A stretch of DNA of 34,088 nt from the NCBI GenBank assembly GCA_023700925.1, contig JAMPXZ010000009.1, positions 1 through 34,088 of the forward strand, read 5' to 3'. This DNA comes from Oligoflexia bacterium. Its GTDB lineage: Bacteria; Bdellovibrionota; UBA1018. Below are positions 1 through 34,088 of this stretch, one piece after another. The position numbers and the translations under genes are program-made. Each line of letters begins with the position of its first letter. Within the stretch, counting starts at the first letter, position 1. Below the pieces are notes generated by a model, which saw nothing but the letters and a program-made list of their open reading frames with translations, had not been told where the DNA came from and ran no database searches.

Positions 1-462
1 CGTGTAACGCTTTTCGCGCGGAAACTGCGGCTCCTTTTGGATGGCGATCTGCTCGATCGCGCAGCCCACCGGTAAGGCGATATGCTCGGAGTCAGGGATA
101 TCGACCAGCTGGACACCCGAAAGCGAAAGCGTCTCCTGCTCGAAGGTCGCATACCAGTCGCGGTAGAACTTTTCGAGTGCGGGCAGGCGGTTTCCCAGGC
201 GCGTGAGCAGCAGTGAAACCTTCTCGGGGACCGAAAGTCCGGGACCGCCCAGATCCGCTACGTTGCCCCAGCGGGTCCGGCCTTCGTAGAGATCGAGCAA
301 TTCCACGGAGCGGATCGCGCCCGCAGCGTTGCGGCAGACGACGACATCTCCGCCATTGCCGGGGCCGTGATCGCCGCCTGCGGCGAAGCACGCGGGAGCG
401 ACGAGAGTGCACAGGAGCCAGGCGAGCAAAGTTAAATTCAGATTTTTAGTTACGTGATTCAT
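1..462 (-). CDS. Secreted GNGGDVVVC-type hypothetical protein, 3' part off the window
   Basis: The frame opens with ATG at 462 and is still open at the left edge (154 codons visible), so the ORF track misses it. The N-terminus is a clear signal peptide (MNHVTKNLNLTLLAWLLCTL, cleavage probably after CFA-A), so the product is exported. The mature part starts with GGDHGPGNGGDVVVCR, a glycine/aspartate and Cys signature I associate with secreted proteins of Bdellovibrio relatives; no enzyme motif is visible. It lies 3 nt downstream of the TIGR02147 regulator gene on the same strand, so the two are probably co-transcribed. A weak ribosome site (TTGAGG) overlaps the end of the upstream gene. Function unknown. 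Confidence 0.75.
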   Translation of the reverse strand, partial: MNHVTKNLNLTLLAWLLCTLVAPACFAAGGDHGPGNGGDVVVCRNAAGAIRSVELLDLYEGRTRWGNVADLGGPGLSVPEKVSLLLTRLGNRLPALEKFYRDWYATFEQETLSLSGVQLVDIPDSEHIALPVGCAIEQIAIQKEPQFPREKRYT

Positions 463-465
463 AGT

Positions 466-1368
466 TCAAGCCTCAAGTAGATTCTTGGGTTTGGGCCATT
501 CAACGCCTTCGTCCTCCGGGGCAGCTAAAGTTGCCTCGGGGCTCTCCGTAAGTTGAAAAAATTGAAGATTCATCTGGAAAACTTCCGCTCCGCGCGTGGC
601 GCTCATCGCCTGCGCGAATTGCGCCCGGAATTTGCGGATCAGCTCCTTGGCAAGCGGGACCTGATCGGGGCTGAGCGAGAGCGAAAAAGACTGAAACTCA
701 CGGCGGTCGAGCGGAATGCGCTCGAGGCTCTCGATGGCGAGCTCGGAAGTCTGCTTGTGGTATGCGCGCGCGCCCCGGCTCGCGATGTCGTTTCGCGAGG
801 TGACCCGCTGATAGGTCGAGACGAGGCGGCCGGATTCATCGCGGCGCAGGAGCCCGAGCGTGAGCAGCCGCTCGAGCGCCGCGCGTACTTCGATCAGGCT
901 CACGCGGTGACCCCATTTCTTTAGCCGGCGATGCAGATTCTCAGGGGTCAGCTCAAGCGAAGGGATCTCGGTCGCGGCCAAAAGCACGGTGTGGATCCAG
1001 TGCGCGATAGCGGAGTATTCTTCCAGCTCCCGGATCTTGAAATCGCCCTCGGGATGAAGCTCTGCGAGCCAGACGCGACAGAGGTCTTTTTCCTCAGGGT
1101 CGGTCGCTGACTCCAGTTGGAGTAAGGCCTGGAGGAAGAGACGCTCCTGAGAGGAGAGCCTCATGGCCTTTGCGAGCAGGGGACCGTGCTTCACGCGAAG
1201 GGGGCGTTTTCCCTGGAGGAACATCAGAAGCAGCGTGTGTGAAATGCCCATTTCCGTCGCGAAACGTCGCACGGAATAGTGGGGCTCCTGGCGTTGGCGA
1301 CCGGCCAGAAAGTCGAGGAGCGCCTGGCGGGGGCTCTGGTAGTTGAAGACGCTGAAAGCGGTTTCCAT
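466..1368 (-). CDS. TIGR02147 family protein (DUF4423-type putative regulator)
   Basis: A 300-residue protein with the features of the TIGR02147/DUF4423 family, expanded in Fibrobacter and Bdellovibrio relatives. The N-terminus (SVFNYQSPRQALLDFLAGRQ) matches the family's usual opening, followed by a helix-turn-helix-like segment (residues about 33-75, RRFATEMGISHTLLLMFLQG) and a long helical region ending in a KEL-rich segment. It is soluble and probably DNA-binding, but no target can be read from the sequence. The ATG at 1368 is chosen because the family N-terminus starts there; no Shine-Dalgarno is visible and the nearest promoter-like sequence implies a very short leader. The secreted GNGGDVVVC gene follows 3 nt downstream, which suggests the regulator and secreted protein form a functional pair. 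Confidence 0.85.
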   Translation of the reverse strand: METAFSVFNYQSPRQALLDFLAGRQRQEPHYSVRRFATEMGISHTLLLMFLQGKRPLRVKHGPLLAKAMRLSSQERLFLQALLQLESATDPEEKDLCRVWLAELHPEGDFKIRELEEYSAIAHWIHTVLLAATEIPSLELTPENLHRRLKKWGHRVSLIEVRAALERLLTLGLLRRDESGRLVSTYQRVTSRNDIASRGARAYHKQTSELAIESLERIPLDRREFQSFSLSLSPDQVPLAKELIRKFRAQFAQAMSATRGAEVFQMNLQFFQLTESPEATLAAPEDEGVEWPKPKNLLEA

Positions 1369-1717
1369 CGGATGGCGGCTGATTATCAGCTGGCGAGCGC
1401 CGCGTCAAAAAGAATTTGCCAGTACGGTTAGTTTTTTAACCACTCGCGAAGGCGATCGCATTGATGTCCTCGACAACTTCGAATCCAGCTGGGCTGCGGT
1501 GAATGCCAGGGCGGGCTTTATGGAGTGCTATGAGGAGACGTATGACGGCAAGCTGTGCGTAAAGGCGAGGTCAGGGTTCGGGGATTGTTACGCGAAGACC
1601 TACGATGCTAAACTCTGCGTCATGGCAGGCTCCAATTTCCTGGACTGCTATACCCATACTTACGATCCGCAGGCTTGTGTTGACGGAACGGATGACGACG
1701 ATGACTGCGAAGATTGA
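1343..1717 (+). CDS. Small Cys-repeat protein with three 20-residue CYxxTYDxxxCV repeats
   Basis: The C-terminal half contains three tandem 20-residue repeats (from residue 57, base 1511) of the form GFxxCYxxTYDxxLCVxA, ending in an acidic tail DGTDDDDDCED. Cysteines fall at residues 62, 72, 82, 92, 102, 112 and 122, exactly ten apart. The DNA copies differ mostly at third codon positions (TAT/TAC, GAC/GAT, TGC/TGT), which argues that the frame was translated and selected. The start is uncertain: the track uses TTG at 1343, inside the TIGR02147 gene on the other strand; an in-frame GTG at 1499 is an alternative, and neither has a good ribosome site. No signal peptide is evident. It may be the tail of a truncated repeat protein. 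Function unknown; metal or disulfide chemistry is only a guess. Confidence 0.45.
   Translation: MKTLKAVSIGWRLIISWRAPRQKEFASTVSFLTTREGDRIDVLDNFESSWAAVNARAGFMECYEETYDGKLCVKARSGFGDCYAKTYDAKLCVMAGSNFLDCYTHTYDPQACVDGTDDDDDCED
1382..1408 (-). promoter_or_regulatory. Possible sigma70-type promoter for the TIGR02147 gene
   Basis: On the minus strand TTGACG and GATAAT are separated by 15 bp, a little short for sigma70. The -10 lies only about 14 nt before the ATG at 1368, so a transcript from here would be nearly leaderless. Tentative. Confidence 0.35.
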
Positions 1718-1758
1718 TTGAGCGCAGTGTAGTAAGTCTTTAGCATCCAGGACAGGAT

Positions 1759-1828
1759 GGTCGCCTTTGGCGACCGCCTCCGAACTTGGAATGATCCGCT
1801 TCGCGGATCGCCGAAGGCTTTGTTCCAA
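1759..1828. repeat. 70-bp hairpin repeat, copy 1
   Basis: Direct repeat of 2118-2187 with 5 mismatches in 70. It contains two perfect small hairpins, GGTCGCC-TTT-GGCGACC and ATCCGC-TTC-GCGGAT, nested within an outer inverted pair TTGGAA...TTCCAA. The outer arms match the T-arm of the nearby tRNA-Arg (CCAAGTTCGA). No coding sense is visible; the track ORFs here are spurious. Confidence 0.85.
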
Positions 1829-1842
1829 ATCCGACACACTGG

Positions 1843-2043
1843 GAGGCCACCATCTTCCACCCTCATTACGACCCAATACTTTCGGTCATTCCCCTTTCTT
1901 CTCGTGAGGGAGAGGGCTTGCGCCGGCCAGGGATGGCCACAAAGGCGAGAGGGCATGGATGCCCGTGCCTTAACCCTCACGAGAAGAAGGGGGCATGACA
2001 GCAAGATTTAGAGTTCGTAATGAGGGGGGAAGATGGTGGCCTC
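1843..2043. repeat. About 200-bp imperfect palindrome (MITE-like)
   Basis: Left arm 1843-1910 and right arm 1974-2043 are imperfect reverse complements. The outer parts (GAGGCCACCATCTTCC, CCCTCATTACGA) and inner parts (TTCTTCTCGTGAGGG) match well, with a divergent stretch between. The loop region holds two more hairpins, GGCCA-GGGA-TGGCC and GGGCAT-GG-ATGCCC. The arm ends contain the 3' end of tRNA-Arg including its encoded CCA. No transposase is present; it may be a non-autonomous mobile element or a structured RNA. Confidence 0.75.
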
Positions 2044-2052
2044 ACCAAGAAT
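2031..2052 (-). pseudogene. tRNA-Arg 3'-end fragment
   Basis: These 22 bases are identical to 2322-2343, which covers the trailer, CCA end, acceptor strand and part of the T-stem of the intact tRNA-Arg. The match stops before the T-loop, so this is only a fragment, in the same orientation as the intact gene. Confidence 0.7.
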
Positions 2053-2117
2053 GGCGCTCCGGCCCCTGCCTCCGCGCATCGGCAAGGATGCCGCACATCC
2101 TGTGCGGCTCATGATAA

Positions 2118-2187
2118 GGTCGCCTTTGGCGACCACCTCCGAACTTGGAATGATCCGCTTCGCGGATGAGCGAGGGCTTTGTTCCAA
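2118..2187. repeat. 70-bp hairpin repeat, copy 2
   Basis: Second copy of the 1759-1828 unit, 359 bp downstream, with the same two hairpins and outer tRNA T-arm-like inverted pair. It is immediately preceded by another perfect hairpin, GCCGCACA-TCC-TGTGCGGC. It leads directly into the left arm of the inverted repeat that mirrors tRNA-Arg. Confidence 0.85.
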
Positions 2188-2360
2188 GTTCGACCCTCGG
2201 GCGTCGCGATCTCCTCTTCAATTTCCCAAGTAAGCCTGAGGACTCGTGCGAGCCAGGAAGGCGCGAGCACAGAGGACAGGATGTCCGTGTCCGACATGGC
2301 TTACTTGGGAAAGTGAAGAGGAGATGGTGGCCTCACCAAGAATCGAACTTGGAACAAAGC
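2176..2360. repeat. Inverted repeat mirroring the 3' half of tRNA-Arg and its trailer
   Basis: Left arm 2176-2236 (plus) and right arm 2298-2360 (minus) share a perfect 18-base block, GCTTTGTTCCAAGTTCGA, which is the anticodon-stem end through T-arm of tRNA-Arg. They also share 28 of 29 bases of the tRNA trailer (ATCTCCTCTTCA, TTTCCCAAGTAAGCC). The acceptor-strand segment between is decayed in the left arm. The spacer holds further short hairpins such as GGACA-GGA-TGTCC. Confidence 0.85.
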
Positions 2361-2399
2361 TTTAGGAAAGCTCCGTTATATCCATTTAACTATGAGGCC
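2325..2399 (-). tRNA. tRNA-Arg (anticodon CCU)
   Basis: A complete cloverleaf on the minus strand: acceptor GGCCTCA pairs perfectly with TGAGGCC; D-arm GTTA...TAAC; anticodon arm GAGCT-TTCCTAA-AGCTT with anticodon CCT; variable loop TGTT; T-arm CCAAG-TTCGATT-CTTGG; discriminator A; encoded CCA. It reads the rare AGG codon. It lies 65 bp downstream of the SGNH hydrolase stop on the same strand, inside a cluster of palindromes that copy its 3' half. Track ORFs across it are spurious. Confidence 0.95.
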
Positions 2400-2402
2400 C
2401 CC

Positions 2403-2427
2403 GGAGAAAGCCGAAGACGGCTTCTCC
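2403..2427 (-). terminator. Hairpin between SGNH hydrolase gene and tRNA-Arg
   Basis: GGAGAAAGCCG-AAGA-CGGCTTCTCC forms a stem of about 10 bp with one bulge, just 5' of the tRNA. It has no U-tract in either direction, so it is either a weak terminator for the upstream gene or a processing structure. Confidence 0.4.
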
Positions 2428-2463
2428 CATTCATAGCTACCCCAGGGGGAAAACTCAACTTGG

Positions 2464-3402
2464 TTATTTGAACCAGGGCTGCTCGTTCCAGAGGAGTCTG
2501 GAGATTTCGGCCTGGCCGTCCTTGTTCGGATGGAAGCAGTCCACCGCGAGCCATTCGGCTGGGATCTTCTGGTGGAAGAGCACGTTCGTGAACTTGATGT
2601 CGAGGTTGCGGTGCCTGGCCTGCGCTTCGCGCGCGGATTCCTCGATCACCTGATTCTTGGCTGCCACCTCGGCCATGCGCTCCTGGTACTCGCTTTCGGT
2701 GTTCCAGTTCAGGAGGTGCCCGCAGGAGTGGAAGACCTCGCGACGGACCTCCTCGCAGGTCATGGAACCGGGGATGCGGTGACGGCGGATCTCCGGCCGG
2801 TTCAGGTCGGGGATTGCGGGCATGCCGGACACGAGGATGCGGATTTTCTCGGCTTGCCGGATATCCGCAAGCGCTGCGAAAGCTCGGCGCAGGTGTTCGC
2901 GCATTTTTTCGTTGTCAGTTTCGGTGCACGCATCATTGTTGCCGATAAAGAAGGTTACGTACGTGAGTGCCTCGAACTCGCCGCTCAGCATGGAGCGGGC
3001 GATGTTGTCGGCCTGGGCAACAAGTCCTTTGGCGACTTCGCCCGGGACGGCGTCGTTTTGAATAACGATATTATTCCCGAGTCCTTGTTCTTCGAGGGCG
3101 TTCTTGAGGCGTTCGAAGTGAGAGGCGATCCTGCGACCTGAGGCCCAGGAGTAGGTGCCCTTGTTTTCAATGGAAAGAACCAGGGCGGGAATGCTGGGAT
3201 CGACGGGCTGGCGGATACCGCTTTCATCAGGGGGGCCCAGGAAGGGCTCGTTCGCGCTGTGATCGGCAAAGGTCGCGGCGGTGATGGAGTCACCGACGGA
3301 CCCCATCAGCAGGCGAGGGCTCTTTCCGGCAGCATCGGCGTCACGCGGTGCGTTAATACCGAGGCAAAAAAAAGCTAAGGCGAAGCAGATGGTCTTCTTC
3401 AT
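2464..3402 (-). CDS. Secreted SGNH/GDSL-family hydrolase
   Basis: A 312-residue protein with a signal peptide (residues 1 to about 24, cleavage near ADA-A), so it is exported. It carries the SGNH landmarks in order: block I GSVGDSIT with nucleophile Ser39, block III GNND at 154-157, and block V DCFHPNKDG with Asp288 and His291. Such enzymes hydrolyse ester bonds in lipids, acetylated sugars or other carboxylic esters; the substrate cannot be read here. A ribosome site (AGGAAGTGAG) precedes the ATG. Upstream is a 183-bp AT-rich gap shared with the divergent acylphosphatase gene, with no promoter I can fix confidently. tRNA-Arg lies downstream on the same strand. Confidence 0.85.
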   Translation of the reverse strand: MKKTICFALAFFCLGINAPRDADAAGKSPRLLMGSVGDSITAATFADHSANEPFLGPPDESGIRQPVDPSIPALVLSIENKGTYSWASGRRIASHFERLKNALEEQGLGNNIVIQNDAVPGEVAKGLVAQADNIARSMLSGEFEALTYVTFFIGNNDACTETDNEKMREHLRRAFAALADIRQAEKIRILVSGMPAIPDLNRPEIRRHRIPGSMTCEEVRREVFHSCGHLLNWNTESEYQERMAEVAAKNQVIEESAREAQARHRNLDIKFTNVLFHQKIPAEWLAVDCFHPNKDGQAEISRLLWNEQPWFK

Positions 3403-3585
3403 ATAAAGCTCACTTCCTAAAGATCTGCGTTAAGTTAAGAATAACAAACAATATGAAGAAGTCTACAATTTTGATAACGCGGCGCAACATGGCGTTTGGC
3501 TTTTAAATTTGAAATAGTCAAGTGTTTCAATTGTGGTTGTAATTAGCCTGTTCGGCCTTAAGATGGCGCGAGGGTTGGAGTAGCT

Positions 3586-3867
3586 ATGATTCAGTGCCGA
3601 GTGATCGTCAGGGGGCGAGTGCAGGGGGTGGGTTTTCGCGCGGCGACGGTGCGTCAGACGAACCGTTACCCGGGGCTACGGGGTTTTGTTCGGAACCTGG
3701 CGGATGGCAGTGTTGAGGCGGTTTTCAGTGGAGAGGATTCGGCCGTGCGAGCGATGGTGGAATGGTGCGGGAAGGGGCCTCTCTTTGCGAGGGTGGAGTC
3801 GGTGAGCTCGGCTGAGGAGGCGCCTGACGCGTCGTTGCCTGAGTTTCAGGTGAGGCGCCAGGGATAG
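3586..3867 (+). CDS. acyP: Acylphosphatase
   Basis: A 93-residue protein of normal family length with both active-site motifs: GRVQGVGFR with catalytic Arg18, and GFVRNLADGSVE with catalytic Asn37. It hydrolyses acyl phosphates such as acetyl phosphate or 1,3-bisphosphoglycerate in the cytoplasm (EC 3.6.1.7). A GGAG ribosome site lies about 7 nt upstream of the ATG. The gene stands alone, divergent from the SGNH hydrolase and convergent with the HU gene. Confidence 0.93.
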   Translation: MIQCRVIVRGRVQGVGFRAATVRQTNRYPGLRGFVRNLADGSVEAVFSGEDSAVRAMVEWCGKGPLFARVESVSSAEEAPDASLPEFQVRRQG

Positions 3868-3869
3868 GA

Positions 3870-3893
3870 GGCGGACCACCGGAGTGGCCCGCC
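3870..3893. terminator. Hairpin between convergent acylphosphatase and HU genes
   Basis: GGCGGACCAC-CGGA-GTGGCCCGCC forms a GC-rich 10-bp stem with one internal mismatch, between two convergent stop codons. Neither side has a U-tract, so termination here would be weak or factor-assisted. Confidence 0.45.
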
Positions 3894-3908
3894 CCTCGAA
3901 GTCACCGC

Positions 3909-4181
3909 TTAGCGAACCGCGTCCTTGAACTCCTTGCCGGGACGGAACCGCGGCACGACCATGGCCGGGATCTTGATTTCGCCGCCGGTCTGGGGGTTGC
4001 GGCCGCTGCGGGCTTTGCGCTTGGCTTTGGTGAACGTACCGAAACCGACGAGAGTCACGTCATCGCCTTTTTTGACGGCTTTCTTGATGTTCTCGATAGT
4101 GGCGTTCAGGACGTCTTCGACACTCGTTTTGGTGGTGCGGGTTTGCTTTGCAACGAGATCGACCAGTTCGGTTTTGTTCAT
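3909..4181 (-). CDS. HU-family DNA-binding protein
   Basis: A 90-residue protein of standard HU length. The N-terminal helices (MNKTELVDLVAKQTRTTKTS) are followed by the family signature GFGTFTKAKRKARSGRNPQT and the flexible DNA-binding arm (EIKIPAMVVPRFRPGKEFKD). It dimerises, bends DNA and compacts the nucleoid. The ATG fits the normal HU start. It is divergent from the RMD1-family gene, and a second, different HU/IHF-family gene lies at 5295. Confidence 0.95.
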   Translation of the reverse strand: MNKTELVDLVAKQTRTTKTSVEDVLNATIENIKKAVKKGDDVTLVGFGTFTKAKRKARSGRNPQTGGEIKIPAMVVPRFRPGKEFKDAVR

Positions 4182-4348
4182 CGGGGTAGGGTCCTCTTCG
4201 ATAAAGAAGTTTTCGGTTGAAGTCGGGTTTATTAAATCCGCATGGGAATGAAGTCAATTCCCAAGCTTGGATTTCGTGTCAAGAGTTTGGCGCTAAAAAT
4301 AATTCGCACGCTCGTTCGCGGGTCGCAAACTGTGGCAACATTGAGGAG

Positions 4349-5230
4349 ATGGATTCAGGAATCTCTCCCCAGGTATCTTCCTCGTCGCCACCGGGCACCT
4401 ATCGCATCAAGGCGCTGCATGTCGCCGAGATCCTCAAGCTCAAGGAATTCAGGGAAAAGCTCACGTTGCCACCCCTGGAGTTTTCCAACTATGAGCTGAT
4501 CGTGCGTTATAGCGAGGACTCGTACCTATTCGTCTACAAGTATGGGTCTGTCGTCTTCTTCAATGTCCCTGAAGAAATTCAGGAGCGCGAGCTGCGCAAG
4601 ATCCAGGAGTGTCGGGCCTCCGCCGACGCCACGCAGTCGCCCACGGCACCGGTTCTGGCTCCCGCGGGCGATCCGGGCAGTCCGATGGACGTGTTTCTCC
4701 TCGAGGTCCAGCCCTCGCAACCCACGGGCAGCGGCGCGAAGGTCTATTTTGACAGGATTATCGCTCCGAGCCTCTCGTATCAGATCGTCAAGATCGCCTG
4801 TATGCTGCTCGCTGAGAGTACCGCGCTCGAGTACTACGAGGTGCTGATCGAGAACCTGCTGGAGAAGACCAACGCGTACTCCAAAAAACTTCAGCGCCAG
4901 GGCCGGATGCTCGAGAGCTCCGAGGACCTCATCAAGTTCATCGGCACCTGCCTGGATACCAAGCAGGAGATCATCTCGAACCTCTATATCGTCGATTCGC
5001 CGGATGAGACCTGGGAAAACGTCGAATTAGACAGGGTGCATCAGGAGCTCAAGATCATGCTTGAGATCGATACGCGGTACCGCGCCCTCGAATACAAGAT
5101 CAAGATCATCCAGGAGAGCCTCGAGATCATCGTCGATCTCTCGAAGTCCAAGCGCGAAACGTTGCTTGAAATGGTGATCATCCTGCTCATCGCCTTTGAA
5201 ATCGTGCTATCGATCGTCCGGTCCCATTGA
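4349..5230 (+). CDS. RMD1/DUF155 family membrane-anchored protein
   Basis: A 293-residue protein. The N-terminal YRIKALHVAEILKLKEFREK and the YLFVYKYGSVVFFNV strand, then a helical DRIIAPSLSYQIVKIACMLL segment and a single C-terminal membrane helix (LLEMVIILLIAFEIVLSIV), match the DUF155/RMD1 family (YagE in bacteria, RMND1 in mitochondria). In mitochondria the family supports translation; the bacterial role is not established. A Pro/Ala-rich linker at about 90-115 looks disordered. The track start at 4217 adds 44 unrelated residues; ATG 4349 is preferred because GAGGAG immediately precedes it and family similarity begins just after, though that spacing is tight. It sits between two HU-family genes. 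Confidence 0.75.
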   Translation: MDSGISPQVSSSSPPGTYRIKALHVAEILKLKEFREKLTLPPLEFSNYELIVRYSEDSYLFVYKYGSVVFFNVPEEIQERELRKIQECRASADATQSPTAPVLAPAGDPGSPMDVFLLEVQPSQPTGSGAKVYFDRIIAPSLSYQIVKIACMLLAESTALEYYEVLIENLLEKTNAYSKKLQRQGRMLESSEDLIKFIGTCLDTKQEIISNLYIVDSPDETWENVELDRVHQELKIMLEIDTRYRALEYKIKIIQESLEIIVDLSKSKRETLLEMVIILLIAFEIVLSIVRSH

Positions 5231-5294
5231 AATGCCTTGCAAAAGCGGTGACTTGTCTTTAGCGTAAGAGATATCAAAGGAGCCTGACTGCACT

Positions 5295-5603
5295 ATGACG
5301 AAAGCCGACTTGATTAATGTGATTGCTGACAAAGCCCACCTCCAGCACAAGCAGGCTGAGATGGTCGTCAATATGGTTTTTGACATGATGTCGGACGCTC
5401 TCAAGAAGGACGATCGCATCGAGATTCGCGGCTTTGGGTCATTTGTGAATCGTTGTTACGGCAGCTATCAGGGGCGAAACCCCAAGACCGGCCAGGTGGT
5501 TCAGGTTCCGCCGAAACGCGTGCCTTTCTTCAAAGTCGGGAAGGAACTCAAGGAGATGGTTGACTACGGGAACAAGAAGGAACCCGCGGGCGCCGCGACC
5601 TGA
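5295..5603 (+). CDS. Integration host factor-like HU/IHF-family DNA-binding protein
   Basis: A 102-residue protein of the bacterial histone-like family: GFGSFVNRCYGSYQGRNPKT is the family signature and VPPKRVPFFKVGKELKE the DNA-intercalating arm and last helix. The PPKRVPFFK arm is typical of IHF-like proteins in delta-type proteobacteria rather than of HU, so sequence-preferred bending is likely. A strong AGGAG lies about 10 nt before the ATG and a strong intrinsic terminator follows. It is separated from the RMD1-family stop by 64 bp and may be transcribed with that gene or alone. Confidence 0.9.
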   Translation: MTKADLINVIADKAHLQHKQAEMVVNMVFDMMSDALKKDDRIEIRGFGSFVNRCYGSYQGRNPKTGQVVQVPPKRVPFFKVGKELKEMVDYGNKKEPAGAAT

Positions 5604-5625
5604 GTTTCACGCACAGGATTTTTTC

Positions 5626-5660
5626 GCCCATCCGGCTTTTCGTCGGGTGGGCTTTTTTTT
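5626..5660 (+). terminator. Intrinsic terminator after the IHF-like gene
   Basis: GCCCATCCGGC-TTTTC-GTCGGGTGGGC forms an 11-bp stem with wobble pairs, followed by eight T residues. A textbook rho-independent terminator, 22 nt after the stop codon. Confidence 0.93.
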
Positions 5661-5678
5661 AATCGCTGGGCCGATCGC

Positions 5679-6509
5679 TCAGTAGTGCGCGCGGAACCAG
5701 AACACGCCGGCAAGCGTCGCGGCGAGCAGCCAGCGATAGACGACGTACTGAGACGGGCTCCTGCGCTGCATCTGTCCCATGAAGCCGCCGATGGCGAGTA
5801 ACCCCGCAAGAAGCGTCACAACGAGCGCGACGGAAAAGCTGAGCCAGCTCAGGTCGGAGATGGACGAGGCCGCCTGGACGTTCGGTCCGCGGAGATGAAA
5901 GATGGAAGCAGCGGCCAGGACCGGAGCGCTCGCGAAAAACGCGTATTTTGCCGCGGCCTCGCGACGGTAGTTGCGCAGCATGGCGCCGAGAAGCGCGCCC
6001 GTCATCTGCCCGCAGCCGGGCACCAGCGCGCCGGTCTGGAAAAGTCCGATGAAGAGTGCGTCGCGCCAGTTCCAGTCGAACATGCCCTTATTCTTGCGGC
6101 TCAGTGAGTCGGTAAAACCGAGCAGCAGGCCAAAGCCGGCCAGAAGTCCGGCGACATGGAACGCCGTGAGCGGAAACTGGGCCAATCGTTCGTGCAGGTA
6201 GTACCACGCGACCGCGGTGGGCAGCGAGGTGATGAACAGGAAGATCGGCATCCGCTCGTCGAGCGTCATCGGACGCTTGCGGAAGATCAGCACCTGCAGA
6301 AAACAGGAGATCATGCTCGCCCAGTCGTGCCGGAAGAAGACGAGCACCGCGAGCAGCGCCCCGAGGCTCAGTGCTCCCGCGAGCGAACCCTCGGGCGTCG
6401 GCCAGCCCACGAAGGTGGAGAGCGCCGAGTCGTGCGCGGCGGCGCTGACCGGTAGGAACTCCGTGAAACCGTGGAGGAGGGCGTAGATGAACGATTGAAA
6501 GGTCGTCAT
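5679..6509 (-). CDS. UppP/BacA-like membrane protein with degenerate active site
   Basis: A 276-residue polytopic protein with about eight hydrophobic segments and the fold signature of undecaprenyl-pyrophosphate phosphatase (HGFTEFLPVS near residue 14; VPGCGQMTGALLGAML near 160). Key residues are changed. The usual GLTEFLPISSTGH reads HGFTEFLPVSAAAH: the first glutamate is His, and the catalytic Ser and Thr are Ala. The usual PGTSRSGAT is PGCGQMTGA, without the arginine. Classic phosphatase activity is therefore doubtful; another lipid or transport role is possible. The start codon overlaps the ornithine aminotransferase stop (ATGA), so translation is coupled to arginine catabolism. Confidence 0.8.
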   Translation of the reverse strand: MTTFQSFIYALLHGFTEFLPVSAAAHDSALSTFVGWPTPEGSLAGALSLGALLAVLVFFRHDWASMISCFLQVLIFRKRPMTLDERMPIFLFITSLPTAVAWYYLHERLAQFPLTAFHVAGLLAGFGLLLGFTDSLSRKNKGMFDWNWRDALFIGLFQTGALVPGCGQMTGALLGAMLRNYRREAAAKYAFFASAPVLAAASIFHLRGPNVQAASSISDLSWLSFSVALVVTLLAGLLAIGGFMGQMQRRSPSQYVVYRWLLAATLAGVFWFRAHY

Positions 6510-7708
6510 TGCAGGACCTGTTTGAACGCCTCGACGATCAGATCGAGCTCACTTCGCTGGATGGTCAGCGGCGGCGCGAGGCGGATCGTCTGATGGTGGG
6601 TCTCCTTGGCGAGGATCCCCAGCTTCATGAGCTTTTCACAGTAAGGTCGCGCCTCTCCCGAGGACTTCTTGATCTCGACCGCGATCATCAGCCCCCTGCC
6701 GCGCACCTCGAGCACGTGCTCGGAGCGGAGTTCGCGGAGCTTGCCCATGAGGTATTCGCCCTGCTGCGTGGACTTCTCGGCGAGCTTCTCGTCGATGATG
6801 ACGTCCATCGAAGCGATGGCGACCGCAGCCCCGAGCGGGTTTCCGCCGAAGGTGCTTCCATGGTCCCCGGGCTTGAAGACGCCCAGCACCTCACGGCTGC
6901 CGACGACCGCCGAGACCGGGTAGACCCCGCCGCCCAGCGCCTTGCCGATGACCACGAGGTCCGGCTTGGCGTTCTGTTCGTGCTGATAGGCGAAGAGTTT
7001 TCCGGTGCGTCCGAGGCCCGTCTGGATCTCGTCGAGGATGAACAGCACGCGGTTCTTCGAGCACAGCTCGCGCGCTTTCTTCAGATAGCCGGCCGGCGGG
7101 ATCAGGATGCCCGCTTCGCCCTGGATCGGCTCGACGAGGAAGGCCACCGTGTTCGGGGTGATTGCGCGCTCGAGCTGCTCGGCGTTGCCGAAGTCGATCA
7201 GCTTGAAGCCCGGGGTGAACGGGCCGAAGCCGTTTCGGTATTGCGGCTCCGAGGAGAAGCTCACGACCGTGGTGGTGCGGCCATGGAAGTTGTCACGGCA
7301 GACGATGATCTCGGCCTGTTCCGCGGGGACGCCTTTGACGTCATAGCCCCACTTGCGTGCGGCCTTGACGGCGGTCTCGACCGCCTCGGCGCCGGTGTTC
7401 ATCGGCAGCGCCATCTCCATCTCGCAGAGCCGGCAAAGCTTCTCGAGCATGGGTCCCATCGTCTCGTTGTGGAAGGCGCGCGAGGTAACCGTGACTTTGG
7501 CCGCCTGGTCGATGAGAGCCTTGAGGATGCGGGGATGGCGGTGGCCCTGGTTCAGTGCCGAATAGGCGCTCAGGCAGTCGAGGTAGCGGTTGCCTTCGAT
7601 ATCCCAGGCCCAGATGCCTTCACCGCGGCTGATCACCACGGGCAGGGGCTTGTAGTTCTTGGCGCTCCACTGTTCGGTGGTGGCGATCACTTCAGTCGTG
7701 TGGCTCAT
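6506..7708 (-). CDS. rocD: Ornithine aminotransferase
   Basis: A 400-residue class III PLP aminotransferase. Landmarks are FHGRTTTVVSFS, LDEIQTGLGRTGK (Asp226/Glu227 region) and VVIGKALGGGVYPVSA, whose Lys256 forms the Schiff base with pyridoxal phosphate. It moves the delta-amino group of ornithine to 2-oxoglutarate, giving glutamate-5-semialdehyde, which feeds proline or glutamate. The start is taken as ATG 7708 with GGAGA about 7 nt upstream; the track's 27-residue extension runs into arginase. It lies 16 bp after the arginase stop and overlaps the UppP-like gene by 4 nt. The enzymes upstream and downstream make ornithine the clear substrate over N-acetylornithine or GABA. Confidence 0.92.
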   Translation of the reverse strand: MSHTTEVIATTEQWSAKNYKPLPVVISRGEGIWAWDIEGNRYLDCLSAYSALNQGHRHPRILKALIDQAAKVTVTSRAFHNETMGPMLEKLCRLCEMEMALPMNTGAEAVETAVKAARKWGYDVKGVPAEQAEIIVCRDNFHGRTTTVVSFSSEPQYRNGFGPFTPGFKLIDFGNAEQLERAITPNTVAFLVEPIQGEAGILIPPAGYLKKARELCSKNRVLFILDEIQTGLGRTGKLFAYQHEQNAKPDLVVIGKALGGGVYPVSAVVGSREVLGVFKPGDHGSTFGGNPLGAAVAIASMDVIIDEKLAEKSTQQGEYLMGKLRELRSEHVLEVRGRGLMIAVEIKKSSGEARPYCEKLMKLGILAKETHHQTIRLAPPLTIQRSELDLIVEAFKQVLQ

Positions 7709-7724
7709 GACGGGCTCTCCAATG

Positions 7725-8735
7725 TCAGTACGTCGGCAAGGGCCTCGCGGGGTTACGCGCGAGGATCTGTTTGCCGAAAAGGCTTTCAACGAGCTCGACG
7801 GCGAGCTCCGCGGTCTTGTTGTGCAGGTCGAACGCGGGATTCAGCTCCACGATGTCGAGCGACCCGAGAAGGCCGGAGTCGTAAATCATCTCCATGCACA
7901 GCTGGGCCTCACGATAGTTCGGGCCGCCGGACACGGTCGTGCCGACCCCGGGGGCGATCATCGGGTCCAGGAAGTCGACGTCGAAGCTCACGTGCAGGTG
8001 GGCATTCTCGGCGCGCGCGAAGTTCAGGGCTTTTTCCATCACGGCCCGCATGCCGATCTCGTCGACCTGCCGCATGTCGAAGACCCGGACCCCGCCTTCG
8101 CGGACCTTGATCTTTTCCACGGCGTCGACCGAGCGGATCCCGATCTGGACGATGCGGGAGGCATCCAGCACGGGGCGGGTGTGCCCGATGTTGAGAAGCT
8201 TCGGGTGCCCGTAGCCGGCGAGCACGGCGGCCGGCATTCCGTGAATGTTCCCCGACGGCGAGGAGTCCGGCGTGTTGAAGTCGGCGTGGGCATCGAGCCA
8301 GAAGACGACGAGCGGCTTGTTCCGTTCGGCGCAGTAGCGCGAAACTCCGGCTACCGAACCGATGGCAAGCGCATGGTCTCCCCCAAGCATGACGGGAAAG
8401 TCGCCAGCCTTCATGCTGTCGTAGATCGCATCGCGCACGCGCTCGCACCAGAAGACAGCCTCATCGAGGTGACGGTAGCCATCCTTGGGTGGAAGCACGG
8501 GGTTCGGCGGTCCTGAAACGTTTCCCTGATCGATCACATGGATGCCGAGCGAGGCGAGCGCATGCTGGATGCCAGCGACGCGGAGTGCCTCGGGACCCAT
8601 GGAGCCGCCGCGGTGGCCAGCGCCGATGTCCGTCGGTGCGCCGATGAGCGCTACCCGGCGGTTGCGGAAGTTTTCGGAAATCCCCTCGGGAGAGGAGGGC
8701 TTCATTACGGGGGTACCGGATGCGGGTGTCATCAT
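7725..8735 (-). CDS. rocF: Arginase
   Basis: A 336-residue ureohydrolase with the three manganese-binding motifs: GGDH (118-121), DAHADFN (148-154) and FDVDFLDP (251-258), plus the GAPTDIGAGHRGGSMGP opening typical of true arginases rather than agmatinases. It splits arginine into ornithine and urea in the cytoplasm. An N-terminal extension of about 20 residues, starting MM, precedes the fold; AAGGA lies about 10 nt before the ATG. First gene of the operon rocF-rocD-uppP-like. A perfect palindrome next to a -10-like element upstream could carry regulation. Confidence 0.95.
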   Translation of the reverse strand: MMTPASGTPVMKPSSPEGISENFRNRRVALIGAPTDIGAGHRGGSMGPEALRVAGIQHALASLGIHVIDQGNVSGPPNPVLPPKDGYRHLDEAVFWCERVRDAIYDSMKAGDFPVMLGGDHALAIGSVAGVSRYCAERNKPLVVFWLDAHADFNTPDSSPSGNIHGMPAAVLAGYGHPKLLNIGHTRPVLDASRIVQIGIRSVDAVEKIKVREGGVRVFDMRQVDEIGMRAVMEKALNFARAENAHLHVSFDVDFLDPMIAPGVGTTVSGGPNYREAQLCMEMIYDSGLLGSLDIVELNPAFDLHNKTAELAVELVESLFGKQILARNPARPLPTY

Positions 8736-8800
8736 AAGATTGAGGTCCTTACGTTAATTTGCGGGCCGTCAGACTGGCAACTGGAAAAGGGCCCAAAAGA

Positions 8801-8818
8801 GCGTTAACGCAGTGTATA
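8801..8818 (-). promoter_or_regulatory. Candidate promoter -10 and operator for the rocFD operon
   Basis: On the minus strand TATACA is followed two bases later by the perfect 10-bp palindrome GCGTTAACGC, which would lie over the transcription start. A good -35 was not found. The site does not resemble known ARG boxes, so the regulator is unknown. Confidence 0.3.
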
Positions 8819-8858
8819 AGGTGCCTGAAAATGATGACTTGCAGCGCAAAATCGCAAT

Positions 8859-9731
8859 TTAAGCGGCGCGGCGTGATCCTACGACCGGGTGGAACGGCAG
8901 AGTCAGGACCGGGCAGGTAGCGTCTTTGAGTACCTTGCGCAGGACCCGTGCTGTATTGAAGTCGCCCCGCCAGGGGATGGCGATGAGGTCGGCGTGTGCC
9001 TTGGTGGACCAGTCGAGGATCTCGTTGGCCGGGTCGCCCAAGGCGAGCACGAGTTGAACGTCGACGGACGCGGGGATCTGCCCCAGCTCGCGCAGCCGCT
9101 CGATGAACTCCTGTTTCCATGCCGGGAACTCGTGCTGAGGCTGGTCCATATATCGGGGGAAGGGTAATGCCTCGTGTTCCGGGAGGAAGCGCTCAGTCGA
9201 GTAGTTTGGCACATGCACTACGAAGAGCGTGCCGCCATTCTGCCTGGCCATCGCGACGGCCGGTTCAATGGCGTAAGCGGTTTCCGCGGTGCTGTCCTGG
9301 GGCACGATGATCTTGCCCGGGCGCCACGCGCCGGGGTCCGCACTCGGAGGCACGAGCAGGATCGGACAGCGCGCTCCCCGCAGGACCTGTTCGGCGAACG
9401 GGCTGAGTCCGCTCTTAGGCCGCGCGCCTTCACTTGAGAACATCGGAACGACGATGACCGACTGAGGGGTTTCTTCCGCCTTGGCAGGCAAGGCGACGCT
9501 CGAGGGGCCTGTGAGCTGCTCCAGGATCGCGCCTTCCATCTCCTCACGGGCAAGCTGCAGCCGCTCGCGGAGGGCTCCCGGGGTTTCGAGCGGTTGAACT
9601 GCTTCTTCCTCGGCGGAATGCACGAGATGCAACGACGCGCCCGAAAGACGGGCCATCGTTCGGGCCCAGGGGACCGCTCTCCGGGAGTCGGCCGAAGCAT
9701 CGATGGGGACGAGGATCTTCTTCATGGTCAT
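8859..9731 (-). CDS. Universal stress protein, two tandem Usp domains
   Basis: A 290-residue protein with two UspA-like domains: the first begins MKKILVPIDASADSRRAVPWA and ends in GARCPILLVPPS, the second begins GKIIVPQDSTAETAYAIEPA and ends in ATCPVLTLPFHP. Usp proteins bind nucleotides and support survival in starvation and stress. The canonical GxxGx9G[ST] ATP loop is not clear in either domain. ATG 9731 overlaps the stop of the HAD-GH65 gene (ATGA), indicating translational coupling; ATG 9725 is the alternative. The upstream part of the track ORF is a shadow of that enzyme. Confidence 0.88.
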   Translation of the reverse strand: MTMKKILVPIDASADSRRAVPWARTMARLSGASLHLVHSAEEEAVQPLETPGALRERLQLAREEMEGAILEQLTGPSSVALPAKAEETPQSVIVVPMFSSEGARPKSGLSPFAEQVLRGARCPILLVPPSADPGAWRPGKIIVPQDSTAETAYAIEPAVAMARQNGGTLFVVHVPNYSTERFLPEHEALPFPRYMDQPQHEFPAWKQEFIERLRELGQIPASVDVQLVLALGDPANEILDWSTKAHADLIAIPWRGDFNTARVLRKVLKDATCPVLTLPFHPVVGSRRAA

Positions 9732-12700
9732 GACGCAATCTCCGAGCGCACCGATTCCTCGCGCCAGGTGGTTTCCTGCGGGGGGAGCGCCCACTTGCGC
9801 GTCTCGCCCGGCGGAACGGTTACGACGGGTGAGGTGCCGATCCGAACCGGCACCTCTTTCCATCCCGACGAGATGATCTCGACCTCGTTCGCCGACAGAT
9901 GCACGGCCAACGGCTGTCCTCGCCACAGCACGTGGAAGCGGAGGTTCGTCCAGGTCCGCGGCAGTCGTGGCGAGAAGGCGACCTCGTCCGCCCGGAGGCT
10001 CATGCCGGCGAACCCAAAGACCACTGCCTGCCAGAGTCCGCCCTGGGCCGCGGCGTGGATGCCCCCGGAGGCGTTCCCCATATTGTTGAACAGGTCGATC
10101 TCCGAGGCCATCTTGAAGTAGCGCAGCGCCGTGTCCATCCGGCCGAGTCGCGCGGCGACCAGCGCGTAGATCGCCGGGCTGAGCGAACTTCCATGGAGGG
10201 TGCGGGCTTCATAATAGTCGAAGCTCTGCTGGCGCTGGTTCTCCGGTATCTGGTCCCAAAGCAGGTGCAGCAGCATCACGATGTCAGCCTGCTTGATGAG
10301 CTGCGTTTTCCCGAGCCGTTCCAGATTCAGGAAGATCCGGAAGTCCGCCCCGCCCGGCTGGTTCTGCGCGGTGGCGGTGAGATTCTCGAGCCCGAAGTAG
10401 CCGTCGAACTGCTCCCAGACGCCGTCGACCTCGCGCGCGCGCGCCAGCTTCTCGGCGATCTCCACCCAGCGTTCCGGCTCACCTGGACGGAGCGCGAGGC
10501 GTTCGGCGGTCGAGCGGACGAGGGAGAGCGCCTCGAGCGCCCGTCGCAGATTCCAGCGCGCCATCTCGTTGGTGAATGCGTTGTCTGAAACGTCTTCATG
10601 GTACTCATCCGGGCCGATGATGGCCCCGAGGTGGTACGCGCCGTCCGGGCCGAGCTTCGCGCGGCTTGCCCAGAATCTGGCTGTTTCGACGAGGATCTCG
10701 ATACCGGGGCCCGCCAGGAAGTCCTCATCGCCCGTGGCAAGGAAGTACTGCCACACCGCATAGGCGACGTCCGCGGTGATGTGATGCTCCTGTTCGCCGG
10801 TCAGGACCCGGATCTTTTCGCCGGTTGGTGAGAGGATGACCGAAGGCGTGGTCTCAAGGCCGGTGTCCGTGGATTCCCACGCATAGAGTGCGCCCTCGAA
10901 GCCGCGATCCCGTGCGTTCTGACGGGCGCCGGGCAAGGTATGGTAGCGGTACAGCAGCAGGCTGCGCGCGAGCTCGGGCGCCGTGCAGGTGAAGAACGGC
11001 AGCATGAAGATCTCGGTGTCCCAGAAGACGTGGCCCAGATAGGAGTTGCCCGTCAGCGCACGGGCGCCGATGGAGACTTTTTCGTCTTCGGGATTGGCGG
11101 CGCTCAGCAGATGGTAGCAGGCGAAACGCACCGCTCTTTGCGCCTGGGCGTCGCCGTCGATTTCGATGTTGCTCATCTGCCAGTGACGTTTCCATTCATC
11201 CAGGTGGGCGCGCACGTTGGCTTGCGTGCCCTGGCGAAGCGAACGTTTGAGGTGGTCGGCGGCCGCGTGCGCGGGTTTCGCCGTTTCCCGGGTCGTGTAT
11301 ACCGCCACCAGGCGGTCGATGCGGTAGGTCCTATCCAGCTCCACGTCGAATTCCCAGTACTCGGCGACGCGGTCATGAACCCGGCTGATCCAGGGAAAAA
11401 ACACTGTTCCATCGTCACGCACCAGCCGGCACGTCGACGCGAAGGCGATTTTTCCCCCGTTCTTGTAGGAGTAAGTCACGACGATCGGGTCGCCAGGAGC
11501 GCGCTCGGGATCGTGGGCGACCTGAGTTCGGGTGGGATAGGGATTCAGGAAGCTCGTGTGCTGGCTCTGATAGAGGTCCACTTCCGCTTCCACCCGCAGC
11601 TTGCCTGAATAGTTCACAGGCTTGAGCTCCACGGACTGCATCAGTAGGTGACGATCCTTGATCGAGGCCAGACGAAAACCACGGAGCGAGGTGATTCGGT
11701 TCTGCGGGTCCTGGTGCTTGAACTCCCGCCAGAACAAACCGCGGCGTAAATCGAGCGTTCGGACGTTGTCGAGAAACGAGCCGTCCGTGATGCCTGAGTC
11801 CTCCTCGCCGAGAAGCTCCACGCGCAAACGCACCCAATCGGGTGCCGCCACGAGCGCGGGCACGGCGTTTTCCGCGGCGGGCATGTCAAAGACGCCGGCA
11901 ATCATGGTACCCGGACCGAGCGCGGAGGGGCGTTCAAAGAGGGTGCCGCGGGTTCCCACGTAGCCGTTGGCGATGGCGAGGAGCGATTCGGTTTCAAGCT
12001 CGCGGGCGGGACTGTGACTGACGGCGCTCACTACCCAGGATGGATCCGTATGCGGGCCGGCGGGCAAGGCCGGCGCGAGCCCTTGCTCGAGCCGGGTGGC
12101 TATGATGTTGAGCAGTTCCAGGAAGCGATCCGGTCCGCCTCCGAAGTGTTCGACGCCGGGGGGGATGCCTCCGGGTTCCGTTCCGACGGAGATGAAGACC
12201 GCTTCGCGGAACTCGGGTGTCTGCATGAGCGAGTCGCTGCCCGGAAATCCCGCTATCGGACCGAACTCGTCTCCGGCCACCAGGATCTCGCTCGGGTCGA
12301 TGCCGTGCTCCCACGCGAGGCGCTGCAGGATCCAGTTCATCGCATCTGATTTGTCCGTCAGGCCGACCTCGATATGCTTGACGTCCGTTGTGATGCGAGG
12401 ATCACTGAGCCCTTTCTCGATCGAGATCCTGCGGGTGAGCTCGAAGGCCCCGCGAAGCCCGTCGCGCAGACCCGCGGCGGCGAGGCGCGCTTCCACGGCC
12501 TTGAGCAGGTTGCCGATCTCCGATTTCGGCGGGTCCGCCCATTCAGGAGTGGGAATGAGGTCGAGTTTCCGGCGATTGAGCCGGTCGGAGACGATGCCGA
12601 TCTCGAGGCCCGCCTTTCCCAGGGTGCGCTGCACCTCGAGCGAGATCGCGGTCAGCGAGTCGTTCTCGGCGGAGGTGGCTTTACGCGACCAAAGAAGTAG

Positions 12701-12985
12701 CGGCGCCCCGGCGCGGGAGTAGCCGTAAACCTCGGAGCCGCGATTGGTGGCGAGGTAAAGTCTATGCCGGAGCTGCGCGGGGACCGCGTTCGCGAACTGA
12801 CGATCCAGATGGCCGCGGTGAGTGCCGGTCACGACGACGACCAGAACACCGAGAGTCAAGAGGCGCTCGATCGCTGCGCGAGCGGCTGCGGCATCGGCGA
12901 GGCGATTGGCGACAGCCGTGCCGTCCCAGTCAAAGGCGATCATCGAGAAACGTCGGGACAACAGCGGATCGGTCTGGGCCATCAT
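9728..12985 (-). CDS. HAD-superfamily phosphatase domain fused to GH65 glycoside phosphorylase/hydrolase
   Basis: A 1085-residue fusion. Residues about 13-270 are a HAD domain: IAFDWDGT (Asp19/Asp21) is motif I, VVVTGT motif II, and AGDEFGP the acidic motif. Residues about 300-1060 are a glycoside hydrolase family 65 protein: RELETESLLAIANGYVGTRG opens the beta-sandwich and IIGPDEYHEDVSDNAFTN in the helical barrel holds the catalytic Glu. GH65 members mostly phosphorolyse trehalose, maltose, kojibiose or nigerose to beta-glucose-1-phosphate; the HAD half resembles sugar phosphatases more than beta-phosphoglucomutase. The start is ATG 12985 (MM); the track's extra 230 residues lie antisense to Hsp20. 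No clear ribosome site. Coupled to the downstream Usp gene and divergent from hsp20. Confidence 0.88.
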   Translation of the reverse strand: MMAQTDPLLSRRFSMIAFDWDGTAVANRLADAAAARAAIERLLTLGVLVVVVTGTHRGHLDRQFANAVPAQLRHRLYLATNRGSEVYGYSRAGAPLLLWSRKATSAENDSLTAISLEVQRTLGKAGLEIGIVSDRLNRRKLDLIPTPEWADPPKSEIGNLLKAVEARLAAAGLRDGLRGAFELTRRISIEKGLSDPRITTDVKHIEVGLTDKSDAMNWILQRLAWEHGIDPSEILVAGDEFGPIAGFPGSDSLMQTPEFREAVFISVGTEPGGIPPGVEHFGGGPDRFLELLNIIATRLEQGLAPALPAGPHTDPSWVVSAVSHSPARELETESLLAIANGYVGTRGTLFERPSALGPGTMIAGVFDMPAAENAVPALVAAPDWVRLRVELLGEEDSGITDGSFLDNVRTLDLRRGLFWREFKHQDPQNRITSLRGFRLASIKDRHLLMQSVELKPVNYSGKLRVEAEVDLYQSQHTSFLNPYPTRTQVAHDPERAPGDPIVVTYSYKNGGKIAFASTCRLVRDDGTVFFPWISRVHDRVAEYWEFDVELDRTYRIDRLVAVYTTRETAKPAHAAADHLKRSLRQGTQANVRAHLDEWKRHWQMSNIEIDGDAQAQRAVRFACYHLLSAANPEDEKVSIGARALTGNSYLGHVFWDTEIFMLPFFTCTAPELARSLLLYRYHTLPGARQNARDRGFEGALYAWESTDTGLETTPSVILSPTGEKIRVLTGEQEHHITADVAYAVWQYFLATGDEDFLAGPGIEILVETARFWASRAKLGPDGAYHLGAIIGPDEYHEDVSDNAFTNEMARWNLRRALEALSLVRSTAERLALRPGEPERWVEIAEKLARAREVDGVWEQFDGYFGLENLTATAQNQPGGADFRIFLNLERLGKTQLIKQADIVMLLHLLWDQIPENQRQQSFDYYEARTLHGSSLSPAIYALVAARLGRMDTALRYFKMASEIDLFNNMGNASGGIHAAAQGGLWQAVVFGFAGMSLRADEVAFSPRLPRTWTNLRFHVLWRGQPLAVHLSANEVEIISSGWKEVPVRIGTSPVVTVPPGETRKWALPPQETTWREESVRSEIAS

Positions 12986-13105
12986 AAGGATGGGTTTGAC
13001 TGTGCAATCAGAACGCCACGGTTCCGAAGCCGCCCGTCCGTAGCAGTTCGATTCTTGCACCCCCGAACCTCTGAACCGAAAATCTACGCGTAAGGAGAGA
13101 TACCC

Positions 13106-13645
13106 ATGCCAAATCGAAGTGGTTTGCCCGAAATGTGGAGCGGGACCTGGACCCCGATGCGTGAGCTGACGAGGATGCAGCGTCGGCTCGACCAGCTCCT
13201 GGATGACACCGGATTCGCGCCCCAGGGTAGCGAGGAAGCGGGAATGATGCGCGAGTTCGCCCCGCCCTGCGACGTGCGTGAGGTTGAGGATCACATCGTG
13301 GTGAGTTTCGATATGCCGGGAGTACGGCGCGAGGACCTGCGGGTCGAGGTGCTGGACAACCAGCTCGTCGTCACGGGCGAAAAGCATAGCGAAAGGCACG
13401 AGAAAGAAGGCCGCAGCTTCACCCGCGAGCGTCACTACGGGACGTTCCGCCGCGCGCTGACATTGCCTGCGGGCATTAGCCCCGAGCGGGTCGAGGCGCG
13501 CTACGAGAACGGCGTTCTTCAGATCGCCTTCCCGAAGATGGAGGAAACGCGTTCCAAGAGCATTCCCATCCAGGAGCGGAAGGGTGGGATTCTGGAGCGG
13601 CTCGCCTCCACGATGAGGGACCGGAAGTCCGATAAGGTCGCCTGA
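13106..13645 (+). CDS. Small heat-shock protein (Hsp20/alpha-crystallin family)
   Basis: A 179-residue protein with an N-terminal variable arm, an alpha-crystallin domain from about residue 50 (PPCDVREVEDHIVVSFDMPGV) to about 145 (ARYENGVLQIAFPK, the conserved A-x-x-x-n-GvL motif), then a tail with the SIPIQ segment, an IxI-type oligomerisation motif. It is an ATP-independent holdase. A strong AAGGAGAGA lies before the ATG. No sigma32 site is evident in the 120-bp gap shared with the HAD-GH65 gene. An intrinsic terminator follows. Confidence 0.93.
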   Translation: MPNRSGLPEMWSGTWTPMRELTRMQRRLDQLLDDTGFAPQGSEEAGMMREFAPPCDVREVEDHIVVSFDMPGVRREDLRVEVLDNQLVVTGEKHSERHEKEGRSFTRERHYGTFRRALTLPAGISPERVEARYENGVLQIAFPKMEETRSKSIPIQERKGGILERLASTMRDRKSDKVA

Positions 13646-13659
13646 CGGTTCAGCGCTGT

Positions 13660-13692
13660 GCCGGCCCGGCCTCATTGCCGGGTCGGCTCTTT
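13660..13692 (+). terminator. Intrinsic terminator after hsp20
   Basis: GCCGGCCCGGC-CTCATT-GCCGGGTCGGC forms an 11-bp stem with one wobble pair, followed by the short T-rich TCTTTG, 14 nt after the stop codon. The stem is strong and the U-tract weak. Confidence 0.7.
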
Positions 13693-13756
13693 GTAAGCAC
13701 CCCAGAGGGGCCCCGGAAGAGTAATGCTCGCTCTCCGCGCGGCCCGGGCTACGTCC

Positions 13757-14767
13757 TCACGCGGCCCGCAGCGTCGGCTTCCGACCTGTCTGGCGCGCGG
13801 GCTTGGCGAAAGCCAGGCGTGAACGGATCGTCCAGACCGGGCAGGGCGCGCGGCGAATCACCTGGCGCGAGACGCTGCCGAGGAGCGCGGAGCTGAGGCG
13901 GCCGCTTTCGGCTTCGAGCGCGATGAGGCCGATTCGCCGTTTCCGAACTTCGCGAAGTACCGCCTCGGCGACTGGCTCGACCTTTTCGCTCAAGACGAGT
14001 TGGACCGTGACGCCCTCGGCTCTCGCCATCGCCGCCATCCGGTCGAGCTGCTGCCGGGCCGACTCGCGAAGATCGTCGAGCGGAAACCCTTTTGACGGGA
14101 ATCTCCCGAGCGGGCCATGAGGATAGGAGGCCAGCTCCGACAACGTCACGAGCGTGCTGATCGTGGGCAGGACGTGAAGCAGGGTCAGCTCCGAACGGAG
14201 CTCCTTGGCCAGGTCGATGACCTCACGCAGGGCCCTTCGCGAATAAGGGCCGAAATCCGTCGCGAAGAGTATCCGGTTGAACGCCGTGCGTCTGGTGCCC
14301 GCGGGACTCACGCTGATCACCGGTACCGCGGAGCGGAGCAGCAGTGCCTCGGTGAAGCTTCCGAGGAAGAAGCGCCCGAGTCCTTTTCGCGCATGTGTCT
14401 CACAGAAGATCGCGAGCGCTCCCGAGCGTGACGCGTAGTCGGCGAGCTCCTGGGCGCGGAGGACCGTGGACTGGGTGTCCACGAAGAGCCCCATCGGCTT
14501 GGCCATGGGCGGGGCATCGAGCTTGCGGAGAAGGCGATCGACGCGGCTCTCGATCGCGGTGCGCGAGGCCGGGATGCTCTCGAGCCACGGGCTCCCGGAG
14601 GGACCCAGCTCCATGATCCTGCCGTAAACGTAGGCGGGCTGGACCTCGGCATGAAGCGATTCGGCGACCGCGTGCACTTTGCGCAGGCTGGCCTGCTGCA
14701 GTCGTGTTTCGCTGGAGAGCGGGTCCAGCGCCCAGATGACCATGCGACGTCTTTCAGATGTTCTCAT
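13757..14767 (-). CDS. Universal stress protein, two-domain (second copy in the cluster)
   Basis: A 336-residue protein with a divergent N-terminal Usp-like domain (MVIWALDPLSSETRLQQASL to SAVPVISVSPAG) and a better conserved C-terminal Usp domain (NRILFATDFGPYSRRALREVIDLA to GSVSRQVIRRAPCPVWTIR). The GSVSRQVIRRAPCPV stretch matches the ATP-binding end of Usp domains. Role: stress survival, partner unknown. ATG 14767 is preferred over the track start at 14821; ATG 14743 is an alternative, and neither has a strong ribosome site. It is divergent from the DUF1540 gene and faces hsp20. Confidence 0.85.
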   Translation of the reverse strand: MRTSERRRMVIWALDPLSSETRLQQASLRKVHAVAESLHAEVQPAYVYGRIMELGPSGSPWLESIPASRTAIESRVDRLLRKLDAPPMAKPMGLFVDTQSTVLRAQELADYASRSGALAIFCETHARKGLGRFFLGSFTEALLLRSAVPVISVSPAGTRRTAFNRILFATDFGPYSRRALREVIDLAKELRSELTLLHVLPTISTLVTLSELASYPHGPLGRFPSKGFPLDDLRESARQQLDRMAAMARAEGVTVQLVLSEKVEPVAEAVLREVRKRRIGLIALEAESGRLSSALLGSVSRQVIRRAPCPVWTIRSRLAFAKPARQTGRKPTLRAA

Positions 14768-14869
14768 CGGATTTCCGGATTGCACGCCCGGTGCCAGGGC
14801 ATTGCCGGAGACGCCCGGCACGATCTCTGCTTTCTCCTTTGCCGCCGAACCCTATTCAGGAGAGAGCTG

Positions 14870-15178
14870 ATGCCTAAAGTGACCCTTGAGATGCCGCCAG
14901 TCGCCAAGTGCTCGGTGGATTCCTGCGCCTATAACGTATCCCAGAAATGCCATGCCAAGGCGATCACCGTGGGCGACGGCCAGTCTCCCGGCTGTGACAC
15001 CTTCTTCACCGCGAACGCCCATAGTCGTGAAAAGCAGCGGATCGCGGGCGTCGGCGCCTGCAAGGTGTCGGGATGCCGCTTCAACGATGACTTCGAGTGC
15101 AATGCCGGAGCGATCGAGGTCGGCCGAACCGGGTCCGATGTGCGCTGCCTGAGTTTTTCGCCCAGGCAGACGCCTTAG
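14870..15178 (+). CDS. DUF1540 domain protein, two Cys motifs
   Basis: A 102-residue protein with two copies of a small cysteine motif: KCSVDSCAYNVSQKCHAKAI with Cys14/Cys19/Cys27, a central GCDTFF, and ACKVSGCRFNDDFECNAGAI, each followed by a short beta strand. This is the DUF1540 pattern, probably metal-binding, of unknown function. The track start at 14651 is too long; ATG 14870 has AGGAGA 8 nt upstream. It is divergent from the second Usp gene and its stop overlaps the convergent trmO stop (TTAG). Confidence 0.85.
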   Translation: MPKVTLEMPPVAKCSVDSCAYNVSQKCHAKAITVGDGQSPGCDTFFTANAHSREKQRIAGVGACKVSGCRFNDDFECNAGAIEVGRTGSDVRCLSFSPRQTP

Positions 15179-15951
15179 TGTGAAAGCTCCTCGAGCCCGA
15201 GCACGCGGAAGCCGGCGCCGCGGATTTCCCATTTCACGTCGAAGTCCAGGAGCTTGAAGCCGTAGCGCGTCCCTTGGGCTTCGGGTGAGCCTGGAGGAAA
15301 CCGTCGCTTCTGGAAGGCGGGCCGCGGGTCTAGCTCAAGCATCTCGACGATCAGCGAGCGAAGCCGTCCATAACCGTCGGAAGCCGCGCCTGTACGGGCC
15401 GCCCGCTCGAGCAGCGCCGATTCGGCACGCGCACTGAAGTCGACGGGAACCCGTACGATGGGTGCTTCGGCCCAGCCGGCGCGCGCATCCGGCACCGAGT
15501 CGGCGTAGGGAAGATAGGGCTTGATGTCGAGCACGGGCGTGCTGTCGAGGATGTCCACTCCCGTGATGTCGATCTCCGGCCCGCCCGCGGCGTCGGGGCG
15601 GCACGCTTCGAGGGTGACTACGCTGAGGCCGATCGGGTTCGGCCGGTGAGGGGAGCGCGAAGCAAGGACGCCCACCTTCTGCGCGCCTCCGAGGCGCGGC
15701 GGCCGGATGCTGGGCTTCCACTTGCGGCTCCCGTGGTCGTGAAACACGAAGACCACCCAGAGGTGACTGAAGCCCTCCAGGCCGCGGATGGCGGTCCGGA
15801 GATCCGGGTCATCGGCGAGCTTGATCGTGGCGCGCGCCCCGGTCACCAGTCCGGGTTGGCGCGGGATCCCGAATTTCTCCTTGAAGCAACTCTGGATCGT
15901 TCCGATCGCCTCGAACTGAAAGCGATGGCTCGCGCGTTTGGGTTTGGTCAT
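15175..15951 (-). CDS. trmO: tRNA (adenine-N6)-methyltransferase TrmO
   Basis: A 258-residue member of the TsaA/YaeB/TrmO family: FQFEAIGTIQSCFKEKFGIPRQPGLV at the N-terminus, GLEGFSHLWVVFVFH, and SRSPHRPNPIGLSVV, the SAM-binding signature of its unusual beta-barrel fold. TrmO methylates t6A at position 37 of tRNA-Thr(GGU) to m6t6A. The C-terminal part (residues about 170-258) matches the second domain in length. It starts 10 bp after the ileS stop, so ileS-trmO is an operon of tRNA-related functions. Confidence 0.93.
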   Translation of the reverse strand: MTKPKRASHRFQFEAIGTIQSCFKEKFGIPRQPGLVTGARATIKLADDPDLRTAIRGLEGFSHLWVVFVFHDHGSRKWKPSIRPPRLGGAQKVGVLASRSPHRPNPIGLSVVTLEACRPDAAGGPEIDITGVDILDSTPVLDIKPYLPYADSVPDARAGWAEAPIVRVPVDFSARAESALLERAARTGAASDGYGRLRSLIVEMLELDPRPAFQKRRFPPGSPEAQGTRYGFKLLDFDVKWEIRGAGFRVLGLEELSH

Positions 15952-15961
15952 GTCGGGCCCT

Positions 15962-18900
15962 TTACCTGCGGAGACGGCGGATGCCGATTTTCACGATTTC
16001 ACCGTCGATGTCGGCCTCTTCGGTGTGCTCGCCGGAAGGCTGCGGCGCAAAGCCGAACTCGAGCGCGAGCGTTTCGCACGAGATCATCTCGCGATGCGCT
16101 TCGGCGGCCGTCCGGAGTGGTCCGTCGCAGCCGAGCTCGAGCGCGATCCGATCGTCGAGGTTGAAGTCGGCGTTCTTGCGCGCCTGCTGGATCTTGCGGG
16201 TGATCTCGCGGGCCAGGCCTTCGCGCTCCTGCTCGGGCGTCACCGTCGGATCAAGCTCGATCGAGACGCGGGGATGCGTCGCCAGGTTCGGATGCGCTCC
16301 CTTGGCTTCGCGCCGGATCTCGATGTCAGCGAGAGTGATCGGCTCGCCTTCGACGAGCACCGGTCGACCGGCCTCGAGCTCCAGGAGACTCGTAAGCGGA
16401 AGCTTCTGGATCGCGCCCGCCACGGCCTTCATCTTGGGTCCCAGGCGCTTGCCGAGGATGGGGAAGTTGGCCTTTGCCGTGACCTGCACGTAGTGGTCCT
16501 CGTTGCTGTCGTAGGAGATCGTCTGGATGTTCAGCTCGTCCTTGAAATAGGCCTCGAACTTCTTCAGATTATCGAGGAGTGCGGCGTCGCGATGAATGAT
16601 CCGCATGGAACGAAGTGGGATCTTCGCCTTCACGCCGATCTTCTCGCGCTGGTTGCGCCCGAGGGTGACCAGGGCCTCCATCGCGCCGACGGCCTCTTCG
16701 AGCTCCCGGTGGATCCGTCGTTCGTCGGCTTCGGGGAAGCTCTCGAGGTGCACGCTTTGCTTGCGTCCTGACTCAGGCAGTACGCCGGAGAGGTTCAGAT
16801 AGGTGCTCTCCGCGAGGAACGGCGCGAATGGGGCCATCAGGCGCGAGAGCGTCAGCAGCACCTCATGCAGTGTTTCGTAAGCGAGGCGCTTGTCCTCGGG
16901 CATCCCGTCCTGCCAGAAGTGAGAGCGGTTGAACCGGATGTAAGTGTTCGTGAGCTCCTCGATGAACTGCAGGAGCTGCGGTACGACGTTGTACAGGCGG
17001 TAAGCCGTCATTTCACGCTGGGTATTGGCGATGAGCGAATGCAGCCGGGACATCACCCACTGATCGAGGATGTTGGGCGAGGACTTGGCATCGCCCTTCG
17101 GCACGAAGCGGTCGATGTTGGCGTAGCTCACGAAGAATGAATAGGAGTTCCACCACCGCAGGAGGATCTTGCGGACGATGTCGCGCACGCCGTTCTCGGA
17201 GAACTTCAGCTCCTGCGCTTTCACCACGGGCGAGTCGATGAGGTAGAGCCGGAGCGCATCCGCGCCGTGGCGGTCGAGGACCTCCATCGGATCGGGATAA
17301 TTGCGCAGGCTCTTGGACATCTTGCGGCCGTCCTCGGCGAGAACGAGGCCGTTCACGACGACGTTGCGGAACGGGGCCTGGTCAAAGAGGGCCGCGCCGA
17401 TGACCATGAGCGTGTAGAACCAGCCGCGGGTCTGGTCGAGCCCCTCGGCGATGAAGTCGGCCGGGAAGGCTTTCTTGAAAGCCTCGACATCGGCATGGGG
17501 ATAGCCCCACTGCGCGTAAGGCATCGAACCGCTCTCGAACCAGCAGTCGAGCACGCCTTCGACGCGCCGGAGCGGGCTTTTGCCCGTGGGCGACGGAATG
17601 GTGATCTTGTCGACGACGTCGATGTGCAGGTCATGCACCTTCTGACCGGAGAGGCGTTCGAGCTCCTCGCGTGAGCCGATGCACAGAATCTCGCCCTCGG
17701 GGTTGCGCCAGATCGGGATCGGCGTGCCCCAGAAGCGGTTGCGCGAGACCGCCCAGTCGCGGGCGTTCTCGAGCCAGTTGCCGAAGCGGCCATCGCGCAG
17801 GTGATCCGGCACCCACGCGGTCGTCTTGTTCGCGGCGACGACCTTGTCCTTGATCTTCTCGACCGCGACGAACCAGCTCGAGACCGCGCGGTAGATGAGC
17901 GGGGTGTCCGAGCGGTAGCAGAACGGGTAGCTGTGATCGAGCGTCTCCTGCTTGAGAAGGCGGCCGTTCTTCTTGAGCTCCGCGATGATGTCCTTGTCCG
18001 CGTCTTTCACGCGGCGGCCCTGGTAGGTCGGCACCTCCGCCGTGAAGGTTCCGTCATCATCGACGGGATTGACCATCGGCACGCCCTCTTTGGCGCAGGC
18101 GAAGTAGTCTTCCTCGCCGAACGCCGGAGCCATGTGCACGATGCCGGTTCCGCTCTCGGTCGTGACGTGGTCGGAGTGGATGACCCGGAACGCGCCCTTG
18201 GCGCGGCGATCCGCGAAGAACGGGAAGAGCGGCTCGTACTCGAGGCCGAGGAGTTTTTCGCCTTTCACGGTTTCCAGGATTTCCGCTTCCTTGGCGGGAT
18301 CCTTGAAAACGGCACCCAAAAGCGCCTGCGCGACGATGTAGATCTGGCCCGAAGCCTTGTCGCGCGCCTTGACGTAATCGAACTCGCGATTCACCGCGAG
18401 CGCCAGGTTGCTCGGAAGCGTCCAGGGCGTCGTCGTCCAGGCGAGGAATGAAACGCCGGGCTGCCCGAGCACCGGGAAGGTGATCGTGATCGCCGGATCC
18501 TGCACCATCTTGTAGTTGAGGTTGGCCTCGAAGTTCGAAAGCGGCGTGGAAATCCCGACCGAGTAGGGCACGACCTTGTAGCCCTCGTAGATGAGGCCCC
18601 GCTTGTAAAGCTCCTGGAACACCCACCACACGCTCTGCATGAAGCTCACGTCCATGGTGAAGTAGGGCTTGTCCATATCGACCCAGCGCCCGACGCGCCG
18701 GACAGTCTTTTTCCATTCCTCGGAGTAGCGCTCGACGATTCCCCGGCAGGCGGCGTTGTACTTGTCGACGCCCATCCGGAGCACATCCTTGCGGCTCTCG
18801 ATCTTGTGGGCCTTGTTGATCTCGTACTCGACCGGTAGCCCGTGGCAGTCCCAGCCGAAGCGGCGGGGGACGGTGTATCCCTTCATGGTCCAGTAGCGCG

Positions 18901-19129
18901 GAACAACGTCCTTGAGAACGCCGGCCAGGATGTGGCCGTAGTGCGGCAGGCCCGTGGCGAACGGCGGGCCGTCATAAAAGCTGTAGGTCTTGCGGCCCGT
19001 GGGATCGAGGGATTTCTGGAAAATCTTCTCCCGGTCCCAGTACGTCAGAATGTCCTGCTCCTGGGCGGGAAGCTGGACATCGGGTTTAACAGGAGTGTAG
19101 GGCAGTTCGCGGGTGGTTTGCTTGGGCAT
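15962..19129 (-). CDS. ileS: Isoleucyl-tRNA synthetase, type 2 (eukaryote-like IleRS)
   Basis: A 1055-residue class I synthetase. The HIGH motif is HYGH at 63-66 within FATGLPHYGHILAGVLKDV, and KMSKS lies in DGRKMSKSLRNYPDP near residue 610. The editing domain (TTTPWTLPSNLALAVN) and a long C-terminal anticodon-binding region are present. The GLPHYGHILAG and RRFGWDCHGLPVE stretches resemble eukaryotic and IleRS2 forms; that group is generally less sensitive to mupirocin (family knowledge). ATG 19129 is chosen because homology begins there; the track's 63 extra residues are out of family. No Shine-Dalgarno is evident. It follows the MMPL gene by 53 bp and precedes trmO. Confidence 0.97.
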   Translation of the reverse strand: MPKQTTRELPYTPVKPDVQLPAQEQDILTYWDREKIFQKSLDPTGRKTYSFYDGPPFATGLPHYGHILAGVLKDVVPRYWTMKGYTVPRRFGWDCHGLPVEYEINKAHKIESRKDVLRMGVDKYNAACRGIVERYSEEWKKTVRRVGRWVDMDKPYFTMDVSFMQSVWWVFQELYKRGLIYEGYKVVPYSVGISTPLSNFEANLNYKMVQDPAITITFPVLGQPGVSFLAWTTTPWTLPSNLALAVNREFDYVKARDKASGQIYIVAQALLGAVFKDPAKEAEILETVKGEKLLGLEYEPLFPFFADRRAKGAFRVIHSDHVTTESGTGIVHMAPAFGEEDYFACAKEGVPMVNPVDDDGTFTAEVPTYQGRRVKDADKDIIAELKKNGRLLKQETLDHSYPFCYRSDTPLIYRAVSSWFVAVEKIKDKVVAANKTTAWVPDHLRDGRFGNWLENARDWAVSRNRFWGTPIPIWRNPEGEILCIGSREELERLSGQKVHDLHIDVVDKITIPSPTGKSPLRRVEGVLDCWFESGSMPYAQWGYPHADVEAFKKAFPADFIAEGLDQTRGWFYTLMVIGAALFDQAPFRNVVVNGLVLAEDGRKMSKSLRNYPDPMEVLDRHGADALRLYLIDSPVVKAQELKFSENGVRDIVRKILLRWWNSYSFFVSYANIDRFVPKGDAKSSPNILDQWVMSRLHSLIANTQREMTAYRLYNVVPQLLQFIEELTNTYIRFNRSHFWQDGMPEDKRLAYETLHEVLLTLSRLMAPFAPFLAESTYLNLSGVLPESGRKQSVHLESFPEADERRIHRELEEAVGAMEALVTLGRNQREKIGVKAKIPLRSMRIIHRDAALLDNLKKFEAYFKDELNIQTISYDSNEDHYVQVTAKANFPILGKRLGPKMKAVAGAIQKLPLTSLLELEAGRPVLVEGEPITLADIEIRREAKGAHPNLATHPRVSIELDPTVTPEQEREGLAREITRKIQQARKNADFNLDDRIALELGCDGPLRTAAEAHREMISCETLALEFGFAPQPSGEHTEEADIDGEIVKIGIRRLRR

Positions 19130-19182
19130 AAGAACCCAGGAACATAGCAGTTTCCGGGCGGGGAGCCAAGGGGCATGCCGCT

Positions 19183-21366
19183 TCAGGCGGCTTCGCGTTC
19201 GGGCTGCGGGAGTGGCTTCTGCCTTCGCCGTCCCAACCGGAGAAAACCGTCCGCGATGGTGGGGAAGATCAGGAGCATCACGACGAGCGCCAGCACGCTC
19301 CCGATGACCACGAGCCAACCCATGTTCCGGCTGGGCGGAAAATGCGAGAGCCAGAAGACCGAAAAGCCGAGCGCCAGCATCCCGCAGGAGGCCGAAATGG
19401 GCCTCCAGAGAGTCATTTTCGCCTCCTCCAGATCGAACTCCCCGCGTCCTTTGCGCGAGCGGTGGATGAGGTGAATCGTTTCGTCCACTCCGAGGCCCAT
19501 GGCGAGGTTGATTCCGGGCGTGGAGATGATCTCAAGGGGTAGGTGAAGATGACCCGCTGCGCCCAAAACTCCGACCGGGACGAAGACGAGGCTGCACGCG
19601 ACCGCGGAGGACAGGCGAAGAGAGCGGGAAACAATCAACGCGATCAAAAAGAGCATTCCCGAAAGTCCGAAAACGCCTTGAAGAAGGCTCTTTGAAACCA
19701 ACGTCGAAAGTTGGCCGGTCAGCTCGAAGAGTCCCCCGGTCAGGATGGGATCAAAGCCCTTGTCGCGCACGAGCTGCAGGAGGTCTTTGATGACGGCTTC
19801 GCGCGAAGCGCCTCCGAGCTCCGATTCTTTCATCCGAAGAACAAAGAGCGCGGTCTTGCGGTCCTCCGTGACAAAGCCTCGCCCGGGTTTGCCCAGGGCC
19901 GGCAGATCGAGGAAGGCGTAGATCTTGTCCCAGCTCAGATACGGGGCAAAAGGTGAGTTGACCACCTCGCCGAGCAGTACGGGCAGCGAGATCACCTCGC
20001 CGACTATCCGGTGCCGCTCGAGCGCGACCTGGAGCTGCCAAAGTTGGAGGTAGGACCGGCTGTTTCGAAAGTCTTCACCGTTCTGACCTTTGAGGGCGAT
20101 GTAAAAGGGGCTTGAGCCTCCGAGGTGATCGATCCGGAGAAGATCCTCGCGAAGGCGGCCTCCTTTTTCGAAATAGGAGTAAAGGGGGGGCTGGGTATCG
20201 ACCTTGTGAAAGCCGGCGACGCCGATCAGAGCCAGCACGATCATCACGATGACCACCGTGGCGTGAGGGCCCGAAAGATAACGGCGCGTGGCCGTCGCAA
20301 AGCGGCTCTCGCGCTTCGACGGGGGAGTGGCCATCCGCAGGTAAGCGGGAAAGAGCGAGTAAGCGACGACGAGCGCCAGGATCGCCCCGACCATCCCGGC
20401 GAGGCCGAATTGCCGGATGGGCTTTGCGGCGGTGAACAGCAGGGTGAGAAATCCCAGCGAGTTCGTGATCATCGACCAGAGCGAGGCGGTGCCCGTTTCG
20501 CGCAGGGCGGCTCGGACGAGCTCGCTGCGCGGCACCTTCCCGCTTCGGGCCAGAAGCTCCCAGTTTCCCGAAATGAAGACCACGTGCGAAAGTGTGAGAA
20601 TGGCGACGATGCTCCAGAGATTGGCGCTCAGGGGCCCCGGATCGACGCCGAGCAGCCGGAGCGTCAGAAAGTCCAGGAACGTCGCCGTGGCTCCGCACAC
20701 GATGGCGCCGAAGAGAATCCATCCCGACCGATAGATCGCGAAAATCACCGCCGAAAAGCCCAGCACCGCCGCCAGACTGAAGCTTTTCATGTCGTCGACG
20801 AGCTTCTTCTGGATTTCGTGCACGACATAGGGCGTACCGCTCACCGCGAGCCGGAACTCCGGCGAGTCATAGCGGCCTTTGAACGCGTTGATCCGTTCGA
20901 CGAGCTCGCCGTAATCGTCCCTGGGCTCGAGGTTTACGATGAAGTTGGAGCCGCGGCTATAGTCCTGCTCGTCAGCCGCGATGACCAGGCGCGACCAGAG
21001 CGGGCTCTTCATTGCGTCGTTCACGCTCGAAGGGCCGGCCCCGAGGCTGAAGATGCTTTGCACTCCGTTGAGCCGCTGCAGCGCCGCCGTGAGCGAAGCG
21101 GCTCGCGTCAGATAGGGGCGCGAGCGTACGTCGCCCTCCGCCGTCAGGATGATCTGGGGCGGCAGTTCGAAGAGCGCCTCGATCCTCTTGGAGCCCTGGA
21201 GTTGCGGGTCATCGCTCGAGAAGAAGAAGTTCCCGCCGATCCGCGGCTTGAGCTCGACGAAGGCGAACATCGCCGCCGCGCATGCGAGCGCGAAAAGTGC
21301 GTGCAGCGCGGGGCGAAACAGGGGGTGAAGAAAAAACGGAAGACGGGTGCTCGAGTGGATCGACAT
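19183..21366 (-). CDS. MMPL/HAE3-type RND exporter
   Basis: A 727-residue protein with the RND layout: TM1 (residues about 17-40), a periplasmic loop (about 40-205), a TM2-6 block (about 205-360), TM7, a second loop (about 385-560), and a TM8-12 block. MGLGVDETIHLIHRSRKG is the conserved segment between TM10 and TM11 of MMPL proteins. These inner-membrane exporters move lipids, hopanoids or other hydrophobic compounds by proton-motive force; the cargo is unknown. There is no ribosome site: an 8-bp perfect hairpin sits just before the ATG. It is upstream of ileS on the same strand. Confidence 0.87.
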   Translation of the reverse strand: MSIHSSTRLPFFLHPLFRPALHALFALACAAAMFAFVELKPRIGGNFFFSSDDPQLQGSKRIEALFELPPQIILTAEGDVRSRPYLTRAASLTAALQRLNGVQSIFSLGAGPSSVNDAMKSPLWSRLVIAADEQDYSRGSNFIVNLEPRDDYGELVERINAFKGRYDSPEFRLAVSGTPYVVHEIQKKLVDDMKSFSLAAVLGFSAVIFAIYRSGWILFGAIVCGATATFLDFLTLRLLGVDPGPLSANLWSIVAILTLSHVVFISGNWELLARSGKVPRSELVRAALRETGTASLWSMITNSLGFLTLLFTAAKPIRQFGLAGMVGAILALVVAYSLFPAYLRMATPPSKRESRFATATRRYLSGPHATVVIVMIVLALIGVAGFHKVDTQPPLYSYFEKGGRLREDLLRIDHLGGSSPFYIALKGQNGEDFRNSRSYLQLWQLQVALERHRIVGEVISLPVLLGEVVNSPFAPYLSWDKIYAFLDLPALGKPGRGFVTEDRKTALFVLRMKESELGGASREAVIKDLLQLVRDKGFDPILTGGLFELTGQLSTLVSKSLLQGVFGLSGMLFLIALIVSRSLRLSSAVACSLVFVPVGVLGAAGHLHLPLEIISTPGINLAMGLGVDETIHLIHRSRKGRGEFDLEEAKMTLWRPISASCGMLALGFSVFWLSHFPPSRNMGWLVVIGSVLALVVMLLIFPTIADGFLRLGRRRQKPLPQPEREAA

Positions 21367-21368
21367 GG

Positions 21369-21428
21369 CGCGGGGCTCAGGCCCCGCGGTGAAGCAGCAA
21401 GTTCCTAGCCAGGCGGCCCTGTCAGGGC
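21369..21428 (-). other. Two GC-rich hairpins before the MMPL start codon
   Basis: CGCGGGGC-TCAG-GCCCCGCG (21369-21388) lies 2 nt from the MMPL ATG, where a ribosome site would normally be, and GCCCT-GTC-AGGGC (21416-21428) lies further upstream. The first could block initiation, or part of a terminator for the TRASH gene could overlap the leader. Confidence 0.6.
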
Positions 21429-21495
21429 GCCCCAGCTTACACCGGGGCTGCCTGCGTTGCGATCCGATCTTGCGAGTGATGCGACCGTTTCTGGA

Positions 21496-21666
21496 TCACA
21501 GGAACTTTTCAGGCGTCTTCTCGAAGCGGTCCTTGCATTTCTTGGTGCAGAAATACCGCTTCTTCCCCTTTGCGAGCAGGGTATTCGAGCATTTCTCCGG
21601 TTGTTTGATTTCCCACCTGGGGCATACGGTGCAATAGGTTTTCGTGGTCTTCTTTTTTGCCGGCAT
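21496..21666 (-). CDS. Small TRASH/YHS-like zinc-binding protein (56 aa)
   Basis: This ORF is too short for the track. ATG 21666 has a strong AAGGAGACAAAC just upstream. The product starts MPAKKKTTKTYCTVCPRWEI and ends RYFCTKKCKDRFEKTPEKFL. CxxC followed by Cys and FCxxxC, with the FEKTPEKFL ending, is the pattern of TRASH/YHS zinc domains, which sense or carry metals such as copper. It is 18 bp downstream of the GNAT gene on the same strand, so the two are probably one transcript. Confidence 0.85.
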   Translation of the reverse strand: MPAKKKTTKTYCTVCPRWEIKQPEKCSNTLLAKGKKRYFCTKKCKDRFEKTPEKFL

Positions 21667-21684
21667 GTTTGTCTCCTTTATCGG

Positions 21685-22425
21685 TTACCGTGAAAATACC
21701 TTGGTTTTGAACTCTGTTCGGAAGCCCAGCCGTTCGTAAAAGGATTCCGCGTAAGACCCCTCGGCAACTTGTAAGGTGATCTCGCGGCAGCCTTGATTGC
21801 GGGCATCTTCTATGGCCCGGCTCATGATCGTGGCACTTACGCCCTTTTTTCTGAATTCGGGAAGAGTTGCGACTGCGTAAATGCCAGCGAGTTCACCCGT
21901 GACTACGGTGAGGACGACGCCAACGGCCTGGTTATTGAGGGAGCCGATGTAGAAGGATTGAGCGCGATTGCCGAGATTCCGGTGATTGGCATCCCGAAGA
22001 AACGGATGCCATATCGCATAGGCTTCGGGTTTCTCCAGGAACCCCTTGCTTTGAACTTCGCTGAACAGATCCATGTCGCGCGGGGTGGTGGCCGTGCGGA
22101 TGGTCATGCTTCCTGAAGTCTTCCAAGGCGGAAGATTTGTGCCCAGGGTCATATAAGTTAATCCACCCTTGGGGAGGCACCCACGGTCCTTGAGCTGGTT
22201 CTCGGTCAATGCGCTCCAGGGAGCGAGGTGAATGGTGTTGAATCGATCAAGGAGGTCATGTGATTCGGCACTCTCGCCGAGGACCAGGTAGGTGAACTCG
22301 GGGCGCGCGCTTTCCACGCGCACGGTATCCCTGTCAAAGCTGACCTTGCCGCGATGATTGCGGAGGAATGCGAGGTGGTTTTGCAGGAGTTCTTTCGCCC
22401 TGGATGGGGGATTTGCCGTGCTCAT
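21685..22425 (-). CDS. GNAT-family acetyltransferase
   Basis: A 246-residue protein. The C-terminal half is a GNAT fold: GELAGIYAVATLPEFRKKGV holds the acetyl-CoA pyrophosphate loop (RKKGVSATIM, a variant of R/QxxGxG/A), and YAESFYERLGF is the final motif. The N-terminal half (residues 1 to about 110) is not a domain I recognise. The substrate is unknown. ATG 22425 has GAGGAG upstream, better than the track start at 22452. It is divergent from an ArsR-like regulator, which may control it, and followed by the TRASH protein gene. Confidence 0.82.
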   Translation of the reverse strand: MSTANPPSRAKELLQNHLAFLRNHRGKVSFDRDTVRVESARPEFTYLVLGESAESHDLLDRFNTIHLAPWSALTENQLKDRGCLPKGGLTYMTLGTNLPPWKTSGSMTIRTATTPRDMDLFSEVQSKGFLEKPEAYAIWHPFLRDANHRNLGNRAQSFYIGSLNNQAVGVVLTVVTGELAGIYAVATLPEFRKKGVSATIMSRAIEDARNQGCREITLQVAEGSYAESFYERLGFRTEFKTKVFSR

Positions 22426-22483
22426 TGTTTTCTCCTCTTGGATGAGCCTCATGTAATCGCGGCGCTCCTGCCTGTCAAGAGAA

Positions 22484-22523
22484 AGTTAGACTTGCGTATA
22501 CACAGTTCGACTGATATCTAACT
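22484..22523. promoter_or_regulatory. Candidate operator in the GNAT/regulator divergent region
   Basis: AGTTAGA (22484-22490) and TCTAACT (22517-22523) form a perfect 7-bp inverted repeat across 26 bp, just upstream of the regulator start and between the two divergent genes. A promoter-like TTGCGT with 17-bp spacing to TATCTA lies inside. It could be the binding site of the neighbouring ArsR-like protein. Confidence 0.4.
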
Positions 22524-22531
22524 AAGTCACA

Positions 22532-23731
22532 ATGCAGACATTTCGAGAAACTCGATTCAAGGAACGATGCCTCTTCCAGGTCAGCCTGAGATACGAGCTG
22601 TTTTACTCCCTGAATGCGCTACTCGACCCGGCTTCCCGAATTCACTCCTCGTGGAGGCGGTCGGCCCGTGATGCTCTGGGGAGTTCCTTTCAAAGGGAGT
22701 TTCTGACCATCGGAGGCGCATGGGATATTTGGCCTGTTCTCGCGGCAACATTGCCGGGATTGACCCCGAACCCGTCCTTCGATGAGGTCATCGAGGGTTT
22801 ACGGAGTCAACCTATAGAGCAGTTTCAGCGGAAGATACTTCTTGGAGAGATTCACTCCGAGGAGGCTGTTGCCGCGCTCTTGAAGGAAAAACTCCCTCTG
22901 CGTAAGGCGATTGCCAAGGTGCCCAAGGCAAAACAGGAGTGGTTGGCTCATATTGGCCTTTTCCCGTTTCAAGAAGATGCCCCCCACGCGATCGCGATCG
23001 AGCGATTGGTCTCCGAGCCGGAGGAGTTTCGCGGCACCGTTGTCGGGCTCTTGAAGCGCTATTGGGTATCCGTTTTTGAAAATACCTGGCGCCGCTTACA
23101 ACCCCAGTACCAACGTTCCCTTGAGGAAAAGGAGCGCTTATTTCAATCCTGTACCTTCGCTGAGTTTGCGCGGCAATCGCTGCTGCGGGTAGAGGTGGAT
23201 GAGGGAAAGTATCTCATTAAAGCGGTTCGCGGCGGCTGTAAACTCCCGTTCAAGGATATCGAAGCCTGCTATTTCCAGCCGTCGGCATTCAATGACCGGA
23301 GATTCTGGAGCGCGTTCGATGACAATGACGGGAAAACCCACGTGTACTTTCCCTATTTCGATCCTGTGATAGCGCTGGACCTTCAGCCGGCTCGCGCTCA
23401 GTCGGCATTCGTCGAGCCTGCACTGGACCCCGCATTGATCTTCAAATGCCTAGGTGACTCTACCCGCTACGCCATCGCATCCGTGGTGGCGCGGGCGCCG
23501 AAGTCGTCCGTCGAGCTGGCCAAGATGTTCTCGGTGTCCAAGCCAACCATCTCTCACCATGTCCAGCAAATGCGGGAGGCTGGCTTGATCAATGAGACCT
23601 ACATCGGCGGCTCGGTTCAGATTTCGCTCAAGCGCGAAGTTTTCGAGAATTTGTCGGGCCTGACCGTTCACAAGTTGTTTCATTCCAACGACGCGCCCGA
23701 TCTCAAAGTAAGACGGAGCAGAAATTCATGA
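22532..23731 (+). CDS. ArsR-like winged-helix transcriptional regulator with long N-terminal domain
   Basis: A 399-residue protein with a C-terminal winged-helix DNA-binding domain (about 295-360): IFKCLGDSTRYAIASVVARA, then VELAKMFSVSKPTISHHVQQ, the recognition helix region of the ArsR family, and MREAGLI. No metal-binding ELCV-type box is seen. The N-terminal 280 residues, including a Trp-rich QPIEQFQRK region, are not recognised and may sense a ligand. The sense strand lacks a clear ribosome site. It is divergent from the GNAT-TRASH pair, with an inverted repeat between them. G+C is lower than in the flanking clusters. Confidence 0.72.
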   Translation: MQTFRETRFKERCLFQVSLRYELFYSLNALLDPASRIHSSWRRSARDALGSSFQREFLTIGGAWDIWPVLAATLPGLTPNPSFDEVIEGLRSQPIEQFQRKILLGEIHSEEAVAALLKEKLPLRKAIAKVPKAKQEWLAHIGLFPFQEDAPHAIAIERLVSEPEEFRGTVVGLLKRYWVSVFENTWRRLQPQYQRSLEEKERLFQSCTFAEFARQSLLRVEVDEGKYLIKAVRGGCKLPFKDIEACYFQPSAFNDRRFWSAFDDNDGKTHVYFPYFDPVIALDLQPARAQSAFVEPALDPALIFKCLGDSTRYAIASVVARAPKSSVELAKMFSVSKPTISHHVQQMREAGLINETYIGGSVQISLKREVFENLSGLTVHKLFHSNDAPDLKVRRSRNS

Positions 23732-23823
23732 AAATCGTACTTGGAGAGGTTGAGGTGCTTGGTGTTTCCCAAGGGGTGTGCCGAGGAGAGGGAAAGGTTG
23801 TCAAAGTTATCGCGTTACGATAA
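23728..23823 (+). CDS. 31-residue small ORF overlapping the regulator stop
   Basis: ATG 23728 overlaps the regulator's TGA (ATGA) and the frame runs 31 codons to TAA at 23823, inside the HigB promoter. The product, MKIVLGEVEVLGVSQGVCRG and so on, is not recognised. It may be a real coupled peptide, a gene start truncated when the HigBA module arrived, or chance. Confidence 0.3.
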   Translation: MKIVLGEVEVLGVSQGVCRGEGKVVKVIALR

Positions 23824-23826
23824 TAT
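23798..23826 (+). promoter_or_regulatory. HigBA promoter with palindromic operator
   Basis: TTGTCA (23798-23803) and TAATAT (23821-23826) are spaced 17 bp. The perfect palindrome TTATCG-CGTTA-CGATAA (23807-23823) covers the spacer and the first bases of the -10. It is well placed for autorepression by the HigA antitoxin, as expected for this family. Confidence 0.6.
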
Positions 23827-23832
23827 CAGAAC

Positions 23833-24123
23833 GTGATTCGGCCCTTTGGTGACGAGCTCTCAGGCGATTTGTTCTTTGATCGGAGTTCGGCGACGACGCG
23901 AAAGTTCCCAGCGGAATTGCGTCGAGTCGCTCAGCGGAAGCTTCAGTATCTGAATGCCGCCGGGCGGCTTCAGGATTTGTCGATACCTCCTGGCAATCGT
24001 CTGGACGCGCTGAAGGGCGATTTGAAAGGGTTCCATTCGATTCGAATCAATGACCAGTGGCGAGTGGTCTTCCGGTGGGAAGACGGCGGGCCGTCTGAGG
24101 TCAAGATCGTGGATTATCACTGA
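23833..24123 (+). CDS. higB: HigB-type toxin (RelE/ParE superfamily)
   Basis: A 96-residue RelE-fold toxin: MIRPFGDELSGDLFF at the start, the RRVAQRKLQYLNAAGRLQDL helix, PPGNRLDALKGDLKGFHSIR, and NDQWRVVFRWEDGG with EVKIVDYH at the end, matching HigB proteins that cleave mRNA on the ribosome. It starts with GTG at 23833. It is followed 14 bp later by the HigA gene, the toxin-first order typical of higBA. A palindrome overlaps its promoter. Confidence 0.9.
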   Translation: MIRPFGDELSGDLFFDRSSATTRKFPAELRRVAQRKLQYLNAAGRLQDLSIPPGNRLDALKGDLKGFHSIRINDQWRVVFRWEDGGPSEVKIVDYH

Positions 24124-24137
24124 AGTAGAGGTGTGTA

Positions 24138-24401
24138 ATGCGTCCCAAGAATCCGATTCATCCCGGTGAGATGCTTTTTGAGGAGTTCCTGAGTCCGATA
24201 GGGCTTTCTCAGCGAGCCTTCGCGTCGAAGCTCGGATGGACCCCCGCTAAGCTGAACGAGCTGATAGCCGGAAAAAGAGGAATTACCGCGGAGAGTGCGT
24301 TGGATCTTTCGGAGGCGCTGGGGACATCGCCCGAGCTTTGGATGAACTTGCAGGCGATGTGGGATTTGCACCGAGCGGAGCAGAAGAGGAAGGCCTCGTG
24401 A
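24138..24401 (+). CDS. higA: HigA-family antitoxin (HTH XRE)
   Basis: An 87-residue protein with the HigA hallmark IHPGEMLFEEFLSPIGLSQR and the XRE helix-turn-helix (RAFASKLGWTPAKLNELIAG, then RGITAESALDLSEALGTSPE). It neutralises HigB by direct binding and represses the operon. It overlaps the downstream membrane protein gene by 4 nt (GTGA), so the operon extends beyond the usual two genes. Confidence 0.93.
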   Translation: MRPKNPIHPGEMLFEEFLSPIGLSQRAFASKLGWTPAKLNELIAGKRGITAESALDLSEALGTSPELWMNLQAMWDLHRAEQKRKAS

Positions 24402-24763
24402 TCAAAACTGTCCGCCTTGACCGGATCAGCATTCGGCTCTTGCTTCGCTGCTTTGTCGGAATCTCCGCTCTGATTGGTTTTTATTACTTTTTCGACCTGC
24501 ACGCCTACCTGCCATGGAAAGCCCGAATCCTCAAAGCCTTGGGTCGGACGGTTGAACTGCATTTAGGCTTGTGGTTAGCAACCATCGAAATGCGAAGTCG
24601 ATGGCGCTACATTGTGATTGTGCTGCTGATTCCATCGTGGGTTGGCACCTATCTCTTTTTTTGGCACCGAAATAGTGTAACCCTGATCGCCGGATCCCTC
24701 ATCATGATCTGGCTAATTCGCGATGTATTACGAGGCCAGCGACTTGAAGCTCAAGCTATTTGA
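24398..24763 (+). CDS. Small multi-pass membrane protein, coupled to higA
   Basis: GTG 24398 overlaps the higA stop (GTGA), with AGGAAGG upstream; the track start at 24338 lies inside higA and is rejected. The 121-residue product has about three or four hydrophobic segments (LLLRCFVGISALIGFYYFF, YIVIVLLIPSWVGTYLFFW, VTLIAGSLIMIWLI) with basic loops. No family is recognised. It overlaps the next gene by 41 nt. The position between an antitoxin and a possible effector would suit an immunity or anchoring role, which is inference only. Confidence 0.7.
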   Translation: MIKTVRLDRISIRLLLRCFVGISALIGFYYFFDLHAYLPWKARILKALGRTVELHLGLWLATIEMRSRWRYIVIVLLIPSWVGTYLFFWHRNSVTLIAGSLIMIWLIRDVLRGQRLEAQAI

Positions 24764-25397
24764 TAGGTTATTCGAAGAAGCTCGCGCGGAGGCGTATGAG
24801 TACTTTGATCATCATATTCGCCGCTTGCCAAAGGGGGCGAATGGTCGGGTCAATGCTAGAGCGGCGGGCCTTGACGACAACGACGTCGACGCTTTTCGGC
24901 ACGCGTATGTGAGTGGTGTATTTACTCAGGAGTACGGTGAGCTGACGGCCAACATCCTTGGCCTGGCCAACGAATATGATCCAGTCGGGCAGGCTTCGAA
25001 CTCAATGGATCCGCGCTCCATGAACATGGATCTTTGGAATAACCGCGTCGGCAGAAAATATGGGAAGAAGACTCGCGGACGCAAGACGCTGCTCAAGCTG
25101 ATTCATCAAGCACTCGAACGGGGCGAGTTGATCGTCGATCTTGATGATTCCCGAAAGTTTTCAGGGTTAACTGCCGCTCCTAAACGAATGCCGAAGTCGA
25201 TCATCGCCTTGACCAAATCAAAGTCAGGACGAAACGAAACTTATTATGACCTTCTGAAGAGAGTCGTAATGACGCGAGTGGAGTTAGTTGAGCGTATCCT
25301 TGCGGGAGCTTATTCGGGATACTCGGTGAAAGTCATCCGGGGGATAGAAACGCCCGTTTCAAGGCGGGATGGAAAGCGAATCAATAATATTGGGTAG
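24723..25397 (+). CDS. Protein with DUF6973-like DAFRHAY...MDLWNN motif
   Basis: A 224-residue soluble protein. The core reads DVDAFRHAYVSGVF (His60), ILGLANEYDP (Glu84) and NMDLWNNRVGRKYG (Asp103, Asn106/107). This spacing resembles DUF6973-type domains, which carry D-AFRHA-Y, HE and MDLxNN motifs and occur in some polymorphic-toxin-like and phage proteins; the assignment is from memory, not a search. The C-terminal 110 residues are Lys/Arg-rich and not recognised. It starts 41 nt inside the membrane protein gene and ends the higBA-led operon. Function unknown; an enzyme acting with His60 and Asp/Glu partners is possible. The low G+C of this island suggests transfer. Confidence 0.62.
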   Translation: MYYEASDLKLKLFDRLFEEARAEAYEYFDHHIRRLPKGANGRVNARAAGLDDNDVDAFRHAYVSGVFTQEYGELTANILGLANEYDPVGQASNSMDPRSMNMDLWNNRVGRKYGKKTRGRKTLLKLIHQALERGELIVDLDDSRKFSGLTAAPKRMPKSIIALTKSKSGRNETYYDLLKRVVMTRVELVERILAGAYSGYSVKVIRGIETPVSRRDGKRINNIG

Positions 25398-25459
25398 TGG
25401 CCGGAAAGGGGCTTCCATTCTGAGACGGGTAGGTAGGGTTTGTCTTGATTTCAAAGGGG

Positions 25460-25613
25460 CCCCGAAAGGGGATTCACGAGAGCTGAGCAAGGCCCGAAGG
25501 GTGCCTGCCTGTCCGCGCTAAACGCTTTCGCGTTTCCCGCGGTCGCGGCTCCGGTTCGATTCTCGCCATCACAAATAACAAAGCCCACCGGCTGAAGCCG
25601 ATGGGCTTTGTTA
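25460..25613. repeat. Hairpin-rich mirror arm of tRNA-Cys
   Basis: It contains CCCC-GAAA-GGGG (25460-25471), AAACGC-TTTC-GCGTTT (25520-25535), then a plus-strand near copy of the 3' T-arm and trailer of tRNA-Cys: GTTCGATTCTC (25554-25564) matches the reverse complement of 25627-25637, and AACAAAGCCCA leads into the central hairpin. The sequence has the same design as the tRNA-Arg region. Confidence 0.75.
25576..25613 (-). terminator. Trailer hairpin immediately after tRNA-Cys
   Basis: A 17-bp stem (TAACAAAGCCCA/CGGC, loop TTCA on the minus strand) begins directly after the tRNA's CCA. The one non-Watson-Crick position is G-U in minus-strand RNA but A-C in plus-strand RNA, which fits a structure kept in the tRNA transcript. 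It is followed by the poor U-tract TATTTG. Confidence 0.75.
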
Positions 25614-25689
25614 TGGAGGTGACGGTGAGAATCGAACTCACAAAAAACGGTTTTGCAAACCGTCCCATTAGCCATTTTGGTACGTCACC
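25614..25689 (-). tRNA. tRNA-Cys (anticodon GCA)
   Basis: A complete cloverleaf on the minus strand: acceptor GGTGACG pairs perfectly with CGTCACC; D-arm CCA...TGG; anticodon arm ACGGT-TTGCAAA-ACCGT with anticodon GCA; T-arm GTGAG-TTCGATT-CTCAC; discriminator U73, the normal identity base for Cys; encoded CCA. It lies 70 bp downstream of the queE stop on the same strand, with an AGCAAGC-CCCG-GCTTGCT hairpin in the gap. Confidence 0.95.
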
Positions 25690-25759
25690 CCGCACCAGAT
25701 TGCCCTCACTTGGGTAGCAAGCCCCGGCTTGCTTTGTCAACTTCCTTGAAAAGGGAAGC

Positions 25760-26434
25760 TTAGACGCCCTTGCGATCCGGTCCCCAGATCAGCTTGTGAA
25801 GCTGGTACTGCAGCCTGACCGGCAGGCGATCTTCGAGGATCCGTTCGGCAAGCCACGCGAGTTCGACGCCCGGATAAGCGCCCGGCGCGCCGCGGGCGGA
25901 CTGGGCCGCCGAAAAAAGAATCTCCTTCGGCCTCAGGCGCCCGGAGCGAACGAGGTCGCGTGCCCAAGGATAGTCCTCCGGCGCGGCGAGCACGAACTTG
26001 ATCTCATCGCTTTCCTTGAGAAGGGGCAAATTTTCCTCGAAGCCACCGCGGCACATGCCGCTGCCCGGGGTCTTGATGTCCATGATGATCCGCGCGGACG
26101 CGACGACCCGGGCGATCGAGACCTCGCCATGGGTTTCGATGCTCACGGCGTAGCCTTGGGCGACGAGAGCCTCGACCAGGGCCGGTGCCTCTCGCTGCAG
26201 GAGGGGTTCTCCGCCGGTGAGGAGCACGTTTCGCGCGCCGAATGGTCGGACTGCTTCGAGGACCTCGGGGATCGTCATCTTGCGCCCGCCGTGAAACGCA
26301 TAGGCCGAATCACAGTACGCGCATCTCAGGTTGCAGCCGGTCAAGCGGATGAAGGCGAATGGGAGCCCGGCGAGCGAGCTTTCGCCCTGAATGCTGTGAA
26401 AGATCTCGGTGACAAGCACTTCGCCGGAGCCCAT
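25760..26434 (-). CDS. queE: 7-carboxy-7-deazaguanine synthase QueE
   Basis: A 224-residue radical SAM enzyme: the iron-sulfur motif CNLRCAYC has Cys34, Cys38 and Cys41, LLTGGEPLLQ is the SAM-binding GGE motif, and HSIQGESSLAG is the substrate-side signature of QueE. It converts 6-carboxytetrahydropterin to 7-carboxy-7-deazaguanine, a step towards queuosine. ATG 26434 is preferred over the track GTG at 26452. The upstream leader holds a c-di-GMP-I riboswitch and a terminator ending just before the start, and tRNA-Cys lies downstream. No other que gene is in the window. Confidence 0.93.
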   Translation of the reverse strand: MGSGEVLVTEIFHSIQGESSLAGLPFAFIRLTGCNLRCAYCDSAYAFHGGRKMTIPEVLEAVRPFGARNVLLTGGEPLLQREAPALVEALVAQGYAVSIETHGEVSIARVVASARIIMDIKTPGSGMCRGGFEENLPLLKESDEIKFVLAAPEDYPWARDLVRSGRLRPKEILFSAAQSARGAPGAYPGVELAWLAERILEDRLPVRLQYQLHKLIWGPDRKGV

Positions 26435-26452
26435 GAGGCAACCCCATACCAC

Positions 26453-26498
26453 AAAAAGGACGAGGCCCGGCGCCGCTTTCCTGGCGGCCCGAGCCTCG
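26453..26498 (-). terminator. Intrinsic terminator in the queE leader
   Basis: A long GC-rich hairpin, CGAGGC-TCGG-GCCGC with loop CAGGAAA and its complement, is followed by TCCTTTTT (T-run 26457-26453). It ends one base before the possible queE GTG at 26452, so it either ends a stand-alone riboswitch RNA or attenuates queE. Confidence 0.85.
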
Positions 26499-26579
26499 CG
26501 GGGACTGAAGAGGAGGTCTCCTTTGAGGTAGGGGACCCCCCTTTGAAACTTGGCGGACCATCCATCGGTCCTTTTCGTT

Positions 26580-26684
26580 CCTCCTTTGGCAGCCCGGCTG
26601 ACAAGAACCGCCGGGGTAAGCGGTTCGTAGCCCCGTGGCTTTGCGTCCCGGCCTTTCGGCGCGGTTTGCCTTTTTCAAAGGGGG
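26580..26684 (-). ncRNA. Cyclic-di-GMP-I (GEMM) riboswitch aptamer
   Basis: The minus strand carries the core of the class I c-di-GMP aptamer in order: GGCAAACC, a stem capped by a GAAA tetraloop, GGGACGCAAAGCC, a second stem, then AGCCGGGCTGCC. P1 forms from CCCCCTTTG (5' end at 26684) and CAAAGGAGG, with one mismatch. The base just before CAAACC is G, the form tied to c-di-GMP rather than the A reported in cGAMP-sensing relatives. The aptamer is followed by hairpins (GGACC...GGTCC, GGGGTCCCC) and an intrinsic terminator before queE. Bdellovibrio is known to express an abundant riboswitch RNA of this class (merRNA), so a stand-alone RNA is a serious alternative to control of queE. Confidence 0.93.
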
Positions 26685-26754
26685 TTGAGGTTGAACCCGC
26701 CTCTTCAAAGCGCCCTTTCCGTGGGCTAAAGACTGATAAGCGCTAGCTTTATTC

Positions 26755-26783
26755 CTATTATGGTTTCCAGCTAACTTTGTTAA
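26755..26783 (-). promoter_or_regulatory. Candidate promoter for the riboswitch RNA
   Basis: Minus-strand TTAACA (26783-26778) is 17 bp from TAATAG (26760-26755), with CATAAT overlapping at 15 bp. Transcription would start near 26748 and give an RNA of about 295 nt to the terminator. A hairpin AGCGC...GCGCT lies between the promoter and the aptamer. A FliA-type site was looked for and not convincing. Confidence 0.4.
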
Positions 26784-26919
26784 AACCTCTATAAACATCC
26801 TAATGCGGCGCGTCGCAAAATGCAAGAGCTGTTTTTAATGCTATGAAATCCCAAGAAAAGTTCTCTCAACGTCCACCCTGATTTTTCCGAAAAGAGACTC
26901 AAGGAGGCGTTCGCCGGCC

Positions 26920-27756
26920 ATGAGTCCCATCCGAAATTCCGCTCTTCGCCTGCAGGACGCTGTTCCACCGACAACCGCACTGCGCGTGGTGCCGGTGCGG
27001 CTTCCCACGCTCGCGGTGGTGATCCCCGCTTACAATGAGGAAAAGAATATCGAGAAAGTCCTGGCCGAGCTCGCGGCGCTGCGCCGCGCCCGCCCGCGAT
27101 GGAAGATCATTCCGATCGTTGTGAATGACGGCTCGGCGGACCGGACCGAGGAAGTTCTCCAGCGGATCTCACCGATCTATGAAGCTTGTTTTGTTTCCCT
27201 GCCGCTGAACCTCGGCATCGGTCGCGCGGTCCAGGCGGGCCTCAAGATGGCTGTTCGCCTCGGCGCCGATGTGACGCTTCAGCTCGATGGCGATGGCCAG
27301 CATCCGGCCGAGCAGATCCCGCTTCTCGCAGGGCCGATTCTCGCCGGCAAGGTCGACGTGGCCGTGGGCTCGCGCTATCTGCCGGGCGCGGGCGGAAACG
27401 TCTCCACCTCGCTTCGACAGGCGGGAACCTGGTTCTTTTCACGGCTGCTGCGGCTGCTGGTCGGCGTCGACATCAAGGACGTGACGAGCGGCTTTCGCGC
27501 GTTCAGCGCGGATGCAACCGAGTTTCTTTCGCGCTACTATCCGGATGATTATCCGGAGGTGCAGGCTTATGTACCGCTCGTGCGCAAGGGGTTTTCGGTC
27601 GGAGAGGTGGCCGTGCGGATGCGTCCGCGCACGCAGGGCGTCTCGAGCATCACGCCGCTTCGGAGCGCCTATTACATGATCAAGGTGGCCTTCGCGACCA
27701 CGATCGATCTGATTCGGCCGCTGCCGCGGCGGCGAGGGGGACCCGTTGAACGTTAG
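26920..27756 (+). CDS. Family 2 glycosyltransferase (DPM1-like)
   Basis: A 278-residue GT2 enzyme: AVVIPAYNEEKNIEKVLAEL, VVNDGSADRTEEVL, LQLDGDGQHP (DxD-like metal site) and KDVTSGFRAFS are the usual motifs of polyprenyl-phosphate sugar transferases such as dolichol-phosphate mannosyltransferase. It moves a sugar from a nucleotide donor to a lipid carrier at the inner membrane, and has no C-terminal TM tail of its own. AAGGAGG lies 12 nt before the ATG. Its last 11 nt overlap the DUF2304 gene, a common partner of such enzymes. First gene of the envelope-glycan cluster. Confidence 0.92.
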   Translation: MSPIRNSALRLQDAVPPTTALRVVPVRLPTLAVVIPAYNEEKNIEKVLAELAALRRARPRWKIIPIVVNDGSADRTEEVLQRISPIYEACFVSLPLNLGIGRAVQAGLKMAVRLGADVTLQLDGDGQHPAEQIPLLAGPILAGKVDVAVGSRYLPGAGGNVSTSLRQAGTWFFSRLLRLLVGVDIKDVTSGFRAFSADATEFLSRYYPDDYPEVQAYVPLVRKGFSVGEVAVRMRPRTQGVSSITPLRSAYYMIKVAFATTIDLIRPLPRRRGGPVER

Positions 27757-28186
27757 TTCGCCGTTCGTCATCGCGCCGCCCGCGCCTGAGTACCGGTTCC
27801 GGATCGAGTTCTGGGCCATCGTCGGCTGCGTCGTGCTGTTCGTGGCGCTGATCGAGCTCGTTCGCCGCAACCGGCTCAAAGAGCGTTACTCGTTCCTGTG
27901 GTTCCTGACTTCGATCGTGCTGCTCGTGTTCACGCTCAAGCGATCCTGGCTCGAGGACCTCGCGGGCTTTGTCGGCGTGTATTATCCGCCGACCGCGCTC
28001 TTCCTGCTTCTCGTGTTTTTCATGCTGCTCATCCTGATCCATTACTCCACGGTGATCAGCCGGCTTCTCGATGAGAAGCAGGCGATCGTCCAGAATCTCG
28101 GGCTCATGGACGCCCGCACCCGGGCACTCGAGGAGAAGATCCGGGCGCTCGAAGGCTCGCGGCCTTCCGGCCCTAACCCCGGCTGA
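27746..28186 (+). CDS. DUF2304 membrane protein
   Basis: A 146-residue protein with two or three hydrophobic segments (FWAIVGCVVLFVALIELV, LWFLTSIVLLVF, PPTALFLLLVFFMLLILI) and a C-terminal coiled coil (LLDEKQAIVQNLGLMDARTR), the layout of DUF2304. Such proteins commonly follow DPM1-like GT2 genes and may anchor or assist them. A TTG start overlaps the GT2 stop by 11 nt, with GAGGGGG upstream. Its 3' end overlaps the convergent ATP-grasp gene by 14 nt. Confidence 0.85.
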   Translation: MNVSSPFVIAPPAPEYRFRIEFWAIVGCVVLFVALIELVRRNRLKERYSFLWFLTSIVLLVFTLKRSWLEDLAGFVGVYYPPTALFLLLVFFMLLILIHYSTVISRLLDEKQAIVQNLGLMDARTRALEEKIRALEGSRPSGPNPG

Positions 28187-29405
28187 CGTATTTCCAGTAG
28201 CGGGGATTAAGCGCCGCAGCGCCCGTGCAGATGATCGTTGCGAGGGCACCGGCGGGATCTTCGGGATCCCATTCCTCGGCTTGCCCGGGCAGACCCCGCA
28301 GGAACTCGCGGACGCTCTCGCGGCTTTGCGCGGGCTGGGTGATGTATCTCAGGATGTCACCCGGGATCACCCAGCGGCACCGCACTCCTGCCGGATAGCG
28401 CAGGACGGGCTCGATCCGTTCTCCCAGCGCAGCGCGCGCATAGAGCTGCGGAAAATCCACGCCCGACCGGATGGCGAGCTCGAGGCTCCCCCAGAAGCGC
28501 GGGTTGATTTCCATGAGCTTGGGCCGTCCGTCGCGCGGGTCGGCTTTCCACTCGACCATGGCGATTCCGCGCCAGTTGAGGCGCTTGAGCAGCCGAATGC
28601 TCATCTCCAGAAGCTCCGGCGCGTAAAGGCTCTGTCGATCCGTACTAGGGCCGCCCGAGTTTGGATACTGCTGCAGTCTTTCGTGCGCGAACGCGGCGAT
28701 GCATTCCCCCGCGGCATCAAACAGGAGGCTCGCGCCGAGTCCCTGGCCCTGCGCCGGAACGCGCTCCTGCACCAGCATCGGGCCGAAGCGTTCCCAATGG
28801 CGTTTCCACTCGGCGGGGGTGCGGCTGTCACGGTTGCCGTAGCACACGCCCGCGGAGCCGCTGCCGCGTAGGGGTTTGGTCACGAACTCACCTTGGATTC
28901 CCGCGACGATATCGCAAAGCTCCTCGGGGTTGCTGGGGCGCCAGGTCCGGGGGCAGGGTAGGCCCATCTCCTCGGCTAGCGCGAGCGTGGCGCTCTTGTC
29001 CCAGGCGGTCTCGAGCGCCTCGGGGCTAGGCAGTAGGATGCGAGCGAGCTCCTGGATCCTCTTGCGATGAGTCGACACCCAGCGGAGCGTGGTGTCTTCC
29101 ATGGGCAGCAGGACGCTTCCCGGATTTTCTTCCAGTGTCTCGAGCAGCCTCTTACCGAACCCGTCGGGGTTCGCCGCGGCGGTGGGGGCGATAATTCTTT
29201 TCTCGGTGAAAGTGGACCAGAAACCCGTCGTGAAAACCGAATCGCCCATCACGGCGACCTCGAAGCCCGCTTTGCCGAGCGAGCGGACCGCGCTCAGGCT
29301 CTTTCGCCAGAGGCCATCAGTCACAAGGGCGGGACGCGTGAAGGCCGGGTCCTCGAAACGCCCTTGTCTCAGTTCCTGTTTGGAGCGCGAAGCGGTGCCG
29401 GGCAC
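28173..29405 (-). CDS. ATP-grasp family ligase-like protein
   Basis: A 410-residue ATP-grasp protein: LTDGLWRKSLSAVRSLGKAG-type N-terminal domain, GEFVTKPLRGSGSAG as the ATP-lid region, and VEWKADPRDGRPKLMEINPRFWGS as the metal-binding C-terminal motif (MEINPRFWGS). It resembles the carbamoyl-phosphate-synthase-like ATP-grasp proteins found in polysaccharide clusters; the substrate is unknown. It starts with GTG and has no clear ribosome site. It is on the opposite strand to the rest of the glycan cluster, convergent with DUF2304 and divergent from the deacetylase. Confidence 0.85.
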   Translation of the reverse strand: MPGTASRSKQELRQGRFEDPAFTRPALVTDGLWRKSLSAVRSLGKAGFEVAVMGDSVFTTGFWSTFTEKRIIAPTAAANPDGFGKRLLETLEENPGSVLLPMEDTTLRWVSTHRKRIQELARILLPSPEALETAWDKSATLALAEEMGLPCPRTWRPSNPEELCDIVAGIQGEFVTKPLRGSGSAGVCYGNRDSRTPAEWKRHWERFGPMLVQERVPAQGQGLGASLLFDAAGECIAAFAHERLQQYPNSGGPSTDRQSLYAPELLEMSIRLLKRLNWRGIAMVEWKADPRDGRPKLMEINPRFWGSLELAIRSGVDFPQLYARAALGERIEPVLRYPAGVRCRWVIPGDILRYITQPAQSRESVREFLRGLPGQAEEWDPEDPAGALATIICTGAAALNPRYWKYVSRG

Positions 29406-29461
29406 GATTTCATTCTACACGTTTTTTATCCGGACGGCATAGAATGGCAGTGCGAGGAAGC

Positions 29462-30322
29462 ATGGAAAAACGTTCCGATGAAAAGTGCACGGGCCTGCTG
29501 ACCCTGGATGTGGAGGATTGGGAGCATGCGAACTTCGCCCAGCTCGAGCCGCTGCGCGACCCGATCGCCCGGACGGTCCGCGAGCGCCGATATGCCATGG
29601 ACGCGAACACCGATGCCTGGATCGCGCTGCTCGCGGAGACAGGGGCGCGCAGCACCTGCTTTGTGCTCGGGGACTTCGCCCGACGCTATCCGGAGGCGGT
29701 AAAGCGCCTCCATGCGGCGGGTCACGAGATCGCGTCGCATGGTGACACTCACGCGCTGATTTATCGCATGAGCCGGGAGCAGTTCCGGGTGTTCCTCGAA
29801 AAAGGCCTGGCCGCGGTGGGTGAGCTGATCGGCGAGACGCCGCGCGGTTTTCGCGCCCCGAGCTGGTCCGTTGATCCCAAGCGCACGCCCTGGTTCTGCG
29901 AGGAGCTCAAGGCGAGGGGACTCGTTTACGACTCCAGTGTCTTCCCTGTTCGCACGCCCCTGTTCGGCCAGGGCGACTCACCGCTCGCCCCGTACTGGGA
30001 AGCGGGCATCTATCGCGTGCCTGTCACGGTTTTGACGCTGGGGGGCTTCCGGCTCCCATTCTCCAGTGGTGCGTTCTTCCGTCTTTCTCCGTTGCCGCTC
30101 ATTCGGCATGGGCTGAGCCGAGCCGGACGCGCGGGGCTCCCGGTGATGGTGGTGTTGCATCCGCGGGAGCTGGACCCGGGGCATCCCCGCCTGCCGCTTC
30201 GGGGCTGGGAACGTTCGGTGCACTATGCGCGCCTTGGGACGACGGTGCCCAAGCTGAGAAGCCTGCTTCGGGAGTTTCACTGGACCTCGATCGCGGAAGC
30301 CTACGGCGAAGTTCTAGGGTGA
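29462..30322 (+). CDS. Polysaccharide deacetylase (NodB homology)
   Basis: A 286-residue protein with NodB motifs: LTLDVEDWEH (motif 1, Asp16/Asp19), EIASHGDTH (motif 2, metal-binding His pair), RGFRAPSWSVD (motif 3), then a C-terminal VMVVLHPRELDPGHP with the late His. It removes N-acetyl groups from surface sugars. ATG 29462 has GCGAGGAAG upstream and is preferred over track start 29444. No signal peptide, so a cytoplasmic or membrane-associated action is likely, as in the PEP-CTERM/exopolysaccharide DUF3473 relatives. The ATP-grasp gene is divergent next to it. Confidence 0.9.
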   Translation: MEKRSDEKCTGLLTLDVEDWEHANFAQLEPLRDPIARTVRERRYAMDANTDAWIALLAETGARSTCFVLGDFARRYPEAVKRLHAAGHEIASHGDTHALIYRMSREQFRVFLEKGLAAVGELIGETPRGFRAPSWSVDPKRTPWFCEELKARGLVYDSSVFPVRTPLFGQGDSPLAPYWEAGIYRVPVTVLTLGGFRLPFSSGAFFRLSPLPLIRHGLSRAGRAGLPVMVVLHPRELDPGHPRLPLRGWERSVHYARLGTTVPKLRSLLREFHWTSIAEAYGEVLG

Positions 30323-30364
30323 ACGCGGCTTGACAGTCCCGGCGGGCGCCGGGAAAATTGAACG

Positions 30365-32536
30365 ATGACATTATCTTTCAAGCGCCTGGCGTTGGGGTTG
30401 GGTGTGGTGATCGCGCTTTGCTATGCGGGAAGCCTGACCGGTGGCTTTCATTTCGACGATTCCCACAGCGTGGAGTCGAACCTCGCCGTTCGTTCGATGG
30501 CCAACATCCCGAGCTTCTGGACCGATGCGACGACCTCGTCGTTTATCCCGGAAAACCGGGTCTATCGCCCCCTGGTTTACACCTTCTACTCGATCTGCTG
30601 GACGATCGGCGGCGGCCAGACCTGGCCCTTCCATGTCATGAAAATCTTCATGCACTGGGGCGTTGCCTTGGCGCTGATGCTGATCTGGGCGCGGCTGTGG
30701 TCGGAGCCGGGATGGTTCCCGCTCAAGAACCTGAATATCCGGTTTCCATTCTTCAAAGCCCCGATCGCCGTGACGCCCCTCGTGGCGGCCTTCCTCCTCG
30801 CACTGCTCTTCGGCATCCATCCCGCCGGCTCCGAGTGCGTCGATTACGTCTCGGCGACGACCTCGCTCCAATGCGCGCTGTTCTATGTGTGGGCGTACTA
30901 CGCGTACCTGCTCTACCGCGATTCGCGTGATCCTCGAAAGCTGGCGCTTTCCCTGGGGCTCTATTTTCTTTCCGTCGCTTCCAAGGAAGAAGGCATCACT
31001 CTCCCGGCGATGATCTTTCTGACTGAGTTCTTTCTCGCTCGTCCGGCGGCCAAAAAGCGCCCCGGGGCCGAATCCGCCTGGAGCGCGTTTGCTCAGCGCG
31101 TTTGGGTCAACTTCAAGTTCTCGGTCCCTTACGTGGCCATGGGCCTCGCGCTTGCGGCCTGGATCGTGCTCATGCGGCCTGCGTCGGGCGACGAGTCGCG
31201 CGGCTACCATTCCTCGCTTTCGTACTTCCTCACTCAGTGGCGCGCCTATCTCTGGTACATGCGCCTCTGGTTCTGGCCGTGGGATCTCAACGCCGACAAC
31301 GCCTCCATCGAGTTCTCCAAATCTCTTACCGATCCGCTCGTCATCCAGGCGGCGATCGGCAACCTTCTCGTGCTGGTGATCTCGTGGATGAATCGCAGGA
31401 AATATCCCGCGCTGCTTTTCGGCGTGGTCTGGTTCTATGTCACGATCGCTCCCGCTTCGAGCGTGGTGGTTCTCGCCGAGGCGATCAACGAGCACCGGAT
31501 GTACCTGGCGTACGTCGGCTTCGCCGGCGGTACCTTCACGGTCCTTCTCGCGATGAGCGAGGCTCTTTTCGCCGAGCAGACGCGCGCGGTTCGCCTGGCC
31601 TGGATATTCCTCGCCGTCGCGGTGGGACTCTTCACGGGCACGCAGGAACGCAACCGCGTCTGGCGCAACGGCCAAAACCTTTGGACCGACACGGTCGAGA
31701 AGAACCCCACCTCCGGTCGAGCGCTCAACAACCTGGCGCTCGTTTACATGGCTCGCGCCGAATATGACCGTGCGTTGCCGCTTCTCGATAAGTGCGCTCA
31801 GCACTGGCCGACCTACATGTACTGCGCCCTCAATAAGGGCCTGGTTCTGGCGAGTCAGGCCGACATTGCGGACAAGGCCGGCAACAAGGCCGAGAGCACG
31901 CGTCTGGCGGCGCTCTCGGAGGCATCGCTTCTTCGCGCCTATGAGCTCAATCCGCGGAACGTGCACGTGAACTACCACCTCGGCAAGCTCCATCAGATGC
32001 GCAAGAAAGACTACGAAAAGGCCGCTTTTCATTTCAAAACCGCGATTGACCTCACGGCCGGCCGCTATCCCGCGGCCGAGGCGGATCTCGCGAACTGCTA
32101 CGCGAAGATGGGCAAGGCAGTCGAAGCCAAGGCCGCTTTCGAGCGGGCCCTTCAGCTCGATTCCAATCCGGAAGGGATGCTTTTCGAAAAAGCGAGAGGC
32201 ACGCTCGACGCCGGTGATCCTGCCGGCGCCGCCGAGACGTATCGTAAGCTGCTCGAGCGCAATCCCAGGCATCTTCAGGCCTGGTATAACCTTGGTGTGA
32301 CCTATCTCGCCCTTAAGCAGGTGGGCGAGGCCCGCGCCGCGTTCGAGCGAACCGTGGCCCTCGATCCCCGGAGCGAGCAGGGCTGGTACAATCTCGCCGT
32401 TACCGCCGACACCCTAGGCGACGGCCCCACGGCCATCTCGGCGGTCCGCGAGCTCGCGCGGCTTCAGCCGGGCAAGCCTAAGTACGGCACGAGACTCCAG
32501 GAGCTGCTCAGGAAGTACGGCGGAACGCCGCAATGA
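30365..32536 (+). CDS. TMTC-like polytopic glycosyltransferase with C-terminal TPR repeats
   Basis: A 723-residue protein. The N-terminal 430 residues have about eight to ten membrane helices and the family marks FHFDDSHSV (Asp31/Asp32, first lumen-type loop), YRPLVYTFYSICW and LFGIHPAGSECVDYVSATTS, as in GT-C enzymes of the TMTC/ArnT-like kind that use lipid-linked sugars. Residues about 445-715 are TPR repeats (RALNNLALVYMARAEYDRAL, AWYNLGVTYLALKQVGEARA). The role is probably sugar transfer on the outer face of the inner membrane. It overlaps the next gene by 4 nt. Confidence 0.87.
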   Translation: MTLSFKRLALGLGVVIALCYAGSLTGGFHFDDSHSVESNLAVRSMANIPSFWTDATTSSFIPENRVYRPLVYTFYSICWTIGGGQTWPFHVMKIFMHWGVALALMLIWARLWSEPGWFPLKNLNIRFPFFKAPIAVTPLVAAFLLALLFGIHPAGSECVDYVSATTSLQCALFYVWAYYAYLLYRDSRDPRKLALSLGLYFLSVASKEEGITLPAMIFLTEFFLARPAAKKRPGAESAWSAFAQRVWVNFKFSVPYVAMGLALAAWIVLMRPASGDESRGYHSSLSYFLTQWRAYLWYMRLWFWPWDLNADNASIEFSKSLTDPLVIQAAIGNLLVLVISWMNRRKYPALLFGVVWFYVTIAPASSVVVLAEAINEHRMYLAYVGFAGGTFTVLLAMSEALFAEQTRAVRLAWIFLAVAVGLFTGTQERNRVWRNGQNLWTDTVEKNPTSGRALNNLALVYMARAEYDRALPLLDKCAQHWPTYMYCALNKGLVLASQADIADKAGNKAESTRLAALSEASLLRAYELNPRNVHVNYHLGKLHQMRKKDYEKAAFHFKTAIDLTAGRYPAAEADLANCYAKMGKAVEAKAAFERALQLDSNPEGMLFEKARGTLDAGDPAGAAETYRKLLERNPRHLQAWYNLGVTYLALKQVGEARAAFERTVALDPRSEQGWYNLAVTADTLGDGPTAISAVRELARLQPGKPKYGTRLQELLRKYGGTPQ

Positions 32537-33630
32537 CGCGCTGGCGACGGATCAAAGGCGTCTGCCTGCTGGCAGCGTTCGCCGCCTCGAGCGGGCACGC
32601 CGCGACGGAGTACACCGCGGAACTCGAGCGTGTGATCCCTTTGCGAGCCAATGGCACGCTCCAGGTCATCAATAACCGCGGGGATGTGGTGATTGAAGGA
32701 TGGGCACAGGACAAGGTCCGGGTGCGCGGCAGGAAAAGGGCCTTGGCGGACACCGAAGAAGAAGCGCAGCGCCTGTTTTCGGCAATTGATTTCCGCAGTC
32801 GCACGATCGAGGGCGGCGTCGAGCTCTCAGCTGAATATGGCCGAGGTCTGTCCATCGAGGAGCGCCTCAAGGAGCGTTCAAATCCGCGCACCGGCATGGC
32901 GATGCATGTTTTGGCGCCCTCGAATCTGCCTTTGCGGGTATGGGCGGTGGCCGGAAAGGTCTTCCTCAAGTCGTGGAGAGGATCGGTCGAGCTTCGCTCC
33001 GCCTCCGGGGAAATTCGCGTGGAGGCTGTCCGTGGAAAAAACGCGGTATCCATTCTCTGTCCCTCCTGCGCGATGACCGTCGAGAATATCCGCGGCCCGC
33101 TCAGGTGTCTCGGAGGTAGCGGCAAGATCCATTTGAAGGACATCGAGGGAGCGTCCATTTACGTCGAGTCTGCGGAGGGCCCCGTGGTGGCGAACCGGAT
33201 CTCCGGCGAACAGCTATACGTGGTGAAATCAGGTGCTCTCCAGATTTCCGATTCGGATGGGCATGTCGAGTTTCACGGGCAACAGGGTGACGTCAAGATC
33301 GAGGATGGCATGGGGTTCGTCAGCGGCCGGACGACCAGTGGGAATATTTTTGTAGGAATGCGACGATGGGTGTTTCATGATAAGGCTCTTATTGAGTCGA
33401 CTGCTGGAAATATTTCCCTCGTATTGCCACGTGATCTGTCGGCTGACTTGGAGGTAGCGAGCGCGCAAGGGAAGGTGACCGTCACGATTCCACTTCAAAG
33501 CGGTCAGGCACCGACCGGATCAACTCCGCGCAGCTCCTCGCGACACGTTGTTGGAACGGCGGGGGATGGCGGGGAGCTTCTCAAGGTGACAAGTGACACC
33601 GGAGATATCGTTGTAACGAATCGAAAATAA
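32533..33630 (+). CDS. DUF4097-type putative exported beta-repeat protein
   Basis: A 365-residue protein with a signal peptide (MTRWRRIKGVCLLAAFAASS, cleavage near GHA-A) and repeating beta strands (LQVINNRGDVVIEGW, KVFLKSWRGSVELRSASGEI, LQISDSDGHVEFHGQQGDVK, GDIVVTNRK), the right-handed beta pattern of DUF4097 (also called putative adhesin). It is predicted to be secreted or periplasmic. The ATGA overlap with the TMTC-like gene shows translational coupling, so it probably acts with the glycan system. Confidence 0.87.
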   Translation: MTRWRRIKGVCLLAAFAASSGHAATEYTAELERVIPLRANGTLQVINNRGDVVIEGWAQDKVRVRGRKRALADTEEEAQRLFSAIDFRSRTIEGGVELSAEYGRGLSIEERLKERSNPRTGMAMHVLAPSNLPLRVWAVAGKVFLKSWRGSVELRSASGEIRVEAVRGKNAVSILCPSCAMTVENIRGPLRCLGGSGKIHLKDIEGASIYVESAEGPVVANRISGEQLYVVKSGALQISDSDGHVEFHGQQGDVKIEDGMGFVSGRTTSGNIFVGMRRWVFHDKALIESTAGNISLVLPRDLSADLEVASAQGKVTVTIPLQSGQAPTGSTPRSSSRHVVGTAGDGGELLKVTSDTGDIVVTNRK

Positions 33631-33762
33631 AGAAATAAACCCGAGTCCTGGCGTTTGATTTTTCGCTAATGAATGCTGCGCGTCAATACCGAGAGAGTCC
33701 ATGCTGCGAGACGGCTGGGATTCGACCGAGCAAAAATATCTGAGTATCTGTAAAAAAACAGG

Positions 33763-34088
33763 TTGCGTCGAACTCAAAACGGCGCTAAATCATACGACAC
33801 ACTGAACGATAGCGATCTGGCGCTGTTCCAAGATTTAGACCACGCCACTATCTGTTGAAGTTGCGGCCTGTAGAGTGAATGGCGGCCGAAGGCGCGATCC
33901 GGAGCTTGGAAGAGCAGGAGCTTTTCGTCTTCAGTGTTTGTTCTTTGAAAATTAGGATGAATTTTTTGAAAGAGAAAGTGAGGGTGAGTAGGCAGCTCAC
34001 AGGTCCCGTGAGGGAGATGTGAGTGATGTCGAAAAACCTCGAGCAATTTCTTCTTTTAGTAAGCAAATAATTCGCGGTGAGCTTTGGA
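33763..34088 (+). promoter_or_regulatory. Probable rRNA operon promoter and leader, incomplete
   Basis: After the DUF4097 stop there is no convincing gene to the right edge. An A-rich stretch (CAAAAATATC, TAAAAAAACA) precedes TTGCGT (33763-33768), with a weak TAAATC 17 bp later. TGTTCTTTGAAA (33939-33950) matches the boxA antitermination sequence of rRNA leaders, and a hairpin CTCACA...TGTGAG with inner CCC-GTGA-GGG follows (33996-34023). 16S rRNA would start beyond the window; nothing of it is visible. Minus-strand ORFs of the track here are treated as spurious. Confidence 0.5.

What the first reader, a model, noticed from the sequence alone, without database searches (positions are those of the whole stretch)
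2176..2399. tRNA-Arg 3' half and trailer mirrored in an inverted repeat
The tRNA gene forms one arm of a large palindrome. An 18-base block from its anticodon arm through T-arm and nearly 30 bases of trailer are repeated in inverse orientation about 120 bp away, while the acceptor strand is decayed in the mirror. A read-through tRNA precursor could fold onto its own 3' half, blocking maturation or ending transcription; alternatively this is a scar of a tRNA-targeting mobile element. I know of no described element with this design.
Basis: partly seen in the sequence, partly recalled or inferred. Interest (0 to 1): 0.7.

Follow-up and report, generated by a model that had tools for sequence, protein, structure and literature searches.

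The report
Folded inserts behind many tRNA genes
The mirrored half-tRNA is one copy of a family of small, non-coding, heavily folded inserts that sit directly behind many different tRNA genes in Oligoflexia bacteria and that carry both a backward and a forward copy of the host tRNA's end, most likely as the ends of mobile DNA that uses tRNA genes as landing sites.

Summary
The window's tRNA-Arg(CCU) (2325-2399, minus) has its 3' half and trailer repeated in reverse at 2176-2236. It is not unique. Reading away from the tRNA, the mirror is followed by a multi-hairpin module (Y) and an exact direct copy of the tRNA from T-loop to CCA (2034-2052). A second, truncated unit follows. The same plan (mirror, Y, direct copy) lies behind about a third of the tRNA genes of this genome. 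One Y family lies within 400 nt behind 17 kinds of tRNA/tmRNA gene across ten related genomes. Y folds are kept by covariation without G-U bias, which suggests folded DNA, not an RNA. tRNA downstream flanks are turned over between sister species while upstream flanks are kept, and tRNA-targeted integrase islands sit in the same arrays. Best reading: tandem arrays of tiny non-autonomous inserts at tRNA 3' ends, with arms made or kept by fold-back copying. The precursor-folding idea is not supported; the tRNA-targeting-scar idea is. Closest known: tandem cis-mobilizable islands at ssrA/tRNA genes. New here: no coding sequence, a conserved folded module next to the crossover, and mirrored tRNA arms. 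How the units move is untested.

The parts
2325..2399 (-). tRNA-Arg(CCU) gene; its 3' part (2325-2343, T-loop to CCA) is the sequence that is copied
2209..2325 (-). Unit 1 palindrome P1: arms 2298-2325 and 2209-2236 (28 nt, 96%) around a conserved three-way-junction core 2231-2302
   Evidence: arms; R1 hit, E 1.3e-15
2176..2193 (-). Unit 1 mirror M1: exact reverse-oriented copy of 18 nt of the tRNA, anticodon-stem 3' strand to T-loop (pairs with 2343-2360)
2140..2151 (-). Second, sense copy of the T-stem 5' strand (ATTCCAAGTTCG), opening the Y module
2034..2150 (-). Unit 1 Y1 module with its tRNA arms: hairpins inserted in the T-loop of a sense copy of the tRNA 3' half
   Evidence: R2 hit, E 1e-18; alignment; covariation
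2034..2052 (-). Direct copy D1 of the tRNA 3' end (ATTCTTGGTGAGGCCACCA), identical to the gene; att-like duplication
1843..2043 (-). Unit 2 palindrome P2: arms 1843-1871 and 2015-2043 (29 nt, 97%), core 1905-1980; arms unrelated to unit 1
1759..1835 (-). Unit 2 mirror and partial Y: 91% copy of 2118-2194; Y truncated, no direct copy at its far end
25554..25572 (-). Mirror of the T-arm of tRNA-Cys(GCA) (gene 25614-25689), behind its terminator; same plan, degraded

Best explanation
The mirror belongs to a ~290-bp non-coding unit inserted at the 3' end of tRNA-Arg. Read from the tRNA: CCA, then a terminator or long palindrome (P), then a mirror of the tRNA 3' half (M), then a conserved multi-hairpin module (Y), then an exact direct copy of the tRNA from T-loop to CCA (D). 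Units stack in tandem and are found behind many different tRNAs. Proposed working: units enter (and may leave) by site-specific recombination in the T-loop/3' end of the tRNA, catalysed in trans by an integrase such as those of the tRNA-targeted islands in the same arrays; the D copy keeps a second landing site. M, Y and D can fold into one long hairpin closed by tRNA-specific pairing, as expected of a folded (single-strand or cruciform) DNA site. The mirrored arms are made and kept identical by fold-back template switching at the hairpins. Shown: anatomy, recurrence, covariation, one-sided flank turnover, co-location with integrase islands. Inferred: recombination in trans, that the folded form is what is recognised, and template switching as the source of the arms.
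For: Direct or mirror copies of the tRNA 3' end beat all 200 shuffles downstream of 11/32 tRNAs (own genome) and 9/41 (sister species; one of these, Thr-tgt, is a neighbouring tRNA) against 1/31 and 2/41 upstream; exact 17-nt D copies behind 7 own tRNAs, 1-2 mismatches behind two more. Y3 sites in 10 of 58 genomes: 26 of 37 lie <400 nt behind a tRNA or tmRNA in the same orientation, 17 kinds, most with D at 16-17/17 (20 of 31 without the six model seeds). Y3: 25 of 31 pairs with double-sided changes, 90% of cells paired vs 68% shuffled and 34-45% slid; Y1 likewise; no G-U bias. Y3 cores are closer within a genome across tRNAs than between genomes (1/2000 permutations), so Y spreads among tRNAs while its arms match the local tRNA. 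D matches its own tRNA in each lineage (GAGGCCACCA own, GGGACCACCA in G020). Upstream flanks of orthologous tRNAs kept in 20/27, downstream in 6/27. Islands whose tyrosine integrase ends mostly 30-130 nt before a tRNA 3' remnant lie beside units. Arms change in concert between species (8:0 at Ser-tga unit 1).
Against: No integrase is shown to act on these units; excision or circles were not observed. Some D copies are truncated (6-14 of 17), which a fixed crossover would not give without later decay. A plain tandem duplication plus template switching could give D without any recombinase. No element-free/occupied pair of the same locus was found: downstream flanks are too divergent. All genomes are MAGs, and array contigs are broken at repeats.
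Confidence: 0.6

Rival explanations
1. No mobility: all parts arose by repeated fold-back template switching of replication at strong hairpins behind tRNA genes (mirror = one switch, direct copy = a second), with ongoing arm correction.
For: Template switching is known to create and repair stems with paired multi-base changes (PMC8794818). Arms are locus-specific, near perfect and change in concert. The same palindrome type sits at 3' ends of protein genes, starting at the stop codon, and copies the last codons of a fur-like gene.
Against: Does not explain a conserved, covarying Y module shared by 17 tRNA kinds, its fixed place in the T-loop copy, D ending exactly at CCA, or the one-sided flank turnover.
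Confidence: 0.2
2. RNA function: the precursor or a separate small RNA folds with the tRNA 3' half, controlling maturation, termination or acting as an anti-tRNA.
For: The transcript would fold very strongly (z -8.8); Y folds are conserved.
Against: Terminators often lie before the mirror; no G-U excess in arms or in Y; no Rfam family; the acceptor part of the mirror is decayed.
Confidence: 0.12
3. P palindromes are simply long bidirectional terminators of this lineage, and tRNA mirroring is a by-product of stem extension into the gene.
For: Outside tRNAs P sits in 3' UTRs on the gene strand; behind tRNAs either P or a terminator occupies the same place.
Against: Explains P only, not Y and D.
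Confidence: 0.08

Closest known systems
Tandem ssrA genomic islands and cis-mobilizable elements of Dehalococcoides (PMC3146451)
   Different: There kilobase islands with genes at one locus and a serine recombinase; here 150-350-bp non-coding units behind many tRNA kinds, with a mirror copy and a conserved folded module
Integron attC sites / gene cassettes
   Same: Folded structure conserved more than sequence, inverted boxes closing a variable hairpin loop, arrays at one anchor (comparison with attC from my own knowledge)
   Different: Anchor is a tRNA gene, arms are tRNA-specific, no IntI identified: the array integrase scores far below the integron cut-off (38 vs 265 bits)
REP/BIME and other bacterial palindromic repeats with RAYT transposases
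   Same: Short dispersed palindromes; RAYT-like Y1 genes present (12 in own genome)
   Different: P and Y are not found beside the RAYT genes with any confidence; P arms are locus-specific and very long
Template-switch generated hairpins (PMC8794818)
   Same: Perfect stems arising at once and changing in concert
   Different: Does not by itself give a conserved mobile module or direct copies ending at CCA

Membership tests
tRNA/tmRNA-targeted integrative element (cis-mobilizable type) | Direct repeat of the tRNA 3' end, T-loop to CCA, at the distal border | tested here: met
   Exact or near-exact D copies in most units
tRNA/tmRNA-targeted integrative element (cis-mobilizable type) | Tandem accretion with integrase-bearing islands at the same site | tested here: met
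   G029 tRNA-Ser: unit, integrase region, unit; G041 C16 and C18: island end then unit
tRNA/tmRNA-targeted integrative element (cis-mobilizable type) | Excision or mobilisation by an integrase in trans | not testable with these tools
   needs circle PCR or long reads
Integron | IntI-type integrase with its attI | tested here: not met
   The array integrase matches the integron model weakly (38 vs cut-off 265 bits); own-genome Leu integrase 39 bits
Integron | attC-like folded site with structure conserved over sequence | tested here: inconclusive
   Folded module with strong covariation, but recognition as a folded site not shown
REP/RAYT | Repeats flank or neighbour a RAYT gene | tested here: not met
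   R1 over 20 Y1-transposase loci gave only weak matches (best E 0.016)
Structured RNA family | Match to a known Rfam family | tested here: not met
   only tRNA above gathering score
Structured RNA family | Strand-specific G-U tolerance | tested here: not met
   16 GT vs 10 AC in well-paired Y3 columns, p = 0.33

The most novel reading that the evidence does not exclude
A structure-guided recombination system anchored on tRNA genes: folded DNA sites (M-Y-D) closed by the local tRNA's own 3' strand let one recombinase place short units and cargo behind any tRNA, an integron-like array that uses tRNAs as anchors.
Probability: 0.27. Interest if true: 0.9.

Novelty: new variant of a known kind. 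Interest (0 to 1): 0.7.

Why it matters
tRNA genes are the commonest landing sites of bacterial mobile DNA, yet why they are chosen is debated. A sub-400-bp, gene-free unit that carries tRNA-matched arms around a conserved folded core, behind 17 kinds of tRNA/tmRNA gene, would let one test whether tRNA folding itself (as DNA) is the recognised feature. It also gives a natural series in which stem arms change in concert, useful for measuring template switching in bacteria.

Tried and rejected
RAYT/Y1 transposase as mover: 12 and 10 copies in the two species, but P model hits near them are weak. HTH-like ORF beside the G001 and C140 copies: a repeat of an island right end, not part of the unit. 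Empty-site comparison at the same tRNA between species: downstream flanks do not align. fur-like gene: no palindrome in the three ortholog loci found, but which arm is original could not be settled. SGNH-protein scan for named relatives: nothing. Phage, plasmid and viral-contig searches for Y3: nothing.

Full report
What was checked. The window is a whole contig (G000:C206) of an 88.6%-complete genome.

Anatomy. On the tRNA strand the order is: tRNA-Arg ... CCA; palindrome P1; mirror M1 of 18 nt reaching into the anticodon stem; a hairpin; a second sense copy of the T-stem; hairpins; then ATTCTTGGTGAGGCCACCA, an exact direct copy of the tRNA 3' end; then a second unit with unrelated palindrome arms but a 91% copy of the mirror/Y part. 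The mirror is the distal part of one long palindrome that starts in the tRNA and turns at the P core. In other tRNAs a terminator hairpin takes the place of P.

Recurrence. I fetched all tRNA loci of the own genome, its genus mate G001 and a family member G020. Copies of the last 30 nt of the tRNA, direct or mirrored, beat all of 200 shuffles in the 400 nt downstream of 11/32, 9/41 and 5/40 tRNAs; upstream the counts are 1/31, 2/41 and 3/38. Several of the G001/G020 and upstream cases are neighbouring tRNAs in a cluster. Exact 17-nt copies are listed.

The P core. Sixteen cores align into a three-way junction in which 15 of 19 pairs have compensated changes. A model finds 17, 16 and 1 matches in G000, G001 and G020 at E<=0.1, most right behind a tRNA on its strand. 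Others sit in 3' UTRs with the left arm beginning at or near the stop codon, including a fur-like gene whose last codons are mirrored. Arms are locus-specific and change in concert: 8 of 8 at Ser-tga unit 1, 5 of 5 at Leu-taa, 4 of 5 at Gln-ctg, but only 2 of 10 at Ser-tga unit 2 and 1 of 3 at Arg (arms chosen by hand). GT and AC mismatches are balanced (73:60), so RNA pairing on one strand is not what keeps them.

The Y modules. Two were modelled (R2 for Y1, R3 for Y3). Y1 is the window's type; it occurs behind Arg, Leu, Asp, Asn, Glu and Ser tRNAs in the own genome, G001, G020, G022 and G006. Y3 occurs in ten genomes; 26 of 37 sites lie less than 400 nt behind a tRNA or tmRNA on the same strand, among them Arg, Ser, Gly, Leu, Gln, His, Phe, Met, Val, Tyr, Lys and ssrA. 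Six of the 26 are model seeds. Both models include the tRNA-derived arms, which may favour tRNA ends; against this, several hits beside tRNAs have lost most of D. The site reads TGGnnn (mirror of the CCA end), a hairpin ending in GTACCTTA, a mirror of the T-stem 3' strand, Y3, then T-stem 3' strand to CCA. Covariation is strong, with the caveat that the alignments were fitted to the models. Y3 cores cluster by genome more than by tRNA kind: modules spread among tRNAs within a genome while their arms match the local tRNA.

Array context. Between orthologous tRNAs of the two congeners the upstream 300 bp is recognisably kept in 20/27, the downstream in 6/27, and several of those six matches are the units themselves. 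A family of tyrosine integrases ends shortly before a tRNA 3' remnant in most copies: ordinary tRNA islands. In G041 C16 and C18 and in G029 C74 this remnant is followed directly by a unit; in G029 (integrase region) and G022 (no integrase seen) 2.5-3 kb lies between two units behind one tRNA. In G001 the tRNA-Arg unit lies on another contig than the gene, and its D copy is followed by the same 104 bp that follow the tRNA gene (99% identical), so D may have been used as a landing site. Own tRNA-Leu(taa) has an integrase 130 nt downstream, and an array with Leu-type D copies lies at the end of another contig, C222.

Interpretation. Direct repeats from T-loop to CCA with tandem accretion are the signature of tRNA/tmRNA-targeted integrative elements; in Dehalococcoides the ssrA islands have 20-bp repeats, insertion in mid T-loop, and many members without an integrase (PMC3146451). 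The present units share this geometry but have no genes, are repeated across many tRNAs, and carry a folded module plus a mirror. The mirror and the concerted arms are best explained by fold-back template switching (PMC8794818). That the folded site is what a recombinase recognises is inference only.

Limits. Draft MAGs, short-read repeats, no experiment, no named integrase for the units, rough model E-values, and no element-free site demonstrated.

Noticed in passing
L108, L109, L116, L119, L124, L125, L128, L130, L062, L080, L052 (G001): One IS-like repeat (GGCTCTTCCCCATTACGAGGGGCATG...) lies behind at least 11 tRNA genes of G001, within about 60-190 nt in most and about 450 nt at Leu-caa, mostly at a contig end.
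   Followed up: no
L194, L206, L212 (G010); L195, L207, L213 (G014): P-type palindromes with unique arms (about 40 to 165 nt), most beginning near the stop codon of a protein gene; 22 model hits in G010.
   Followed up: partly
window 26584-26679 (-): c-di-GMP-I-GGC riboswitch aptamer above the Rfam gathering score.
   Followed up: no
L223-L241: Multi-copy RAYT-like Y1 transposase genes in at least two subgroups, several sharing an upstream CATTGCCCC motif.
   Followed up: partly
L098 518-1582 (G000:C101): Tyrosine integrase of 354 aa 130 nt behind tRNA-Leu(taa): an island in the own genome.
   Followed up: partly
L007 near 1300-1480; L004 near 420-600; L055 5801-5900: Repeated small HTH-like reading frame at the right end of an island next to tRNA-Arg-derived sequence in two genomes, a remnant in a third.
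   Followed up: partly

Follow-up and report, generated by a model that had tools for sequence, protein, structure and literature searches.

The window, which is the whole 34,088-nucleotide stretch of Oligoflexia bacterium DNA that was analysed, carries a c-di-GMP-I aptamer followed by an intrinsic terminator, queE and a gene for tRNA-Cys, all on the minus strand. The features on which our interpretation turns are given below in the direction of transcription.

26797-26825 (minus): predicted promoter of the RNA, with -35 TTGCAT (26825-26820), a 17-nt spacer containing an inverted repeat, and -10 TAGGAT (26802-26797); start at about 26790
26453-26790 (minus): whole stand-alone RNA, about 340 nt, with ends predicted from promoter, covarying structure and terminator
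26712-26726 (minus): 5' hairpin H1, GCCC-ACGGAAA-GGGC, its loop containing ANGGA (alignment A1)
26700-26706 (minus): GAAGAGG, the 5' strand of closing helix P0; pairing with CCUCUUC holds in 99% of alignment cells, and apart from one pair that changes on both sides the helix hardly varies
26673-26684 (minus): CCCCCUUUGAAA, 5' strand of P1 and its flank, able to pair alternatively with 26548-26537 (12 nt fully complementary in the window, as in many relatives)
26584-26679 (minus): c-di-GMP-I aptamer (P1, P2, P3), with strong covariation in P2 and P3
26537-26548 (minus): UUUCAAAGGGGG, partner in the alternative helix, its G-run doubling as the 5' arm of hairpin H4 (alignment A1, complementarity)
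26507-26513 (minus): 3' strand of P0, CCUCUUC, the end of a C-rich pre-terminator segment (consensus fold, alignment)
26453-26498 (minus): intrinsic terminator, stem 26498-26461, U-run of five U at 26457-26453; 11 of 12 stem pairs covary among 36 relatives
26443-26451 (minus): extended -10 promoter motif of queE, TGGTATGGG, between terminator and start codon; TGnTA at the matching place in relatives
25760-26434 (minus): queE, 7-carboxy-7-deazaguanine synthase (radical SAM; NCBIfam TIGR04349, Pfam Radical_SAM), probably not a target of the RNA
25614-25689 (minus): tRNA-Cys (GCA), third in the conserved order RNA, queE, tRNA-Cys; adjoins the RNA in genome G041

Aptamer, promoter and fold of the RNA

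The top Rfam label for the aptamer is c-di-GMP-I-GGC (RF03167; cmscan 63.1 bits, cut-off 59, E 8e-13), in a near tie with c-di-GMP-I (RF01051), which scores 73.0 bits at the same site, 26679-26584, against a gathering cut-off of 35. We set aside the GGC label because at the marker position of that variant, equivalent to A47, the window carries A in place of G (window GACGCAAAG, model GACGCGAAg), the sense of the label being taken from the RF03167 consensus and our own reading. About half of the relatives in the window's class miss the RF03167 cut-off, and all pass that of RF01051. The ligand-contacting bases, read from the model alignment (C92 by eye), are G20, A47 and C92, the ordinary c-di-GMP set, numbered as in the Vc2 structure. 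Thus, the preliminary description was right to call the aptamer near canonical, and its proposed Infernal comparison with Rfam GEMM-I came out well above threshold. With five GGDEF domains encoded in its genome, the organism probably makes c-di-GMP, and we infer that the RNA would bind it. Almost every member of the order has ACCCC (often UUACCCCG) as its P3 loop (alignment A1, columns 192-200), and part of family f5 (L025, L029-L031, L035, L036, L041) has a second hairpin with an ACCCC loop at the tip of H4.

Upstream of the aptamer, the pattern TTG[ACT]-N18..20-TANNNT occurs in 38 of the 42 class loci (5.4 +/- 2.0 in Markov simulation), and 33 of the 42 show a narrower form in which GC[GA] precedes the -10 (0.35 simulated), although the pattern was picked after viewing these sequences and the simulation therefore overstates its significance. 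A strict form matches just once in the genome from which the window comes, namely at this promoter. We predict that the RNA has its own promoter of sigma70 type. The inverted repeat in its spacer, TAAYGC-N3-GCRTTA (window 26797-26825, minus strand), also precedes an HTH_3 (XRE) gene and an alpha/beta-hydrolase gene (L294-L323), and that XRE gene turned up in 44 genomes belonging to the window's order and in a single further genome. The occurrence of the repeat at both sites, together with this distribution, suggests that the XRE gene product may regulate both.

An alignment of 36 RNAs folds into P0 (GAAGAG/CUCUUC), the aptamer, hairpin H4 and the terminator. Two-sided changes occur in 31 of 47 pairs, and the covariation score is 0.458, compared with 0.205 for shuffled alignments and at most 0.135 with partners slid. 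P0 is nearly invariant, so that its support is complementarity rather than covariation; at the 5' hairpin, a simple count finds ANGGA in the H1 stretch of 26 of the 36 sequences. The minimum-energy fold of the window RNA on its own has a z-score of -3.7, for which alone it was used, as it mispairs the 5' end with the terminator.

The terminator was missed by a simple terminator scan, presumably because of the three bases between stem and U-run and a bulge in the stem. It had been described earlier as lying directly before the queE start, and this is borne out, with a covarying stem and an end about 20 nt before queE. Likewise, the span first given for the RNA, 26453-26783, is close to the predicted transcript from about 26790 to 26453. 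Comparison across the order shows that the promoter motif, aptamer, closing helix, H4 and terminator are conserved as predicted elements. Loci of family f2 (L032, L038, L043) and family f7 (L044, L045) depart from the architecture common to the order, having longer, differing extensions downstream of the aptamer and ahead of the terminator.

Superimposed on this fold is a possible switch. The complementarity between CCCCCUUUGAAA and UUUCAAAGGGGG reaches 12 nt in the window's family and averages 8.4 nt over the class, against 5.5 nt when shuffled; the long form is limited to part of the window's family. The alternative helix and P1 are mutually exclusive, which suggests ligand-driven refolding in that family, but the helix may be incidental.

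queE and the genomic surroundings

The gene after the terminator, with its ATG at 26434, has TIGR04349 as its best NCBIfam model (E 1e-69, under that model's cut-off). queE lies within about 330 nt downstream of the RNA in about 34 of the 42 class loci, mostly beginning 20-90 nt past the terminator, and in G036 two contigs with a common end sequence suggest the same order. This association is not obligatory. The RNA is kept where queE is displaced, to 4.4 kb downstream in G005, to 9 kb downstream in G010 and behind a convergent gene in G047. It is also kept in G039 and G041, assemblies that are both 95% complete and in which QueE was not found; in G041, tRNA-Cys comes immediately after the RNA.

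queE also appears to have a promoter motif of its own. TGnTA stands between terminator and queE in 22 of 37 queE loci (5.5 +/- 2.2 in Markov simulation, for a motif picked after viewing the sequences), mostly about 12-20 nt before the start codon, a placement that points to a short or absent 5' leader with a predicted start site. The motif is present in G017, where no RNA was found. It is absent from 15 of the 37 loci, and the window's own hexamer, TATGGG, is a poor -10. Taken together, the comparison shows that queE is neither always present nor, judging by its predicted motif, in need of the RNA's promoter. A literature search gave no title or abstract linking queE with a c-di-GMP riboswitch.

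The contigs of many relatives end 400-540 nt upstream of the aptamer (L002, L004, L006, L019, L020, L023, first 150 bases). By eye, the sequence at these ends resembles a divergent rRNA operon leader, which in many cases gives the RNA an apparent position next to rRNA genes; cmscan detected no rRNA in these contig-end loci. We considered a repeat effect as the cause of the clustered ends and set it aside on the strength of this resemblance.

Distribution over the phylum and the merRNA of Bdellovibrio

Of 368 genomes from the phylum Bdellovibrionota, 136 were found to have exactly one c-di-GMP-I aptamer, as were 42 of the 58 in the window's class, and none had two; most genomes are incomplete, so that absences are weak evidence. 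Several genomes that seem to lack the RNA also lack queE, and in G032 a contig end cuts the 3' part of the RNA; some absences are thus assembly gaps. The pattern scan yielded named relatives that are MAGs, for the most part labelled Bdellovibrionales, Oligoflexia or Bacteriovoracaceae. Each of the 58 class genomes searched has genes for several flagellins, so that the bacteria carrying the RNA are flagellated, like Bdellovibrio.

Outside the window's class, the first downstream open reading frame of at least 150 amino acids is convergent at 46 loci, co-directional at 15 and absent at 2. Eight convergent neighbours were tested: seven encode SLT and LysM lytic transglycosylases (families f13, f18, f25, f26, f28), and the eighth, in B. 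bacteriovorus HD100, is a class IV aminotransferase.

The genome of HD100, a predatory bacterium, provides the link to a known RNA. The sole aptamer of G223, which we take to be this strain, lies at 1,073,951-1,073,868, inside the published merRNA (1,073,741-1,074,185, minus strand), an RNA massively expressed in attack phase and proposed to store c-di-GMP (Karunker et al. 2013, PMC3627812). Those authors saw no conservation of merRNA outside the Bdellovibrio lineage (PMC3627812). In the window, too, the aptamer is the only one of its type in a Bdellovibrionota genome, and the RNA ends in its own terminator with, it appears, no controlled gene after it, given that the terminator covaries and that the RNA is kept without queE. 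The lineage suggested earlier, akin to Bdellovibrio, is correct at the level of phylum, although the window's class differs from that of Bdellovibrio.

In 33 of 35 merRNA loci of the Bdellovibrionaceae, GGUUUCAUUCCCC is kept before the terminator. In the same family (loci L197-L230 and L049), 33 of 35 loci retain GGTTTCATTCCCC, mostly as GATTGGTTTCATTCCCCTTA, immediately ahead of the terminator and about 60-110 nt downstream of the aptamer. GGTTTCATTCCCC would be a conserved, output-like segment of merRNA.

Function and comparison with known systems

The window RNA is, with high probability, a single-copy, stand-alone small RNA of merRNA type, about 340 nt long, that probably refolds with c-di-GMP and is not a cis-acting switch of queE. 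By merRNA type we mean architecture and distribution; descent from a common merRNA is not implied. Of the two readings offered by the preliminary description, it is the stand-alone RNA that gains support, from the distribution, the single copy, the RNA's own predicted promoter and terminator, and the presence of HD100 merRNA in the set. Transcription would start from this promoter at about 26790, pass through the 5' hairpin and an aptamer enclosed in a long-range closing helix, and end at the terminator at 26453. In the window's family, binding of c-di-GMP would stabilize P1 (CUUUG/CAAAG), with UUUCAAAGGGGG then available for H4, whereas without ligand the 5' strand of P1 could pair with UUUCAAAGGGGG over 12 bp. 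The RNA might then hold c-di-GMP as a reservoir or sponge, the role proposed for merRNA in HD100, or it might work in trans, gated by c-di-GMP; we regard these two modes as about equally likely.

The other earlier reading was that c-di-GMP controls queE. In such a cis-acting riboswitch, folding altered by the ligand would set read-through at the terminator (26498-26453) and hence queE expression. Arguing for this case, aptamer, terminator and queE are co-directional in about 34 of the 42 class loci, the adjacency has long been kept in most of the class and could reflect read-through control in those genomes, and a helix competing with P1 exists in the window's family. Counter to this, that helix involves P1 and H4 and not the terminator, whose stem covaries as a self-contained hairpin and whose arms have no conserved anti-terminator partner in the consensus fold. 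Furthermore, queE has its own promoter motif, present even in a genome in which the RNA was not found, the RNA persists with queE kilobases away or not found, and the neighbours are mostly convergent in relatives outside the class. A queE that is at times displaced or not found, and that carries a motif of its own, would not be one that always follows the RNA and depends on its transcription. We therefore consider control of queE improbable. The same low standing applies to a ligand other than c-di-GMP, for example 3',3'-cGAMP. A known cGAMP-type change is G20A, whereas an automatic read of 105 loci gave G at position 20 in all 99 readable aptamers and A at position 47 in all 101 readable ones, for which reason we set cGAMP specificity aside. 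What speaks for such a ligand is that cGAMP is made by a Bdellovibrio Hypr GGDEF enzyme (PMC9140294) and bound by Geobacter variants of GEMM-I (PMC8835794).

Closer to the stand-alone RNA, and in fact a sub-case of it, is the idea that the molecule is a c-di-GMP reservoir or sponge and nothing more, which through very high expression would take up much of the free c-di-GMP, the rest of it being scaffold. This is a serious contender that we would put at somewhat below an even chance. It accords with the abundance of HD100 merRNA in attack phase and its proposed storage role (PMC3627812), and with the one strong, dedicated promoter predicted for the window RNA. A sponge, however, needs the aptamer alone, yet the order as a whole conserves H1, P0, H4 and the C-rich pre-terminator segment, and the Bdellovibrionaceae retain GGUUUCAUUCCCC ahead of the terminator. 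These conserved parts outside the aptamer suggest that the RNA is more than a sponge. More speculatively, and with the odds against it, merRNA could be a phylum-wide family of c-di-GMP-gated, trans-acting RNAs, in which the ligand would switch between P1 and a downstream segment, exposing or hiding a C-rich output module near the terminator; this module would base-pair with mRNA targets or be bound by a protein, for example CsrA.

merRNA has been reported as unique to the Bdellovibrio lineage, with a role guessed from its abundance alone. We find a single-copy, terminated c-di-GMP aptamer RNA, with a predicted promoter, in more than one third of the sampled phylum, and lineage-specific conserved parts around its aptamer. 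The role of merRNA thus becomes testable by comparison, as output segments and switch helix can be mutated apart from the aptamer. The locus also illustrates that annotations of the form 'riboswitch upstream of gene X' can point to the wrong gene.

Relative to the known families, the window RNA shares with c-di-GMP-I (GEMM-I, RF01051) the P1-P2-P3 aptamer fold and the G20/A47 core, at 73.0 bits; typical members control a downstream gene, whereas the window RNA appears to control none. With c-di-GMP-I-GGC (RF03167) it shares a score above the cut-off (63.1 against 59 bits) but differs in the ligand core, where A replaces the G of the model consensus. HD100 merRNA measures 445 nt, with more than 200 nt before the aptamer, compared with about 340 nt and about 110 nt in the window RNA, and it has a convergent neighbour gene, whereas the window RNA, in another class, adjoins queE and tRNA-Cys. 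Outside the aptamer, no sequence is evidently common to merRNA and the RNAs of the window's class, nor did we notice common flanks or neighbours, the SLT/LysM neighbour being common to other families only. What the two RNAs share is a c-di-GMP-I aptamer in a stand-alone, single-copy RNA of the same phylum, a possible long-range helix around that aptamer, and a C-rich segment just before an intrinsic terminator.
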